From: an uncultured Gallionellaceae bacterium
GTDB lineage: Bacteria; Pseudomonadota; Gammaproteobacteria; Burkholderiales; Gallionellaceae
Assembly (NCBI GenBank): GCA_903847155.1
Contig: CAINCU010000017.1
Location: 1-64,000 of the forward strand
Reading direction: 5' to 3'
Length of the DNA: 64,000 nucleotides
In this document: piece after piece, positions 1-64,000 of the stretch
How positions within the stretch are numbered: position 1 is the stretch's first letter
How the letters are laid out: every line of letters starts with the position of its first letter
The notes under the pieces: generated by a model
Databases searched by the model: none
What the model saw: the letters and a program-made list of their open reading frames with translations, nothing else
What the model was told of the DNA's origin: nothing
Position numbers and translations under genes: made by a program

Positions 1-2
1 AT

Positions 3-79
3 GGAGTGGTAGTTCAGTTGGTTAGAATACCGGCCTGTCACGCCGGGGGTCGCGGGTTCGAGTCCCGTCCACTCCGCCA
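3..79 (+). tRNA. tRNA-Asp (GTC)
   Basis: A full cloverleaf can be folded. The acceptor arm GGAGTGG pairs with CCACTCC, the anticodon loop reads CTGTCAC (anticodon GTC), the T-loop is GGTTCGAGTCC, and the CCA end is encoded. It lies just upstream of ppiD and is followed by its own terminator. Confidence 0.96.
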
Positions 80-84
80 AACAG

Positions 85-110
85 AGGCGAACGAAAGTTC
101 GCCTTTTTTT
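85..110 (+). terminator. Rho-independent terminator after tRNA-Asp
   Basis: A perfect 8-bp stem (AGGCGAAC / GTTCGCCT) with a GAAA tetraloop is followed by seven T. It sits 6 bp after the tRNA and ends the tRNA transcript before ppiD. Confidence 0.9.
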
Positions 111-155
111 ATGTTGGATGTCCTGCGTGGCATCCCTTCTTTTAGGTAGGTAGCT

Positions 156-2042
156 ATGTTTGATTTCGTGCATGAGAAAAAACGATTAGTACAGATTGTG
201 CTGGCGCTCATCATTCTTCCCTTCGCGTTTTGGGGGGTTGATTCGTTCCGTAATTCCGGCGGCCCTGAGCCACTGGCGAAAATTAACGGCGAAAAGATCG
301 GGCAACAGGAATTCGACAATGCACTGGATCAGCAGCGGCAGCGGTTGCGCGATATGGCAGGTGCCAACTTCGACCCCGCAATATTTGATCGACCTGAAAT
401 CAAGCAATCATTACTGGATAGCTTGGTTACACGCCGTCTGTTAGTTGCTAACGCGCGAGATAAAAACTTGATGCCGGGTGACGAACAAATTGCTCAATTC
501 CTTGTGGGTATTGGTTCATTTCAAAAAGATGGAAAATTTGATAAGCAGCAATACTTGACTGCATTGAACGAGCGAGGCATGAGCCAATTAGCATTCGAAT
601 CTCGTTTGAGTCAAGACATAGCGGTGCAGAGGCTGACTGATGGCTTTTCTCAGAACGGTTATGCATCGGACAAAGTAGCAGAGAGGCTAATCCGGCTGAA
701 CGAGCAACAGCGCGTTGTTGCGGTTGCGAACCTGAATGCGGATGAATTTCTGAAACGAGCGCGTGTGAGTGATACGGATGTCAAAGCCTACTACGACAAG
801 AATGCCAATGAATTTCGAATGCCGGAGCGTGCCAATGTTGAGTTTGTGACGTTCTCAGCTGACTCCCTGCTGCCAACAATCTCCGTGACCGACGAGGAGA
901 TCAAACGATACTATGAGGAGCATATTGCCGAATTTGGTACGCAAGAGCAGCGTCAGGCGGCACACATATTGATCGGGTTGGGGAAACAGGCTACCGATGC
1001 CGAGAAGCAGGCAGCGAAGAAGAAGGCAGAACAAGTGTTACAGCAAGTCAGGCAGTCTCCTGGTAAATTTGCAGCATTGGCCAAGCAATATTCGCAAGAT
1101 CCTGGCTCTGCATCAAAAGGGGGGGAATTGGGAATGTTCGGGCGCGGTGCGATGGTGAAGCCGTTCGAAGACAGTGTTTTCAGTCTTAAGGTGGGCGAGG
1201 TAAGCGGGTTGGTGCAATCCGACTTCGGTTATCACATCATTAAACTTCTGGCTGTCAAACCAGCGAAGGTGCAGGGTTTGAATGAGGTGCGATCTGCTGT
1301 TGTGCAACACCTGAAGTCACAGCATGCCAGTGACAAGTTTGCTGAACTTGCTGAAAAATTCAACAATACGGTTTATGAGCAAAGCGATTCTTTGCAACCG
1401 GCTGCCAATCTGATTAAGGCCTCAGTTCAGCGTGGCGTGTGGCTTAGCAAAGGGCAGCCCCCAACTGGTGTGTGGACGGGCAAGGTTTTGCAGGCAATAT
1501 TTTCGGAAGATGTGTTGAAAAACAAGCGCAATACAGCAGCGCTAGAAGTCGCACCGAATACTTTGCTGGCAGCACGTGTGGTGGAATACAAATCGGCGAG
1601 CGAGCGACCTTTTGCGGAAGTTTCGGCAAGCATTCAACAAAAACTACAGCGACTGCAAGCAGTTGAACTGGCAACTGCGCAAGGCACGAGTTTGCTGGTG
1701 CAATTGCAGCGCGGAGAGAAGGCTAGTTTGAACTGGAAGGCTGCACAAAGCATCACCCGCAGTCAACGTACTGGTATGGATCCAGAACTGGTGAAAGCAG
1801 TGTTTCATAGTGACATAAGCAAGTTGCCAGCGTATGTGGGAGTGAAAGGGCAGAATGGTTATGTGCTGGCGCGTATCGATTCAGTGAAGGATGCTGAATC
1901 CATTGACAGTGGCAAACTTAGTCGCTATGCGCAGCAGATACGCCAGATCACAGGCGAAGAGTTGTTGATGGCATATATAGCAGACGAAAAGAAACACGCC
2001 AACATTACGATGAAGACCTTCGTGGCGGAAGAAAAAAAATAG
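156..2042 (+). CDS. ppiD: Periplasmic folding chaperone PpiD (SurA-like N-terminus, parvulin domain)
   Basis: A 628-aa inner-membrane-anchored periplasmic chaperone for outer-membrane and secreted proteins. One transmembrane helix lies at about residues 12-30, preceded by the short charged start [10 protein letters not shown] typical of PpiD. A SurA_N-like helical region follows (about 40-250), then one PpiC/parvulin domain (about 265-365) with the recognisable stretches AAHILIG and [17 protein letters not shown]. The C-terminal region is helical. Length fits the family. An AGGTAGG ribosome-binding site precedes the ATG. The position next to tRNA-Asp resembles other betaproteobacteria, where hupB and lon lie upstream. 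Confidence 0.93.
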
Positions 2043-2061
2043 TCGCTTGGGTTGATACGAA

Positions 2062-2094
2062 AAAACGCCGTTCCTAGTGAGCGGTGTTTTTTTT
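2062..2094 (+). terminator. Rho-independent terminator after ppiD
   Basis: The stem AAAACGCCG / CGGTGTTTT (one G-T pair) around a TTCCTAGTGAG loop is followed by eight T, 20 bp after the ppiD stop codon. Confidence 0.85.
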
Positions 2095-2292
2095 AATAAG
2101 AGTAATCCTACTTCCGAGTTGGAGAGTTTGGTGATATTGAAAACGCCATCGACATACCTATTTTTGCTAAGGATTATGCTTGCTAAATAGCAGCATAGGA
2201 ACATTGTCACATTAGTTACACTTTTTCCTATGCAAACTTAAGTTTTGAGTCGGTGAAATACAAGCCAAAATAGATTATTCAGGTTAATCGTA

Positions 2293-2298
2293 TATAAT
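2293..2298 (+). promoter_or_regulatory. Candidate -10 box for the ccm operon
   Basis: A perfect TATAAT lies 30 bp upstream of the ccmA start. The -35 region (around TAGATT at 2271) is a poor match, so only the -10 element is claimed. The rest of the ppiD-ccmA gap shows nothing else clear. Confidence 0.4.
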
Positions 2299-2327
2299 CC
2301 AGCGCTATTAATTTTGGGTTCTCCTTC

Positions 2328-2942
2328 ATGCTGGAAGTTGGCAATCTCGCGTGCAGTCGCGGCGACCATCGGTTGTTCTCTGGATTGTGCTTTACGCTGC
2401 AACCCGGACAAATCATGCAGGTACAGGGGGCGAATGGCAGCGGCAAGACCAGTTTGCTGCGCACTCTGTGCGGTTTTCTGCAGCCTGATGAGGGCGAGAT
2501 CCTCTGGCGTGGCAAGCTTGTTGGTGATCTTGGCGAGGATTACTACGCGGAACTGCTGTATCTTGGGCATTTGAACGCGATCAAAGATGAGTTGAATGCG
2601 CTGGAAAATTTGCAGATGAGCGCGGGTCTGGCTGGCTATACAGTGACTGAAAAACAAGCTGTCGCAGCATTGCGTCGCATGGGGCTGCAACGGCGGGAAC
2701 ATTTGCCGGTGAAGGTCTTGTCACAAGGACAGCGACGCAGGGTGGCGCTGGCGCGCTTGCTAACCAGCGACGCACATTTGTGGATTCTGGATGAGCCGCT
2801 GACCGCACTCGATGTGGGGGCAGTTGGATTGATGCAGGAACTTATTGGAGAACATCTGTCAAAAGGTGGTATGGCAATTTTTACCACACACCAACCTTTA
2901 CAAGTGGCTGGCGTAGAGACTAGGCAGTTGTCGTTATCATGA
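2328..2942 (+). CDS. ccmA: Heme export ATPase CcmA
   Basis: A 204-aa ABC ATPase of cytochrome c maturation System I. It powers release of holo-CcmE from the CcmC-heme complex. The Walker A motif is GANGSGKT (about residue 36), the ABC signature is LSQGQRRRVALARL, and Walker B is LWILDEPLTALD. Length is normal for the family. It is the first gene of ccmABCDEFGHI, and its stop overlaps the ccmB start (ATGA). Confidence 0.95.
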   Translation: MLEVGNLACSRGDHRLFSGLCFTLQPGQIMQVQGANGSGKTSLLRTLCGFLQPDEGEILWRGKLVGDLGEDYYAELLYLGHLNAIKDELNALENLQMSAGLAGYTVTEKQAVAALRRMGLQRREHLPVKVLSQGQRRRVALARLLTSDAHLWILDEPLTALDVGAVGLMQELIGEHLSKGGMAIFTTHQPLQVAGVETRQLSLS

Positions 2943-3622
2943 AAAAACTGTCGCTTTTGGGTTTGCTTGGGCTGGTACTGAGGCGCGATCTGTTGCTGGC
3001 GATGCGCCGCCGCGCCGATGTGTTGACCACGTTGATTTTTTTTGTGATGGTAGTGAGTCTGTTTCCGCTCGGTGTTGGGCCTGAAATAGATATGTTGCGC
3101 AAGATGGCTTCCGGTGTGGTGTGGGTCGCCGCATTGTTGGCTTCCATGTTGTCATTGCCGCGCATGTTCTCGGCGGACTATGCGGATGGTACCTTGGAGC
3201 AAATGATGCTAGCTCCGCAGTCGCTGTCGGTGCTTGTTCTGGGCAAGATCGCCGCGCATTGGATGTTGTCTGGATTGCCGTTGGCGTTGATCGCGCCAGT
3301 GTTGGGTTTGCAGTTCGATATGTCAGTTCCGGCACTGTGGATATTAGTGATCGCATTGCTGCTGGGAACGCCAGTATTGAGTATGATAGGAGCAGTTGGC
3401 GCAGCACTGACGCTGGGATTGCGCGGCGGCGGTGTGCTGGTTTCGTTGCTGGTGTTGCCTTTATGTATTCCGGTGCTGATCTTTGGCGCGGGTGCGGTGG
3501 AAGCAGTTAACAGTGGAATGAGTGTTGTTTCAAATCTATCGTTTTTGGGTGCATTCATGCTGTTTGCCTTGGTGTTCACGCCGTTCGTTGCGGCGCAGGC
3601 GTTACGTATTTCGATGGAGTAA
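2939..3622 (+). CDS. ccmB: Heme exporter membrane subunit CcmB
   Basis: A 227-aa inner-membrane permease with six predicted hydrophobic segments. It carries the CcmB-typical cytoplasmic stretch LFPLGVGPEIDMLRKMASG and RMFSADYADGTLEQMM. It works with CcmA and CcmC on heme delivery to CcmE. It overlaps ccmA by 4 bp. Confidence 0.95.
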   Translation: MKKLSLLGLLGLVLRRDLLLAMRRRADVLTTLIFFVMVVSLFPLGVGPEIDMLRKMASGVVWVAALLASMLSLPRMFSADYADGTLEQMMLAPQSLSVLVLGKIAAHWMLSGLPLALIAPVLGLQFDMSVPALWILVIALLLGTPVLSMIGAVGAALTLGLRGGGVLVSLLVLPLCIPVLIFGAGAVEAVNSGMSVVSNLSFLGAFMLFALVFTPFVAAQALRISME

Positions 3623-3626
3623 TAAT

Positions 3627-4364
3627 TTGGCTATCAACTGGTTCAAATATTCGGCACCGACCAATTTCTACGGCTTGGCAGGTAAGCTGATTCCATTCTT
3701 TGCATGGCCCGCAGCGGTTCTTTTTGTCATCGGTCTGTACATCGGCTTTTTTGTCGCACCAACTGATGCCGTGCAAAGCGAAGCCTATCGCATCATCTTC
3801 CTCCACGTTCCCACTTCCATCTTGTCCATGTTCATCTACCTCATCATGGCAGGGTATGCGGCATTGGGTTTGATCTTTAACACTCGTTTATCTTCCATGA
3901 TGGCGCAGGCGTTGGCTCCTACCGGAGCGCTGTTCGCCTTCATCTCGTTGTGGACGGGGGCGCTGTGGGGCAAGCCGATGTGGGGCGCATGGTGGGTATG
4001 GGATGCACGCCTGACTTCCGAACTGATTTTGCTGTTTCTGTATCTTGGCTTTATTGCTCTGCAAGCTTCCATTGAGGATCCTCGTCGTGCGGACAGAGCT
4101 AGTGCCTTACTTGCCATTGTCGGTTCAGTCAACGTGCCCATCATTTACTTCTCGGTGAAATGGTGGAATACGCTGCATCAAGGTTCGACCATCAAGTTCA
4201 CCGGAACCAGCATGCACATCGCTATGCAGGAAGCCATGTTCGCAATGTTGGTCGCTTGCTGGTTGTATTCCATTGCGGTGAGTCTGGCACGCGTGCGCAG
4301 CATCATTCTGGAGCGCGAACGCAATACGCAGTGGGTGAACGAACTGAAGGAGGTGCGGTCATGA
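3627..4364 (+). CDS. ccmC: Heme delivery protein CcmC (TTG start)
   Basis: A 245-aa membrane protein that loads periplasmic heme onto CcmE. It has six transmembrane segments and the tryptophan-rich WGAWWVWDARLTSE motif that binds heme. An open frame extends back to 3522 inside ccmB. I chose TTG at 3627 because it gives the family's normal length and start (LAINWFKYSAP), lies 4 bp after the ccmB stop, and has GGAG 7 nt upstream. Upstream in-frame codons encode arginine-rich sequence unlike CcmC. Confidence 0.93.
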   Translation: MAINWFKYSAPTNFYGLAGKLIPFFAWPAAVLFVIGLYIGFFVAPTDAVQSEAYRIIFLHVPTSILSMFIYLIMAGYAALGLIFNTRLSSMMAQALAPTGALFAFISLWTGALWGKPMWGAWWVWDARLTSELILLFLYLGFIALQASIEDPRRADRASALLAIVGSVNVPIIYFSVKWWNTLHQGSTIKFTGTSMHIAMQEAMFAMLVACWLYSIAVSLARVRSIILERERNTQWVNELKEVRS

Positions 4365-4546
4365 GTTGGAGTGAGTTTTTTGCCATGAATGGCTATGCCT
4401 TCTATGTCTGGGGTTCTTACGGGGTGGCGTTGCTGGTGTTCGGCATTGAGATATTGATGGTGCGTAATCGCAGAAAGAATGCGTTGCGCGAATTGCGTTT
4501 GATGCGTGATGAATCGGGTGAAACCGGGACAGGAGAGGTGGCATGA
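4361..4546 (+). CDS. ccmD: Heme exporter protein CcmD
   Basis: A 61-aa single-pass membrane protein. It has one hydrophobic helix (about 11-33, YAFYVWGSYGVALLVFGIEI) and a basic cytoplasmic tail. It stabilises the CcmABC-CcmE complex. The ATG at 4361 overlaps the ccmC stop, and the gene ends overlapping ccmE. Confidence 0.92.
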   Translation: MSWSEFFAMNGYAFYVWGSYGVALLVFGIEILMVRNRRKNALRELRLMRDESGETGTGEVA

Positions 4547-5028
4547 CGCCCAGAAAGAAAAGGATGTGGTTCATCGTGGCGGGTGTCGCTCTAGTTGCGG
4601 CGGCGGTAGGCTTGGTGCTGTATGCACTTAAGAACAATGTTAGTTTGTATTTCACACCGACCCAAGTATTTAATAAGGAGGCGCCGCAAGGCCGCAGTTT
4701 CCGTATTGGCGGCCTAGTGGAAGTCGGAAGCGTGCAGCGTGAGAAAGATGGATTAAATACCCGTTTCAACATCACCGACACTGTGCAAAAAATGCCAGTG
4801 ATATACAAAGGTATTCTTCCCGATTTATTCAAAGAAGGAAAGGGCGTGGTCGCTCAGGGCAAACTGGAGGCTGATAATGTATTCCATGCCGAAGAAGTAC
4901 TGGCCAAGCATGATGAAAATTATATGCCGCCGGAAGCAGCCGATGCATTGAAAAAAGCACAGTCAGCCAAGGCAGCTGCGACTCAGACGAGTGATAGCCC
5001 CTCCATAGAACGCCCCGTAGCTAAATAA
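4543..5028 (+). CDS. ccmE: Periplasmic heme chaperone CcmE
   Basis: A 161-aa protein with an N-terminal membrane anchor (about 9-27) and an OB-fold periplasmic domain. The LAKHDENYMPP motif holds the covalent heme-binding His123 and the ligand Tyr127. The C-terminal tail is rich in Ala and Lys. It carries heme from CcmABCD to CcmF. It overlaps ccmD by 4 bp. Confidence 0.96.
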   Translation: MTPRKKRMWFIVAGVALVAAAVGLVLYALKNNVSLYFTPTQVFNKEAPQGRSFRIGGLVEVGSVQREKDGLNTRFNITDTVQKMPVIYKGILPDLFKEGKGVVAQGKLEADNVFHAEEVLAKHDENYMPPEAADALKKAQSAKAAATQTSDSPSIERPVAK

Positions 5029-5045
5029 TAATTGAGAGCCACAGC

Positions 5046-7028
5046 ATGATTCCAGAAATCGGTAATTTCGCACTCATCGTTGCACTATTTCTTTCACTCA
5101 TTCAAGGCATTCTGCCCATCGTCGGTGCGGCACGTAATGATGCGGTGATGATGTCCTCGGCACGCACTCTAGCGCTGGGGCAATTTATTATTGTGGCGGT
5201 CGCTTTTGGTTGCTTGGTCCAAGCCTTCGTCAGCAACGATTTCTCCGTGTTGTACGTCGCACAAAATTCCAATTCACAATTGCCGCTTGCGTATCGCGTG
5301 TCGGCAATTTGGGGTGGGCATGAAGGTTCGTTGTTGCTGTGGACGTTCATCCTCACGGTATGGACGGTCGCTGTTGCATCATTCAGCAAACATCTGCCGC
5401 AAGAGATGGTGGCGCGCGTGATCGGCGTGATGGGTTTGGTCTCGGCGGGTTTTCTGCTGTTCATGTTGCTCACGTCAAATCCGTTTGATCGTTTATTACC
5501 GGCAGCGATGGATGGGCGCGATCTGAATCCATTGCTGCAGGACCCTGGCTTGGTGATCCATCCGCCGATGCTGTACATGGGCTACGTTGGCTTTTCGGTG
5601 GCATTCGCTTTCGCGCTGTCTGCCTTGCTGGGAGGCAAACTTGATTCCACTTGGGCGCGCTGGTCGCGTCCGTGGACGACCATAGCTTGGGTGTTCATGA
5701 CCATTGGCATCGCGTTGGGTAGCGGTTGGGCGTATTACGAATTAGGCTGGGGTGGTTGGTGGTTCTGGGATCCGGTGGAGAATGCTTCGTTCATGCCTTG
5801 GCTGGTGGGTACTGCGTTGATGCATTCGCTGGCGGTGACGGAAAAACGCGGCGCATTCAAGAGTTGGACCGTGTTGCTTGCCATCGCGGCATTTTCACTC
5901 AGTCTGTTGGGGACATTCCTGGTGCGCTCCGGAGTGTTGTCCTCGGTACATGCCTTCGCTACCGACCCCAAGCGTGGCGTATTCATTCTCACTTTCCTAG
6001 TGGTGGTCATTGGTTCTTCCTTGCTGCTGTTCGCTTGGCGTGCGCCAAAGATCGGACTGGGTGGTAAATTCGATCTCATTTCACGCGAATCCATGCTGCT
6101 ATCCAACAACGTGCTGTTGTCGGTGGCTTCTGCTTCGGTGTTCCTCGGCACCCTGTATCCCTTGTTCATGGATGCGCTTGGTATGGGCAAGCTCTCAGTT
6201 GGTCCGCCGTATTTCAATTCCGTGTTTGTGCCGTTGATGGTGCCTATGCTGTTGATGATGGGTTTGGGCCCGGTTGCACGCTGGAAGCAAGCTAGCGTGC
6301 CGGACATTTGGCAACGGGTGCGCTGGGCATTAGCTTCTAGTGTAGTCATTGCTTTGTTGTTGCCGCTGGCATTGGGTAAATGGACACCGGTCATTGCGCT
6401 GGGTCTGTTTCTAGCTGCTTGGATCATTACCACTGCGTTGCTTGACTTGCGCAAACGCATCGCCGGTCCCGGAACGTTGTGGCAAGGACTGAAGATACCA
6501 ACGCGCAGTTATTACGGCATGCTGCTGGCTCATCTCGGCATCGCCGTGTTCATCATTGGTGTGACTATGGTCAAAGGTTACGAGACTGAGCGAGATGTGC
6601 GTATGGATGTTGGTGACACAGTAGAAGCGGGTGGTTACGTGTTTCGCTTTGATGGAGTGAGTGATCAACCAGGCCCCAACTACGTTGCTTCGCAAGGGCG
6701 CGTGAGTGTTAGCAAGGATGGCAAGTTAGTCACCGAACTGCATCCTGAAAAGCGGGTTTATAACGCTTCCGGCATGCCGATGACCGAGGCGTCTATCGAG
6801 CCAGGACTCTGGCGCGATCTGTATGTGTCACTTGGTGAACCTATCCCGATGACTTCAGCGTGGGCGGTTCGCGTCTATATCAAACCATTCGTTGATTGGA
6901 TATGGACGGGCTGTCTGCTGATGGTTTTGGGCGGGATATTGGCGATTAGTGATCGTCGTTATCGTATCCACGCACGCAAAGCACAAGCAGCTAACGGTGT
7001 AGAGAAATTGAAGGAGAAGGCAGCATGA
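5046..7028 (+). CDS. ccmF: Cytochrome c heme lyase subunit CcmF
   Basis: A 660-aa polytopic membrane protein, the synthetase core that transfers heme from CcmE to apocytochrome. The WWD heme-handling motif is GGWWFWDPVENASFMPWLVG (about residues 236-255). Conserved periplasmic regions such as WGGHEGSLLLW and HPPMLYMGYVG are present. About 15 hydrophobic segments fit the family. It overlaps ccmG by 4 bp. Confidence 0.97.
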   Translation: MIPEIGNFALIVALFLSLIQGILPIVGAARNDAVMMSSARTLALGQFIIVAVAFGCLVQAFVSNDFSVLYVAQNSNSQLPLAYRVSAIWGGHEGSLLLWTFILTVWTVAVASFSKHLPQEMVARVIGVMGLVSAGFLLFMLLTSNPFDRLLPAAMDGRDLNPLLQDPGLVIHPPMLYMGYVGFSVAFAFALSALLGGKLDSTWARWSRPWTTIAWVFMTIGIALGSGWAYYELGWGGWWFWDPVENASFMPWLVGTALMHSLAVTEKRGAFKSWTVLLAIAAFSLSLLGTFLVRSGVLSSVHAFATDPKRGVFILTFLVVVIGSSLLLFAWRAPKIGLGGKFDLISRESMLLSNNVLLSVASASVFLGTLYPLFMDALGMGKLSVGPPYFNSVFVPLMVPMLLMMGLGPVARWKQASVPDIWQRVRWALASSVVIALLLPLALGKWTPVIALGLFLAAWIITTALLDLRKRIAGPGTLWQGLKIPTRSYYGMLLAHLGIAVFIIGVTMVKGYETERDVRMDVGDTVEAGGYVFRFDGVSDQPGPNYVASQGRVSVSKDGKLVTELHPEKRVYNASGMPMTEASIEPGLWRDLYVSLGEPIPMTSAWAVRVYIKPFVDWIWTGCLLMVLGGILAISDRRYRIHARKAQAANGVEKLKEKAA

Positions 7029-7552
7029 TGCGATTCATTTTGCCGCTGGTAATTTTCTTGGTATTGGCTGGATTTTTATACAAAGGATTGGGACTTAACC
7101 CACGCGAGGTTCCTTCGCCATTTATTGACAAGCCTGCTCCGATTTTTAATTTGGTTGAGTTGCAAGATCCATCTAAAAGTTTCACCCCCGCTGACATGAA
7201 AGGCAAGGTGTGGCTTTTCAATCTATGGGCTTCGTGGTGCGTATCCTGCCGCGAGGAACATCCGCTGCTGCTGGACTTAATGCAGCAAAATATCGTGCCC
7301 ATCGTCGGGTTGGATTACAAGGACAAGCGGGAAGCTGCTGAAGCGTGGTTGAATAAAGCAGGCAATCCCTACCTGCTTAATGTTTTCGATGTTGAAGGGC
7401 GCATTGGTATTGACTACGGTGTGACCGGCGTGCCGGAAACCTTTGTCATCGATAAGCAAGGAATCATTCGATACAAGCAGATCGGTCCCGTCACCTCGGA
7501 GAATTTGCGCGAGAAGATATTGCCACTGGTTGCGGAGTTGCAAAGAAAATGA
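7025..7552 (+). CDS. ccmG: Thiol:disulfide oxidoreductase CcmG/DsbE
   Basis: A 175-aa membrane-anchored thioredoxin-fold reductase that keeps CXXCH motifs of apocytochromes reduced. The N-terminal anchor is at about 4-22. The active site WCVSC (Cys72, Cys75) is preceded by LFNLWAS. The cis-proline region GVTGVPETFVID is typical of CcmG. It overlaps both neighbours by 4 bp. Confidence 0.95.
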   Translation: MMRFILPLVIFLVLAGFLYKGLGLNPREVPSPFIDKPAPIFNLVELQDPSKSFTPADMKGKVWLFNLWASWCVSCREEHPLLLDLMQQNIVPIVGLDYKDKREAAEAWLNKAGNPYLLNVFDVEGRIGIDYGVTGVPETFVIDKQGIIRYKQIGPVTSENLREKILPLVAELQRK

Positions 7553-8010
7553 AAAAACTACTGATCCTGTTGTTATGTCTATTGCCAACTTTTGCTTTTG
7601 CGGGTGAAGCGAAGGAATTGACTTCTGATCCTGTTTTGGAAAAACGCATGGTTGGTTTGGCTGAAAATTTGCGCTGTTTGGTATGCCAGAACGAATCGTT
7701 AGCTAGTTCTCATGCGGAATTGGCTGAAGATTTGCGCCGCGAAGTGCGCGAACTGATGAAACAAGGTAAAAGCGATCAGGAGATAATTGACTATCTCGTG
7801 GCACGCTACGGTGATTTTGTGTTGTATAAACCGCCGATGAAGAGCTACACCGTGTTGCTCTGGTTCGGTCCGTTTGCATTGTTGCTGATGGGTTTGGGAG
7901 TGTTGGTCTTCCAATTGCACAAACGTCGTCAGATCGTGCAAGAGTCTGTGCTTACTCCGGAAGCGCAGAAACGAGCCGCCACCTTACTCAACGAAGAAGA
8001 AAACAAATGA
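7549..8010 (+). CDS. ccmH: Apocytochrome thioreduction protein CcmH (CcmL type)
   Basis: A 153-aa protein with a cleavable signal peptide (about 1-18), the LRCLVCQNES redox motif (Cys43, Cys46), a helical domain and a C-terminal transmembrane helix (about 103-122). It presents apocytochrome thiols to CcmG and CcmF. This is the short form, with the TPR part encoded separately by ccmI. Confidence 0.95.
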   Translation: MKKLLILLLCLLPTFAFAGEAKELTSDPVLEKRMVGLAENLRCLVCQNESLASSHAELAEDLRREVRELMKQGKSDQEIIDYLVARYGDFVLYKPPMKSYTVLLWFGPFALLLMGLGVLVFQLHKRRQIVQESVLTPEAQKRAATLLNEEENK

Positions 8011-9263
8011 CTTTATTCTGGATAATCTGTGCGGCGCTAATGATCGTCGCTATTCTGTTCGTGGCGTTGCCATTATGGCGCGGCACTTCCAAAAATAATT
8101 CCGTGGTGCGCGATGCGGCGAATCTGGAGATATTGCGCGATCAGATCACTGAAATGGATGCCGACTTAAAGAATGGCCTGCTTACGCCTGAGTTGCACGA
8201 ACAAGGCAAGCGCGAACTGGAAGCGCGATTGCTGGAGGAAGTAGGTGATACCAAAAACTTTGAGGTATCTAACAAACCTCACCCGCTCAAGATTACAGCC
8301 ATTGTACTGTCAGTGTTGCTAACCGTGGCTTCTGTGGGGCTGTATCTAAAAATCGGCAATCCAGGTGCCTTCTCCCCGCAGATGGCACAGGGTGGTGCGA
8401 GTATTTCTGGCGGTGTAGTCCATTCCGCTGCCGAGATTGATGCGTTGGCAAAGAAGGTTGAAGAAAATCCGTCCGATGGTGAATCGCTGATGGTATTGGC
8501 AAATAGTTATATGGAGGCAGGGCGCTTTGCTGAAGCTGCGCAAGCCTACGAGAAATTGACCAAGTTGGCGGCGGATGAGGCATGGGTATGGGCCGACTAT
8601 GCTGATGCGCTGGCGATGGCACAGGGAAAGACACTACGTGGAAAACCGACCGAGATATTGAACAAAGCGCTGTCGCTCGATCCGAACAGTACCAAGGCAT
8701 TGGCACTGGCCGGTTCGGCGGCGATTGAGCGCGGTGATTTTGTGGCGACCATCACCTATTGGGAGAAGCTGCGCGGTCTTATCCCGGCGGATAGCGAAGA
8801 TGCAAAAATGATTGACGACGGTATCAATGAGGCGCGCCAGATGTTGTCGCATACCAAGGGTGGTAAGTCGTCTAAACTTGAATCAATCAATTCACCAGCA
8901 CCAGCAGCGGCGGCAGGCAAAGAGCGCATCAGCGGCAAAGTGACATTGAGTAATGCGTTGAAGGGAAAAGTCAGCCCGGATGATACGGTGTTCGTGTTGG
9001 CGCGCGCGGCGGAGGGGCCTCCAATGCCACTTGCTGTTCTGCGCAAACAAGTGCGTGATTTGCCGCTGGATTTTGAGTTGGATGACAGCATGGCGATGTC
9101 GCCACAGATGAAACTATCCAGTTTTGATCAGGTAGTCATCGTGGTACGTATCTCCAAGTCTGGTAATGCCATGCCAAAACCTGGCGATATGCAAGGCATG
9201 AGTAAGCCATTGCATCCCGGCACCAGCAAGGTAAATGTACAAATCGACCAGCTGATTAAATAA
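8007..9263 (+). CDS. ccmI: Apocytochrome chaperone CcmI (TPR protein)
   Basis: A 418-aa membrane protein. It has an N-terminal helix (3-22), a cytoplasmic segment (residues about 30-85), a second helix (about 92-112), then periplasmic TPR-like repeats (about 140-270) and a C-terminal beta-rich domain. It binds the C-terminal helix of apocytochrome c. It is the last ccm gene, followed by a strong terminator. Confidence 0.92.
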   Translation: MTLFWIICAALMIVAILFVALPLWRGTSKNNSVVRDAANLEILRDQITEMDADLKNGLLTPELHEQGKRELEARLLEEVGDTKNFEVSNKPHPLKITAIVLSVLLTVASVGLYLKIGNPGAFSPQMAQGGASISGGVVHSAAEIDALAKKVEENPSDGESLMVLANSYMEAGRFAEAAQAYEKLTKLAADEAWVWADYADALAMAQGKTLRGKPTEILNKALSLDPNSTKALALAGSAAIERGDFVATITYWEKLRGLIPADSEDAKMIDDGINEARQMLSHTKGGKSSKLESINSPAPAAAAGKERISGKVTLSNALKGKVSPDDTVFVLARAAEGPPMPLAVLRKQVRDLPLDFELDDSMAMSPQMKLSSFDQVVIVVRISKSGNAMPKPGDMQGMSKPLHPGTSKVNVQIDQLIK

Positions 9264-9281
9264 TTACCGATGAGTAGGGGA

Positions 9282-9312
9282 AGCCGTGCTGTAAAACAGT
9301 ACGGCTTTTTTT
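9282..9312 (+). terminator. Rho-independent terminator of the ccm operon
   Basis: The stem AGCCGTGCTG / CAGTACGGCT (one G-T pair) with a TAAAA loop is followed by seven T, 18 bp after ccmI. It touches the 3' end of the convergent amidotransferase gene. There is no T tract on the other strand, so it serves ccm only. Confidence 0.9.
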
Positions 9313-11092
9313 ATGCTTTATCAATATTCAGCTGTAGCCAGTATTCCAGTAGCGCAAGATGCCACAACTTGCTGCCATTCAAGCGCGTGAAGTGCGACTC
9401 GGGCGCGGAGAGCAGTTTTTCAACGTAGGTGCGATTGAACAAGCCCCGTTGCCTACACGCGTCTGACGTTAAAATATCCTGCATGAAACGCAGGAATTCG
9501 CCACGCACATATTTCAACGCCGGAACCGGGAAGTATCCTTTGGGGCGGTCTATCACCGAGTCTGGGATTAATCCACGCGCGATGGCTTTGAGCGGGTATT
9601 TTCCACCTTCCTTGAGGCGTAGTTCGGGTGGCATACGTGCTGCCAGTTCGACCAGTTCGTGATCGAGGAAAGGCACGCGCGCTTCCAACCCCCATGCCAT
9701 GCTCATGTTATCCATGCGTTTGACGGGGTCGTCCACGATGAGCGTCGTCACATCGAAGCGCAACACTTGATCGAGGAAGGTATCTGCGTGCGGACGTACC
9801 AATTCATGTTGCACCAATTCGCCGGTGACATCGGTCGTGTGATAACGGCTGTTTACAGTTTCAAGATATTCAGCATGGTCGCGGTCGAAATAATGATTGC
9901 GGAATCTGTCCAGAGCCGAGCCTTGTGCTGTTTGCATCTGCGGATACCAGAAGTAACCGCCGAATACTTCGTCGGCACCTTGTCCTGCCAGCGCGACTTT
10001 TACTTCTTGCGAAACCTTTTCAGCCAGCAGATAGAACGCGATGTTGTCCTGACTTACCATCGGCTCGGACATACTGCGCACCGCCTCCGGTAAGCGCCGC
10101 AACACTTCGCTATTGGGGATAATAAATTTGTGGTGACGCGTATTGAATCGCTTAACAACCTGATCGGAATATTCAAACTCGTCGCCTTTCTCCGCATCGC
10201 CACCAATATCTTCGAATCCGATAGAGAAGGTGCGCAGATCATGCACATGATCGGCCAGTAATCCGACGATCAAGCTGGAATCCAGACCACCGGAAAGCAG
10301 CACGCCCACGGGTACATCAGCGGCGAGGCGATGGCGCTCTACCACCTTTGTCAGCACCTGCCGTGTGGCAGACAGCCAATCCTGTTCGCTCAAGGCATAG
10401 ATGGGGCGCGTAGCTTGCAATGTCCAGTAGATGCGCTGTCTGACTTCACCTGAAGCCGTGAAACTCATACTAGTGGCGGGCGGTAATTTTTTTACGCCAT
10501 TAAGTAATGTGCGCGGCGCTGGAACCACAGCGTGCAGCGTGAGGTGATGATGCAGTGCAACAGAGTCGAGGCTAGTATCGACGTTGCCTGCTGCCAGCAA
10601 GGCTTGCAAGGTAGATGCGAAGCGCAGTGATGCGCCACTGACGGCATAGTACAAGGGCTTGATGCCGAAACGATCTCGCGCGAGGAATAAATTCTGATTA
10701 CGTATGTCCCATATCGCAAAGGCGAACATGCCGTAGAAACGCTCCACGCAATGCTCTCCCCATGCATGATAAGCTTTAATAATAACTTCGCTATCGCCAT
10801 CTGAGAAAAAATCGTAACCCATCTCAGTGAGTTCTATGCGCAGTTCTTTGTAGTTATAGATAGTGCCGTTGAACACTAGGGAGAGATGGAGTTCGTCATC
10901 CACCATGGGTTGTTTGGAATGCTCGGAAAGGTCGATGATGGAAAGACGCCTATGTCCGAATGCCAATACATTGTTGTTGTACAAACCTTCTGCATCCGGA
11001 CCGCGCCGGGCGAGTGATGACATCATCATTTTGATGCCATCCAGATTGGGAGGTTGCTTGTCGAAACGCAGTTCGCCACAAATACCACACAT
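9311..11092 (-). CDS. Asparagine-synthase-family amidotransferase (possible N-acetylglutaminylglutamine amidotransferase)
   Basis: A 593-aa enzyme with an N-terminal class II glutamine amidotransferase domain (Cys2 nucleophile in MCGICGELRFD, about 1-215) and a C-terminal ATP-pyrophosphatase synthetase domain with the PP-loop LSGGLDSS (about residues 266-273). From memory, the start and the stretch HHLTLHAVVPAPRTLLNGVKKLPPA resemble the subfamily that makes the osmolyte N-acetylglutaminylglutamine amide rather than AsnB proper. The usual partner (ATP-grasp/GNAT synthetase) is not next to it, so the substrate stays open. GAGGAGG lies upstream of the ATG. Confidence 0.8.
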   Translation of the reverse strand: MCGICGELRFDKQPPNLDGIKMMMSSLARRGPDAEGLYNNNVLAFGHRRLSIIDLSEHSKQPMVDDELHLSLVFNGTIYNYKELRIELTEMGYDFFSDGDSEVIIKAYHAWGEHCVERFYGMFAFAIWDIRNQNLFLARDRFGIKPLYYAVSGASLRFASTLQALLAAGNVDTSLDSVALHHHLTLHAVVPAPRTLLNGVKKLPPATSMSFTASGEVRQRIYWTLQATRPIYALSEQDWLSATRQVLTKVVERHRLAADVPVGVLLSGGLDSSLIVGLLADHVHDLRTFSIGFEDIGGDAEKGDEFEYSDQVVKRFNTRHHKFIIPNSEVLRRLPEAVRSMSEPMVSQDNIAFYLLAEKVSQEVKVALAGQGADEVFGGYFWYPQMQTAQGSALDRFRNHYFDRDHAEYLETVNSRYHTTDVTGELVQHELVRPHADTFLDQVLRFDVTTLIVDDPVKRMDNMSMAWGLEARVPFLDHELVELAARMPPELRLKEGGKYPLKAIARGLIPDSVIDRPKGYFPVPALKYVRGEFLRFMQDILTSDACRQRGLFNRTYVEKLLSAPESHFTRLNGSKLWHLALLEYWLQLNIDKA

Positions 11093-11368
11093 AGTAGAAA
11101 TGCCTCCTCGTTGGCTGAATGTTCGCGCCTACGTGATATTGATCTAAGTTACCGGAATTTATTGAGCCAGTGGATGTTAAACTAATAACTGCAATTCATA
11201 TAATTCTAGAAATTGTAAATGTTGCAGTCAAAATGGATAGACAGGGTCAAAAACGCAAAAAAACTATTGCAGCAATGTAAGCCTAATATTTTAAGTTGGC
11301 AATTAGCAAGTATTAAGTAAGAAGATCCTTGCCACGAGCAGTGAGATACCTTAACTAAGGTGAATATA

Positions 11369-12628
11369 ATGGACACGGTGAATCGGCTAGAATATTTTGT
11401 TGGAAGGCAATCGATTCTGGATCGCAATCAGGAATTGGCAGGGTTTGAATTGCTTTTCCGTTCAAGCCAAAAGAATTCATCTCATTTCCTTAATAATGTC
11501 ACTGCCACTTGCGAAGTGATTAATCATGTTTTCAACGAACAAGGATTCCACCGACTGTTGGGAAAACACCGTGGCTTCATTAATGTTGATGATCAGATGT
11601 TGATGGATGACACGCTTGAATTACTTCCCAAGGAAAAGGTAGTCATCGAACTGCTGGAAACTATCGAGGTAAACACCACCGTAGTTGAGCGCTGCAAATA
11701 TCTAAAATCTATGGGTTACATGCTGGCACTGGATGATGTTGATCAAAATACTGGTCATCTGGAACCGCTACGTGACTGTATCGACATCATCAAGATCGAT
11801 CTGAAGCTAACTGGCATGGGTGATGATCTTGAAAAAACTCTCACACGCCTAAGTGGCTGGTCAGCGAAATTACTTGCCGAAAAAGTGGACACCCGCGAAG
11901 TAGCAAAACGCTGCATTGATATTGGATTTCATTTATTCCAGGGCTTCTACTTCGCCAAGCCAATTATCATTACCGGCAAGCGTCTTTCCCATTCTGAGCT
12001 GGCTTTGATGCGATTGCTTAAACTTGTCATGAGTGAGGCTGAAACCGACCAAATTGCGGAAATATTTAAACAGAACCCCGACCTGACCTACAACCTATTA
12101 CGCCTTTCTAATTCAGCAGCCATGGGACTGCGTTTTAAAATTACTTCTGCCAGTAATGCAATCACGATGCTCGGTCGTCGCCAATTACGGCGTTGGTTGC
12201 AATTACTCATCTATACAAAAGCCAACAATTCTTCCTTCCCCGACCCCTTGTTGCAACTAGCCGCGACACGGGGCAAAGCCATGGAACTGTTGGTACAGAA
12301 CTTCGATAATAATTCCAAAGAGTTGGAGGACCGCGCCTTCATGGTCGGCATCATGTCTTTAATGCACACACTCCTCGGAATTCCTCTTGCTGAAGCTATT
12401 TCCCCACTCAATCCGCCAGAGGAAGTTCGTGATGCGCTGCTATTGCGAGTCGGCTTGCTTGGTAAGTTGCTATTATTGATTGAACATCTTGAACAGTATG
12501 ATATGGAAAAGGCCGGTCAATTACTTGAGGAACTTGCGCCGCTCAATGTCGAACAGCTCAACAAGGCTCACCTCGAAGCGCTTGCATGGTCGAACAGCTT
12601 CGAAGAGGCTGATGAAGATGGTGGGTGA
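11369..12628 (+). CDS. EAL-HDOD signalling protein, EAL domain probably inactive
   Basis: A 419-aa protein of the YuxH-like group: N-terminal EAL-type domain (about 8-195) followed by an HDOD domain (about 200-400). The EAL signature reads ELL (GFELLFR) and the later DDFG-like motif reads DDVD. Metal-binding residues are therefore missing and c-di-GMP hydrolysis is unlikely. Such proteins usually act by protein interaction. The open frame reaches GTG at 11360, but TAAGGTG ideally spaced before ATG 11369 makes the ATG the better start. A 267-bp gap separates it from the divergent amidotransferase; I see no clear site there. Confidence 0.85.
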   Translation: MDTVNRLEYFVGRQSILDRNQELAGFELLFRSSQKNSSHFLNNVTATCEVINHVFNEQGFHRLLGKHRGFINVDDQMLMDDTLELLPKEKVVIELLETIEVNTTVVERCKYLKSMGYMLALDDVDQNTGHLEPLRDCIDIIKIDLKLTGMGDDLEKTLTRLSGWSAKLLAEKVDTREVAKRCIDIGFHLFQGFYFAKPIIITGKRLSHSELALMRLLKLVMSEAETDQIAEIFKQNPDLTYNLLRLSNSAAMGLRFKITSASNAITMLGRRQLRRWLQLLIYTKANNSSFPDPLLQLAATRGKAMELLVQNFDNNSKELEDRAFMVGIMSLMHTLLGIPLAEAISPLNPPEEVRDALLLRVGLLGKLLLLIEHLEQYDMEKAGQLLEELAPLNVEQLNKAHLEALAWSNSFEEADEDGG

Positions 12629-12661
12629 AAAAAGTAAGTTAGTTATTCGATCAGGAGGTGG

Positions 12662-13612
12662 TCATTTAAAAAGTCCTAACAATCTGTACAACAGTCCAGA
12701 TTTTGTTTTCTGATTAGGTAATGCGAGAGGTTTGCTCTCGGCATCATTTGCTTTTAGAGTTGGTTGAGGTTTGGCCGCTTGTATTCCAAGCATTTCTTGC
12801 GCAATCGATATCTGTTCAGCGTGGTCTGCAAGAAAACTCAGACACTCTGTTTCGCTGAAGCCCAACTTCTTCGCCGCAGATACGTTTTGCCAAGCTACGA
12901 ATTTGGCGATCCCCGGTTTTTGCAGATTCGCCAATGTGACTACATCCACGTAATCTGCCAAGGCGCTACCATTGTCTCGTTGCAGATTTTCATAACCCGC
13001 GATGACTTCAATCAATTCATTCGAGAAATTCCAGCTTTGCAACAAGCGAGTGCCGACACGAGAGCCGTAACGGCGCACCAACTCATCCAACGTGGCTTGA
13101 TCGAGGTGCGGATGTCGGCGGTCTGCATAGGTGAGCAAGGGCAAGGCACCCAAGTTGTGAACCAATCCGGCAAGCATTGCCTGTTCGGGTTTCAGATGCT
13201 TGTGACGCTGGGCAATTACAAAACTGTTCGCGGCGACGCATCGGCTATGTTCCCACAACCTTTTTAATTTCTGATTGATGCTCGGGTTGTCGGCTTTGAA
13301 CAACTTGCTCATGGTGATAGTCATCACCAGATTGTGCAGCATGCGGTAACCTAGGCGGGAAACTGCACCACGTAATGTATCCACATACGTGCCGCCCGAT
13401 GCGGCTGCACTATTTGCCGCCTTAATGATGTGCGCAGAAATTGCAGGATCTGCGGAGAGTACTTGGATAAGTTCGTTGGCCGAGACGTTGGGATCGTCTA
13501 TCAATTTCCTGACCTTATTTGCCATTTCCGGCAGGGTGGGCAGATCGAGTGAATTGCTTTCTAGCGCGATCAATACCTCGTCGGCAATGGCTTGTTGAAT
13601 CTTGTCACTCAT
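12662..13612 (-). CDS. HDOD domain signalling protein
   Basis: A 316-aa protein with one HDOD domain (about residues 20-215; LPTLPEMANKVRKLIDDPN, then LSADPAISAHIIKAANSA) and a C-terminal helical tail. HDOD proteins are non-catalytic relatives of HD phosphohydrolases used in signalling. A frame extends to 13852, but that part only shadows the aminotransferase. ATG 13612 starts MSDKIQQAI and lies just after the aminotransferase stop, so the two are probably cotranscribed. It converges on the EAL-HDOD gene. Confidence 0.85.
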   Translation of the reverse strand: MSDKIQQAIADEVLIALESNSLDLPTLPEMANKVRKLIDDPNVSANELIQVLSADPAISAHIIKAANSAAASGGTYVDTLRGAVSRLGYRMLHNLVMTITMSKLFKADNPSINQKLKRLWEHSRCVAANSFVIAQRHKHLKPEQAMLAGLVHNLGALPLLTYADRRHPHLDQATLDELVRRYGSRVGTRLLQSWNFSNELIEVIAGYENLQRDNGSALADYVDVVTLANLQKPGIAKFVAWQNVSAAKKLGFSETECLSFLADHAEQISIAQEMLGIQAAKPQPTLKANDAESKPLALPNQKTKSGLLYRLLGLFK

Positions 13613-13616
13613 GATG

Positions 13617-14810
13617 TCACGCCAATGCTTTGGCGATGCGCTCCAGTGCTTTTTGCAAATTATCCATGGAAGTGGCGAAAGACAAACGGATATAGCCTTC
13701 GCTGCCGAAGGCCGATCCGGGCACCACGGCCACGCCAGCTTCCACCAGCAGGTATTCGGAGAAGGCGAGGTCGTTGGCTTCCTTGATAACACCTTTCTGG
13801 TGCAGGGCGGCGATGGCTTTGCGTGCATCGGGGAAGGCATAGAACGCGCCACCCGCCATGATGCAACTCAATCCCGGAATTTGATTCAGCTTGTTAACCA
13901 CAAACACATGGCGCTCGCGGAATGCCTTGAGCATCGGTGTAATGCAGCCTTGGTCGCCGTTCAGCGCGGCTTCCGCCGCAACTTGCGAAATGGAAGTCGG
14001 GTTGGAAGTGCTTTGCGATTGCACGTTTTCCATCGCGGTGATGAGGTTCTCCGGCCCCGCTGCGTAGCCGATGCGCCAGCCGGTCATCGCGTAAGCCTTG
14101 GACACGCCGTTTAGCACCATGGTGCGCGAATACAGGTCGGGGCAGGCGTTGAGAATGTTGACGAACTTCGCATCGGTCAACGCAATGTGTTCGTACATGT
14201 CATCGGTGGCGATGAGGATGTTCGGATGTTTGCGCAGCACTGCTCCCAGTGCCTGCAAATCTTCCAGCGTATAGACCGCACCGGACGGGTTGCTCGGGCT
14301 GTTGATGACCAACATCTTGGTCTTGGCTGTGATCGCTGCTTCCAGTTGCGCGGGTGTCATTTTGAAACCTTGCTCGATACCCGCCTGCACGATCACCGGC
14401 TTGCCTTCAGCGATGAGAATGATGTCCGGGTACGACACCCAATACGGTGCGGGAATAATCACTTCGTCGCCGGGATTGATGTAGGCAAGTGCGAGATTGA
14501 AAAAACTTTGCTTGCCGCCGCAGGAAACCAGAATCTGCTTGGCGGTGTAGTCCAGCCCGTTGTCGCGCTTGAACTTGGCGATGACGGCTTGCTTGAGCGT
14601 GGCGGTGCCGCCGACGGGTGTGTATTTGGTGAAGCCTTTGTTGATTGCGCCGATGGCGGCATCCTTGATGTGCTGGGGCGTATCGAAATCCGGTTCGCCT
14701 GCGCCCAGTCCGATAATGTCTTTACCTTCAGCCTTCAGCTTTGCCGCGCGGGCAGTGACGGCGAGAGTGGGGGAGGGCTTGATGGCTTGTACGCGAGTGG
14801 AGAGAGACAC
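13617..14810 (-). CDS. Pyridoxal-phosphate aminotransferase, aspartate aminotransferase type
   Basis: A 397-aa fold-type I (subgroup I-gamma) aminotransferase. Visible landmarks are GAGEPDFDTP, the PYWVSYPD substrate region, NSPSNPSGAVY, the PLP lysine in SKAYAMTGWRIGY (about residue 237), and the C-terminal arginine in YIRLSFATS. Most proteins of this type convert aspartate and 2-oxoglutarate to oxaloacetate and glutamate. Some also use prephenate, which the sequence alone does not settle. Confidence 0.9.
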   Translation of the reverse strand: MSLSTRVQAIKPSPTLAVTARAAKLKAEGKDIIGLGAGEPDFDTPQHIKDAAIGAINKGFTKYTPVGGTATLKQAVIAKFKRDNGLDYTAKQILVSCGGKQSFFNLALAYINPGDEVIIPAPYWVSYPDIILIAEGKPVIVQAGIEQGFKMTPAQLEAAITAKTKMLVINSPSNPSGAVYTLEDLQALGAVLRKHPNILIATDDMYEHIALTDAKFVNILNACPDLYSRTMVLNGVSKAYAMTGWRIGYAAGPENLITAMENVQSQSTSNPTSISQVAAEAALNGDQGCITPMLKAFRERHVFVVNKLNQIPGLSCIMAGGAFYAFPDARKAIAALHQKGVIKEANDLAFSEYLLVEAGVAVVPGSAFGSEGYIRLSFATSMDNLQKALERIAKALA

Positions 14811-14869
14811 GATTTTTCCTTGGAGTTTAAAGAATCTGCAAATTATACGCGCACCGCATTAAGAGTTGT

Positions 14870-17221
14870 CTATGTGGCAGCAGGAAAAACGTCATGTGTC
14901 CAGTAATGGCGGTGTGTTTTGCGGTAGCGCTCCAGCTGCAATCCTTGCGCATTCATCTCAATCAAAATCGCTCCGTCTGCGTCCGAGCGCATGGCTTGCG
15001 CACTGTGGCTGGCATAGCGCTGCTGGACTCCCGGGTGCGGATGGTTGAAGCGGTTGCGATAACCGGAAGTGAATATGACGTAGTGTGGTGCGACGGCAGC
15101 AACGAAATCTTCGGTCGAGGAACTTTTGCTGCCGTGGTGCGGCGCGACCAGCAAGGTGGCGGGAAGCTGGTCAGCATGCAGTTGCAGCAAACGCGTTTCG
15201 GATAGTTTTTCTATGTCACCGACCAGAAGGATATGCTGATCTCCAACGCTGATGCGCAGCACGCAACTTTTTTCGTTGTCATGCGGTTTGCTGATTGACG
15301 CGCTTTTGATCGAAGGATGCAGAACCTCGAAGCTGATGCCGTCCCATTCCCAGTTCTGTCCATCGCTGCAAGCCTGAAAATGATTTATTTCATTTCGCAG
15401 CGGATTGTCAGCAGGCAGAGAAGCCGACACCAAATCCACAGGCAGTGCCTGCAATACCGAAGCCGTACCACCCGCATGGTCGTTGTCATCGTGGCTCAGC
15501 ATCAGCATGTCCAGACGTTTGATGCCGCGCGCGCGCAACGCGGGTACGAGGATGCGGTTACCGCTGTCGGCATCGCCCGCGAAGTCGGGGCCGGTGTCGT
15601 AGAGCAGAGTGTGATGCTGTGTCTGCACCGCGACCGACAAGCCTTGCCCGACATCGAACACGATGATGCGCGCCGTGTTTGCTTCAGGCACGGGCGGCTC
15701 GATCACAAACATCGGCAGCAGCAAAATAACGCCGAAGCTGCGCAAGGGAAACCCGCGCGGAGCTAGTATCCATGCGGCTCCCAGCGTGCCGACTACGACG
15801 CTCCACAGCGGCGGTGCGTGCTGCGTCCATACCGCGAGCGGCAGCCCATCCAGCGCTTGCAACAGCCACATGCACAACGCCATCGCCTGGTGCGCGAGAT
15901 GCAGCATCCAGTCCAGCCCCGGCAAGGTGCCGAGCAAAGTAAGCGGCACCACCACGAAGCTGACCAGCGGAATGGCGAAGGCATTGGCAATGGGCGACAC
16001 CAGTGACAATTGCTGGAACAGCGCCAGCAGCGGCGGGATGAGGCCGATCATCATCGCCCATTGCACCTTGCCGTATTCTTCAAGCCAATGCTTCTTCCCG
16101 ATGCGATTCGCCGTTACGTAAAAGATCAACGCCACCGCGCCGAACGACAACCAGAAACCGGGCGCCTGCACCGCCCACGGATCGGCGAGCAACACGATCA
16201 ACAACGCGGTGGCCAGCATCTGGCTCCGCGCAATCGTGCGCGACAGCAACAGCATCACAGCGAAGGTGGCGAGCATGTACAGCGTGCGCTGCGCCGGAAT
16301 CTCGAAGCCGGAAAGCAAGGTGTAAAACAAAGCGGCAGCGAGGCCGACCAGCGCCGCCGCTTTGCGCGCGGGAAAGTGCAGCGTCAATTTCACACTGCGT
16401 CGCCACAGCCAGTAAGTGAGCGCGAAGGCCAGACTGGCCAACATGGTGATATGCAAACCGGAAATGCTCATCAGATGATTGACGCCAGTGCGGGTAAACA
16501 CCTGCCATTGCGCTTGAGGGATGGCGGATTGATCCCCGATGGCCAATGCCACGAGCACGCCGGTGTATGGCGCATCGCCCAGTGTCTGGTGGAAATGCGC
16601 GCGTACCGTTTCGCGCAATCGTTCGATGAAAAATGCCGGGCTGCGCGTCTGCTCATCCAGCTTGTGGTTGTCGGCCTTGCCATAGACATAGCCGGTGGCG
16701 CGTATGCCGCGCTCCAACGCCCAACCTTCAAAATCAAAACCGTTCGGATTTGCAGTGCCGTGCGGCTGCTTCAGGCGCACTGTGAATTGCCAACGTTCAC
16801 CTGCATGCAATTCCAACGGCTTGCCGGTATCGCCATCGTAGGTGGCAAGCTGGATATGGTGCGGCACATGCGCACCTTCAGTTTGCACACTCTCGACATC
16901 AAAAGCGAAACGCATCCCGCGTTCATGCAGGCGCGGCATTTCGGACACGACGCCGGTCAGCGCAATGTTTTTTCCTTGCCATTCGTCCGGCAGACTGTCG
17001 GCCAAACGCGCTTGAGCCACCCACGCCGCATACGAAAATCCCAACAGCAATGCGCACAGCAGAATGAACGAGAACCGGGCAATACGTAGCGCCAATTGCG
17101 CACTGTCTGGAATCAGCAAAGCGCATGCCGCCAGCGGCCAATACACCGGCAGATCCGGCAACGCGGCCTGCTGTTGCAGCCACCAAACGCCGAGCGCAAA
17201 GAAGATAGAAAAGGAAACCAT
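14870..17221 (-). CDS. comEC: DNA uptake channel protein ComEC/Rec2
   Basis: A 783-aa inner-membrane protein for natural transformation. It has an N-terminal membrane region and a DUF4131/OB-like domain (to about 190). The Competence membrane domain (about 215-490) contains GVNHLMSISGLHITMLA. A C-terminal metallo-beta-lactamase-like domain (about 525-760) carries DVGQGLSVAVQT, LSHDDNDHAGG and LVAPHHGSKSS. Length is normal. The long opposite-strand frames over this gene are shadows. It diverges from the DUF2062 gene with 33 bp between them. Confidence 0.94.
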   Translation of the reverse strand: MVSFSIFFALGVWWLQQQAALPDLPVYWPLAACALLIPDSAQLALRIARFSFILLCALLLGFSYAAWVAQARLADSLPDEWQGKNIALTGVVSEMPRLHERGMRFAFDVESVQTEGAHVPHHIQLATYDGDTGKPLELHAGERWQFTVRLKQPHGTANPNGFDFEGWALERGIRATGYVYGKADNHKLDEQTRSPAFFIERLRETVRAHFHQTLGDAPYTGVLVALAIGDQSAIPQAQWQVFTRTGVNHLMSISGLHITMLASLAFALTYWLWRRSVKLTLHFPARKAAALVGLAAALFYTLLSGFEIPAQRTLYMLATFAVMLLLSRTIARSQMLATALLIVLLADPWAVQAPGFWLSFGAVALIFYVTANRIGKKHWLEEYGKVQWAMMIGLIPPLLALFQQLSLVSPIANAFAIPLVSFVVVPLTLLGTLPGLDWMLHLAHQAMALCMWLLQALDGLPLAVWTQHAPPLWSVVVGTLGAAWILAPRGFPLRSFGVILLLPMFVIEPPVPEANTARIIVFDVGQGLSVAVQTQHHTLLYDTGPDFAGDADSGNRILVPALRARGIKRLDMLMLSHDDNDHAGGTASVLQALPVDLVSASLPADNPLRNEINHFQACSDGQNWEWDGISFEVLHPSIKSASISKPHDNEKSCVLRISVGDQHILLVGDIEKLSETRLLQLHADQLPATLLVAPHHGSKSSSTEDFVAAVAPHYVIFTSGYRNRFNHPHPGVQQRYASHSAQAMRSDADGAILIEMNAQGLQLERYRKTHRHYWTHDVFPAAT

Positions 17222-17254
17222 GTGCGTAGCGTAACCGAGCGCTAGAATCGCGTC

Positions 17255-17782
17255 ATGCGTAAATATATTCGAGGCCGTTTACCGAATCCTGAAAGCATCC
17301 GGCAAATCCGCTGGCTGCGCCCGGTTCATCACTGGTTGGTTCATCCCAATCTGTGGCATTTTCATCGCCGTTCGGTGTCGGGTGGAGTTGCGGTCGGACT
17401 GTTTTGCGGCTTGATTCCCGGCCCGTTGCAGATGCTCGGCGCCGCGCTGCTGGCCGTGTTGTTTCGCGTCAACCTGCCGGTGGCCATGTTCACCACGCTC
17501 TACACCAACCCCTTCACCATCGTGCCGTTATATTTGCTTGCTTACGAGATCGGCGTGCGGGTCAGCGGCAGCAACTCGTCGCATGTCGCTCCCGCTTTTC
17601 CTGATTGGCATTGGCACGACGGCTATGCTCCGGTGTGGAACTGGCTGCTGGAATTAGGCAAGCCATTGTTGATTGGGATTCCCCTGCTTGCATTGGGACT
17701 GGCGCTGATCGGCTACATTGTGGTGCGCCTCGGCTGGCGCGCGGCGGTAGTGTGGAAGTGGCGCAGGCGGTACTGGCGTTGA
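17255..17782 (+). CDS. DUF2062 membrane protein
   Basis: A 175-aa protein with two or three hydrophobic segments (about 47-75, 90-110 and 138-160). The DUF2062 core is VSGGVAVGLFCGLIPGPLQM followed by YTNPFTIVPLY. Function is unknown for the family. It is often encoded beside comEC in betaproteobacteria, as here. Confidence 0.85.
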   Translation: MRKYIRGRLPNPESIRQIRWLRPVHHWLVHPNLWHFHRRSVSGGVAVGLFCGLIPGPLQMLGAALLAVLFRVNLPVAMFTTLYTNPFTIVPLYLLAYEIGVRVSGSNSSHVAPAFPDWHWHDGYAPVWNWLLELGKPLLIGIPLLALGLALIGYIVVRLGWRAAVVWKWRRRYWR

Positions 17783-17834
17783 GTAACGCAGCCACAGAAG
17801 CGCAGAATGGGAAAGTGCATCGTCCCGCAACGCC

Positions 17835-17884
17835 CGTCAATAGGCGTTCTGCACTAGGTTGTGCGTGTAGAACGCCTATTGACG
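17835..17884. repeat. Palindromic repeat element, copy 1
   Basis: A perfect 16-bp inverted repeat (CGTCAATAGGCGTTCT / AGAACGCCTATTGACG) with an 18-bp loop lies between two convergent genes. The right arm and its flank GCGGCTTGCG recur with changes at 33921-33987 and 37761-37833. It may also end transcription from both sides, but there is no T tract. Confidence 0.75.
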
Positions 17885-17943
17885 CGGCTTGCGAAGCAGC
17901 AGTGAATAAATATCAGTTTATGGAACACAAGCCCGCGCTTGCG

Positions 17944-18816
17944 CTACAAGCGGATGCGATCCAGATAGCGTGCGCGGTACAGCAAACGCGGTGGATGGCT
18001 GGGATCGTCGGTGAAGGCGGAGCGGTCATGCAGCACGTTGTTGCATAGCAAGCCGATGCCGGGTTGCATGAGTGCATGGAAGATGTGCGGTGAGTTTGAG
18101 GCCAGCAGTTGTTCCAGTGCGGCGACTGCAGCCAGCGTTTCTGCATTCTGTTTCCATTCGATGCTGCGCGTGCGTGCGGTGTAACGCATATGCAGGTTAC
18201 CAGTTGCATCCAGCGAGAATACCGGCCCGCTCTGCGCAGCACGTACGCCATCGTTTTCATCTACGCGCTGCGGGATGGTCATCGCATCGGCTTGCATTAG
18301 GGCGTGGATGTGTTGCGGGTTTTCGTCGCGCAACAGTAGATAAGTCATCTCATGATCCATCAGCTGGTTTTCGCCGCCGCTTGCAGCGTTGCGTACGCAA
18401 TGCAGCACCATGGCGCGTATCTCGCGCTCCGGCGGGTTGTAATAGCCGTCGGTGTGCCACTTGATCGGTCGGTCGGTATAGGGGATGTAATTCTGGCGTG
18501 TGCCGTTGTCAAACACGCGGAGTTCGGAAACGCCATCCTCACCCGCCAGCCAGTTGGCATCGAGCCGGGTCAGTCCGAACTGCGCGCCCAGCATGCGCGG
18601 AATGTCGGTGTCGGCTTCGTGCATGGGGCTGGCGTAGATCGCCATGTTGCTACGGCGGACGCGTTCCGCCAACGCTGTGTGTTCGCTGGGAGTCAGCGTG
18701 CGCGGATCGCGTACTTCAACGATGAGTTCGTTAATCGAGGTTGGAGCGCTGGCAAGTTTTTGTTCGCGCCAGCGCAGGTAACTTTCAGTGTCGCCGAGGT
18801 CGAATGGATTGCTCAT
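17944..18816 (-). CDS. TauD/TfdA-like Fe(II)/2-oxoglutarate dioxygenase
   Basis: A 290-aa protein with the dioxygenase metal triad visible: His121 and Asp123 in KWHTDGYY, and His263 in NNVLHDRSAF. Arg277 or Arg281 is a likely 2-oxoglutarate contact. TauD relatives release sulfite from taurine or hydroxylate other small molecules; this sequence is divergent and its substrate cannot be named. It is the last gene of a minus-strand run with an unknown gene and the tandem TusA gene (4-bp or smaller gaps), which links it to sulfur metabolism by context only. Confidence 0.75.
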   Translation of the reverse strand: MSNPFDLGDTESYLRWREQKLASAPTSINELIVEVRDPRTLTPSEHTALAERVRRSNMAIYASPMHEADTDIPRMLGAQFGLTRLDANWLAGEDGVSELRVFDNGTRQNYIPYTDRPIKWHTDGYYNPPEREIRAMVLHCVRNAASGGENQLMDHEMTYLLLRDENPQHIHALMQADAMTIPQRVDENDGVRAAQSGPVFSLDATGNLHMRYTARTRSIEWKQNAETLAAVAALEQLLASNSPHIFHALMQPGIGLLCNNVLHDRSAFTDDPSHPPRLLYRARYLDRIRL

Positions 18817-19413
18817 TCATTCTCCGCCCGCCGCAGCGCGACGACGCGGTGGTCTCGGTTCTGCTTCATACAAATCGCGCAACGTTTTCTCCACCATTTT
18901 GACGGCATCCGGTGCTTCGATGCTGATCATCTGGTCGATGACCCAGCCGCTGTCGGCATCACTCATGATCTGGCCGATGCAATAGGCAAGATAACGATAG
19001 AAGCCGTAATCCGGGCCGTTTTCGTCGTAGCCGAAATCCGCATATTCTCCGGCGCGCTGATTGAGCAGGTCGATGAAGTGTCGCTTGCATTCCTTCATGT
19101 CCTCGTCGATCAGTCGGCTGCGATTTTCTGCATAGGTTTCCGCCACACGGTTCGCCAGATTGCTGGTGAAGATGAGACGATCTTCCTCGGAGAGTTTGCG
19201 GTAAACGATGCGGTCGGCAACCATGATGAGGAACAGCAAAAATTCGGCAAGGAAGTCGAAATATTGCGTGCCAACCTCGACATCAAATTTGGCCTCGCGC
19301 GTGTTGTTCAGTGAGTTGTTGGCCATGCGGGAAATGACAAACGACAGTGCGTCTGAAATCTCCTGCGGGGTTCGTTCGCGGCCTTCTTTGAACCAGTGGC
19401 TCTTGATGCGCAA
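18817..19413 (-). CDS. Conserved hypothetical protein in sulfur-gene run
   Basis: A 198-aa soluble, mostly helical, acidic protein of unknown function. No cysteine motif, signal peptide or membrane helix apart from a short hydrophobic stretch (FLAEFLLFLIMVADRIVY, about 53-70). The C-terminus is basic (PRPPRRRAAAGG). It lies 3 bp after the tandem TusA gene and abuts the dioxygenase gene, so the three are very likely one transcript. I do not recognise a named domain. Confidence 0.7.
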   Translation of the reverse strand: MRIKSHWFKEGRERTPQEISDALSFVISRMANNSLNNTREAKFDVEVGTQYFDFLAEFLLFLIMVADRIVYRKLSEEDRLIFTSNLANRVAETYAENRSRLIDEDMKECKRHFIDLLNQRAGEYADFGYDENGPDYGFYRYLAYCIGQIMSDADSGWVIDQMISIEAPDAVKMVEKTLRDLYEAEPRPPRRRAAAGGE

Positions 19414-19416
19414 CGT

Positions 19417-19890
19417 TCAGCCTTTCCGAATGTAGAACTCATGCACGCCTGCCGCAGCCTCGACAGTGTTCACTAATGTCATGCCGGTAGCAGAAGTCCA
19501 ACCGCCGATGTCGGACAGCACGCCCGGGCAATCGCTGATTAGTTTCAATATTTCACCGGATTGCATGCCGTTCAGCAGTTTCTTTGCCTCGACGATAGGT
19601 CCGGGGCAGACTGCGCCGCGTATGTCCAAGCTGACATTGGCGTTGTACTCATGGACTTGGCCTTTCCGGATGTGATAGCCGATTCCGCCATCCGGCATCT
19701 TTTCAGTTTTCACTATCTGATTGCCAGTCTGTTGCGCCCATGAGAATAGATCGTCTTGAGTTCCCGGACAATCCGATACCAAGAGCATCACTTGTCCTGT
19801 GGCGAGTTCATCAACCAAGCGCTTCGCTCCGATGAGCGGTCTAGGGCAAGACAGTCCCTTCATGTCTAGCACGACATTGATTATGTCCAT
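19417..19890 (-). CDS. Tandem TusA-like sulfur carrier (two domains)
   Basis: A 157-aa protein made of two TusA-like domains of about 75 residues each. Each has the sulfur-carrier motif: LSCPRPLIGAKR (Cys15) and AVCPGPIVEAKK (Cys95). Each also repeats SDCPG (Cys41, Cys121). Single-domain TusA carries persulfide sulfur, and in sulfur oxidisers it delivers it to DsrEFH. A two-headed version could hold or relay two sulfurs, which is inference. It is first in a three-gene minus-strand run. Confidence 0.85.
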   Translation of the reverse strand: MDIINVVLDMKGLSCPRPLIGAKRLVDELATGQVMLLVSDCPGTQDDLFSWAQQTGNQIVKTEKMPDGGIGYHIRKGQVHEYNANVSLDIRGAVCPGPIVEAKKLLNGMQSGEILKLISDCPGVLSDIGGWTSATGMTLVNTVEAAAGVHEFYIRKG

Positions 19891-20040
19891 TTGTTTCTCC
19901 TTAACCGGTATGGCAATTGTGCCAGCCCGGATTGATGAATCTAACTTGACTGTTTCCTTCTAATAAGACTATTCGCCATTCGACGAGGCCGCTAAAAAAC
20001 TTCGGCCAAGTCGCTGGTTATCCCATAAGCGGGCGAAAGA

Positions 20041-20061
20041 AACAAAAACTCGCTATGCGAG
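20041..20061 (-). terminator. Rho-independent terminator after the DsrC-like gene
   Basis: Read on the minus strand, CTCGC-ATA-GCGAG is followed by TTTTTGTT, 8 bp after the stop of the cysteine-free dsrC-like gene. It separates that transcript from the downstream tandem TusA run. Confidence 0.75.
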
Positions 20062-20068
20062 AATCAAA

Positions 20069-20398
20069 TTAATAGCCGCCTTTACCCAATGGTTGCGGCA
20101 ATCCCGCAACTTTCGCGCCCTGCTTTGCGGGGCCGACCGGGAACAGATCGTACAGTGCTTTACTGTCCGCTTCCGGCCAAAACTCATTGACGCCCTTCAG
20201 CATATTGCGGAAGCCGGGGGTGTGCCCATGTTCCTTGTATTCTTCGCGCATGTAGTTGATGATTTCCCAGTGCTTGGGGGTCAGTGCGATATTCTCCGCT
20301 GCCGCGATGACACCGACCACTTCTTCACTGTAATCCGGCTCCAGCAGATAGCCTTCCGCGTCGGTTTCCAATTCGTTTCCTGCCACTGTGTATCCCAT
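20069..20398 (-). CDS. DsrC/TusE-like protein lacking both functional cysteines
   Basis: A 109-aa DsrC-fold protein. It matches the family along its length (LTPKHWEIINYMREEYKEHG, then LYDLFPVGPAKQGAKVAGLP). The conserved C-terminal arm reads AKQGAKVAGLPQPLGKGGY, where true DsrC has GKQACKIAGLPKPTGCV. Both catalytic cysteines are replaced (Ala95 and Lys106 by alignment), and the protein has no cysteine at all. It cannot form the DsrC trisulfide, so a regulatory or scaffold role is more likely (inference). It follows the Cas6-like gene on the same strand. Confidence 0.88.
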   Translation of the reverse strand: MGYTVAGNELETDAEGYLLEPDYSEEVVGVIAAAENIALTPKHWEIINYMREEYKEHGHTPGFRNMLKGVNEFWPEADSKALYDLFPVGPAKQGAKVAGLPQPLGKGGY

Positions 20399-20425
20399 CG
20401 TTATTTCCCTTCCTTTAAAAAAATG

Positions 20426-21007
20426 TCACTCCAAACCGGAGATGACTTTATACGGTATAAAAATACCGCAACCAAACCGCCGTTCCTTGCCTAAACCTGT
20501 GTATTGCACACGCAACGAGTCTTCCGGTGTGAGGTCGTGCAACACCAAACTGTATCCGCTGATCGCGCGCTCAGCATCTGCCAGTGTGCGACGCCGACCG
20601 CAGATTAATTTTGCCTTGACTTCCATCGCGGCAAGAGCTGATTTCACTTCTACCACGAACGCAACCTCGTCGTCAGAACCCATCACCAATTGCGCGTGCA
20701 GGGTGGAGTAGGGTTGTATTGCCCGGGTCTTGCTGGAACCCAGCTGCAACACGCTCCCGGCTATCTGTATCTGATTATGCGACAGTCCGGAAACGATTTC
20801 GGTGAGTTCATGCGGTAGTCGCAATATCAGTTTGGCACGCTTGGGCAGTAACTTCCCTTCATTGCTTTCAGCCGTGCGCAAGGGTAAAACCCCCACTTTT
20901 TCGTTATTGATCAACTGTGGGGCGAGTCTGGCCAATTCGTCCCATAACGCAAAGGGATAATCGGCGGGCAGTGTGCCACCGCTCACTTCGAATACGACAT
21001 CAATCAT
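20426..21007 (-). CDS. Cas6/Cmx6-like RNA-binding endoribonuclease-fold protein, no CRISPR array
   Basis: A 193-aa protein resembling the Cas6/Cmx6 group (type I-MYXAN style). It starts DVVFEVSGGTLPADYPFALW and ends with the glycine-rich RNA-binding loop GLGKERRFGCGIFIP (about 171-185) seen in Cas6 ferredoxin-like folds. I see no clear N-terminal catalytic histidine. No CRISPR repeats or other cas genes occur in the window. A frame extends to 21073, but ATG 21007 starts the recognisable domain. It sits between a 71-aa gene and the cysteine-free dsrC-like gene, diverging from dsrA. Assignment is from memory of motif pattern. Confidence 0.7.
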   Translation of the reverse strand: MIDVVFEVSGGTLPADYPFALWDELARLAPQLINNEKVGVLPLRTAESNEGKLLPKRAKLILRLPHELTEIVSGLSHNQIQIAGSVLQLGSSKTRAIQPYSTLHAQLVMGSDDEVAFVVEVKSALAAMEVKAKLICGRRRTLADAERAISGYSLVLHDLTPEDSLRVQYTGLGKERRFGCGIFIPYKVISGLE

Positions 21008-21024
21008 TTTAGTGTGAGAGGTGG

Positions 21025-21240
21025 TCACTTGTTTTCTTGTGTGGCAGCCCACTGTTGCATGACTGTAGCCCATTGCGTTGCGGTGGCCGGATCGATATCA
21101 AATATCGTAAAGCGTTTGCCTTCGCGGATGCGAACGCGCAACATGCTCATGCCGCCCTCTACATGGTCAATCTGCTGTATTTCTATTTGCTGTCCTCCCA
21201 AGGGGACGCGGAATTTGCTCAGTTCGGTGATTTTCGCCAT
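21025..21240 (-). CDS. Small conserved hypothetical protein divergent from dsrA
   Basis: A 71-aa soluble protein of unknown function. No cysteine, signal peptide or membrane helix. A central pattern of beta-strand character (GGQQIEIQQIDHVEGGMSML, then LRVRIREGKRFTIFDID) suggests a small beta domain with a C-terminal helix. Coding is supported by GGGAG-like spacing to the next gene, good amino-acid composition and the compact operon with the Cas6-like gene (17 bp gap). It is the first gene of the divergent transcript. Confidence 0.7.
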   Translation of the reverse strand: MAKITELSKFRVPLGGQQIEIQQIDHVEGGMSMLRVRIREGKRFTIFDIDPATATQWATVMQQWAATQENK

Positions 21241-21532
21241 GTTTGCTCTATAATAGTAATTCAGTGAATCGGATAGCGAATTGACAAACCTAGTAAACGC
21301 TTTAAGTTTATCGCCAACAGTTTACAGTTTGAAATACTACCGAGGAAGTGAAAAGTACCACCCTTTAGGGTTACTTTGGATAGCCGCTACGGGTAATAGT
21401 TTGGCTAGAGGTAGCCCCGTACCATTCGGAACCATCAAGAAAGCCGGGTCGGTTGCATTTACTGAACCCATACGATAACCGAATTCCAGCCCTTGTAGGG
21501 CGATTAGCGCAACGCGACTGAAAGGAAACATT
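21241..21532 (+). promoter_or_regulatory. dsrA upstream region: divergent promoter and candidate structured leader
   Basis: This 292-bp gap holds a TTGACA at 21281 with TAAGTT 16 bp downstream (a fair sigma70 promoter for dsr) and a perfect TATAAT at 21249. After that come several short hairpins: ACCC-TTTA-GGGT (21360-21371), TACGGG/CCCGTA arms (21388-21393 with 21416-21421), and GCCCT-TGT-AGGGC (21489-21501). No T tract follows them. The leader would be about 220 nt. I recognise no known riboswitch. Confidence 0.45.
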
Positions 21533-22828
21533 ATGGCGAAGAAGCTGCATAACACACCGAATCTGGACGAGCTCGAAAAGGGTAAGTGGCCAAGTTTTGT
21601 AACTGGCCTGAAACGTCTGGCCAAGGATAAAGACTACGTGGTCGATCTACTGGGCCAACTTGAAGCTTCATACAAAACCCGCAAGGGGTATTGGAAGGGC
21701 GGTACAGTCGGTGTGTTCGGCTACGGCGGCGGCGTGATTCCACGCTTCACCGAGCTGAAAAACGCTGATGGCACTCCTCAATTCAAGGATGCTGCCGAAT
21801 TCCATACCATTCGCATCATGCCTCCACCCGGCATGCACTACGACACCGCTACGCTGCGCCAGTTCTGCGACATCTGGGAAAAGCACGGTTCCGGCTTGAT
21901 CGCGCTGCACGGCCAGTCCGGCGACGTGATGTTCCAAGGCTGCACTACAGAGAATGTGCAGAAGGCCTTTGATGAACTCAACGAGATGGGTTTCGACCTC
22001 GGCGGCGCAGGCCCTGCGGTGCGTACTTCGATGTCCTGTGTCGGTGCGGCTCGCTGCGAGCAGTCCTGCTACGACGAGGCGCAGTCGATGCGTGCAGTGG
22101 TGAATACATTCATGGATGACCTGCACCGTCCTTCGCTGCCATACAAATTCAAATTCAAGTTTTCCGGTTGTCCGAACGACTGCATGAATGCGATTCAGCG
22201 TTCCGACATGGCAGTCATCGGTACTTGGCGCGATAACATCCGCACCGATGAGGCTTTGGCGAAGAAGTGGTTTGTTAAGCACGGTATGGATGAGTTGGTG
22301 AACGACGTTGTTTCACGTTGCCCGACCAAGACTTTTCAGGTTAAGGAAATCAAGAAAATCAAGAGCGGCGAACACATTTCCAGCGTTGCTGTGAGCGCCA
22401 CTCATGCCATCGAGATCAACAATCAAGACTGTGTGCGTTGCATGCACTGCATTAACGTGATGACTGGCGCATTGGCACCCGGTAAGGATAGTGGTGCGAG
22501 TGTGCTGATGGGTGGTAAGAGTCATTTGAAGATTGGTGGTCTGATGGGAACTGTGGTTATTCCGTTCATCAAGTTGGATACTGAAGAAGAAGTCGAAAAG
22601 TTGGTTGACTTCGCTCAACGTGCCATCGACTTTTTCGCCGAAAATGCGCTGGAGCATGAGCGTACCGGTGAGATGATCGAACGTATCGGCTTGCCAGCTT
22701 ACCTCGAAGCGATGGAGATCGATGTTGATCCGGCGATGATTAGTTCGCCGCGTATGAATCCTTACGTACGTACTGATGGTTGGGATGATGAAGTCGCCAA
22801 GATTAACGCCAAGAAACAAGCTGCCTGA
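21533..22828 (+). CDS. dsrA: Reverse dissimilatory sulfite reductase alpha subunit
   Basis: A 431-aa subunit of the siroheme enzyme that oxidises DsrC-bound persulfide sulfur to sulfite in the cytoplasm. Siroheme-[4Fe-4S] cysteines are Cys169 and Cys175 (SCVGAARCEQSC) and Cys213 and Cys217 (SGCPNDC). An inserted ferredoxin domain has CVRCMHC from Cys300. AAGGAAAC lies before the ATG. The oxidative direction is inferred from dsrE, dsrF, dsrH and dsrL in the same operon. Confidence 0.97.
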   Translation: MAKKLHNTPNLDELEKGKWPSFVTGLKRLAKDKDYVVDLLGQLEASYKTRKGYWKGGTVGVFGYGGGVIPRFTELKNADGTPQFKDAAEFHTIRIMPPPGMHYDTATLRQFCDIWEKHGSGLIALHGQSGDVMFQGCTTENVQKAFDELNEMGFDLGGAGPAVRTSMSCVGAARCEQSCYDEAQSMRAVVNTFMDDLHRPSLPYKFKFKFSGCPNDCMNAIQRSDMAVIGTWRDNIRTDEALAKKWFVKHGMDELVNDVVSRCPTKTFQVKEIKKIKSGEHISSVAVSATHAIEINNQDCVRCMHCINVMTGALAPGKDSGASVLMGGKSHLKIGGLMGTVVIPFIKLDTEEEVEKLVDFAQRAIDFFAENALEHERTGEMIERIGLPAYLEAMEIDVDPAMISSPRMNPYVRTDGWDDEVAKINAKKQAA

Positions 22829-22839
22829 GGAGATAGAAG

Positions 22840-23919
22840 ATGAATGCACCTGTACAGATGCGCAAGCCCAAAGAGACTGGCGTGCCGGAAATTACGAAGT
22901 ATTTGCACCCATTGTTGAAGAAGAACTACGGCAACTGGAAATACCACGACCGTCCACGTCCTGGTGTTCTGCATCACGTCTCGCATAGCGGTGACGAAGT
23001 GTGGACAGTGCGCGCCGGTACGGCGCGCCAGATGGATGTCTATACCATCCGCACGCTGTGCGACATTGCCGATAAATTTGCTGAAGGACGCGTGCGCTTC
23101 ACCATTCGCTCCAACATCGAATTCATTGTGTCGGCAGAAAAGAATGTTGCACCGCTGATCGCTGAGTTGGGGAAACATGGATTCCCGGTTGGTGGAACTG
23201 GCAACTCCGTGACAATGATTGCACACACCCAAGGTTGGCTGCATTGCGACATCCCGGGTACTGACGCTTCTGGCGTGGTCAAGTCGCTGATGGACGAGTT
23301 GATGGTCGAATTCACGCGCGAAGAAATGCCGAACCGCGTACACCTTTCAACTTCATGCTGCGAAATCAACTGTGGAGGACAGGCTGATATTGCCATTATC
23401 ATTCAGCACACTAAGCCGCCTGTCATTAATCATGAAATGGTTGCCAATGTATGTGAGCGTCCGACCGTGGTGGCGCGTTGTCCTGTCGCGGCGATTCGCC
23501 CTGCAATGGTGAACGGCAAGCCTTCGCTGGAAATCGATGAAGTAAAATGTATGTGCTGCGGTGCCTGCTATCCACCTTGCCCGCCGATGCAGATTAACGA
23601 TCCTGAATTTTCCAAGTTGGCAATCTGGGTTGGTGGCAAAAACTCCAATGCACGTGGCAAGCCAACTTTCATGAAGATGGTCGCTTCCGGTTTACCCAAC
23701 AATCCGCCACGTTGGCCCGAAGTCGGTGCGGCAGTGAAGAATATCATTGGTGTTTACAAGGCAGATGCACGTCCTTGGGAGCGTTTAGCTGACTGGATTG
23801 ATCGTATTGGCTGGCCGCGTTTCTTCGAAAAGACCGGGCTGCCGTTCACCAAGTATTTGATCGACGATTGGCGTGGTTCGCGTACCAACCTCAATGCCTC
23901 GACGCATATCCGTTTCTAA
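22840..23919 (+). CDS. dsrB: Reverse dissimilatory sulfite reductase beta subunit
   Basis: A 359-aa partner of DsrA. Siroheme/cluster ligands lie in TSCCEINCGG (Cys173, Cys174, Cys178). The ferredoxin domain reads CMCCGACYPPC (from Cys237) near residue 240. DsrB carries the catalytically active siroheme in known enzymes. It lies 11 bp after dsrA, with TGAGGAGA as ribosome-binding site. Confidence 0.97.
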   Translation: MNAPVQMRKPKETGVPEITKYLHPLLKKNYGNWKYHDRPRPGVLHHVSHSGDEVWTVRAGTARQMDVYTIRTLCDIADKFAEGRVRFTIRSNIEFIVSAEKNVAPLIAELGKHGFPVGGTGNSVTMIAHTQGWLHCDIPGTDASGVVKSLMDELMVEFTREEMPNRVHLSTSCCEINCGGQADIAIIIQHTKPPVINHEMVANVCERPTVVARCPVAAIRPAMVNGKPSLEIDEVKCMCCGACYPPCPPMQINDPEFSKLAIWVGGKNSNARGKPTFMKMVASGLPNNPPRWPEVGAAVKNIIGVYKADARPWERLADWIDRIGWPRFFEKTGLPFTKYLIDDWRGSRTNLNASTHIRF

Positions 23920-23929
23920 GCGAGGATTT

Positions 23930-24289
23930 ATGAAATTTGGAATTGTCGTCAACGAAGGGCCATATCAACACCAGGCTAGTGATTCTGCTTATCTGTTTGC
24001 CAAGGCGGCTATCGCAAAGGGGCACGAAGTATGGCGTGTGTTCTTTTATCACGATGGCGTAAATAACGCGTCGAGGCTGACTGAACCACCGCAGGATGAT
24101 CGTCACATTGTGAATCGTTGGACCAAGTTGGCCGAGGAGCACAAGGTGGACTTGGTGGTGTGTGTGGCTGCAGCTTTGCGTCGCGGTATTAAGGAGGAGA
24201 ATTTGGCGCAAGGCTTTCGCATCTCCGGTTTGGGGCAGTTGGTGGAAGCCGGTATCAAGTGTGACCGTTTGGTTACCTTCGGCGATTAA
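23930..24289 (+). CDS. dsrE: Sulfur transfer protein DsrE
   Basis: A 119-aa subunit of the cytoplasmic DsrE2F2H2 hexamer that passes sulfur from TusA to DsrC. The persulfide-binding Cys78 is present in DLVVCVAAALRRG, at the same number as in Allochromatium DsrE. The open frame begins 57 nt earlier inside dsrB; ATG 23930 has GCGAGGA upstream and starts the domain (MKFGIVVNEGPY). Confidence 0.95.
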   Translation: MKFGIVVNEGPYQHQASDSAYLFAKAAIAKGHEVWRVFFYHDGVNNASRLTEPPQDDRHIVNRWTKLAEEHKVDLVVCVAAALRRGIKEENLAQGFRISGLGQLVEAGIKCDRLVTFGD

Positions 24290-24300
24290 GGAGAGACGAG

Positions 24301-24666
24301 ATGAGCGACGCAAGAAAATTCATGTTCGTTAATCGTAAAGCTCCGTACGGCACGATCTACGCATTAGAATCGCTGGAGGTGGTGTTGATCACCGCCGCTT
24401 TTGATCAGGACGTGTCTTTGGTGTTTCTGGATGACGGTGTGTATCAGTTGAAGAAGGGCCAGCAAACAAAAGGGATTGAGACCAAGAATTTCTCGCCCGC
24501 TTATCGTGCGTTGGAAGACTACGATGTTGAAAAATTGTATGTCGAAAAAGAGTCCATGGATGCACGTGGTTTGACTGAAGCGGATTTCCTGGTGGATGTC
24601 ACTGTGGTCAGTCGCGCCGAAATGGGTGCGTTGATGGATGAGCAAGACGTGATCTTGAGTTTCTAA
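24301..24666 (+). CDS. dsrF: Sulfur transfer protein DsrF
   Basis: A 121-aa DsrE/DsrF-fold subunit of the DsrEFH hexamer. It begins with the family pattern KFMFVNRKAPYGTIYALESLE and contains no cysteine, consistent with a structural rather than sulfur-binding role. An AAGGAGAG ribosome-binding site lies upstream. Confidence 0.95.
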   Translation: MSDARKFMFVNRKAPYGTIYALESLEVVLITAAFDQDVSLVFLDDGVYQLKKGQQTKGIETKNFSPAYRALEDYDVEKLYVEKESMDARGLTEADFLVDVTVVSRAEMGALMDEQDVILSF

Positions 24667-24675
24667 GGGGGGCGC

Positions 24676-24972
24676 ATGTTACACATTATCAATAAATCAC
24701 CCCTGACCTGTAGTACGCTGGACGGCTGTTTGAATACGGCGACGGGTGGGGACCTCATTCTTATCGAGGATGCAGTCTATGCGGCTACGCGAGGCAATGC
24801 CGCCGAGTCCAGGCTGAAAGCGGAGATGGGGAAATTCAGGGTGCATGTCCTGATGCCAGACCTTGAAGCACGCGGTCTAGCTGATCGACTTATTGAAGGC
24901 ATTTCGCCGGTCGATTATGGCGGCTTTGTCGAACTGGTAAGCAAGAATAAAACCTGCCAATCGTGGCTTTAA
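24676..24972 (+). CDS. dsrH: Sulfur transfer protein DsrH
   Basis: A 98-aa DsrH/TusB-type subunit. Cys18 in TLDGCLNTA corresponds to the conserved DsrH cysteine (Cys20 in Allochromatium), with Cys12 nearby. It follows dsrF by 9 bp and completes the dsrEFH trio that marks oxidative sulfur metabolism. Confidence 0.94.
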   Translation: MLHIINKSPLTCSTLDGCLNTATGGDLILIEDAVYAATRGNAAESRLKAEMGKFRVHVLMPDLEARGLADRLIEGISPVDYGGFVELVSKNKTCQSWL

Positions 24973-24999
24973 TCAGTAATAAACAGAAGGAGAAACAGT

Positions 25000-25335
25000 A
25001 TGTCAAGCATTGAAGTCGGCGGCAAAAGTTACGAAACTGATGAAGAAGGATATCTGACTAACCTGTCGGATTGGACTACCGATGTGGCGAATTACATCGC
25101 ACAGACCGAGAATGTAGTCATGACAGATGCACATTGGGAAGTGGTCAATTTCCTGCGCGAATATTTTGAAGAATATCAAATCGCTCCGGCAGTGCGTGTG
25201 TTGACCAAAGCGATCGGCAAAAAGCTCGGCGCAGATAAGGGAAATAGCGAATATCTGTATGGTTTGTTCCCCTATGGTCCAGGCAAGCAGGCGTGCAAGA
25301 TCGCCGGACTGCCAAAGCCAACAGGTTGCGTTTAA
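25000..25335 (+). CDS. dsrC: Sulfur carrier DsrC
   Basis: A 111-aa protein that carries the sulfur oxidised by DsrAB. The flexible C-terminal arm reads GKQACKIAGLPKPTGCV with both conserved cysteines (Cys99 and Cys110, eleven positions apart). AGAAGGAGAAAC precedes the ATG. It is the functional counterpart of the cysteine-free paralogue at 20069-20398. Confidence 0.97.
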   Translation: MSSIEVGGKSYETDEEGYLTNLSDWTTDVANYIAQTENVVMTDAHWEVVNFLREYFEEYQIAPAVRVLTKAIGKKLGADKGNSEYLYGLFPYGPGKQACKIAGLPKPTGCV

Positions 25336-25362
25336 TTAAGATTCGCCGATAGGGGGGCCTTC

Positions 25363-26091
25363 ATGGCAAGCATTGTTTTTGCAATTTTGTTTTATTTTGC
25401 TACGCTGCTGCTAGTCGTAGGGCTGCTCTATCGTATTTATATCTACGCCCGCACTCCAGTTCCACTGAAAATTCCGACCACACCCGCGCCGACCACAACA
25501 GGTGGTGTAGTATTGCGCATGATGCGGGAGGTAGTATTTTTTGAAAGTTTATTCAAATCAAATTTGTGGATTTGGGGCTTGAGCGCATTGTTTCATGGCA
25601 GTCTGGCGTTGGTGCTCATGCGGCATTTACGTTATTTCACAGATCCGGTGTGGGGTTGGGTTGATCTAATCCAACCGTTCGGGATGTATGCAGGACTCAC
25701 CATGCTGTTGGGTTTATGCGGATTGTGGTGGCGTCGGATATTTGTCGAACGCATTCGTTATATATCTACACCGTCAGACCATTTGATGCTGTTGCTGCTT
25801 ATCGGTATTGCTGCTTCTGGATTGATGATGAAGTTTGTAGTTCACACCGATGTGATTAGTGTGAAGGAATATTTTATTGGATTGATGCAATTTAATATTT
25901 TGACTCTTCCAGCTGATCCGCTGTTATTTATGCATCTACTGATGGTTATGTCACTCCTGGTCGTTTTCCCCTTCAGCAAACTGCTGCACGCACCAGGAGT
26001 CTTTTTTTCGCCGACCCGCAATCAGAAAGATGATTCGCGTGAGAAGCGCCATATCGCCGCTTGGGCGAAAAAATTAGAGGCTAGCGAATGA
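25363..26091 (+). CDS. dsrM: Membrane cytochrome b subunit DsrM
   Basis: A 242-aa NarI-like membrane protein with five to six hydrophobic segments and histidines placed for heme b binding (for example LFHGSLALVLMRHLRY). It forms the quinone-reactive half of DsrMK in the DsrMKJOP complex. It overlaps dsrK by 4 bp. Confidence 0.94.
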   Translation: MASIVFAILFYFATLLLVVGLLYRIYIYARTPVPLKIPTTPAPTTTGGVVLRMMREVVFFESLFKSNLWIWGLSALFHGSLALVLMRHLRYFTDPVWGWVDLIQPFGMYAGLTMLLGLCGLWWRRIFVERIRYISTPSDHLMLLLLIGIAASGLMMKFVVHTDVISVKEYFIGLMQFNILTLPADPLLFMHLLMVMSLLVVFPFSKLLHAPGVFFSPTRNQKDDSREKRHIAAWAKKLEASE

Positions 26092-27617
26092 GTGATATCA
26101 CTGCACCGGCCTATCGCGCCATCCCTATCATCCCCGCGCTAAAACCGGGTGCGATGGAAGGGAAGGGGCCATTTATTGCCACCGACAAAATGAACGAAGC
26201 GCTTGGATTTCCCGGTCATTTGGTTGACGACTGGCATGATCGAGCCATCGCCAAGATGGGCGAGTTGCTGTCCAAGTATCGTTCGTTCAAGGTATTTATG
26301 GATGCATGCGTGCACTGCGGCGCATGTTCCGATAAATGTCATTACTTCATCGGCACGCAAGACCCGAAAAATATGCCGGTGGCGCGACAAGATCTTTTGC
26401 GCAGCGTGTATCGGCGCTACTTTACCTTACCTGGAAAATTGTTTCCCAAGCTGGTCGGTGCGCGCGATCTGACGCGTGAAATATTGGACGAGTGGTACAA
26501 CTATTTCTACCAGTGTTCTGAATGCCGCCGTTGTTCTTTGTTCTGTCCTTATGGGATTGACACAGCTGAAATAACCATGGCGGCACGCGAAATACTTGAT
26601 TCTGTTGGTTATGGTCAAAAGTATACCAATGAAATTCTCGGTAAAGTACACAGGATTGGTAATAACCTTGGCTTGCCCGGCCCGGCGCTGATCGATACGC
26701 TAGAAGGTTTGGAAGAGGATGTAAAAGATGCAACCGGCTTCGATGTGCGTTTTCCTATTGACGTTAAAGGTGCAGAAGTTCTACTTATCACACCTTCTGC
26801 TGACTTTTTCGCCGAGCCGCACATTGATAGTTTGATTGGCTATGCGAAAGTATTTCACGCTTCTGGGACCAGTTGGACGTTGTCGTCGATGGCTTCCGAG
26901 GCAGGAAATTTTGGTATGTTTATCGGTAATTATGAGCAGTTGCGCAAGATTGCATTGCGCATCCGTGTAGCGGCACTGGAGTTGGGTGTTAAGCGCATAG
27001 TTGTCGGCGAGTGCGGACATGCATGGCGCGTAGCATACAGTTTTTGGAATACGCTGAGCGGTGTCGGTTCTGGTGCAAATGAGAATGACCACTTTGCCAT
27101 GATGCTGCAAAAACAACTGGATCATCGCTACAAGCAACCGGCACACATTTGTGAATTTACATGGGATTTGATTGAGCGTAATGCGTTGACGTTCGATAAG
27201 TCTGCCAATGATAAGTACATCATCACTTTTCACGATTCCTGTAATGTGGCGCGCGGTGCGAGTATGGGTGATCTTCCCGGTGGGCAGTTCGAGATTCCGC
27301 GTAACATCATTAAGGCAGTTGCAAATAACTACGTTGAGATGCCTTTAAATACCATTCGCGAGCAGACTTTCTGCTGCGGTGGTGGCGGTGGCGTTTTACC
27401 AGACGATTTGTTGGAAATTCGAGTTAAAGGCGCGTTGCCTCGCATGGAAGTGTTGCAGCAAGTTGCAGATGAACACGGTGTTAATTTTATGGCAACAATC
27501 TGCGCAATTTGCAAGGCGCAGTTTACTAAAATCTTGCCAATCTATGGTTTCGACAGAAAAGTGGTTGGCGGCGTACATCAACTGGTGAGCAATGCAATCC
27601 AGCTAGGTCAGAAATAA
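26088..27617 (+). CDS. dsrK: HdrD-like iron-sulfur protein DsrK
   Basis: A 509-aa cytoplasmic-face subunit that reacts with DsrC disulfide. Two [4Fe-4S] motifs are CVHCGACSDKC (about 80) and CSECRRCSLFC (about 144). The catalytic cluster region has FHDSC (about 385), the CCG motif (FCCGGGGGVLPDD) and ICAICKAQF. The arrangement matches heterodisulfide reductase HdrD. Confidence 0.96.
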   Translation: MSDITAPAYRAIPIIPALKPGAMEGKGPFIATDKMNEALGFPGHLVDDWHDRAIAKMGELLSKYRSFKVFMDACVHCGACSDKCHYFIGTQDPKNMPVARQDLLRSVYRRYFTLPGKLFPKLVGARDLTREILDEWYNYFYQCSECRRCSLFCPYGIDTAEITMAAREILDSVGYGQKYTNEILGKVHRIGNNLGLPGPALIDTLEGLEEDVKDATGFDVRFPIDVKGAEVLLITPSADFFAEPHIDSLIGYAKVFHASGTSWTLSSMASEAGNFGMFIGNYEQLRKIALRIRVAALELGVKRIVVGECGHAWRVAYSFWNTLSGVGSGANENDHFAMMLQKQLDHRYKQPAHICEFTWDLIERNALTFDKSANDKYIITFHDSCNVARGASMGDLPGGQFEIPRNIIKAVANNYVEMPLNTIREQTFCCGGGGGVLPDDLLEIRVKGALPRMEVLQQVADEHGVNFMATICAICKAQFTKILPIYGFDRKVVGGVHQLVSNAIQLGQK

Positions 27618-27632
27618 CGAGGAGAAGGAAAA

Positions 27633-29603
27633 ATGTCAGTAGTGAGCGAAACCCCGCAAAAGATTACATTCCGTCGTTACAAGGATGGCGACCAAAAACA
27701 ACGCCGCTTGAACGAAAAGATTTTTCAAGCCAGTTACTCCTACAAGTGTCCGACTTACATCCAGTCCACACCACCATGTCAGGGCAGCTGCCCGGCAGGC
27801 GAGGATATTCGCGGCTATCTGGGTATCGTGCGCGGTACCGAGAAAGTGCCGAATGGCGCGGATGGCAAGCCGATTATGCCGTGGCAGGAATATGCTTGGC
27901 GTCGTTTGACTGAAGCCAATCCGTTCCCGGCAGTGATGGGCCGCGTGTGCCCTGCTCCATGCGAAAGCGGTTGCAACCGCAACGAGGTGGAAGATCACGT
28001 CGGTATCAACTCGGTTGAACACTTCCTAGGCGAATACGCTATCGCCAACAAACTTAAATTTAACAAGCCTACTGCCGCGCCAACCGGCAAGAAAGTCGCC
28101 ATTCTTGGCGGCGGCCCCGCTGGTTTGTCCTGCGCATATCAACTGGTGATGAAGGGAAACGAAGTCACTTTGTTTGATGAGCATGAATTCCTTGGCGGCA
28201 TGATGCGCTATGGTATTCCTGGTTTCCGTACTCCGCGCGATGTATTAGATGCTGAAATTCAACGCATCATAGATTTGGGTGTGAAAGTTCGTCTGAAGAC
28301 GCACGTTGGTGTCGATATCACTATTGAACAGATTCGCAAAGATTTCGATGCTGTGTTTCTTGGTTTGGGCGCGCAAGCAGGCCGTGCGTTGCCTATTGCT
28401 GATAGTGAAGCGCCTAATGTGGTAACTGCGACTGCGTTTCTGAAAGCTTTTAACGACGGTCGTTTGCAGCATGTTGGTAAGCGTGTGGTGGTGGTCGGCG
28501 GCGGTGATACTTCCATCGACGTTGCAACTATTGCACGTCGTCTTGGACACATCAAGACTTCCAACCCGAGTGATGCAGAACAGGCCATCGCCGGACGCAT
28601 GGCACAGGATGTTGCGCAAATATCAGTCAAAGAAGGCGCAGAAGTTACGTTGACCTCATTGTTTAACGTTGACAAGATGCAGGCTAACAAGCACGAGATC
28701 GAGCAAGCACAGGCAGAAGGCATTCATATTATCGGTGGTCTGGTGCCGGTTGGCATCGTGCGAGATGCCAATGGCCGCGCCACAGCACTACGCGTCGCAA
28801 AGTGCGAAGCGAAGTTTGTCGGCAGCAAGTTGGAGATCAAGAACATCGAAGGCAGTGAACATAACATCGAAGCTGACATGATTGTTTCTGCGATCGGACA
28901 AGCGGTGGATTTCACCGGGTTGGAGCAATTCAATAACGGCAAAGGTGCAGTTTCGACGGATCGTAGCTACGTGGTGAACGGACAACAAGGTGTTTTCGCC
29001 GGTGGTGACGTGATTCGTCCACATCTGCTGACTACTGCTATCGGACACGGCTCTATCGCTGCAGACGGTATACACAACTTCATGCAAGGTAACGATCTGG
29101 AGAAACGACCCAAGATAGATGCGCACCAGTTCGACATCATGCGCAAGATGGCCGAGAAGGGCCTCGTCATCAAAGAGACACACGAGCCGATGCGTGGCAC
29201 GGCCGATTCTAATGTTGCAGTGCATAACTTTGACAATCGTTCTGACCGTTACATAATTACGCACGACAAGCTGTTCAAGGGTCATTTCTCATATGTGCCG
29301 CGTAATCTTCGGGGTATCGTGACGCTCAACAAGGAAACTGCGTTGGGTAATTTCGATGAGCGTCTTGGTGTACTCAGTCAAGAGCAAGCTGTTGCAGAAG
29401 CCAAGCGCTGCATGAGTTGTGGTATGTGTTTCGAGTGCGACAACTGCTTGATGTATTGCCCGCAGACTGCCGTGTATCGCGTCAAGAAGACTGAGGCGAC
29501 TACCGGACGTTATGTGGCAACCAACTACGACAAGTGCATCGGCTGTCACATCTGCGCCGACGTGTGCCCGACGGGCTACATTCAAATGGGTCTGGGTGAG
29601 TAA
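27633..29603 (+). CDS. dsrL: Iron-sulfur flavoprotein DsrL, electron acceptor of DsrAB
   Basis: A 656-aa NAD(P)H:acceptor oxidoreductase of the GltD-like group. It has N-terminal cluster cysteines (PPCQGSCPAGEDIRGYL), an FAD-binding loop (GGGPAGLSC, about 155), an NAD(P)-binding loop (VVVGGGDTSIDVA, about 287) and a C-terminal two-cluster ferredoxin (CMSCGMCFECDNCLMYC and CIGCHICADVCP). DsrL marks oxidative dsr systems. The last base overlaps the dsrJ start. Confidence 0.96.
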   Translation: MSVVSETPQKITFRRYKDGDQKQRRLNEKIFQASYSYKCPTYIQSTPPCQGSCPAGEDIRGYLGIVRGTEKVPNGADGKPIMPWQEYAWRRLTEANPFPAVMGRVCPAPCESGCNRNEVEDHVGINSVEHFLGEYAIANKLKFNKPTAAPTGKKVAILGGGPAGLSCAYQLVMKGNEVTLFDEHEFLGGMMRYGIPGFRTPRDVLDAEIQRIIDLGVKVRLKTHVGVDITIEQIRKDFDAVFLGLGAQAGRALPIADSEAPNVVTATAFLKAFNDGRLQHVGKRVVVVGGGDTSIDVATIARRLGHIKTSNPSDAEQAIAGRMAQDVAQISVKEGAEVTLTSLFNVDKMQANKHEIEQAQAEGIHIIGGLVPVGIVRDANGRATALRVAKCEAKFVGSKLEIKNIEGSEHNIEADMIVSAIGQAVDFTGLEQFNNGKGAVSTDRSYVVNGQQGVFAGGDVIRPHLLTTAIGHGSIAADGIHNFMQGNDLEKRPKIDAHQFDIMRKMAEKGLVIKETHEPMRGTADSNVAVHNFDNRSDRYIITHDKLFKGHFSYVPRNLRGIVTLNKETALGNFDERLGVLSQEQAVAEAKRCMSCGMCFECDNCLMYCPQTAVYRVKKTEATTGRYVATNYDKCIGCHICADVCPTGYIQMGLGE

Positions 29604-29971
29604 TGAAACTTCTCCTATCATTGCTGTTTTGCCTGTGTATTCCGGCAGTTTTTGCTGCAGAAGCGAACACACCAAAGCTGGATATCGGCAAGGGCGGTCA
29701 ATGCGTAAAGGATACCCAGTGGATGCGCATAAACCACATGCATCTTCTTATTCATCAACGTGATGAGGCGGTGCGCAAAGGCATTCGTTCAGAACAGATT
29801 AGTCTGAAGAACTGTGTCGATTGCCATGCCAGCACCAAAGATGACAGTGTCGTTGCGCGCGATGATAGTTTTTGCGTAGGTTGCCATCGTTATGCCGCAG
29901 TCAGCATCGATTGCTTTGAATGCCATGCAAGCAAACGCAAGATAGCGCTCGCCAATAAGGATGCCCAATGA
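29603..29971 (+). CDS. dsrJ: Periplasmic triheme cytochrome c DsrJ
   Basis: A 122-aa protein with a signal peptide (about 1-18) and three CXXCH motifs (residues 71, 91 and 104). Cys34 in GGQCVKD fits the unusual cysteine heme ligand known in Allochromatium DsrJ. It needs the Ccm system encoded at 2.3-9.3 kb. It overlaps dsrL and dsrO. Confidence 0.95.
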   Translation: MKLLLSLLFCLCIPAVFAAEANTPKLDIGKGGQCVKDTQWMRINHMHLLIHQRDEAVRKGIRSEQISLKNCVDCHASTKDDSVVARDDSFCVGCHRYAAVSIDCFECHASKRKIALANKDAQ

Positions 29972-30687
29972 GCGATCTCAATACACAACGCAGACAATTT
30001 CTGAAGACGACGTTGGGAGCAGCAGCGGTTGCAATTGCGCCGGGAATGCTGTTGTTCGACGTGGCACATGGTAATCCGCAAGCGGCTGCCAGCGGCAAAG
30101 TACGCTGGGGGATGCTGGTTGATATCAATCAGTGCAAAGACGGGTGTAATGATTGTGTGACTGCCTGCAACAAGGAGAACGGATTGTCTGGGGGTACAAA
30201 ATCGACTGACCCGCAGTGGATCCGCAAGATTTCAATCAAGGACGTGAGTACCGGACATGAGCAGTCGCTGCCGATGATGTGTCAGCATTGCGAGCATCCG
30301 CCCTGTGTGGATGTATGTCCGACTCAGGCGTCGTTCAAACGTGCTGATGGTATCGTACTGGTTGATAGACACCGCTGTATTGGCTGTCGCTATTGCATGA
30401 TGGCTTGTCCATACAAGGCACGTTCGTTCGTGCATGAGCCACTGGAAAACCAGAATCCCGATGTACCTCGCGGCAAGGGTACGGTTGAAGCCTGCAATAT
30501 GTGCGTGTTGCGCATTGATAATGGTTTGCAGCCGGCTTGTGTTGAAGGATGTCAGAACAAGGCGATTCTGTTTGGCGACCTGAACGACGCGAATAGCGAA
30601 ATTGCGAAAAAGATACAAAGTGTTGCTTCCGTTCAGGTACGTGCAGATTTGCAGCTGAACACCGGCATCCGCTACCAAGGACTTTAA
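29968..30687 (+). CDS. dsrO: Periplasmic ferredoxin subunit DsrO (Tat signal)
   Basis: A 239-aa iron-sulfur protein exported by Tat: QRRQFLK followed by a hydrophobic stretch and a signal cleavage near residue 34-40. Four ferredoxin-type cysteine groups are seen, including CKDGCNDCVTAC, CQHCEHPPCVDVC and CIGCRYCMMAC. It passes electrons between DsrJ and DsrP. Confidence 0.95.
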   Translation: MSDLNTQRRQFLKTTLGAAAVAIAPGMLLFDVAHGNPQAAASGKVRWGMLVDINQCKDGCNDCVTACNKENGLSGGTKSTDPQWIRKISIKDVSTGHEQSLPMMCQHCEHPPCVDVCPTQASFKRADGIVLVDRHRCIGCRYCMMACPYKARSFVHEPLENQNPDVPRGKGTVEACNMCVLRIDNGLQPACVEGCQNKAILFGDLNDANSEIAKKIQSVASVQVRADLQLNTGIRYQGL

Positions 30688-30690
30688 AAC

Positions 30691-31872
30691 ATGGCCGATC
30701 TATCCGCTTTGCGTTTCAAGAACCAAATGTTCTATGTGCTGCTTGCAGCTGGTGGTTTAGTTGTTATGGCTGGCTTGTTTGCTGTTTACATGATGGAGTC
30801 ACACGGTCACATCATTACCGGCATGAACAATCAGATCGTGTGGGGTTTGCCACATGTATTTGCCATATTTCTGATTGTCGCCGCTTCTGGCGTACTTAAT
30901 GTTGCTTCTATCGGCTCGGTGTTCGGCAAGAGCATCTACAAGGCTCGTGCCCCGCTGGCCGGTTTGCTGTCGCTTGCAATGTTGGGCGGTGGCTTGGCCG
31001 TGTTGATGCTAGATCTGGGCAGACCGGATCGCTTTATAGTTGCCGCGACCAATTACAACATTACTTCTGTGTTTGCATGGAACATTGTGCTGTATACCGG
31101 CATGTTCTCATTGGTGTTAATTTACATATGGACCATGATGGAGCAGCGCATGAATGGTTGGACGAAACCTGCAGGTTTCGCAGTGTTTGCTTGGCGATTC
31201 ATTCTTACCACTGGTACCGGCCTGATCTTTGCATTCCTTATCGCGCGTCAGGCTTATGGTTCGGCTATATTGCCTCCCATGTTCATCGTATTGTCGTTTG
31301 CTTGGGGATTTGCAGTATTCCATATTGTTCAATCGGTGATATATGCTTGGAACGACAAGACGCTGGACCCTGAGATAATGCGCAGCAAAAAGAATCTGTT
31401 GGGTGTGTTTGTGATTGGCGCGCTGTATTTGGTTGCGGTGTATCACATGACCAACCTGTATTTTTCACATAAGACTGGTTTCGAAAATTTTATCCTGCTA
31501 GATGGTGGGATCTTTCCGAACTTGTTCTGGTGGGGCTACGTTGTACTGGGCAATCTTGTACCTTTGGCGTTGATTTATGTTCCCGGCTTGGGTAAGGGGA
31601 AGTGCGTGTTCATGGCTTCCTCGTTGATCGTTTTGGGTGGATTTGCGCTGCTGTATGTGTTTATCATCGGCGGACAAGCATACCCGCTCGATATATTCCC
31701 AGGTTATGAAGTCAGCAGTACCTTTGCTGACGGGCAGATTACTGAGTATCATCCTTCGATCTATGAGTTCCTGCTGGGTTTTGCTGGATTGGCGATAGCT
31801 TTTCTCATCACTACGGTTAGCGTGCGCATATTGAACTTTATGCCGAAGGATAAGCCTTACATCGCAGATTAA
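30691..31872 (+). CDS. dsrP: NrfD-like membrane subunit DsrP
   Basis: A 393-aa polytopic membrane protein of the NrfD/PsrC family with about ten transmembrane segments. It shows the typical pattern LMLDLGRPDRF after the third helix. It is the second quinone-reactive membrane subunit of DsrMKJOP. The gene lies 3 bp after dsrO. Confidence 0.95.
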   Translation: MADLSALRFKNQMFYVLLAAGGLVVMAGLFAVYMMESHGHIITGMNNQIVWGLPHVFAIFLIVAASGVLNVASIGSVFGKSIYKARAPLAGLLSLAMLGGGLAVLMLDLGRPDRFIVAATNYNITSVFAWNIVLYTGMFSLVLIYIWTMMEQRMNGWTKPAGFAVFAWRFILTTGTGLIFAFLIARQAYGSAILPPMFIVLSFAWGFAVFHIVQSVIYAWNDKTLDPEIMRSKKNLLGVFVIGALYLVAVYHMTNLYFSHKTGFENFILLDGGIFPNLFWWGYVVLGNLVPLALIYVPGLGKGKCVFMASSLIVLGGFALLYVFIIGGQAYPLDIFPGYEVSSTFADGQITEYHPSIYEFLLGFAGLAIAFLITTVSVRILNFMPKDKPYIAD

Positions 31873-31896
31873 TTTTAATTCTGACGGGGTGCGGCC

Positions 31897-33303
31897 ATGA
31901 ACCGTATGCTGATTTCGGCAGCGCATAAATCATCCGGAAAAACCATGGTCAGCATTGGCCTGTGCGCTGCGCTCGCAGCGCGCGGTCATGTGGTGCAGCC
32001 GTTCAAGAAAGGCCCGGATTACATTGATCCGATGTGGCTCAGTCAGGCCGCTGGGCATGCCTGCTTTAACCTCGATTTATACCTGATGGAAAACGACGAC
32101 ATCGTCGCCACCTTCGCGCAGCACAGCGCGGAAGTGAATCTGGTCGAGGGCAACAAAGGGTTATATGATGGTCTCGCGCTGGACGGAACTAATAGCAACG
32201 CGGCGTTGGCCAAGCTGCTCGATCTGCCGGTGATACTGGTGATCGATGCGCGCGGAATGACACGCGGCATCGCACCGCTGATCCTCGGCTATCAGGCATT
32301 TGACCGCGACATCAACATCGCCGGAGTAATTCTCAATAATCTCGGCGGTTCACGCCACGAAGCCAAGCTGCGCGCCGTTATCGAACATTACACCGACCTA
32401 CCTGTGATTGGCGCCATTCAACACGACGAGCGGCTCAGCATTGTGGAACGCCATCTCGGCTTGATGCCGAGCAATGAGTCACATGTCGCCACGTCCAAGA
32501 TCAAGCAAATTGGTGAGGCTATCGCGGAACAAGTCGATCTGGACAAGTTGCTCGCTGTGACGCAAAAAGAACCGCTAAAAGTTCCGCATAAAGCCGAGGT
32601 GAGCCCGCTGCCTTGCGGCGAGAAAATCCGCATCGGTATCGCGCGTGACCGCGCCTTCGGCTTTTACTATGCTGATGACCTTGAGGCGCTGCAAGCGGCG
32701 GGAGCAGAGTTGGTGCCGTTCGATACTTTGCGCGACGCACAATTGCCACCAGTGGATGCGCTGTTTATTGGCGGCGGTTTTCCAGAAACCTGTGCCACCG
32801 AACTGGAAGCAAATGCCACATTGCGTAACGAGATCAAACAGACTATTGAAGCCGGTATGCCGGCCTATGCCGAATGTGGCGGGCTCATGTATTTGTCGCG
32901 CGGCATCGAGTATCAAGGGCGCACCTACCAAATGGTCGGCGCGATTCCCGGCGATGTAAAGATGCACGCCAAACCTATCGGTCGCGGCTATGTTCATTTG
33001 GCAGAGGGCGAAGCGCATCCCTGGCCGCGCCCCGACGTTCCTGCCAAACAGGTCAAGGCACACGAATTCCACTACTCCAGCCTGGAGAACCTTCCGTCAG
33101 ACTCGCACTTCGCTTACTATGTAGAGCGCGGTTACGGCATTGATGGGAAACGCGATGGACTTATCTTGCATAACCTGTTGGCCTCTTATACTCATCTGCG
33201 CACCATCGGCAGTTGTTATTGGGCCACCCGTTTTGTCGCCTTCATCCGGCGGTGCAAGGAACAGCAAAACAAATCGGCTTTTACTATTGGGAAATCACTA
33301 TGA
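31897..33303 (+). CDS. dsrN: Siroheme amidase DsrN (CobB/CbiA-type)
   Basis: A 468-aa glutamine-dependent amidotransferase of the cobyrinate a,c-diamide synthase family. The N-terminal P-loop region is SAAHKSSGKTMVSIG. The C-terminal class I amidotransferase domain has its nucleophile in AECGGLMYLSRG and an FHYSS histidine region. In dsr clusters it is held to convert siroheme to the siroamide used by DsrAB. It overlaps the next gene by 4 bp. The C-terminal tail beyond the domain is basic and rather long. Confidence 0.92.
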   Translation: MNRMLISAAHKSSGKTMVSIGLCAALAARGHVVQPFKKGPDYIDPMWLSQAAGHACFNLDLYLMENDDIVATFAQHSAEVNLVEGNKGLYDGLALDGTNSNAALAKLLDLPVILVIDARGMTRGIAPLILGYQAFDRDINIAGVILNNLGGSRHEAKLRAVIEHYTDLPVIGAIQHDERLSIVERHLGLMPSNESHVATSKIKQIGEAIAEQVDLDKLLAVTQKEPLKVPHKAEVSPLPCGEKIRIGIARDRAFGFYYADDLEALQAAGAELVPFDTLRDAQLPPVDALFIGGGFPETCATELEANATLRNEIKQTIEAGMPAYAECGGLMYLSRGIEYQGRTYQMVGAIPGDVKMHAKPIGRGYVHLAEGEAHPWPRPDVPAKQVKAHEFHYSSLENLPSDSHFAYYVERGYGIDGKRDGLILHNLLASYTHLRTIGSCYWATRFVAFIRRCKEQQNKSAFTIGKSL

Positions 33304-33899
33304 CACAGCAAAGTTATCAGGCAGCAATTGCCGCTTTTGACAAAGCCAATGCGGAAGATCCAAACAAGGAGATGGCAGACGGCAAGGAATATCCAAAGGA
33401 ACTGCTCTATGCGCAACGCATGACCGAGATGCAGGAGCGCTTTGCTCCAGAAGCTTCCGAAGCGGTGAAACTTGCTGTGCGCGCCCAGCATATTCAGCGC
33501 TGGAAAAGCCCACGCAGTAACTTTCCGATGGATCGCCAAGGCTATTTGCAGTGGCGCACCGGACTGTACAAGTTCCACGCCGAGACCGCTGGGAACCTGA
33601 TGAAACAAGCGGGCTACGACGACGGGATGATCGAGCGCGTCAAGACCATCGTCAGCAAGAAGGCGCTCAAGGTCAACCCCGAAACGCAGTTGATGGAAGA
33701 TGTGGTCGATCTGGTGTTTATCGAGTATTACATGATCGGTTTCGCCACCAGCCATCCCGAGTATGACGAAGCCAAGTGGATCGAGATCATCAAGAAGACC
33801 TGGAATAAGATGTCATCCCGCGCACATGACTTTACGCTGGCAGGCAAGATTAAGTTGCCGGAAGCGCTAGTGCCGCTGATTCTCAAAGCGGTAAAGTAG
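33300..33899 (+). CDS. DUF4202 family protein
   Basis: A 199-aa soluble protein with the DUF4202 pattern: DKANAEDPN, YAQRMTEMQERF, RAQHIQRWKSPRSNFPMDRQGYLQWRTGLYKFHA split across the first half. Function is unknown; the histidine and aspartate spacing recalls HD-like folds, which is only a suggestion. The frame reaches back to 33213, but ATG 33300 overlaps the dsrN stop (ATGA) and starts the domain. Translational coupling to dsrN suggests a job linked to the dsr system. Confidence 0.85.
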   Translation: MTQQSYQAAIAAFDKANAEDPNKEMADGKEYPKELLYAQRMTEMQERFAPEASEAVKLAVRAQHIQRWKSPRSNFPMDRQGYLQWRTGLYKFHAETAGNLMKQAGYDDGMIERVKTIVSKKALKVNPETQLMEDVVDLVFIEYYMIGFATSHPEYDEAKWIEIIKKTWNKMSSRAHDFTLAGKIKLPEALVPLILKAVK

Positions 33900-33920
33900 G
33901 AATAAAAACGCACCTTGACT

Positions 33921-33987
33921 GCAAGCCAATAAATACGGGAATCTTCAGGGCGAGGTCTTGGAGATTGCCTATTGATGCGGCTTGCGG
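33921..33987. repeat. Palindromic repeat element, copy 2
   Basis: Imperfect inverted repeat: GCAAGCC...GAATCT on the left and AGATTGCCTATTGATGCGGCTTGC on the right (positions 33962-33985). The right arm matches the right arm of copy 1 at most positions. It lies at the end of the dsr operon. Confidence 0.6.
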
Positions 33988-34018
33988 TTAAATTGTGTTT
34001 ATAAATGCGCATTTTATC

Positions 34019-34034
34019 TTGCCAATATTGGCAA
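34019..34034. promoter_or_regulatory. Perfect 16-bp palindrome upstream of cysG
   Basis: TTGCCAATATTGGCAA is its own reverse complement and lies 37 bp before the cysG ATG, where an operator would be expected. It is followed by AATATTTTAG. The factor is unknown. Confidence 0.5.
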
Positions 34035-34071
34035 ATATTTTAGTACACTTGAACAACAATCAAGCTAAACA

Positions 34072-35451
34072 ATGGATTATTTACCGATTTTTGCCAATGT
34101 CAGAAACAAGCTGTGCCTAGTCGTAGGCGGCGGAGATGTCGCTACGCGCAAGGCAGGCGTGCTTTTGGAAGCGGGAGCGAAGGTGCGCGTGGTCGCACCC
34201 GAGATCGCGCCTGCATTGGCAGCACAGCAAGGAGTTGATTCCGTCATAGCGCGCTTCGAGGCCAAACACCTTGAGGGTGCGACACTGGTTATCGCGGCCA
34301 CCAATGACCGCAGTGTTAACCAGCAAGTATCCGAATTGGCGCAGGCGCGCAACATCCCGGTGAACGTGGTGGATGATCCCGAGCTTTGCTCATTCATCAT
34401 GCCTGCCATCCTCGACCGTTCGCCGTTGATGGTGGCATTCTCCAGCGGAGGCGCATCGCCGGTGCTGACGCGTTTGATGCGCGGCAAACTGGAAACAATC
34501 ATCCCGCAGAACTACAGTCGTCTTGCCGCATTCGCCGAACGTTTTCGCGAGTTGGTTAAAACGCGCGTTACCAATCCTGCCAAGCGCCGCATCTTCTGGG
34601 AGAACGCACTGGAAGGCGTGATCGCCGAAAAGGTGCTGACCGGTGACGAGAGCAGCGCGGAAGCAATGCTGCAAAACATGCTGGCGAGCGAAGACAATAT
34701 CCAGCGCGGCGAGGTATATCTGGTCGGTGCCGGTCCGGGCGATCCAGATTTGCTGACTTTTCGCGCGCTGCGTCTGATGCAGAAGGCCGATGTCGTGGTG
34801 TACGATAATTTGGTATCAAAACCCATTGTCGAAATGACACGACGCGATGCGCAGCGCATCTTTGTTGGCAAGAGACGCGACGACCATACGTTGCGTCAGG
34901 AAGAGATCAACGAGTTGCTGGTGCGTCTGGCCAAAGAAGGTAAGCGCGTACTGCGCCTCAAGGGTGGCGATCCGTTTATCTTCGGGCGCGGCGGCGAAGA
35001 GATAGAAACATTGGCAGCAGAGAACATTCCGTTCCAGGTTGTACCCGGCATCACCGCCGCTTCCGGTGTCGCATCCTACGCGGGCATCCCTTTGACTCAC
35101 CGCGATTACGCGCAGGCCTGCATGTTTGTCACCGGTCATCTGAAAGATGGTACGATGAATCTGGATTGGGACGCGCTAGCGCGACCTAAGCAGACCGTCG
35201 TGGTGTATATGGGACTGCACGGGCTGGATACGCTGTGCGCCAAGCTTATTGAGCATGGCATGCCGGACACCACACCCATTGCCATTGTGCAACAGGGAAC
35301 GACACCGAATCAGCGCGTCATCACTGGCACGCTGGCGACATTACCCGGCATTGCCGAACGCGAGCAGCCGCAAGCGCCGACGCTTATCATCGTCGGCGGC
35401 GTAGTTACACTCCGGGAAAAACTGGCTTGGTTTCATCCGCAAAAGTCGTGA
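34072..35451 (+). CDS. cysG: Siroheme synthase CysG (trifunctional)
   Basis: A 459-aa fusion. The N-terminal part (1-about 205) is precorrin-2 dehydrogenase/ferrochelatase with the NAD-binding loop [13 protein letters not shown]. The C-terminal part (about 215-459) is uroporphyrinogen III methyltransferase with [27 protein letters not shown] and [10 protein letters not shown]. It supplies siroheme for DsrAB. It has its own upstream gap with a perfect palindrome, so it may be transcribed apart from dsrN. Confidence 0.96.
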
Positions 35452-35489
35452 GGGGTTGTTCTGTAATTCAATAAATAACAGGGAGAGAT

Positions 35490-36395
35490 ATGATGGTACG
35501 AATGACGATCAAAAGTATGTTGCTATCCGCATTGTTTCTGCTCGGTAGCGCCAACGCGCTGGCTGCCGATGTAATACTCAAACCCTTCGTGCTGGCTTCA
35601 AAAAGCGCCGGGACAGTGGTTGAAAAAACCGCGCAGGTGAAAGCCGCATTGACCACCGCGGGTTTTACTGTGGTCGGAGAATACGCCCCATACAGCGGAG
35701 CAGATATTATTATCGTTACCAACGATGAGCTGAAAAAGAATGCGGCAGCTTCTGATTTTGGCGGTTACGGCGCGGTGCAGCGCGTGTCGGTCACCGAAGC
35801 TGGTAAGGAAGTGCAAGTGAGCTATACCAACCCGGTGTATATGTCGAACGTGTACCGCATGCAGGGCGATCTGAGCGGCGTAGCTGCTTCGCTGGCAACC
35901 GCGTTGGGCAAGGTAGAGGAGTTTGGCGCACAGGGCATGACCGCGAAACAGGCGCGCAAATACCACTATATGTTCGGCATGGAATATTTCACTGATCCGA
36001 GCGTACTGGAAGAATACGGCAGTTACGAAGAGGCAGTAAAGGCGGTAGATGCCAAACTGTCCAGCAACAAGAATGGCGTGTCCAAGGTCTATCGCGTGGA
36101 TATTCCGGGCAAGCAAGAGAGCGTGTTCGGTGTGGCGCTTAAAGGCAGCGGCGACAACAGGTTTATGGACGACAAGTTCATCATGAGCGAGATCGATTTC
36201 CGTGACTTGAAGTCAACCGCCCATCTTCCCTATGACGTGCTGGTTTCCGGCAACAAGGTTTATGCGCTGTACGCCCGCTTCCGCATCGCTATCGACTTCC
36301 CTGATCTCGCCATGATGGGCAATAACAGTTTCATGAACATCATGAAATCGCCGGAAGCAATCAAGAATGCGTTGCAAAAAAGCGTGCAGAAATAA
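35490..36395 (+). CDS. Exported hypothetical protein, possibly DUF302-like
   Basis: A 301-aa protein with a clear signal peptide (cleavage after ALA about residue 26). The mature N-terminal part (KAALTTAGFTVVGEYAPY) and the NPVYMSNVYRM region resemble the DUF302 alpha/beta fold, but the match is weak. No cysteines occur in the mature protein. GGGAG lies 5 nt before the first of two ATG codons. It follows cysG by about 40 bp and is read in the same direction. Confidence 0.7.
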   Translation: MMVRMTIKSMLLSALFLLGSANALAADVILKPFVLASKSAGTVVEKTAQVKAALTTAGFTVVGEYAPYSGADIIIVTNDELKKNAAASDFGGYGAVQRVSVTEAGKEVQVSYTNPVYMSNVYRMQGDLSGVAASLATALGKVEEFGAQGMTAKQARKYHYMFGMEYFTDPSVLEEYGSYEEAVKAVDAKLSSNKNGVSKVYRVDIPGKQESVFGVALKGSGDNRFMDDKFIMSEIDFRDLKSTAHLPYDVLVSGNKVYALYARFRIAIDFPDLAMMGNNSFMNIMKSPEAIKNALQKSVQK

Positions 36396-36412
36396 GAGCT
36401 ACTGGAAGCTAT

Positions 36413-36985
36413 ATGTTTAGCAAATTAATCAAGGCAGTCAAGGCAGGAGATTCCGCTTCGGTACAGCAGATGCTGGCTACCGGAGCGGATGCCAATTCCC
36501 GCGATGAAGAAAGTTCCACTCTGTTGATGCTCGCTGCACATGCGGGCGATTTGCCCATGGTGAAGCTGTTGATCGAACATGGTGCTGATGTCAACGCATG
36601 CGATGAACGCGGCTGGTCGCCGTTGATCAAGGCGGTTTACAACCACGAATTGAATCGCGGATTTGCCGACGTGGTGAAAACCTTGATCGAAGCAGGCGCG
36701 AACTTTGAGGCAGCCATCGGTTATGGCGTGCGTCCGTTGATGTTGGCGGCCGGTTACGGCGAAACCGACGTGGTCGCTGTTCTGCTGGATGCGGGTGCAG
36801 ATGTATTGGCCCGCAACGAAGGGGGATTCACCGCGCTGATGATGGTAAAGCAGAAACATTATGTGGATGTCATCAACCTGTTGCATGAGGCCGAGCAGTT
36901 AGCCGGAATCGGGGAGGGGAGTTGCGCCAGCAAAAATGCTCCCGGTTCCAATGTCATCACTTTTATGAAACGCCCTGGCACGTAA
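36413..36985 (+). CDS. Ankyrin-repeat protein
   Basis: A 190-aa soluble protein with about four ankyrin repeats (about residues 2-160). Repeats such as TLLMLAAHAGDLPMVKLLIE and PLMLAAGYGETDVVAVLLDA are clear. It has a short C-terminal tail without repeats. It probably binds another protein; the partner is unknown. It lies 17 bp after the exported hypothetical gene. Confidence 0.85.
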   Translation: MFSKLIKAVKAGDSASVQQMLATGADANSRDEESSTLLMLAAHAGDLPMVKLLIEHGADVNACDERGWSPLIKAVYNHELNRGFADVVKTLIEAGANFEAAIGYGVRPLMLAAGYGETDVVAVLLDAGADVLARNEGGFTALMMVKQKHYVDVINLLHEAEQLAGIGEGSCASKNAPGSNVITFMKRPGT

Positions 36986-37023
36986 TTCAGCGTTTGTCTT
37001 GAACAAAATCGAACGAGGTAACC

Positions 37024-37251
37024 ATGCCCTACTATATCTACCACGTGACTGATTTTCCCATCCGGCAATTGAAAAAGCTGGAACAGCATGACGCTTATCG
37101 AGATGCTTCGGCGCGACTCAAACAATTGCGGGCAGAACTGGTCGAGGCTTCGCCCATGATAATCAGAATGATCCACGCTGAATCGGAGTTGCATGCCGAG
37201 GATTTGCTTAATCAAGTACGCGAACCCGCCCCGGAACTGGGGGACGACTAA
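37024..37251 (+). CDS. Small conserved hypothetical protein
   Basis: A 75-aa soluble protein of unknown function. It starts MPYYIYHVTDFPIRQLKKLEQ, followed by an amphipathic charged helix and a C-terminal acidic helix (SELHAEDLLNQVREPAPE). ACGAGGTA lies before the ATG. It is 5 bp from the next gene. Confidence 0.65.
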   Translation: MPYYIYHVTDFPIRQLKKLEQHDAYRDASARLKQLRAELVEASPMIIRMIHAESELHAEDLLNQVREPAPELGDD

Positions 37252-37256
37252 GCGTC

Positions 37257-37694
37257 ATGGATGAAACTGCCTACCGGCAGATATTTTCCGAAGTAATTGA
37301 ACGTCCCTGTACGTTTGAAAAAGCCGTACTAGCCAGTTGTGTCGCATGTGAGCGCGCGCAACGAATTCAAATTGCCGAGCGCGAAGCAGTGACTTGCCTG
37401 AATGCGTCCAGCCTTTCCCGTTGCACATCATTGCACGACTCCTTGCGACATAGCTTTGCCTTTGCGCTGGGCAAGGTGCGGAACGGTGATGCGCCTCTGC
37501 CGCATGCGCAGGAAATGCGCGTGCAATGCGGCGGGCTGAAAGGCTTGCAGCATGTTCTGCATGGCAACGCCGAGGTGAGCAACGTGGATGCGCTGTTGGT
37601 AAGCGTGCTGCAGCAGTATGGTGAACTGGCGCAGATTCCGTATTCGGAAGTCGTGCATGCGGCAACCCTGTGTTACAAGGGGCGGCATGGCTAA
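37257..37694 (+). CDS. Cysteine-rich hypothetical protein
   Basis: A 145-aa soluble protein with seven cysteines, at residues 18, 28, 31, 47, 56, 91 and 139. The run C-x9-C-x2-C-x15-C in the first third could bind a metal or an iron-sulfur cluster. No known domain is recognised. It follows the 75-aa gene by 5 bp and ends the plus-strand run after cysG. Confidence 0.65.
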   Translation: MDETAYRQIFSEVIERPCTFEKAVLASCVACERAQRIQIAEREAVTCLNASSLSRCTSLHDSLRHSFAFALGKVRNGDAPLPHAQEMRVQCGGLKGLQHVLHGNAEVSNVDALLVSVLQQYGELAQIPYSEVVHAATLCYKGRHG

Positions 37695-37760
37695 TGCTTG
37701 CGATTGATGAGCGTTAATGATGAAAAATTAAAGGTGTCGAAGGTGATTTAAATAGCTATC

Positions 37761-37833
37761 TTGCCTGCAGGTCAACAAACACGGCAATCTCCATCATATG
37801 TACAATGCAGATCGCCTATTGACGGGCGTCTCC
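37761..37833. repeat. Palindromic repeat element, copy 3
   Basis: This copy aligns with copy 2: CTGCAGGTCAACAAACACGG...CAATCT on the left and AGATCGCCTATTGACGGGCG on the right (37810-37827). It occupies part of the 319-bp gap before surE. The rest of that gap shows no gene; GGTAGCA occurs twice at about 37839 and 37856. Confidence 0.6.
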
Positions 37834-38013
37834 ATAAGGTAGCATTTTTAAAACGGTAGCATGGGCACATCACCTTCCTTTGCGGAAAGCTGGAAGCAAA
37901 CGGAAAAGGCGGCTACCATTCGTTATCGCGATGCGCATTGATTGCGCGCACCAGTTCTCCAACTATTTTGACTCTGACCTTGTTTAATTTCTTCTTCGAT
38001 CCGGCCTTATTCC

Positions 38014-38763
38014 ATGCGCATTCTCATCAGTAACGACGACGGCTATTTCGCGCCGGGCCTAGCCTGTCTGGCTCAACATCTTTCCGCTATCGCTGAAGTG
38101 ACGGTGGTGGCACCGGAGCGCGACCGCAGTGGCGCCAGCAATTCGCTGACCTTGAATCGTCCGCTCAATCTGCGCCAGGCGCCTAGCGGTTTCTATTACG
38201 TCGATGGCACGCCGACCGACTGCGTACATCTGGCAGTGACTGGCATGCTGGATACGCAGCCGGACATCGTGGTATCGGGCATCAACTCCGGTGCCAACAT
38301 GGGCGACGACACCATCTATTCCGGCACCGTGGCAGCGGCTACCGAAGGTTTTCTTCTGGGCATTCCGGCCATCGCCATCTCGATGGCAAAGCATGAACCT
38401 GTGCATTACGACACCGCGGGCAAAGTGACGGTGGAGTTAGTGCAGCGTTTCATGACGCAGGCAAATTCTCATCCGTGGCTGCTCAACGTGAACGTGCCGG
38501 ATGTGCCTTACGCTGAACTGCAAGGCATGGAAGTCACGCGCTTGGGCAAGCGTCACAAAGCTGAGCCGGTCATCAAGAGCAGCAACCCGCATGGGCAGCC
38601 AGTGTACTGGGTGGGCGCGGCGGGCAAAGCGCAGGACGCGGGCGAGGGCACCGATTTCTTTGCCACAGCGCAGCGCCGCGTGTCCATCACGCCGTTGCAG
38701 ATCGACCTTACGCAATACAGCCAACTGGATGCAGTGCGTTCCTGGCTCGGGGCGCAAAAGTGA
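38014..38763 (+). CDS. surE: 5'/3'-nucleotidase SurE
   Basis: A 249-aa metal-dependent nucleoside monophosphate phosphatase. The metal-binding start is [15 protein letters not shown], with SGASNSLT, the [20 protein letters not shown] core (about 90-110) also present. It is first in surE-pcm-nlpD, and its stop overlaps the pcm GTG. Confidence 0.95.
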
Positions 38764-39416
38764 ATTTGCGTCACGCCGGTATCGGCATGACTTCGCCACG
38801 CACGCGCGCGCGCTTGATTGAGCGTCTGCGCGCAGAAGGCATCGTGGATGAGACAGTATTGGCGGCGATGAACGAAGTGCCGCGCCACATCTTCATCGAC
38901 GAGGCGCTGGCGTCGCGCGCTTACGACGATGTGTCCTTGCCCATCGGGCACGGGCAAACTATCTCGCAACCTTACATTGTGGCGCGCATGACCGAAGTGC
39001 TGCGCAACGGCAAGCAACTCAATCGTGTGCTGGAGATCGGCACCGGCTGCGGCTATCAGGCGGCGGTGTTATCCAAAGTGGCGAAGGAAGTTTATTCCGT
39101 TGAACGCATTCAGCCGCTGTATGAGCGTGCCAGAAAAACACTGCGCGAACTGAAAATTTTCAACGTCAATTTGCGCTACGCCGATGGCACGACGGGCATG
39201 CCGGATGCCGCGCCGTACGACGGCATCATCATGACCTGCGCTGCGCCCGCGCTGTCCGCCGAGCTGCGGGAACAGCTCTCGCCCGGTGGTAGAATGGTGT
39301 TGCCGATGGGGACGCAAGAACAATTTCTGTACCTGATCGAGCGTGACGAGAACGGCTTCCGCGAGAGTCGTCTGGAAGCCGTGAGATTCGTACCGTTGAT
39401 GATGGGGAAAACATGA
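38760..39416 (+). CDS. pcm: Protein-L-isoaspartate O-methyltransferase
   Basis: A 218-aa SAM-dependent repair methyltransferase. The PCMT signature includes [27 protein letters not shown], the SAM motif [15 protein letters not shown] (about 81-95) and [10 protein letters not shown]. The start is GTG at 38760, overlapping the surE stop (GTGA). Confidence 0.94.
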
Positions 39417-40366
39417 TGGACTTTCAATTGTTGCAAGTTTCCAGCAAACAGTATGCACTGTGGTTGCTTATTTTCATCACCGCTTTGCTGACGGCTTGCG
39501 CTGCAACCGCACCGATCCCCGTCGGAAGGCATGCACCTATCGTGGAATACAACACGGCGGACAAAAAACCGAACAGAGTCGAGGTAACGCCTTATGTGCC
39601 TCCAAAGATTGTGCCGCAAGTAGTAGAGACCACGAGCAAGGTGTATGTGGTGCAGAAAGGCGATACGCTGTACAGCATCGCATTCCTGAACGGTGTTGAT
39701 TACCGCGAAGTGGCCGAGCTGAATAATCTGAAAGACCCAGCAGCGATTCAGATCGGCCAGCAATTGCGTTTGAATGTCCCTGTAGCAGAAACTGCTGCTA
39801 CTGTGGAAACCAAGCCGGTGATGCAAGTGCCTCAGCAATTGGGCGGTACCTTGCAGCAACCCAAAGTCGGCAGGCTGGCATATTCAGAAAATGCACTGGC
39901 ACGAGCTGAACATATGCAAGACGAAACGCCGCAGTCTGCTGCGAAGCCACAGTCCGCCGGAGTTGCCGCCAAAGATGAGGGCGAGGAAGAAGCATTCGAG
40001 TGGGGCATGCCGACCAGCGGCAAGCTGATTGCCGGATTCTCCGAAAGCGAAAATCGCAAAGGCGTGGACATTATGGGTCAGCGCGGGCAAGCCATCGTGG
40101 CGAGTGCATCCGGCAAGGTGGTGTATAGCGGCAGCGGGTTGCGCGGCTACGGCAAACTCATCATCATCAAACACAACAAGACCTACCTCAGTGCCTATGC
40201 GCACAATGACCGGATTCTGGTAAAGGAAGGTCAGAGCGTGAGCAAGGGGCAGAAGATCGCTGAAATGGGCAATAGCGATGCCGATCAGGTCAAACTGCAT
40301 TTCGAGATTCGAAAATTCGGCAAACCAGTGGATCCGGCGAAGTATTTGCCGCTGCTGAAATCTTGA
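39413..40366 (+). CDS. nlpD: Murein hydrolase activator NlpD (LysM, degenerate M23)
   Basis: A 317-aa lipoprotein. The lipobox LLTAC puts the lipidated Cys at residue 29. A LysM domain (about 73-117, YVVQKGDTLYSIAF) binds peptidoglycan and a C-terminal M23/LytM domain (about 200-310) follows. The first zinc-ligand histidine is Lys (NRKGVDIMG), while LHFEIR is kept. This matches NlpD-type proteins that activate amidases rather than cut murein. rpoS, the usual next gene, is absent here. Confidence 0.92.
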   Translation: MMDFQLLQVSSKQYALWLLIFITALLTACAATAPIPVGRHAPIVEYNTADKKPNRVEVTPYVPPKIVPQVVETTSKVYVVQKGDTLYSIAFLNGVDYREVAELNNLKDPAAIQIGQQLRLNVPVAETAATVETKPVMQVPQQLGGTLQQPKVGRLAYSENALARAEHMQDETPQSAAKPQSAGVAAKDEGEEEAFEWGMPTSGKLIAGFSESENRKGVDIMGQRGQAIVASASGKVVYSGSGLRGYGKLIIIKHNKTYLSAYAHNDRILVKEGQSVSKGQKIAEMGNSDADQVKLHFEIRKFGKPVDPAKYLPLLKS

Positions 40367-41202
40367 GTGAAGTCGCGTTAAGCATTAAAGATCACAGCCG
40401 CGACAGCGCCGGATTGCGTTATGTGTATCCGGTCGTCTCGCGTCGCGCAGGCGGCGTTTCCATCGGCATCAACCTCAATCCCAACAATGCCTGCAATTGG
40501 CGCTGCATCTACTGTCAGGTACCCCACCTCAAGCGCGGCACTGCACCGCCGATTGACTTGGCATTGCTGGAAAAAGAACTGAGCGGCTTCCTGCACGAAT
40601 TGCAGCATGGCGATTTCATGCAGCGTGTGCCGCTTGAGGCGCGCCGCATCAACGACATCGCAATTTCCGGCAACGGCGAACCGACTAGCGCACAGGAATT
40701 TGCCGAGGTCATCGAACTTATTGCCAAGCTCAAGCCGCTTGATCTCAAGCTGGTGCTCATCACCAACGGCAGTCTCATGCAGCGCGACAATGTGCAACAA
40801 GGTTTGCGCCGTATGGCGCAACTCAATGGCGAAGTTTGGTTCAAGCTGGATCGCGCCAGTGAAGCGGGGATGCAACGCACCAACGATACCAAAATGACCA
40901 TGGATAAAGTGTGGCAGAACCTTACCACTGCAATTGCCTGCTGTCCCAACACCTGGCTGCAAACCTGCTGGTTTGCGCTGGATGGTGTCGCGCCAAGCAA
41001 GCAGGACGAAGACGACTATCTGGATTTTATCAATGCGCTGTTGCGCGAGAACATCAAACCGCGAGGGGTACTGCTCTATGGTTTAGCGCGGCCTTCTTTA
41101 CAGGCGGAGGCACCGCGACTATCGGCGTTGCCTGAAGCGCAGATGCAAGGTTTCGCTACGCGCATTCGGGCGTTGGATGCAGATGTCAGATTGACAATCT
41201 AG
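40363..41202 (+). CDS. Radical SAM protein of unknown function (TTG start)
   Basis: A 279-aa protein with the radical SAM cluster motif CNWRCIYC (about residues 43-50) and a GGE-like SGNGEPT strand. No extra cysteine-rich domain follows, so no second cluster is evident. The TTG at 40363 overlaps the nlpD stop. The substrate is not predictable from sequence; the position after nlpD may only reflect cotranscription. Confidence 0.82.
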   Translation: MSEVALSIKDHSRDSAGLRYVYPVVSRRAGGVSIGINLNPNNACNWRCIYCQVPHLKRGTAPPIDLALLEKELSGFLHELQHGDFMQRVPLEARRINDIAISGNGEPTSAQEFAEVIELIAKLKPLDLKLVLITNGSLMQRDNVQQGLRRMAQLNGEVWFKLDRASEAGMQRTNDTKMTMDKVWQNLTTAIACCPNTWLQTCWFALDGVAPSKQDEDDYLDFINALLRENIKPRGVLLYGLARPSLQAEAPRLSALPEAQMQGFATRIRALDADVRLTI

Positions 41203-41298
41203 TCATCTAATGAAGACCATTATTCATGTGGCTTTGGCAGTGACGCATTGTGATAGCATTTGGCGCTATGAATATTCTAATCGACTTGTACAGGTTAT

Positions 41299-43227
41299 AT
41301 GTGTAACGGGTTGTTCGGCAACATGAGAATGGTGTGTGCTTTGCTGGTCAGTGTGAATGCTTGCGCTTTCGCAGCAGACGATCCCATCACCGAGCAAGCC
41401 TACCTGCAAGACCTTCCTGTTGTGCTCAGTGCCTCGCGTTTGCTGCAGCCGGTTTCCGAAGCGCCGAATGCAATGACAGTGATTGATCGCGACACGATCA
41501 AAGCCTCGGGCTTCCGCAACATTCCCGATATTTTAAAACTGGTTCCGGGTATGTACGTTAGTTACTACAATGGCAATCAGGCTATCGTCTCTTATCATGG
41601 CACGACGGATCAGTACGCACGCCGTATGCAAGTACTGGTGGATGGGCGCAGTGTTTATCTGTCACCTGAGGGTGGCGTGGACTGGGAAGATATTCCGTTG
41701 CAGATGGAAGACATCGAGCGCATTGAGGTCATACGCGGACCGGCGGCGGCATCTTATGGCGGGAACTCCACACAAGGGGTAATCAGCATCGTTACGCGTG
41801 ATGCGGCAGATCCGCAACAACTGAGACTGCATGCACTGTCCGGCAATAAGGGTGCCGGCGAAGCATCTGCTCATTTTTCAAGTGCGCTGAATGAGTCGCT
41901 CGATTACCGCATGAGTGCAGGGTTTCGTCAGGACAATGGCTATGATGCCAATCAGTACAGTATCGAGAATGACAGTTACTCTACTCGCCAGTTTAATCTG
42001 CGCACCAATTACCACCCGAATACAATTGACAGTGTTGATGTGCAATTTGGATATAGCAACGGCGTGCGCGGTAACGGTTATGCGAGCAGTCCGATCAATA
42101 CCCCTCACGACAAGTTTGTTACCTCTTCGTTTCAACAGCTCGACTGGAAGCGGGCGCTGGGAGAGGGTGACGAATTTAGCTTGCGTTATTACCATATTTT
42201 TTATGATTCGGAGAACAGCACTTACACTGGAAATCCGATGCCGGGCTATTTAATCAGCGACAGCGTGACTTCATGGCGCGATCAGTTAGAGTTTCAGCAT
42301 ACCCTGAATACGTCGGCAAATAACCGCGTGGTGTGGGGAGCATCGGCGCGACTGGATCACGCTTATGCGCCGAGCAAGTTTCTGATTGCGGATCAACATT
42401 TGTCGCAGCGCACGCTATTTGCGCATGATGAGTTGCGTACGTGCACGCAATGCGTGTTGAATATCGGTGCAATGCTGGAAAACGACGGTTACGGCGAGTC
42501 ATATACTTCACCTCGCGTGGCGTTCAATTATCATTTGAATGAGCACCATACCCTGCGCGTCGGCGTGTCGCGTGCCTATCGCAATCCATCTATGTTTGAA
42601 GAAAACGGTTATTACCATTTCCAGATTGGCCCCTATCTTGTCGTTGGCCTGCAGTCCAATGGCGGTTTGCAGCCGGAGACAGTGCTGTCCCGCGAAGTGG
42701 GTTATGTCGGCATTATTCCAGAGTGGGGCACAACATTGGATGTGCGTGCCTTTCACGATCAGATTGGCAATATCATTTATGAGACCACCGGACAGATGGT
42801 CGCCAACCTTATAGATGCCGTGCAAAGCGGTCTGGAGACTTCGCTGAAACTGCGCGGAGATAAAGGCCAGTTGCTGCTGAATTATTCACATCAAACCATC
42901 ACCAGCAACACGCCGGGTTATGCCGAGACAATGCCAACAAACAGCATTAGTGGCCTCTACTCGATGCCGAATATAAACGGATGGATTTTCAGTGTCGGCT
43001 ATTATCAGAACGGCACACAACTGGCGATTGATCGACCGGCTTATGACCGTCAACTGCTCAGCAGAAGAACTGATTTGCGTCTGGCCAAATCGTTCAAAAC
43101 ACTCGATGCCAAAGAGTGCGAGTTCTCCTTCGTGGTGCAGTTGCCGCAGAATGGTTCATACACTGATTACACACAGGAGAATAAGTTTACCCGTCGTGCC
43201 TATATGACGGCGAATATGGCTTACTAG
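41299..43227 (+). CDS. TonB-dependent outer-membrane receptor
   Basis: A 642-aa receptor with a signal peptide (ending near ACAFA, residue 25). A plug domain (about 45-165) contains LVDGRSVYL and IERIEVIRGPAAASYGGNS, followed by a 22-strand barrel. It ends with an aromatic residue. The ligand is unknown. ATG 41299 is used, but the in-frame ATG at 41323 also gives a good signal peptide and neither has a strong ribosome-binding site. Confidence 0.88.
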   Translation: MCNGLFGNMRMVCALLVSVNACAFAADDPITEQAYLQDLPVVLSASRLLQPVSEAPNAMTVIDRDTIKASGFRNIPDILKLVPGMYVSYYNGNQAIVSYHGTTDQYARRMQVLVDGRSVYLSPEGGVDWEDIPLQMEDIERIEVIRGPAAASYGGNSTQGVISIVTRDAADPQQLRLHALSGNKGAGEASAHFSSALNESLDYRMSAGFRQDNGYDANQYSIENDSYSTRQFNLRTNYHPNTIDSVDVQFGYSNGVRGNGYASSPINTPHDKFVTSSFQQLDWKRALGEGDEFSLRYYHIFYDSENSTYTGNPMPGYLISDSVTSWRDQLEFQHTLNTSANNRVVWGASARLDHAYAPSKFLIADQHLSQRTLFAHDELRTCTQCVLNIGAMLENDGYGESYTSPRVAFNYHLNEHHTLRVGVSRAYRNPSMFEENGYYHFQIGPYLVVGLQSNGGLQPETVLSREVGYVGIIPEWGTTLDVRAFHDQIGNIIYETTGQMVANLIDAVQSGLETSLKLRGDKGQLLLNYSHQTITSNTPGYAETMPTNSISGLYSMPNINGWIFSVGYYQNGTQLAIDRPAYDRQLLSRRTDLRLAKSFKTLDAKECEFSFVVQLPQNGSYTDYTQENKFTRRAYMTANMAY

Positions 43228-43242
43228 TGAGGAGAGTAATAA

Positions 43243-43308
43243 ATGTGTCTGGACTTGCGTTCCGGGATTTCTATCGGTAACGCGTTGGCACGCGGTAATA
43301 GCAAGTAA
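43243..43308 (+). CDS. Possible 21-aa small protein or leader peptide
   Basis: ATG 43243 follows GAGGAG by 8 nt and opens a 21-codon frame (MCLDLRSGISIGNALARGNS plus K) in the 107-bp gap between the receptor and binding-protein genes. Nothing else supports translation. The strong ribosome-binding site is the reason for listing it. Confidence 0.25.
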   Translation: MCLDLRSGISIGNALARGNSK

Positions 43309-43334
43309 CGCTTGGTTGAAAGGGTAGTCTGAAA

Positions 43335-44270
43335 TTGCGACTGGCTTTCCTCATCGAATGGGCTTCACTTTTTCGCCCGATAATGATTGCCGCCCACCGG
43401 CTGATTTGCGGCATGGTGTTCGGTCTGTTTGCCTTGGCACTTCATGCCGAGGCCGAACCGTTGCGCGTGGACGTGGTGCTGAGCGAAGCCGGGGGAACTT
43501 ACGGGGAGTTTGCCACGGCGCTGCAAAACAACACCGCCATTCGGCATGACGTGCAAATCAAACAGGTCGGCGATTCGCTTCGTGATGCCGATCTGGTGAT
43601 TGCGGTCGGGATGAAATCAGCGACCGCACTTGCCACGTCCTCGCAACCTGTATTGAACGTCCTTGTGCCGCGTGCAGGATTCGAAAGATTGCCACGGACT
43701 CTCAATCATATTTCCATTGCGATTTATATGGATCAACCGGTGGAGCGTCGGCTTGCGCTGCTGTCTTCAGTGCTGCCCGACACCAGAAACATCGGAGTCC
43801 TCTATGGCACCTCACTTCCATCTGAACTGGAAAACCTGAGGAAGCATGCGTCAGCAAAACGATTTGAGTTGCATGAGCGCTCAGTAGATCAGCAACATCC
43901 GCTGGCAGGTGCATTGTCCGATCTGCTGGAAGAGAGCGAAGTGTTGTTCGTGTTGCCGGATGCGACCATTTATAACGCGGACACCATACGCAATATCCTG
44001 CTGGAAACCTACCGCAGACAGATTCCAATGATTGGTCTTTCGCCCAGTTATGTGCGCGCCGGTGCGCTGTGCGCCGTGTACAGCACGCCGCAGCAGATCG
44101 CACAACAAGCAGCCGAGGTGGTTGAGCGTTTTTCGGTTTCCGGCAAATTACCCGCCAGCCAATATCCCCAGGAATTTGAAGTATCTGTAAACACCCAGGT
44201 CGCCCATTCACTCGGCTTGACGATCAAAGACGCAGAACAAATGCGCGCGGAAATCAGGAGGAAACAATGA
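43335..44270 (+). CDS. Periplasmic ABC-type substrate-binding protein (ABC_sub_bind family)
   Basis: A 311-aa protein with an N-terminal signal segment (MIAAHRLICGMVFGLFALAL, cleavage near AEA) and a type I periplasmic-binding fold (YGEFATALQ, then LPDTRNIGVLYG, then VLPDATIYNADT, then PMIGLSPSYVRAGALCAVY). No permease or ATPase lies nearby, so it probably serves sensing rather than import. The TTG at 43335 has AAAGGG upstream; ATG 43383 is an alternative. It overlaps the kinase gene (ATGA). Confidence 0.82.
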   Translation: MRLAFLIEWASLFRPIMIAAHRLICGMVFGLFALALHAEAEPLRVDVVLSEAGGTYGEFATALQNNTAIRHDVQIKQVGDSLRDADLVIAVGMKSATALATSSQPVLNVLVPRAGFERLPRTLNHISIAIYMDQPVERRLALLSSVLPDTRNIGVLYGTSLPSELENLRKHASAKRFELHERSVDQQHPLAGALSDLLEESEVLFVLPDATIYNADTIRNILLETYRRQIPMIGLSPSYVRAGALCAVYSTPQQIAQQAAEVVERFSVSGKLPASQYPQEFEVSVNTQVAHSLGLTIKDAEQMRAEIRRKQ

Positions 44271-46198
44271 GAAAGCATGGTATTGAACGACAGGCGCTGG
44301 CGATTGCGCTGATTCCGATTTTGATTCTTGGCGTGTTGCTGGAAAGTTATTTTGTGTTTACCCGCATTGGCGATCTTGATCGTGCGATGTTCGAGCGTGC
44401 CAAGCTGATCGTGCATCAATTGGCTACTTCAAGCGAATATCCCGTGTTTTCGGGCAACCTGGGTTTGTTGCAGCAACAGGTGGATTTGGCCATTGCGCAA
44501 CAGGATGTGAATTCGGTGATTGTGCTGGACGCGACAGGAAATTATTTGGCCGGGGCAGGCAATTCGCGCAATGGCGATGTCATCAGCCCTGTCGCTGGCG
44601 GTTGGAAAACGCTGCCGATGCAGGAAGATAACCGGATGCTGACCGTGTATCAACCCATCGTGACTTCGCAGATCGCATTGGATGATCCCAACTTCGACTC
44701 CCCAAAGGGGATGAGTAAACCATTGGGAGGGGTGATTCTGGTAGTCAGAAAAAACAGGTTGAATGCCGAGAAGCTGCAGATGCTGATGCTCAATTTGTTG
44801 CTGACTTTGCTGATTCTGGGTTTAGCCATCGTGGTCTCCATGCGTGTTTCACGGCGCATCACTTTGCCTATATTGGGAATACGTACGGCGGTGCGCAACA
44901 TCGGGGAAGGACGGTTGGATACGCGCATTGGCGAAACGCAAGTGTATGAGCTGAATGAGTTGGCGCGGGGCATCAATGAAATGGCAATTCAACTGCAACA
45001 GCAGCGAGATACTTTGCAGCAACGCATCGAAGAAGCGACGCTGGAGCTTCGTGAAAAAAAGGAAGAAGCCGAAAAAGCCAATTTCGACAAGACCCGTTTT
45101 CTTGCGGCAGCCAGTCATGATTTGCGTCAACCCATGCATGCGATGGGATTATTTATGGGCGAATTACACAATCGTATCAATACGCCGGAGCAGCGCAAGA
45201 TCGTGGAAAAAGTTGAGGAGTCGGTGGAGGCGATGTCGGGCTTGCTTGACTCATTACTGGATATTTCAAAACTGGATGCCGGAGTGGTGATCCCGCAGAT
45301 TATGAACGTCGATATCGAGGTGATGATGCGGCGGCTGAGGCAGGATTTTACAGGAGTTGCAAAGCGCAAAAACATTACACTGCATGTCCATAGTTTGGAT
45401 GTCAGAGTGATGAGCGATCCGGTCTTGCTGGAGCGCATCCTGCTCAATCTGTTGAGCAATGCGATTCGCTACACGCCGCAGGATGGCACGGTGATGCTTG
45501 CCTGTCGCAGGCGCGGCAATGATTTGCGCATCGAAGTGCGCGATAACGGCATCGGCATTCCACTGGAAGAACAGCGGAATGTTTTTCGCGAATTTGTGCA
45601 GATGGCGAATAGCGCGCGTGACCGCAGCAAAGGCTTGGGGCTTGGGCTCGCTATTGTCGATCGATTGGCGAAGTTGTTGCATCACTCGCTGACCTTGCGT
45701 TCAGCACCGGAATGCGGTTCGACTTTTTCCGTTACTGTTCCGCGAGTGTTCGGGGTCAAAGAGCTACTGAAAGAACCCCCTGCGCATGTCGCAAATCTGC
45801 CCAAGAATGGCGAACTGGATGGCCTGCGAGTATTGGTCGTGGATGACGACCAATTAGTGCTTTCCAGCATGGGAGGGCTTCTTGAATCCTGGGGATGTCG
45901 TATTTCACTTGCGGAGAATCTTCAGGAAGTCAGGGAAAAATATGCTCAGTCACATTTCGATCTGGTTGTTTGCGATTACCGTTTGCCGGACGGAAACGGA
46001 CTTGAACTTGCTGATCACTTCAGCCAGCTTTGTGATGTACCGCTCCCGTTCATTCTGGTTAGCGGCGACACGGAGTCGGAAGTATTGCATTCGGTCAATA
46101 AGCGGGGGTATCACTTGCTGCATAAGCCAGTGCGTCCGGCCAAACTGCGTTCGATGATTTCTTTTGTGCTGAAGAAGCACGACGGAAATATCCAATAA
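44267..46198 (+). CDS. Hybrid sensor histidine kinase/response regulator
   Basis: A 643-aa inner-membrane kinase. It has a transmembrane helix (about 10-32), a periplasmic sensing domain (about 33-165), a second helix (about 166-188), HAMP and coiled coil (about 190-270), HisKA with His284 in AASHDLRQPMH, HATPase (NLLSNAIRY, DNGIGIP, GLGLGLAIV), and a C-terminal receiver (about 522-640) with phosphoacceptor Asp570. No DNA-binding output domain is present. It likely reads the binding protein encoded upstream. Confidence 0.9.
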   Translation: MRKHGIERQALAIALIPILILGVLLESYFVFTRIGDLDRAMFERAKLIVHQLATSSEYPVFSGNLGLLQQQVDLAIAQQDVNSVIVLDATGNYLAGAGNSRNGDVISPVAGGWKTLPMQEDNRMLTVYQPIVTSQIALDDPNFDSPKGMSKPLGGVILVVRKNRLNAEKLQMLMLNLLLTLLILGLAIVVSMRVSRRITLPILGIRTAVRNIGEGRLDTRIGETQVYELNELARGINEMAIQLQQQRDTLQQRIEEATLELREKKEEAEKANFDKTRFLAAASHDLRQPMHAMGLFMGELHNRINTPEQRKIVEKVEESVEAMSGLLDSLLDISKLDAGVVIPQIMNVDIEVMMRRLRQDFTGVAKRKNITLHVHSLDVRVMSDPVLLERILLNLLSNAIRYTPQDGTVMLACRRRGNDLRIEVRDNGIGIPLEEQRNVFREFVQMANSARDRSKGLGLGLAIVDRLAKLLHHSLTLRSAPECGSTFSVTVPRVFGVKELLKEPPAHVANLPKNGELDGLRVLVVDDDQLVLSSMGGLLESWGCRISLAENLQEVREKYAQSHFDLVVCDYRLPDGNGLELADHFSQLCDVPLPFILVSGDTESEVLHSVNKRGYHLLHKPVRPAKLRSMISFVLKKHDGNIQ

Positions 46199-46244
46199 AT
46201 AAGCGCCCGACTTTCAGGTAGGCGTTTTCAGATTTGATTCAGGG

Positions 46245-46472
46245 CTAATCCTTTGCTATCGGACAAGTTTGCAAGCCGAAGATGGCATAGGCCGGACAGA
46301 ATCGGAAGATGCCGGTCAGCAAGGGAGCAACACCAATCCAGCCCCACATTTCGATCATGCCAGATAGAGTTAGGGCGATGAGAGCCAAGCCGATGATAAT
46401 GCGTAGAATACGGTCGATACCGCATACGTTGAGTTATATTTTCGCTTCTTGGAAGTGGTTAAAGAAACGCAT
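46245..46472 (-). pseudogene. DUF2892 (YgaP-type) membrane protein gene with in-frame stop
   Basis: The minus strand encodes NVCGIDRILRIIIGLALIAL, then GWIGVAPLLTGIFRFCPAY, ending CPIAKD: a complete DUF2892 two-helix membrane protein. No ATG, GTG or TTG lies in frame directly before it. An ATG at 46472 opens 12 codons in the same frame, but TAA at 46436-46434 interrupts it. Either the gene is broken or it uses an unseen start. It follows the Crp/Fnr gene on the same strand. Confidence 0.6.
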
Positions 46473-46498
46473 ATATTAGGCGCAGAATGATAAGTTAT

Positions 46499-46516
46499 CT
46501 GTGAAAAAAATCACAG
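46499..46516. promoter_or_regulatory. CRP/FNR-type operator palindrome
   Basis: CTGTGA-AAAAAA-TCACAG is a perfect 18-bp dyad and contains TGTGA-N6-TCACA, the CRP core consensus. It is 10 bp after the Crp/Fnr gene stop and upstream of the DUF2892 gene, so that gene is the likely target. Confidence 0.55.
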
Positions 46517-46525
46517 AATAGAATG

Positions 46526-47191
46526 TCAGAGTTCGGAAAAGCGTTTAAGCGCATTTTTGTCAGTGACTTCAATCTGTTCACGTGCCAACTTCACCCAGCC
46601 TTGTTCTGAAAACCCCTTCAGCAAACGACTGACGATTTCGCGCGCACTGCCAAGCTCGTCAGCCAACGCCTGATGCGTGGTATGCAGCGGGCTGGTTTTG
46701 ACGACGAGGAGTGAGGCAAGGCGCTGATCCAGTTTCTGGAAGGCGACGGCGGAGATCAGTTGCATCAAGTCGGTGAGTCGGTCGGAGAATAGATGGAACA
46801 CATAATTACGGAATGACGCATGCTTGCCAAGCAAGGCATGAAACGCGGGAGCGGGCAGCAACACCATTTCCAGCGCCTGCTCGACAATGCCGCGTGCCTG
46901 ATAACGCGTGTGCCCAAGCAGACAACTGCTGGTAAGAATGCAACTTTCACCCGGCAGCACGCGATAGAGCTGCAACTCACGCCCGTTCGGTGAAGCCTTG
47001 ATGACGCGGATACTGCCGGAAAGCAGCATGGGAAAGCCTTGGCAGGGCTGGTTCTCGTCGAACACCACAGTCCCTGCTTCCAGCGGCAGCACCATCGCAT
47101 TTGCCAGCAACGCATCCAACTCCACCGCTGGCAACTCACCAAGCGTGGGATAGAGTTGAAGCAGGCGAGTGCGATGGTCGCTGGTGAGCAT
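46526..47191 (-). CDS. Crp/Fnr-family transcriptional regulator
   Basis: A 221-aa regulator with an N-terminal cyclic-nucleotide-binding fold (about 20-130) and a C-terminal winged helix with TTHQALADELGSAREIVSRL (about 166-185). It lacks the N-terminal cysteine set of FNR, although Cys50, Cys84 and Cys90 are present, so it is not a typical oxygen-sensing FNR. It lies 2 bp after lysS. Confidence 0.88.
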   Translation of the reverse strand: MLTSDHRTRLLQLYPTLGELPAVELDALLANAMVLPLEAGTVVFDENQPCQGFPMLLSGSIRVIKASPNGRELQLYRVLPGESCILTSSCLLGHTRYQARGIVEQALEMVLLPAPAFHALLGKHASFRNYVFHLFSDRLTDLMQLISAVAFQKLDQRLASLLVVKTSPLHTTHQALADELGSAREIVSRLLKGFSEQGWVKLAREQIEVTDKNALKRFSEL

Positions 47192-47193
47192 GG

Positions 47194-48696
47194 TTACTCG
47201 GGGCGCATGTGCGGGAACAGAATCACATCGCGGATGTTGGCGCTGTCGGTGAGCAGCATCACCAAGCGGTCGATGCCGATACCTTGTCCGGCGGTGGGCG
47301 GCAAACCGTATTCCAGTGCGCGCACGAAGTCGTTGTCCTTAAACATCGCTTCTTCATCGCCCGCATCTTTCGCCGCTACTTGCGCATCGAAGCGCGCTTC
47401 CTGATCTTCCGCGTCGTTCAATTCGGAGAAACCGTTGGCGATCTCGCGCCCGACGATAAATAATTCGAAGCGCTCGGTGATCTCTGGGTGCGCATCGCTG
47501 CTGCGCGCCAGCGGCGAGACTTCGATGGGATAGTCGATGATGAAAGTCGGTTCGAACAAATGCGACTCGGCCAGCTCTTCAAACAACGAAAGTTGCAATC
47601 CGCCAACGGCATCTTTCGGGTTGTATTTCGCTTTCAGGTCTTTCAGTTGATTGACCAGAAAGTCGCGGTTGCTCAACTGCTCATCGGTGAACTGCGGATG
47701 ATATTTTTGCACTGCCTGCACCATGGTCAAACGATGGAATGGCTTGCCCAAGTCCAACTCTTTACCTTGATACGAGATAACAGTGGTGCCCAATACTTTG
47801 GTTGCCACTTCAGCGAATAATTTCTCAGTGAAGTTCATCAGATATTTGTAATCGCGATAGGCTTCGTAGAATTCAATCATGGTGAACTCGGGGTTGTGGC
47901 GCGTGGAAACCCCTTCGTTGCGGAAGTTGCGGTTGATCTCGAATACTTTCTCGAAGCCGCCCACTACAAGGCGTTTCAGATACAACTCCGGCGCGATGCG
48001 CAGATACATCTTCATATCCAGCGCATTGTGGTGTGTTTCAAACGGTTTGGCCGATGCACCGCCGGGAATGGGGTGCATCATCGGCGTTTCCACTTCCAGA
48101 TAATCGTGACGCACAAAGAAATCGCGAATCGCCTGAATGATCCGGGTACGCGCGATGAACACTTTGCGCGAATCTTCATTGGTGATGAGGTCAAGATAGC
48201 GCTGGCGATATTTCTGTTCCTGATCGGACAGTCCGTGAAATTTTTCCGGCAGCGGGCGGAGCGCTTTGGTCAGCAAGCGTACCTGCGTTACACGTACCGA
48301 GAGCTCGCCGGTCTTGGTCTTGAACAGCACGCCGACCGCACCGAGGATATCGCCAAGATCGTAATGTTTGAACTCAGCGTGCGCTTCTTCGCCAACCTCG
48401 TTGTTGCTGATGAATAATTGCATGCGCCCGCTCATATCCTGAATTGTGGCGAAACTGGCCTTGCCCATCACCCGTTTCAACATCATGCGCCCGGCCACTG
48501 AAACCGGAATCTTCGCGGCTTCCAGTTCATCGTGCGACTTCTCGCCAAACTCAGCATGTAAATCGTCCGCCAGATTCTTGCGCTCGAAATCGTTGGGGAA
48601 GGCAATACCTTTGTCGCGTATCACCTTCAGTTTGGCGCGGCGCTCGGCAATGATTTGGTTTTCGTCAACTTGGGGGAGTGTTTGTTCAGTGGTCAT
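47194..48696 (-). CDS. lysS: Lysyl-tRNA synthetase (class II)
   Basis: A 500-aa class II synthetase with an N-terminal OB-fold anticodon-binding domain (about 60-145) and a catalytic domain. Motif 2 is [20 protein letters not shown] and motif 3 is [13 protein letters not shown]. It lies 15 bp after prfB, in the common prfB-lysS order. Confidence 0.97.
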
Positions 48697-48711
48697 GATA
48701 GTTCTCTAAAG

Positions 48712-49816
48712 TTAAACGCCTTGTTTCAAACTGGCTGCAATAAAGTCGTCGAGGTCGCCGTCCAGCACGCCTTGAGTGTTGCCGACTTCGTGGTTGGTAC
48801 GCAAATCCTTGATGCGCGACTGGTCCAGTACGTAGCTGCGGATCTGGTGTCCCCAGCCGATGTCGGTTTTGGAATCTTCCAGCGCTTGTTGTTCGGTTTG
48901 GCGCTTGCGTAACTCAGCCTCGTACAAACGCGATTTCAGCATGGCCATGGCTTCGGCGCGGTTGCGGTGCTGCGAACGGTCGCTTTGGCACTGCACCACG
49001 ATGTTGGTCGGGATGTGGGTGATACGCACCGCGGAATCGGTCTTGTTGATGTGCTGTCCGCCTGCGCCGGATGCGCGATAGGTATCGACACGCAGGTCGG
49101 CAGGGTTGATGTCAACCTCGATGGAATCATCCACTTCTGGATAGACGAACACGCTGGAGAATGAGGTGTGGCGGCGGTTGCCGGAGTCGAACGGCGATTT
49201 GCGCACCAGACGATGTACGCCACTTTCTGTGCGTAGATGGCCGTAAGCGTATTCGCCGGTGATCTTGATGGATGCGCCTTTGATGCCTGCTACTTCGCCG
49301 TCGGATTGTTCCAGAATCTCGACTTGGTAACCTTTGCGTTCGCAGTAGCGCAGATACATGCGCAACAGCATGGAACCCCAGTCCTGCGCTTCAGTGCCGC
49401 CGGAGCCGGCTTGGATGTCGAGGAAGCAATTATTGGCATCGAGTTGGCCGGAGAACATGCGGCGGAATTCCATGTCCGCCACCAGTTTTTCGGTTTGCGC
49501 TATGTCGTCGGCGATACTGTGCAGGCTTTCGTCGTCATTCTCTGCCAGCGCCATTTCCAGCAGTTCGCCCGCATCGCTGAGGGATTGTTCGACTTGTTGC
49601 AAATTGAGTACGACACCTTCCAGCATCTTGCGTTCGCGTCCCAGTTCCTGCGAGCGTTTGCTGTCCTGCCAGATGGCGGGGTCTTCGGCTAATACGACGA
49701 CTTCGGCGAGGCGTTCCTGCTTGCCATCGTAGTCAAAGATACCTCCGAAGTTCGCCGTAGCGGGTGCGCAGGTCCTGGATTTTATTGGTGAGTGCGTTGA
49801 GTTGTTCGGCTTCCAT
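48712..49816 (-). CDS. prfB: Peptide chain release factor 2, with programmed +1 frameshift
   Basis: RF2 reads UGA and UAA stops. The first frame runs 27 codons from ATG 49816 ([16 protein letters not shown]...RRYL) to an in-frame TGA at 49735-49733. A +1 shift continues as [12 protein letters not shown] to the stop at 48712, giving 367 aa. The GGQ motif is in [14 protein letters not shown], and the stop-recognition SPF is in [12 protein letters not shown]. Without the shift only a 304-aa fragment from 49626 would be called. Confidence 0.96.
49732..49747 (-). promoter_or_regulatory. RF2 autoregulatory frameshift site
   Basis: Read on the minus strand, CGGAGGTATCTTTGAC has an internal Shine-Dalgarno (GGAGG) three bases before the slippery CTT-TGA-C. 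When RF2 is scarce the ribosome shifts +1 and completes the protein. Confidence 0.93.
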
Positions 49817-49851
49817 TTTTATGTGTTCTACCGCAGTTCGGAAAGGCCGCG

Positions 49852-49857
49852 ATTATA
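49852..49857 (-). promoter_or_regulatory. Candidate -10 box of prfB
   Basis: A perfect TATAAT on the minus strand lies 36 bp before the prfB ATG. It overlaps a small hairpin (ATACACG / CGTGTAT, 49855-49873). The -35 match is poor. Confidence 0.4.
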
Positions 49858-49889
49858 CACGCCCCGCGTGTATCGAATGAGGCGAAGAC

Positions 49890-51152
49890 CTACAGCAACA
49901 GCAGGCCGAGCGTGACACCCGCCGCGATGGCGATGAAGCCCACAGCAAGGTGTTTGGCGAGTGCCAAGCCGCCGATGGAGGCGGCCATGCCGAATTTGAA
50001 CATCATGTTGGAGAGGAAGGCGAGGGAGATGGAAGTGACGGCTTGAGCGCTGCTCAATTTGTCCATGTTGAACAGGCGCAGGCTGGAGAGTGTGATGGCA
50101 TCCACGTCGGTGAGGCCGGAAACGATCGCAACGATATACAGGCCGCCGCTTCCCGCTACATCGGAAAGCCATGCCGCGCAGAACAGCACTACCACGAACA
50201 GCAGGCCGAAGGTGAGCGCGGAGTGGATCTCGGTCGGATTGGAGGTTTCCGGCATGGGTAATTCGCCCTCGTTTTTTAAACGTTTCCAGTTGAACAGGGT
50301 GGCGCTTATTCCAAACAGCAGGCCCAAACCCATCACCGGCGCGAGTTGCTTGAGGATGTTGGAGGACACGATGCCGCTGACCACCATGAGCCGGACCATC
50401 ACAACTTGACTGGCGATCAGAATCACCACTGCCGACAGCCGCAACATGTTGTCGTTGAGTTTGCTGTGCTTGGCATAGACCATGGTTGTCGCCGTGCTGG
50501 AAACCAGTCCGCCCAGAAAGCCCAGCAATGGCGCGCCATAACGCTGCCCAGTCCAGCGCAAGGCGACGTAGCCCGCCAAACTCAGGCCGGAGATCAGCAC
50601 CACCATCATCCATGCCTGGTAAGGATTGAACGCACCATAAGGGCCGTAGTTCTGGTCGGGCAGGATGGGCAGGATGACGAAACTGAGCACCGAGAATTGC
50701 AGGATGGAAACCAGGTCGCGGCGCGTGAGGCGTTGGGTCATGCCTTGTAATTCGGGTTTGAAATAGAGCAGGGTGGTGGTGGCGATGGACAGCATCACTG
50801 CTAGTTTGGAATAGCCGAACCACACCAGTACGCCGAGTGCATAGCAGATGAGCAGGGCTGTGACGGTGGTGGTGCCGGGGTCGTTGTTCTCGGTGGGGTT
50901 GTTGATGTAAGCCGCGACGATCATGGCGGCGACAGCGAGCAATCCGGCGATCAACAGCCACGGTGTTGCACTCTTGTCAGCGAGCAAGGCGATGAGCGTG
51001 CCGAATACAGCAACCAGTGCGAAGGTGCGCAGTCCGGCTTTGGCGGAAGGATTGCGCTCACGCTCCAAACCGATTAGCAGGCCAATGGCGAGACTGGTCA
51101 AAAATTGCGGAAGCGCCTCAATGCCATTGCTTTGCAATAGAGCAGATTCCAT
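49890..51152 (-). CDS. MgtC/SapB-family membrane protein with DUF4010 domain
   Basis: A 420-aa protein with about 12 hydrophobic segments. The N-terminal MgtC/SapB part (about 15-140) includes LAIGLLIGLERER and GLRTFALVAVFG. A DUF4010 part (about 175-390) includes GFLGGLVSSTATTMVYA and VSGLTDVDAITLS. A transport role is likely, but the ion is unknown. It ends 12 bp after recJ. A 377-aa frame on the same strand in another register is a shadow. Confidence 0.88.
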   Translation of the reverse strand: MESALLQSNGIEALPQFLTSLAIGLLIGLERERNPSAKAGLRTFALVAVFGTLIALLADKSATPWLLIAGLLAVAAMIVAAYINNPTENNDPGTTTVTALLICYALGVLVWFGYSKLAVMLSIATTTLLYFKPELQGMTQRLTRRDLVSILQFSVLSFVILPILPDQNYGPYGAFNPYQAWMMVVLISGLSLAGYVALRWTGQRYGAPLLGFLGGLVSSTATTMVYAKHSKLNDNMLRLSAVVILIASQVVMVRLMVVSGIVSSNILKQLAPVMGLGLLFGISATLFNWKRLKNEGELPMPETSNPTEIHSALTFGLLFVVVLFCAAWLSDVAGSGGLYIVAIVSGLTDVDAITLSSLRLFNMDKLSSAQAVTSISLAFLSNMMFKFGMAASIGGLALAKHLAVGFIAIAAGVTLGLLLL

Positions 51153-51164
51153 AGTCTCAACCTC

Positions 51165-52847
51165 CTACCAGTGACGCACGATGAGTTGCAAACTTTCGCT
51201 GCCATTGTATTCATTGATGCTCAGGCTGTATACCGCATGGATATTGGCAGGCGCAGGTTCTGCGGAAAAAAATCGGATGGCATCGAAACTACCGGCAGGC
51301 GATGATAGTTTCAACTTGAGGTGTTTTTCCTTCAACACTCGCTGCGACTCTATGTTGAAATTTCCCTCAAATAGCGGCTCGGGGAAGCCTTGGCCCCAGA
51401 CTTGGCGTTGCAGATCGCGTGCGATGCCCAAAGAGAATTCGTTGGTGTCGAGTTCGCCGTCGGTGGCGATAGTCTTCACCAGAGCATCGGCATCGAGCAA
51501 TTCTTGTGCAACGGCCTCGAACGCAAGCCGAAAATCGTTGAAGTGTTCCTCGCTGATACTCAAGCCCGCCGCCATCGCGTGCCCGCCGAATTTCTGAATT
51601 AAATGCGGCTGGCGTTTGGATACCAAATCAAGCGCATCGCGTAAATGCAGTCCAGGAATGCTGCGCCCCGAGCCTTTGAGTTCGCCCGTCTGCGAGCGTG
51701 CGAAGGCGATCACCGGGCGGTGGAATTTGTCCTTGAGGCGCGAAGCGAGAATGCCGATCACGCCCTGATGCCAATCCTCGTTGAACAGCGCCAGCGAAAA
51801 ACTGTCCGCCGGGTCGAACACATTGAGCGCCGCCAGCGCGCTGTCCTGCATGTCGGCCTCGATGTTGCGCCGCTCGTGATTCAACGCATCCAGCTTGGCG
51901 GCGATTTCGTCGGCTTCTGTGGCATCGTCGGTCAACAAGCAACGGATACCCAGCCCCATATCTTCCAAACGTCCGGCGGCATTCAGGCGCGGGCCGACGA
52001 TGAAGCCCATCTCGAAAGCTGATGCCTGCGCGATTTGTCTGCGCGCCACGCGCAGCAATGCCTGAATGCCCGTGCAACTGCGCCCGGCGCGGATGCGCAG
52101 CAAACCCTGCTGCACCAGGATGCGGTTGTTTTCGTCCAGCTTCACCACATCGGCTACCGTGCCGAGCGCGACGAGGTCGAGCAGATTGCCGAGATTGGGT
52201 TCCGCAATTAAAGCGAATGCGCCGCGCTTGCGCATCTCAGCGCGCAATGCCATCAACACATAAAACATCACTCCCACACCCGCTAAATTCTTACTGGGGA
52301 AAGTGCATCCAGACTGGTTGGGATTCACGATGCATAGCGCATCCGGCAGCGCATCGCCGGGCAGGTGATGGTCGGTCACCAGCACCTGTATGCCAAGTCG
52401 CGCGGCCTCTGCCACGCCTTCTACGCTGGCGATGCCGTTGTCCACGGTGAGCAGAATGTCTGGTTCGGACTGTTTGGCGAGACGCACGATTTCCGGTGTT
52501 AGCCCATAACCATATTCGAAGCGGTTGGGCACGATAAAATCCACTCGTGCACCCAATACAGTCAAGCCGCGCATCGCCACCGCGCAAGCTGTCGCGCCAT
52601 CGGCATCGTAGTCGGCCACGATCAGAATCTTCTTGTTATCCGCGATGGCATCGGCTAGTAGGCACGCCATCTGTCCGGCATTCTTCAGCAGGGAAAAGGG
52701 CAGCAAACGCTTGATGTCGGTGTCCAATTGCGCAGGATTTTCGATGCCGCGTGCCGCGTAAATACGCGCCAGTAAAGGCCGAATACCTGATTCGGTAAGT
52801 TGGGCGGCGATGTCGGCAGGGAAGGGGCGTTGGGTGACTTTGCTCAT
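51165..52847 (-). CDS. recJ: Single-stranded-DNA exonuclease RecJ
   Basis: A 560-aa 5'-3' exonuclease of the DHH family. Motifs are VADYDADGATACAV (about 75), TVDNGIAS, VTDHHLPGD (about 155), GPRLNAAGRL and GGHAMAAGLS. An open frame starts 15 codons earlier; ATG 52847 (MSKVTQRPFP) gives normal length. Confidence 0.95.
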   Translation of the reverse strand: MSKVTQRPFPADIAAQLTESGIRPLLARIYAARGIENPAQLDTDIKRLLPFSLLKNAGQMACLLADAIADNKKILIVADYDADGATACAVAMRGLTVLGARVDFIVPNRFEYGYGLTPEIVRLAKQSEPDILLTVDNGIASVEGVAEAARLGIQVLVTDHHLPGDALPDALCIVNPNQSGCTFPSKNLAGVGVMFYVLMALRAEMRKRGAFALIAEPNLGNLLDLVALGTVADVVKLDENNRILVQQGLLRIRAGRSCTGIQALLRVARRQIAQASAFEMGFIVGPRLNAAGRLEDMGLGIRCLLTDDATEADEIAAKLDALNHERRNIEADMQDSALAALNVFDPADSFSLALFNEDWHQGVIGILASRLKDKFHRPVIAFARSQTGELKGSGRSIPGLHLRDALDLVSKRQPHLIQKFGGHAMAAGLSISEEHFNDFRLAFEAVAQELLDADALVKTIATDGELDTNEFSLGIARDLQRQVWGQGFPEPLFEGNFNIESQRVLKEKHLKLKLSSPAGSFDAIRFFSAEPAPANIHAVYSLSINEYNGSESLQLIVRHW

Positions 52848-52955
52848 TGCGGTGATCGTTGATTTTGTTCGCAAGTGTAGCAGAGGGCGCATCGTCTTTT
52901 TTCGCCGTTTCGGTTAGAATGCCGACCTCTTTAAATAGACGGCGCAGGCAAAATC

Positions 52956-54188
52956 GTGGCACTGATAGTTCAGAAATACGGCGGCACTTCAATGGGCAGT
53001 CCGGAGCGCATCAAGAATGTTGCGCAGCGCGTAGCAAAATACAAGGCACAAGGGCATCAAGTGGTAGTGGTTGTTTCCGCCATGAGCGGCGAAACCAATC
53101 GTTTGATTGCGCTGGCCAAGGAAATCCAGAAACACCCCGATCCGCGCGAGTTGGATGTGATCATTTCTACCGGTGAGCAAGTGACCATCGGCTTGTTGGC
53201 GATGGCACTCAAGGATGCCGGTCTGCAAGCCAAAAGCTACACCGGCGCGCAGGTCAAAATACTCACTGATAGCGCTTTCACCAAAGCACGCATCCTGAGC
53301 ATCGACGAACAGAATATTCGCGCCGATCTGGCCAACGGTAACGTGGTGGTGGTGGCGGGCTTCCAGGGCATGGACGAAGCGGGCAACATCACCACGCTGG
53401 GACGCGGTGGCTCGGATACCACCGGCGTGGCCATCGCTGCCGCGTTGCGTGCCGACGAATGTCAGATTTACACCGATGTCGATGGTGTATATACCACCGA
53501 CCCGCGATTGGTTCCCGAAGCGCGCCGCCTGAAGAGCATCACCTTCGAGGAAATGCTGGAAATGGCCAGCTTGGGTTCCAAGGTGCTGCAAATCCGTTCG
53601 GTCGAATTCGCCGGCAAGTACAAAGTCAAATTGCGTGTGCTCTCCAGCTTCACTGATGAGGGCGAGGGCACGCTGATCACATTCGAGGAAGGCAATAAAA
53701 TGGAACAGGCAATCATTTCAGGCATCGCGTTCAACCGCGACGAAGCGAAGATCACCGTGCGCGGCGTGCCGGACAAACCCGGCATCGCTTATCAAATCTT
53801 GGGTCCGGTAAGTGAAGCCAATATTGACGTGGACATGATTATCCAGAACGTCGGCGTGGATGGGTCTACCGACTTCTCCTTTACTGTGAATCGCGGTGAG
53901 TTCAATAAGGCGATGGACATCTTGAAGACCAAAGTGCAACCGCACATCGGTGCACGCGAAGTTATCGGCGACAATAAGACCGCTAAAGTCTCCGTAGTTG
54001 GCGTCGGCATGCGTTCTCATGTGGGTATCGCCAGCAAGATGTTCCGCACCTTGGCGGAGGAAGGCATCAACATTCAGATGATTTCCACCTCCGAAATCAA
54101 GATATCTGTGGTGATCGACGAGAAATATTTGGAGTTGGCTGTGCGCATTCTGCACAAAGCATTCGATTTAGATCAAGAAGACGCATAA
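52956..54188 (+). CDS. lysC: Aspartate kinase (GTG start)
   Basis: A 410-aa aspartokinase, first step of lysine, threonine and methionine synthesis. The kinase domain starts ALIVQKYGGTSMGS and has GRGGSDTTGVAIAAALRADE. Two ACT domains (about 265-335 and 345-405) predict feedback control. GTG 52956 is the start. It diverges from recJ over 108 bp, with TAGAAT 36 bp upstream as a possible -10 box. Confidence 0.95.
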   Translation: MALIVQKYGGTSMGSPERIKNVAQRVAKYKAQGHQVVVVVSAMSGETNRLIALAKEIQKHPDPRELDVIISTGEQVTIGLLAMALKDAGLQAKSYTGAQVKILTDSAFTKARILSIDEQNIRADLANGNVVVVAGFQGMDEAGNITTLGRGGSDTTGVAIAAALRADECQIYTDVDGVYTTDPRLVPEARRLKSITFEEMLEMASLGSKVLQIRSVEFAGKYKVKLRVLSSFTDEGEGTLITFEEGNKMEQAIISGIAFNRDEAKITVRGVPDKPGIAYQILGPVSEANIDVDMIIQNVGVDGSTDFSFTVNRGEFNKAMDILKTKVQPHIGAREVIGDNKTAKVSVVGVGMRSHVGIASKMFRTLAEEGINIQMISTSEIKISVVIDEKYLELAVRILHKAFDLDQEDA

Positions 54189-54233
54189 ATCGTTTGACCG
54201 AATAGCCTCTAATCAGTATTATTCGCGGCCTTC

Positions 54234-54327
54234 GGAGAGGTGGCCGAGTGGTCGAAGGCACGCCCCTGCTAAGGGCGCATACGAGCTTAAACTTGTATCG
54301 AGGGTTCGAATCCCTCCTTCTCCGCCA
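54234..54327 (+). tRNA. tRNA-Ser (GCT)
   Basis: A 94-nt type II tRNA with a long variable arm. The acceptor arm GGAGAGG pairs with CTTCTCC (one G-T), the anticodon loop is CTGCTAA (GCT), the T-loop is GGTTCGAATCC, and CCA is encoded. Confidence 0.96.
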
Positions 54328-54349
54328 CATAGAAGTAAGTAACAAAAAT

Positions 54350-54426
54350 GCGCCGGTAGCTCAGCTGGATAGAGTACTTGGCTACGAACCAAGGGGTCAG
54401 GAGTTCGAATCTCTTCCGGCGCACCA
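54350..54426 (+). tRNA. tRNA-Arg (ACG), probable island boundary
   Basis: The acceptor arm GCGCCGG pairs with CCGGCGC, the anticodon loop is CTACGAA (ACG), the T-loop is AGTTCGAATCT, and CCA is encoded. The accessory region starts immediately after it, so its 3' end is a plausible integration site. No second copy or integrase is in the window. Confidence 0.95.
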
Positions 54427-54435
54427 ATAAAGACA

Positions 54436-54475
54436 ATGGCTTGCAGCTTAACGGTTGCAAGCCATTTTTAATTTT
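54436..54475 (+). terminator. Rho-independent terminator after tRNA-Arg
   Basis: A perfect 10-bp stem ATGGCTTGCA / TGCAAGCCAT with a GCTTAACGGT loop is followed by TTTTAATTTT. Confidence 0.88.
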
Positions 54476-54628
54476 ATCTGCCTAGGTGTAAACCTAGGGG
54501 TAAACCAGAAAATTGCTAGGCGATTAAACCGGCTTCAGCGATTCCCGTAGCAGTCCCCTCAAACTCTTCCGTTGACCGCTCAGTCACGGCGCTTGCAATA
54601 AACCCCGCAAGCCCCGCGCCTTCGCTAG

Positions 54629-54949
54629 CGCAGTGGTGTCGGACAGAGCGCAGAAGGCGATGAAACTGCCCTCTGCTTTAGCTCCGTAGCCAAGTGTGTC
54701 CGCTCCGTTACCGCCGCCACTTCACCACTGCGCCCTTCGCGAAAAGAGCCTCGCCAAGGGCTTGCGGTTCGCTGTCGGCTAGTGCAGTGGTATCGGAGAG
54801 AGCGCCGAAGGCATAAAGCCGCCATCGGCTTGCGCGCTGTAACACGCTGGTTTCCCTCCGTTGCCGCAGCCGCTTCACGCCGTCGCACTTCATGGCTTCG
54901 CAAAAAACCGCTACGCCATCAAGCGCTCGCCGTTCGCAGGCTGCTGGTG
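54629..54949. repeat. Imperfect tandem repeat, period about 155 bp
   Basis: GCGCAGTGGTGTCGGACAGA at 54629 recurs as GTGCAGTGGTATCGGAGAGA at 54783. The downstream parts align with gaps (for example CTCCGTTACCGCCGCCACTT and CTCCGTTGCCGCAGCCGCTT). A third partial start, GGTGCAGTAG, is at about 54946. Confidence 0.6.
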
Positions 54950-55019
54950 CAGTAGTAGCCGGGACGTGCAGCGCCCCCTCGACATTCCGGCAGGGTGTTG
55001 TCGGCTGCGCCGGTTGTTG

Positions 55020-55142
55020 TGTGTGGCGGCATCTAACATAACGGCGTCTTATGCAAAGCGTGCGCGCCGGTAAAAGCTCCCGCCCTTCGGGTTCGCATAA
55101 GAGGCCGTTATGTCTTGCGCCCTTCGGGTAAATACCGCCACA
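55020..55142. repeat. Nested inverted repeats, weakly attC-like
   Basis: The inner arms CATAACGGCGTCTTATGC (55037-55054) and GCATAAGAGGCCGTTATG (55095-55112) pair with one mismatch. The outer arms GTGTGGCGG and CCGCCACAC enclose them. ATCTAAC at 55031 fits the RYYYAAC box of integron attC sites, but the partner GTTATGT misses the consensus by one base. Confidence 0.55.
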
Positions 55143-55843
55143 CAAGTCAAAGTCAACGTCCATCACCTGCGGTGAGGGGCAGCAAAACGGGGCTGGTGTT
55201 TCGTCGCCCCTTCGCTTTTTGCTGCATGGTCGTGCCGGTCTATGTCTTGTCTTGTTGTGGTCGCTTCGCGGCTTATGTGGGGGGCGCTTTCCCGCTAACG
55301 CCCCCCATCCCCCTAGCGGCCAAGTGAAGCAAAGGCATGGCCGCACCCGTCCGCACTGCCACCCCTTGCCCTGGGTAAACCTGCATCCCCGCGCACCGTC
55401 CACTGGCTTGCGCCCTGCATCGCCCGCTGGTTCGCGCAGAGACGGGCAAGGCGAGGCAATGCTTATTCGGTCGGCTACGCCGATTTGGTTTGTTTTTGTG
55501 AGGCGTGGTCGCTGCGCGGTATCGTTCACAGCGGAAGTGCATTTTGTTTATCGCGGCAACGTCACGGCGCAGGCATGAACCAGATGCGCCTGCACCGTCA
55601 CGCCACCGCTGCCGTGTGCGGGTCGTGCGCGTCAACAAAAAATCCATGCCGGACAAAACCCCCGGCACCGGCTTTTTCATTGCCGCACACCACCCTGAAA
55701 ACAAAATCAGGTTTGGTCGCTGCGCGCTGTTTGATTATCCCCGCCCACCCAGCCTGTCAGGCTGCGTGGGGTCGCGCTGCGCTGCTCCTTTCCCGCTCAC
55801 CTCCCACGCTTCCCATCCGCCCCAGTGTGGCTCCCAAAATTCG

Positions 55844-56497
55844 CTACACCTCGATATTGCGAAACAGATTCATATCCTCGTCGATACCGCCCAGCCTCGT
55901 CTCGATCAAATGCATCCGCCGAGCCATGTGATTCAGCGATATGCCAACATGCGCATCATGCTGGATGGTCAGCCGCTGATAGGTGCGCGAGTGCATTCCC
56001 TTCGGCTTGATGCCATGCCCGTTCAGGATGCCCGGCTCCCACTTGAGCCGATCCCGGATTTTGTCTGCCCGCCGTGTTGCGCGGTCATCCAGATTTTCCC
56101 GCTGGCTGGGATATGCCAGGCGGTAGCAGTGCCGACAGGCAAAGATAGTGCCGCCGTAGAGAATCGCCACGCGCCGCCCGCACCCGACGGCAGGGCAGCA
56201 GAACCATGCTCGTGATCCGCTGTAATGGCAGGGTGTCCATTCAACTCGAACTGGGTAGTTCTCGCTTTTCCATTCGCCACCAACGCTCCGATGCTTGTAG
56301 TCGAGAATCACCCGGTCGGCTTCCGTCCTCATGTTGATAGATGCTACTTTTTCGCCGTTGCGCGTCCAGCTCCAGCCGAAGGATTTTCCCGCTGTCAGCA
56401 AGCCATCCCGTTGCAACCGCCGCACATCCAGCGCACGGTAATCGCCAGTTGTGCTCTTTCCGCTTTGATCCCGCCTTCCGCTACCCATGCCGCCCAT
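55844..56497 (-). CDS. Island-associated zinc-ribbon hypothetical protein
   Basis: A 217-aa protein often seen in genomic islands; function is unknown. It starts MGGMGSGRRDQ and has a likely zinc site in a CCPAVGCGRR...FACRHCYRLAYPSQ arrangement (about 103-132). Its C-terminus is basic and helical. ATG 56497 has GGGAG 9 nt upstream; a longer frame from 56533 lacks this. It is last in the minus-strand cassette. Confidence 0.7.
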   Translation of the reverse strand: MGGMGSGRRDQSGKSTTGDYRALDVRRLQRDGLLTAGKSFGWSWTRNGEKVASINMRTEADRVILDYKHRSVGGEWKSENYPVRVEWTPCHYSGSRAWFCCPAVGCGRRVAILYGGTIFACRHCYRLAYPSQRENLDDRATRRADKIRDRLKWEPGILNGHGIKPKGMHSRTYQRLTIQHDAHVGISLNHMARRMHLIETRLGGIDEDMNLFRNIEV

Positions 56498-56642
56498 TTT
56501 TTTTCTCCCGGATTTTGCCGAAATCATTAGCAAGATTTAGCATTTTGCCCATCACTGTTACCATATAAAAACCATCAAACCTATATGCCGCCTGCGTTTA
56601 AGGGTTGTTTGCATAATGCGTTTTTTCTCTGTTTTAATGGCA

Positions 56643-57452
56643 TCAACGCCCGTTGCGAAGCTGTTTCAGTTTCAAAAGCATGGCCAAGGTGCGCTCAAAC
56701 TTGCGGTCGAGGTGCGTTTCGTAGCGATTCAGCTTCTCCAGACGATGCGCCTGCAAGCCTTCGCCCAAGGCTTGCGCCTTGATTGCTTCATGGTGCCGTG
56801 CTGTCTTCTCCATGCCCATGCACAACGGCTCCAGATGCTCGCTAATGAAATCATCCAGTCCTTCCGCAGTCGCTTGATATTCTTCTTCCTCGACATATTG
56901 CTCCCACCATTCGCGGGAGTCGGGCAGCAGTGCCCGCAGTGCTTTGTCGTAGGCATTCGCGCCGCCACGCCGCAGGATTGCCGATGCCTTTCGGGTTGCC
57001 TCCAGATCGTGCTGGGTGTCCTGTTGTTGCTCGGCGATGTCTTCCGGTGTCATATCCATCAAATCGCGCAGGTCGGTGCCTTTGCCAGACAGGCCAGACT
57101 CGAATGGTGCTGCCGCCGGGATCACGTCCTCGGCATTTCTTGCTGAACCCTTCAAACCCTGATTGATGTTCGCGCCCTCGGCCAGCAGCACCCGCCGCTT
57201 GCGCCAGATAATCGCCGCCAACTCTTCAACAAGGTGCATCTCAGTTGCGCCAGCCGGTTGGTGTTCTTCCACCAGTGCCGCCAGCAAGTCGCCAAACTCA
57301 CCCGCATCTTCATGGGCCAGCACCGCCAGCCTGGACAGGATGCCGTGCTTCATGGCGTTGTAGCGCACGGGTTCGTAATTACTTTTCGGTGTCTCATCAG
57401 AAACCGTTACTGGAAATGGAACCACAGAAGAATCGTTTTCAAGTGTTTGCAT
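56643..57452 (-). CDS. Island hypothetical protein
   Basis: A 269-aa soluble, helical protein of unknown function. The stretch RYNAMKHGILSRLAVLAHED (about 32-51) resembles proteins found beside phage or island replication genes. ATG 57452 (MQTLENDSS) has GGTGA upstream; in-frame ATG 57464 and TTG 57476 are alternatives. The start lies inside the end of the upstream gene, so translation is probably coupled. Confidence 0.65.
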   Translation of the reverse strand: MQTLENDSSVVPFPVTVSDETPKSNYEPVRYNAMKHGILSRLAVLAHEDAGEFGDLLAALVEEHQPAGATEMHLVEELAAIIWRKRRVLLAEGANINQGLKGSARNAEDVIPAAAPFESGLSGKGTDLRDLMDMTPEDIAEQQQDTQHDLEATRKASAILRRGGANAYDKALRALLPDSREWWEQYVEEEEYQATAEGLDDFISEHLEPLCMGMEKTARHHEAIKAQALGEGLQAHRLEKLNRYETHLDRKFERTLAMLLKLKQLRNGR

Positions 57453-57813
57453 AATTTTCACCATAATGTTTTTCAATGAGTTCCAGCAGCACCATGCCGT
57501 CGTAGGAATGCCGTGGTATCGCCAGCTCGAATGTGGCTATTCCCTGAATGCCAACGGTTGCGATAACCGGGTCGGTCTTGTCGTTCTCAACCATCACGGC
57601 ATACCGTCTGCCATCGCCAAGCATCGCCAGTATCTTGGCATGTCGGCATTTTTGGTGCAGTTCGGTAACAATCGCTGCTTTGTTTTCCTTAAGGGTTGGA
57701 AGCCACTCTTTAACGATTTCGGCATTACCGGAATAGCGCAGCTCACCTTCAGTTGTGAGTGCAAGCCGCACCCCGTCGAAATCGGCAGCATTGACTAGCT
57801 CTTCGGCGTTCAT
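57439..57813 (-). CDS. Small island protein with TubC-like N-terminus
   Basis: A 124-aa protein. The first half (GVRLALTTEGELRYSGNAEI, then LPTLKENKAAIVTEL) resembles the TubC N-terminal docking fold. Such domains also occur next to island replication ATPases. The start overlaps the stop of the AAA gene (ATGA). The role is unknown. Confidence 0.7.
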   Translation of the reverse strand: MNAEELVNAADFDGVRLALTTEGELRYSGNAEIVKEWLPTLKENKAAIVTELHQKCRHAKILAMLGDGRRYAVMVENDKTDPVIATVGIQGIATFELAIPRHSYDGMVLLELIEKHYGENYANT

Positions 57814-59102
57814 AACACACCTTCCGTTTCGTCAATTTGCTCGGTTTCAGGCAAGTCCGCCGTTAAGACCGCCAAGTCCGCCATATTATTTATGTGGCGT
57901 TGTTGGCGTTCTTCATCACCTTTGGCGGTGTTGACGGCCAGTTTCCAATACCAGCATTTGTCCACTTTGCTTTTGATTGAAACGATATTCAGTTCTCTTT
58001 TTGCCCGCTCTACAGTCCGCCATGATTGGCTTGCGCCTTTGGCATCTAACTGAATCTGCTTTTGCGCCAGTTCGCCATCAGCCAGTAATTCGAGCAAGAA
58101 CTCTTTTGCATCATCTAAGGCGCTGCTATCCTGCCCACCCGTTTCACGGTTATCAGGCTCTGCCAGCAGTTCACGTGCCGTACCCTCAACGGCTTGCCCC
58201 CAAGCCACATAGCTGGAGCAGAGACCCTTGTGTCCGCTTATCTCCATTTGCTGAAGGTCGTACTCGAATCCGCCGCTATCAATGCCGATATTGCTCTTGG
58301 CCCTGCAAAATATCCGTCTGAGCGTATCGCCTTCAACAATCTTGCCGGTTGCCAGTACCACACGCGCCAGCGCAGCAAAGGCAAGCGAACCGGTTACACG
58401 TTCCATGGGATCTTTCCCGCCCGTCCCTTTGGAAAAGTGAGAGATACCCAGAACAGCACAGCCTAGCTTTTCTCCAAAATCCACCAGTGGCTGCAATGCG
58501 CGTCGTACCTCGCCGTTTTTATGGCTGTCACCGGCAACCGCGTTGACCACGGGATCAACTATCAGCAGCGCGACTTCACCGATCCGGGTTGTCGCATCAT
58601 GCATGGCGCGTATGTCTGTAGCTGGATCAAAACTGCGCATCTCGTCGCCGTGTTGCACATCACCGATAAAATGCACACGACTCATATCCGCCCCGGCGGC
58701 CAGCAATCGCGGGACGAGCGTATCTTTCGCGCTATCCTCCCCAGACCATATCAGCACGTTACCTACCGGTGAGCGAGTTCCGTCCGGGTAACGCCCCCCA
58801 TTGCTTACCGTTGCAGCAAGCGCAATGGCGATGGTGGTTTTTCCGGTACCGGCCTGGCCTGCAAAGATATGGAATTTCCCACGCGCTAACCATCCATCCC
58901 ACAACCAGCGGATTGCCTCGGGCTTAATATCGGCAGCACAGGTGATCTGCACTACTGGCAGGGGCGCGAAAGATTGCGGTATGGGTTTGGCCTTAACGCT
59001 AGCGGTCGAGTCGCTGTTTTGCAATCCTGTAGAACTGGATTTTGTCATTGCCGTGGATGCACGCTCATCAAGATATGCTTGCCCATTTTCGATACCATTC
59101 AT
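57810..59102 (-). CDS. RepA-like AAA ATPase (replicative helicase type)
   Basis: A 430-aa ATPase of the RepA/AAA_25 type. Walker A is GQAGTGKT (about residue 84), and Walker B is LLIVDPVVNAVAGD (about 162). A GISHFSKGTGGKDPMERVTGS region with a sensor histidine is typical. The C-terminal part has a winged-helix-like region (QKQIQLDAKGASQSWRTVERAK). In mobile elements it acts with a primase in self-replication. It overlaps both neighbours by 4 bp. Confidence 0.85.
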   Translation of the reverse strand: MNGIENGQAYLDERASTAMTKSSSTGLQNSDSTASVKAKPIPQSFAPLPVVQITCAADIKPEAIRWLWDGWLARGKFHIFAGQAGTGKTTIAIALAATVSNGGRYPDGTRSPVGNVLIWSGEDSAKDTLVPRLLAAGADMSRVHFIGDVQHGDEMRSFDPATDIRAMHDATTRIGEVALLIVDPVVNAVAGDSHKNGEVRRALQPLVDFGEKLGCAVLGISHFSKGTGGKDPMERVTGSLAFAALARVVLATGKIVEGDTLRRIFCRAKSNIGIDSGGFEYDLQQMEISGHKGLCSSYVAWGQAVEGTARELLAEPDNRETGGQDSSALDDAKEFLLELLADGELAQKQIQLDAKGASQSWRTVERAKRELNIVSIKSKVDKCWYWKLAVNTAKGDEERQQRHINNMADLAVLTADLPETEQIDETEGVL

Positions 59103-59524
59103 GAGATACCTCCCGCAGTCAGCGCCGCTTGTATGCGTGACACAGCCAGCACCAAACGCGCCCGGTCAGTGTCATTGAATGGGTTTCCTGCGAGCAGGTC
59201 AGCGGCGGCAACAATGACCAACGTTGATTCAAAGGCAATGGCGCGCAATACATCAGCAGCGGGGAAGGGGCGGCGCTCACCTTTTTTGAAGAGTTTGTCA
59301 TCTTCGCGCGGTGGAAAAAGATCATCTATGCGTAACCCGACTGAGCCGACAACTTCATGCACATCGCAACCGGCAAAACAATGGAGGAGTATTCGCCCAT
59401 CATCCAGTTCACGGATAGCAAGGGATGCGGTACGGTCTTCGTGACTAGGACATTTCGCCAGCCACTTGCCATGCCCGGTACGCTTAACGCCATTGAGCAG
59501 TGATAACAGGGAATCTGCGCTCAT
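59099..59524 (-). CDS. CHC2 zinc-finger primase-like protein
   Basis: A 141-aa protein whose first half is a CHC2-type zinc finger: WLAKCPSHEDRTASLAI then ILLHCFAGCDVHEVV (Cys25, His28, Cys49, Cys53). No TOPRIM domain follows, so it is only the DNA-binding part of a primase. It overlaps the RepA-like gene. Confidence 0.82.
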   Translation of the reverse strand: MSADSLLSLLNGVKRTGHGKWLAKCPSHEDRTASLAIRELDDGRILLHCFAGCDVHEVVGSVGLRIDDLFPPREDDKLFKKGERRPFPAADVLRAIAFESTLVIVAAADLLAGNPFNDTDRARLVLAVSRIQAALTAGGIS

Positions 59525-59533
59525 GGTGACCCC

Positions 59534-59776
59534 TCAAGCCGCAGCTTTGCGGGCAGCTTCCAGCTTCACCACCAGGGTGCGGATTTCATCGTCAGTCTTC
59601 CCGGCTATGCGCGCAGCATTGATTGCCGCCACGTCACCCGATGGCCAACCAACGGCACGAGGGCCAAGGCTGACAGGCTTAGTCCATAAGCCTTGAGTGA
59701 TGCGCAGGTAGATGGTCGAACGGGAAAGACCGGATTCGGATTTAACGGCGGGAAGCCGCTGGATGGTATGTGTCAT
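59534..59776 (-). CDS. AlpA-family regulator
   Basis: An 80-aa MerR-like helix-turn-helix protein with the AlpA pattern AVKSESGLSRSTIYLRI and VGWPSGDVAAI. AlpA-type proteins control excision or replication genes of P4-like elements. The frame extends to 59866, but ATG 59776 with AAGAGGTT-like sequence upstream (minus strand) fits the family length. It is first in its cassette. Confidence 0.85.
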   Translation of the reverse strand: MTHTIQRLPAVKSESGLSRSTIYLRITQGLWTKPVSLGPRAVGWPSGDVAAINAARIAGKTDDEIRTLVVKLEAARKAAA

Positions 59777-59822
59777 TTTGGAACCTCTTAACGTGATAGC
59801 GAACTTGCTAAGACGAATCCTG

Positions 59823-59840
59823 ATTGGGCGAATTGGGCGA
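59823..59840. repeat. Tandem 9-bp repeat upstream of alpA
   Basis: ATTGGGCGA occurs twice head to tail, 47 bp before the alpA start, with GTTGGGCGA again at 59989. It could be an operator for the AlpA-like protein or an iteron. Confidence 0.4.
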
Positions 59841-59987
59841 TAAAACGTTCGGACAATGTCCAGCACACCCGAGGCTTTGCGATATAAATTAACGAGTTGG
59901 GAATTGCGTGGAAGGCTGCGTCACGGTGAGTGTGGCGCAGGTTCTGGCGCGGAGAGTGGCGAAATACGGGGGGTTGGCGGGTGGAAG

Positions 59988-60014
59988 AGTTGGGCGAAAA
60001 GATTCCGCCCAACT
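59988..60014. repeat. 9-bp hairpin between island transcripts
   Basis: Perfect arms AGTTGGGCG and CGCCCAACT with a 9-nt loop lie just after the stop of the 265-aa gene (minus strand). No T tract follows, so it may slow or stabilise transcripts rather than end them alone. Confidence 0.5.
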
Positions 60015-60016
60015 AT

Positions 60017-60814
60017 TTACAGAAGCATGTGTTTTTTGATGGTGGAATGGTTGCGCCCCTTGGCAATATCCAGCTTGGCAATCTGCTGCGAATACCAAGT
60101 TTCGGACTTGTTCTTGAGCTTGTGTTTTTTATACAAGTCGCGGTATGCCTTTTGCCATTCCGCATACATCGCTTGCGTATCCAGCTTGCTGGCTTCGCGC
60201 TTGGCATTGCTGGGCGTGTAGCGGTTGTCTGCCGTGGTTGCGGCATCCACCAGTTGCCGGATCATGGTGCCGTCCAGCGAATATGCGCCGCTGTGATACT
60301 CGACTGCCTCGGCCAACGGCAGCGGATTGCTCCCGGCGACCAAGGCCAGCGCACCATTGGCTTGCAGGCATAGCATCTGGCTGCGCTTGCCGCCGGTGGC
60401 AACACCGATTTCAAACAAACCGGCGCTGGATGATTGCTTATCGCTTCGGCGCAAGCCAAGGCTGGCCGCAACAAATCCGCACACGGCATCGACACCGCAC
60501 TGCCACTGCGCCAAGCTCGTCAAGGGAACAGGGACGCGGCTGGTATCGCCCCGCTTGTCGCACGCTATGAAAGCGCGTGCAGGCCGTTTACCTTCGCCGG
60601 GCAAGACATGCACCGGCATCACACAATCGCGCTCGCAGCCCGGACATATCGCGCTGCTTGCCGGGCGCGCTTTCGTAAGCAGCCGCTGAGTTTTCATTGC
60701 CGCCACTGCCGCGCTTGGCCACTGGCTCAACTCGTCGTCATTGACCAATACCGCAGCACCTTGGCTGGCACCTACGCGCCCCAATAGCTCAATCAGTGTG
60801 GCTTGTGGCGTCAT
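60017..60814 (-). CDS. Island hypothetical protein with C-terminal helical domain
   Basis: A 265-aa soluble protein of unknown function. It has a cysteine pair that may form a zinc site (CPGCERDC, about 57-64) and a long basic C-terminus (YRDLYKKHKLKNKSETWYSQ, then QIAKLDIAKGRNHSTIKKHM) that looks like a helix-turn-helix. It overlaps the upstream gene by 4 bp. Confidence 0.68.
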   Translation of the reverse strand: MTPQATLIELLGRVGASQGAAVLVNDDELSQWPSAAVAAMKTQRLLTKARPASSAICPGCERDCVMPVHVLPGEGKRPARAFIACDKRGDTSRVPVPLTSLAQWQCGVDAVCGFVAASLGLRRSDKQSSSAGLFEIGVATGGKRSQMLCLQANGALALVAGSNPLPLAEAVEYHSGAYSLDGTMIRQLVDAATTADNRYTPSNAKREASKLDTQAMYAEWQKAYRDLYKKHKLKNKSETWYSQQIAKLDIAKGRNHSTIKKHMLL

Positions 60815-62016
60815 GCCTCAACGGCTTCCACTTCTTCCGATGGCAACCTGGGTTCGAGCTTGGAGGCCACCAGCATATCGCGCAGTTTCAAGTCCAGTTC
60901 GTCGTATTTGAGCGAACAGGTATTGGGATGCGTGATGTGAAACTTCACCAGTTTCGCAGGCTTGTCCGGATCCACCACCACCGAAGCCACAAGCTCCACC
61001 TGAGTGATGTTGTACAGATTCATCGGCAAGGTTTTGCCAATCTGTTCGAGCAAGGCATAGACGGCACCGGGGTTCGCAGTCGTGTCCGCTTCCAGCGTAA
61101 TACGGTCGCCTCTCTTTACCCGTGACGACAGCCGCAGTCTTTTCACAACCACATTTTCAATGCCGCTGCCGACGGCGGGGACGAATTCAAAACTCTTCTG
61201 GAGTAGCGGTGCCAGATCGTAAATACGCGCGTCTTTTGGGTCGGGCGGCAGTTCGTCGAGTTTGAGAATCGCCGTTGCAAACATCGACTGTAACGGCTCA
61301 ATGGCCTTGTATGAACCGCGAAAATGCAGATCGAGCGAGCCATCTTTTTTCGAGTAAACAAAAATGACTTCAAAGGCGGGATTGTGTGGTCGCGGTTTAA
61401 ACTCACCATTTACCCATTCGCTGGCTTGTTGCGAATAGTCTTCGGGAAAGGCGAAGAAATAATCCAGTTCGCCACGGCGGTAGGGTTCCACGACGCAGTT
61501 GTTGCCCCGCCCTTCGGTGTGGTGGAAGTATGTTCGGATCAGGCCAGCAAGTTGCTGAATGCTGGCATCGTCCACTGCCGCTGGTTGGTGCGATAGGTTC
61601 TTGCGCTTGCGCCAGTAGGATAGTGAGTCCGCGTGGTAGAGGCGGGTTGCCCCTTTCCAGAAGTTTTTGTGATCCAGAAAGGTGGCCATCGCCCGCTCGT
61701 AGTGGCCAGGCAATGCAGATAACTTCTCTACCCAAGCGGTGTACTCATCCTCATCCATCTGATATTCAGCCTCGTCAATTATCGCCCGGAAGCCTTTCTC
61801 GCAGCTCATGTCGAAGATGTCCCGGAACTCAGCATCCATCGCATTGCGTTGTGCCTCCGTCAGAGTCAACCACGCAGCGAATAACTCATCGGGCTTGCCT
61901 TCCTTCATGGCAGAAAAATCCAGATCACCAAAAAGCTCACGCCCCTGAAAATATCGGGCAAGCAACGCATTCGGCATCTGCCGGAAAAAATCCTTGTTTG
62001 TGTAGTGCCGTGCCAT
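60811..62016 (-). CDS. Island hypothetical protein
   Basis: A 401-aa soluble, mostly acidic protein of unknown function, without recognisable motifs. The open frame reaches 62046, but ATG 62016 (MARHYTNKDFF) has GAGGAG upstream and is preferred. It diverges from the helicase gene over 180 bp. Its placement beside a helicase suggests, but does not show, a shared role. Confidence 0.7.
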   Translation of the reverse strand: MARHYTNKDFFRQMPNALLARYFQGRELFGDLDFSAMKEGKPDELFAAWLTLTEAQRNAMDAEFRDIFDMSCEKGFRAIIDEAEYQMDEDEYTAWVEKLSALPGHYERAMATFLDHKNFWKGATRLYHADSLSYWRKRKNLSHQPAAVDDASIQQLAGLIRTYFHHTEGRGNNCVVEPYRRGELDYFFAFPEDYSQQASEWVNGEFKPRPHNPAFEVIFVYSKKDGSLDLHFRGSYKAIEPLQSMFATAILKLDELPPDPKDARIYDLAPLLQKSFEFVPAVGSGIENVVVKRLRLSSRVKRGDRITLEADTTANPGAVYALLEQIGKTLPMNLYNITQVELVASVVVDPDKPAKLVKFHITHPNTCSLKYDELDLKLRDMLVASKLEPRLPSEEVEAVEA

Positions 62017-62196
62017 GTGTTCACTCCTCGGGTAAGGTAGAATCAAGCATTAGGATTATGCCGGACATTACAGTACATTACCGCACATTCGCATTACAAT
62101 CGCCGCTTGAGGGGAATATTGGCTACCGCCGTAACAGCCATGCTGCCTTTGGGTATCGAACCGGGATTGAATAGAGGCTGCTTGCTTTAGCTTAAT
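62017..62196. promoter_or_regulatory. Divergent intergenic region with 10-bp-phased repeats
   Basis: Between 62065 and 62097 the motif ACATTAC occurs at 62065 and 62075, followed by ACATTCG at 62085 and CATTAC at 62092. The spacing is one helical turn, which suits cooperative protein binding. Promoters for both genes must lie here, but no clear -35/-10 pair is seen. Confidence 0.4.
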
Positions 62197-64000
62197 ATGG
62201 AAATAATCGACAACATAAATCACCTGCTCGGCGACAACCTGAAGCAGACCCTCAAGCCAGGATCAAAACTCAAAATTGCAGCCTCGTGTTTTTCGATTTA
62301 TGCCTATGAGGCATTGAAGCAGGAACTAGAACGCATCGAATCGCTGGAGTTCATATTTACATCCCCCACCTTCGTTCCCGGCGAGGCCACAGACAAGCTC
62401 AAGAGAGAGCACCGTCAATACCATATTCCCAAGACTGAACGCGAACGCAGCTTTTACGGTAGCGAGTTTGAAATTCAGCTCAAGAATAAACTCACCCAGC
62501 GGGCTATCGCCAAAGAGTGTGCTGACTGGGTTCGCCGCAAGGCCAGCTTTCGCTCTAATCGTGGCACAGCACCCATGCAGCAATTTGCCGGTGTTCAAAC
62601 AACGGAGGAAACGGCCATTTATATGCCGCTCCACGGGTTCACCGCTGTCGATCTTGGCTATCAGCGTGGTGATGCAGTATCGAATATCGTCAACAAATTT
62701 GAAGAGCCAGCCCACACCGGGGTTTTTCTGAACCTTTTCGACCAAATATGGAACGATCAGGAAAAGCTGGAGGATGTCACAACCCGCATCTGCGACCATA
62801 TTGCCTCGGTGTATCAGGAAAACTCCCCGGAGCGCATCTACTTCCTGATGCTCTACAACATATTCAGCGAGTTCCTTGAAGACCTCAATGAAGACGACTT
62901 GCCCAATGACCGAACCGGCTATCAGGACAGTCTGATTTGGCAGAAGCTGTTCAACTTCCAGAAGGATGCGGCTACCGGCATCATCAACAAGCTGGAAACA
63001 TTCAACGGCTGTATTTTGGCGGACAGTGTGGGCCTCGGGAAAACCTTTACCGCTTTGGCCGTGATTAAATATTACGAGCTGCGCAATCGTTCTGTTCTCG
63101 TTTTATGTCCGAAAAAGCTGGCTGACAACTGGTTGAACTACAACCGCAACCTCACCACCAACATTTTTTCCAAAGACCGTTTTAATTACGACGTGCTTTG
63201 CCATACCGACTTGCAGCGAACCAGTGGCGAATCATTCGGCACGCCGCTCAATCGGATTAACTGGGGGAACTACGACCTGGTTGTCATCGACGAATCGCAC
63301 AACTTTCGCAACAACGACGCCTTCAAAGACCGTGAAACCCGTTATCAGAAGCTGATGAATTCCGTCATCAAGCAAGGCGTTAAAACCAAAGTCCTGATGC
63401 TCTCGGCCACCCCGGTCAACAACCGCTTCAATGACCTGCGCAACCAGCTTGCGCTCGCCTATGAAGGCGACCCGGACAGCCTCAACAAGAAATTACGAAC
63501 CCAAAAAGATATTGATGAGATATTCCGTCGGGCGCAGCGAGCCTTCAATAACTGGTCAACGCTTCCCCCGGAAGAGCGAACAGCTAATGCGATTCTAAGT
63601 GCGCTGGACTTTGACTTCTTCGAGTTACTCGATAGCGTCACCATTGCACGTTCCCGCAAACACATCGAGACTTTTTACGATACCAAAGACATCGGCAAGT
63701 TTCCGCAGCGTCTCAAGCCGCTGTCATTTCATTGCCAGCTCACCCACCGCACCGATGTGATCGGCTTCAATGAAATCTTCAATCAGCTTTCCCTGTTGAA
63801 GTTGTCAGTGTATGCGCCGGTCAGCTACATATTGGCGAGTCGTCTCGCCAAATACGAAGACCTATATGACACCCAGGTTGAGGGGGGCAGAGGCAAACTA
63901 AAACAAGCCGACCGTGAGCGCAGCCTTCAGGCGTTGATGACCATCAATCTGCTCAAACGTCTTGAAAGCTCAGTCCAGTCTTTCCGGCTAACCCTGCAAA
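62197..64000 (+). CDS. PLD-like/SNF2-type helicase, truncated at window end
   Basis: The first 601 codons of a large superfamily 2 helicase, open to the window edge. The N-terminal part (about 1-175) looks like a phospholipase D-like domain (LKIAASCFSIYAYEALKQEL) without an obvious HKD motif. The helicase core follows: LADSVGLGKTFTALAV (Walker A, about residue 272), VLCPKKLADNW, VVIDESHNF (DESH), and MLSATPVNN (motif III). Such proteins occur in defence islands with methylase genes, but none is visible here. No good ribosome-binding site precedes ATG 62197. Confidence 0.8.
   Translation, partial: MEIIDNINHLLGDNLKQTLKPGSKLKIAASCFSIYAYEALKQELERIESLEFIFTSPTFVPGEATDKLKREHRQYHIPKTERERSFYGSEFEIQLKNKLTQRAIAKECADWVRRKASFRSNRGTAPMQQFAGVQTTEETAIYMPLHGFTAVDLGYQRGDAVSNIVNKFEEPAHTGVFLNLFDQIWNDQEKLEDVTTRICDHIASVYQENSPERIYFLMLYNIFSEFLEDLNEDDLPNDRTGYQDSLIWQKLFNFQKDAATGIINKLETFNGCILADSVGLGKTFTALAVIKYYELRNRSVLVLCPKKLADNWLNYNRNLTTNIFSKDRFNYDVLCHTDLQRTSGESFGTPLNRINWGNYDLVVIDESHNFRNNDAFKDRETRYQKLMNSVIKQGVKTKVLMLSATPVNNRFNDLRNQLALAYEGDPDSLNKKLRTQKDIDEIFRRAQRAFNNWSTLPPEERTANAILSALDFDFFELLDSVTIARSRKHIETFYDTKDIGKFPQRLKPLSFHCQLTHRTDVIGFNEIFNQLSLLKLSVYAPVSYILASRLAKYEDLYDTQVEGGRGKLKQADRERSLQALMTINLLKRLESSVQSFRLTLQ

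Follow-up and report, generated by a model that had tools for sequence, protein, structure and literature searches.

A Cas6-family protein encoded beside dsrA in gammaproteobacterial sulfur oxidisers, very probably a domesticated component of the reverse-Dsr locus

Cas6/Cmx6 proteins of type I-MYXAN CRISPR systems, such as those of cyanobacterial plasmids, are recognized by the family models TIGR02807 and PF09559 and have a glycine-rich C-terminal loop. At five of the six plasmid loci that we compared, cas3, cas8 and cas5 adjoin the cas6 gene. The Cas6 of the type I-B CAST Cascade (PDB 8fcj, 8fcu) belongs to a crRNA-guided transposition complex, and that of Pyrococcus furiosus acts on CRISPR repeats. 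The dsr-linked protein described here matches the same family models as the plasmid proteins, is of similar length and is 24–32% identical to them, but its neighbours are dsr genes.

The window (the whole stretch of 64,000 nucleotides that was analysed) comes from an uncultured Gallionellaceae bacterium. The genes of interest are dsrA and a divergent operon on the opposite strand:

17944–18816, minus strand: TauD-like dioxygenase, which closes the divergent block here (PF02668, E 3.5e-18).
18817–19413, minus strand: conserved 198-aa protein that matches none of the Pfam or NCBIfam families above cut-off, all-helical model (pLDDT 88.7).
19417–19890, minus strand: TusA-like protein with two domains, also in the divergent operon (PF01206, E 2.6e-36, in two stretches).
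20069–20398, minus strand: DsrC paralogue with no cysteine (PF04358, E 5.1e-32).
20426–21007, minus strand: dsr-linked Cas6-family protein of 193 aa, with Tyr17 in place of the His of the CRISPR members compared and a C-terminal glycine-rich loop, GLGKERRFGCGIFIP.
21025–21240, minus strand: 71-aa DUF6967 protein, the first gene of the divergent operon (PF22295, E 1.1e-31).
21533–22828, plus strand: dsrA (TIGR02064, 489.8 bits, cut-off 392.85).

The initial annotation had described a Cas6-like protein in a divergent block with a cysteine-free DsrC and a 71-aa protein, and each of these points is confirmed. The 193-aa open reading frame is present as read. Its start at 21007 is favoured because the profile match begins at 21004 and an alternative in-frame ATG at 21073 would run into the 71-aa gene. 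By sequence, the protein is firmly placed in the Cas6 family: its score is 190 bits for PF09559 (cut-off 26.7; E 5.7e-56) and 152.3 bits for TIGR02807 (cut-off 98.85), six PADLOC Cas6 models match it (best E 3.2e-54), and G171, G173, G179 and G181 of the glycine-rich loop are retained. An AlphaFold model (mean pLDDT 94.3, from an alignment of 41 sequences) predicts a Cas6 fold. The top Foldseek match to the model is the CAST protein (8fcu_B, E 1.1e-16, TM 0.89 by query, rmsd 1.8 Å; profile E 8.5e-29), followed by P. furiosus Cas6 (3ufc, 3pkm; TM 0.71–0.72, identity 13–14%). A fold unrelated to Cas6, which the initial annotation had named as contrary evidence, was not seen. The model of the 198-aa protein has no PDB fold match at E ≤ 0.001.

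The gene is tightly associated with dsrA. Among 158 genomes of the window’s family, Cas6 occurs in 88, dsrA above cut-off in 85 and both in 83. An even draw of 369 gammaproteobacterial genomes (the class sample) gave 118, 112 and 106, respectively (Fisher p 2.7e-70, computed ignoring ancestry). Wherever Cas6 and dsrA (full or partial) lie within 5 kb on one contig, they are divergent, in 84/84 cases in the family (median gap 574 bp) and 82/82 in the class (median gap about 1.7 kb). Similar genes near dsr loci of other sulfur oxidisers, which the initial annotation had put forward, are thus present. In two class genomes, the two genes are distant on one contig (41 kb and 517 kb), and 34 class and four family genomes have no counted dsrA match on the Cas6 contig. 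The close relatives in a collection of named genomes are labelled Gallionella, Sideroxydans, Gallionellaceae and similar, and at least 583 of at least 589 motif-matching stretches in this collection encode a relative of the window protein. Cas6 also remains beside dsrA in five genomes of just 1.0–1.1 Mb. A second dsrA above cut-off occurs in six genomes (G239, G304, G313, G468, G491 and G507), on another contig or at a distance and not adjoining Cas6.

Exceptions to the pairing are mostly contig ends. In the family, dsrA is at a contig end in the two genomes that have it without Cas6 (G029 and G094; G094 shows DUF6967 there); five have Cas6 without a full dsrA (G039, G118, G128, G144 and G153), again at contig ends, four of them with dsrA fragments. 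In the class genomes with dsrA and no Cas6, contigs are cut near dsrA in G227, G267, G280 (which has a TauD-like gene between) and G364, and contig breaks do not account for the lack of Cas6 in G368 and G512. Twelve class genomes have Cas6 without a full dsrA. Five of these carry a partial dsrA somewhere, G475 has a dsrA fragment, in G224, G250, G284 and G343 the contig stops at the TauD-like gene or shortly after it, and that of G474 ends beside Cas6. Only in G456 is Cas6 without dsrA unaccounted for by a contig break. By co-occurrence and fixed position, then, the Cas6 gene is a component of the reverse-Dsr locus.

In a draw of 200 genomes from the phylum, dsrA was above cut-off in 45, and PF09559 was found solely in the window’s own genome. 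It was absent from all 44 dsrA genomes outside the class, which speaks against a general need for the gene in reverse Dsr, though few of those fetched are oxidative-type, so the association is known here for the gammaproteobacterial lineage and not for reverse Dsr generally. From 20 of these 44 genomes a stretch was fetched, and 17 of these stretches hold no dsrE close to dsrAB. L207 and L208 have an oxidative-type dsr operon with a TauD-like gene and no Cas6, and L215 has dsrE, dsrF and dsrH.

The neighbours of Cas6 are also conserved. We compared 61 Gallionellaceae-type loci with Cas6 (L061–L121), a set of 19 loci (L122–L140) and 40 class loci (L147–L186). The usual order in L061–L121 is DUF6967, Cas6, DsrC paralogue, TusA-like protein, 198-aa protein and TauD-like protein. 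Within 8 kb on the Cas6 strand, DUF6967, the DsrC paralogue and the 198-aa protein are each encoded at 60/61 of these loci and the TusA-like and TauD-like proteins each at 56/61, with dsrA on the opposite strand at 57/61. L122–L140 have DUF6967 at 19/19 loci and the DsrC paralogue at 16/19, on the Cas6 strand. Among the 40 class loci, the Cas6 strand encodes the DsrC paralogue at 33, the TauD-like protein at 32 (usually between Cas6 and dsrA), the 198-aa protein at 18 and DUF6967 at two, and dsrA is opposite at 37. The 1.0–1.1 Mb genomes retain the TauD-like gene, Cas6 and the DsrC paralogue adjoining dsrA. DsrC forms without C-terminal cysteines have been proposed as regulatory. The last 25 residues of the paralogue lack cysteine in 33/33 class loci, all ending in RKGGY, in 55/60 of L061–L121 and in 14/16 of L122–L140, the remainder having one. 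The genome of the Solemya velum symbiont has a dsr operon and, outside it, dsrC homologues without C-terminal cysteines (PMC4287430, in the portion available).

We found no CRISPR context for the gene. An exact 23-mer scan (at least three copies, period 45–95) detected no CRISPR-like array in the window, as the initial annotation had stated; the scan has limited sensitivity, being positive in only one of five cyanobacterial cas loci. The window’s genome (3,080,294 bases, or 3.08 Mb, in 76 contigs, rated 100% complete) has a single PF09559 match, i.e., no second Cas6, and a profile search across it found no Cas1. The initial annotation had held that a CRISPR array with cas genes elsewhere in the genome would speak against its reading; the two tests made of this, the Cas1 search and the scan of the window, gave no sign of one. 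We also searched 80 of the 118 Cas6-containing class genomes (79 at ≥97% completeness, plus G412) for Cas1 and for the type I-MYXAN partner Cas5/Cmx5/DevS. Cas1 was absent from 43, including the window’s genome, and present in 37. Cas5/Cmx5/DevS was found in none of the 80, the window’s own included, nor in any of 14 control genomes; in hmmscan, two cyanobacterial cas5 proteins exceed the cut-off of this model. The partner cas genes of type I-MYXAN are thus missing from the window’s genome, with neither Cas1 nor Cas5/Cmx5/DevS found. In the family sample, Cas1 occurs in 33/88 genomes with Cas6 vs. 33/70 without (p 0.26), and the presence of Cas6 is therefore independent of Cas1 in the window’s family.

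The dsr-linked gene is under purifying selection, with dN/dS of 0.12–0.18 between the window gene and nine relatives of the same genus, and 0.12–0.19 in four closer pairs. The seven CRISPR-type rows of a 107-row tree, six of them plasmid proteins and one the CAST protein, all fall on one side of a branch with support 100/99, and the 23 included rows of the window’s clade form one group (100/92). Residues were counted in 154 distinct proteins: 71 from the window’s clade, 77 other dsr-type proteins (so named by search origin, with a few on contigs ending before dsrA) and six plasmid proteins. Position 17 is His in 6/6 plasmid and 71/77 other dsr-type proteins and Tyr in 70/71 of the window’s clade, the window protein among them, which thus lacks this candidate active-site residue of the plasmid members. 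A catalytic role of His17 is putative, and the CAST Cas6 has Asn at this position. The clade has also lost the motif HxIHGAESGNGW of other dsr-linked proteins. Position 41 is His in 66/77 other dsr-type proteins and in none of the window’s clade or the plasmid proteins. Three residues distinguish dsr-type from plasmid proteins, namely R57 (148/148 vs. 1/6), E114 (147/148 vs. 0/6) and K187 (146/148 vs. 0/6). The glycine-rich loop, together with R63, Q168 and F183, is as conserved in dsr-type proteins as in the CRISPR members compared.

If the protein binds RNA, where might its targets lie? The initial annotation had noted several hairpins upstream of dsrA and suggested that the Cas6-like protein might act on them. 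We found these features in that region of the window:

21360–21371, no strand assigned: palindrome ACCCTTTAGGGT, conserved in the leaders of relatives and probably operator DNA rather than an RNA hairpin.
21420–21425, plus strand: TACCAT, a candidate −10 box of dsrA within the conserved motif CCGTANNAT.
21446–21469, plus strand: presumed 5′-UTR stem-loop pairing GGGU (21446–21449) with ACCC (21466–21469), with compensatory changes in relatives.

Motifs upstream of dsrA are conserved in the window’s clade, and no Rfam family was found in this region. The 5′-UTR stem has changes on both sides in three of four consensus pairs (18 sequences); the fourth pair is C-G in most sequences and C-A in the window. 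In the class leaders (L147–L186), a dyad like TATCCC-N4/5-GGGATA (up to two changes) occurs in 32/37, compared with a mean of 1.45 and a highest count of five in 20 shuffles. CACCCCATGGGTAGGGT (up to four changes) occurs in 17/37 (shuffles: mean 0.15, highest 1) and CTAGACTT (up to one change) in 20/37 (mean 3.45, highest 7); all of these motifs were picked by eye on the same leaders in which they were later counted. The dyad and the CACCCCATGGGTAGGGT- and CTAGACTT-like motifs are likely a conserved dsr operator and promoter, and the window’s palindrome and TANNAT motif likely have the same role. Most of the supposed hairpins therefore appear to be palindromes in DNA, and the one that stands as a candidate RNA structure is the 5′-UTR stem. 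In addition, the five symbiont-size genomes keep Cas6 with just 129–233 bp from dsrA to the first divergent gene, which argues against the upstream hairpins as its targets. We also considered, and rejected, a novel riboswitch-like element in front of dsrA: RNAalifold on the dsrA leaders gives 9 pairs only, the window leader folds no better than shuffles (z −0.03), and given the dyad and promoter-like motifs in relatives, we read the signal mainly as one of DNA.

Other candidate sites lie between the dsr genes. With a threshold of −12 kcal/mol or lower, stem-loops between dsrA and dsrB were found at 23/37 class loci, 7/15 of L122–L140 and 1/54 of L061–L121 plus the window. The corresponding counts are 7/36, 11/13 and 3/48 between dsrB and dsrE, and 27/32, 12/13 and 10/45 after dsrC. 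Strong stem-loops in the dsrA–dsrB and dsrC-downstream regions are seen in L149, L150, L152, L164, L173 and others. Ancestry confounds the absence of stem-loops from the Tyr17 clade: two His17 relatives in the same set also lack them, and the loci of three Asn17 proteins of L122–L140 have them. Stem-loops between dsrA and dsrB are present in five of the 20 non-class operons fetched, a weak comparison given that only three of the 20 show dsrE. Because intergenic stem-loops occur in the Cas6-less, oxidative-type operons L207 and L208 and are mostly missing from symbiont-size genomes (four of five have none at the three junctions at this threshold), we regard them only as candidate targets. As such, they are suggestive.

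The window protein is very probably a domesticated Cas6 of the reverse-Dsr locus. As to what it does, we lean slightly towards a putative RNA-binding regulator acting on dsr transcripts. Cas6 would have been captured once, early in the gammaproteobacterial reverse-Dsr lineage. The captured protein would bind RNA, and in most lineages perhaps cleave it, and might tune the expression of dsr transcripts through stem-loops. Its sites could be the 5′-UTR stem in the window’s clade and the stem-loops at the dsrA/dsrB and dsrB/dsrE junctions and after dsrC in other lineages. With His17 and the HxIHGAESGNGW motif lost, the protein of the window’s clade would bind and not cut. A more specific version, in which a domesticated endoribonuclease processes the polycistronic dsr mRNA at intergenic stem-loops and thereby sets the DsrAB : DsrEFHC : membrane complex ratio, the Gallionellaceae form having become a non-cutting RNA binder after loss of the stem-loops, seems unlikely.

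In an alternative reading, the protein no longer binds RNA, and its Cas6 fold persists as a protein–protein module whose partner might be, for example, the TauD-like enzyme or the cysteine-free DsrC paralogue. The close operon with the DsrC paralogue, the dsr-specific R57, E114 and K187 outside the shared loop, and the loss of conserved His residues in the window’s clade are consistent with such a module, but the conservation of the loop, R63, Q168 and F183 as in the CRISPR members argues against it, and we consider it somewhat improbable, if worth serious attention. Processing of crRNAs in trans for arrays elsewhere in the genome could draw on the 37 of 80 genomes with Cas1; the other 43, among them the window’s, have none, however, Cas5 of type I-MYXAN is missing from all 80 (as from the controls), and Cas6 in the family tracks dsrA and not Cas1. 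We therefore rejected this very improbable explanation. The loss of some active-site-like residues in the window’s clade might suggest a CRISPR remnant hitch-hiking beside dsr, but the low dN/dS and an arrangement that stays fixed throughout the class sample as well as in genomes of symbiont size leave that idea barely credible; the conservation in effect refutes it. Almost every gammaproteobacterial sulfur oxidiser examined has this Cas6 gene next to and divergent from dsrA, with no CRISPR nearby, which suggests that Cas6 was taken over for sulfur metabolism long ago.

If this is correct, a CRISPR RNA protein has been taken over class-wide for core energy metabolism and is kept even in symbiont-size genomes. 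The reverse-Dsr pathway would also gain an overlooked operon of Cas6, the cysteine-free DsrC paralogue, the TauD-like enzyme and the helical protein, joined in some lineages by DUF6967 and the TusA-like protein. We found no description of a Cas6–dsr link in the literature, in a search with few subscription papers in reach. The available portions of PMC10952691, PMC8889020, PMC5944118, PMC5728499 and PMC4287430 contain no such link, and in that of the last, the S. velum symbiont genome paper, neither “CRISPR” nor “cas6” was found. The NCBI CRISPR Cas6/Cmx6 model (TIGR02807) passes both the window protein and a distant dsr-linked relative; genes of this kind therefore run the risk of a CRISPR annotation.

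Of the six plasmid proteins compared, the one outside a cas operon is a Cas6/Cmx6 protein of a Gloeobacter plasmid (L142, 5974–6765), with no other annotated cas genes in a 12.6-kb stretch. It lies near genes for a cupin and for a member of the phosphoadenosine phosphosulfate reductase family, and this is perhaps another non-CRISPR context for Cas6.
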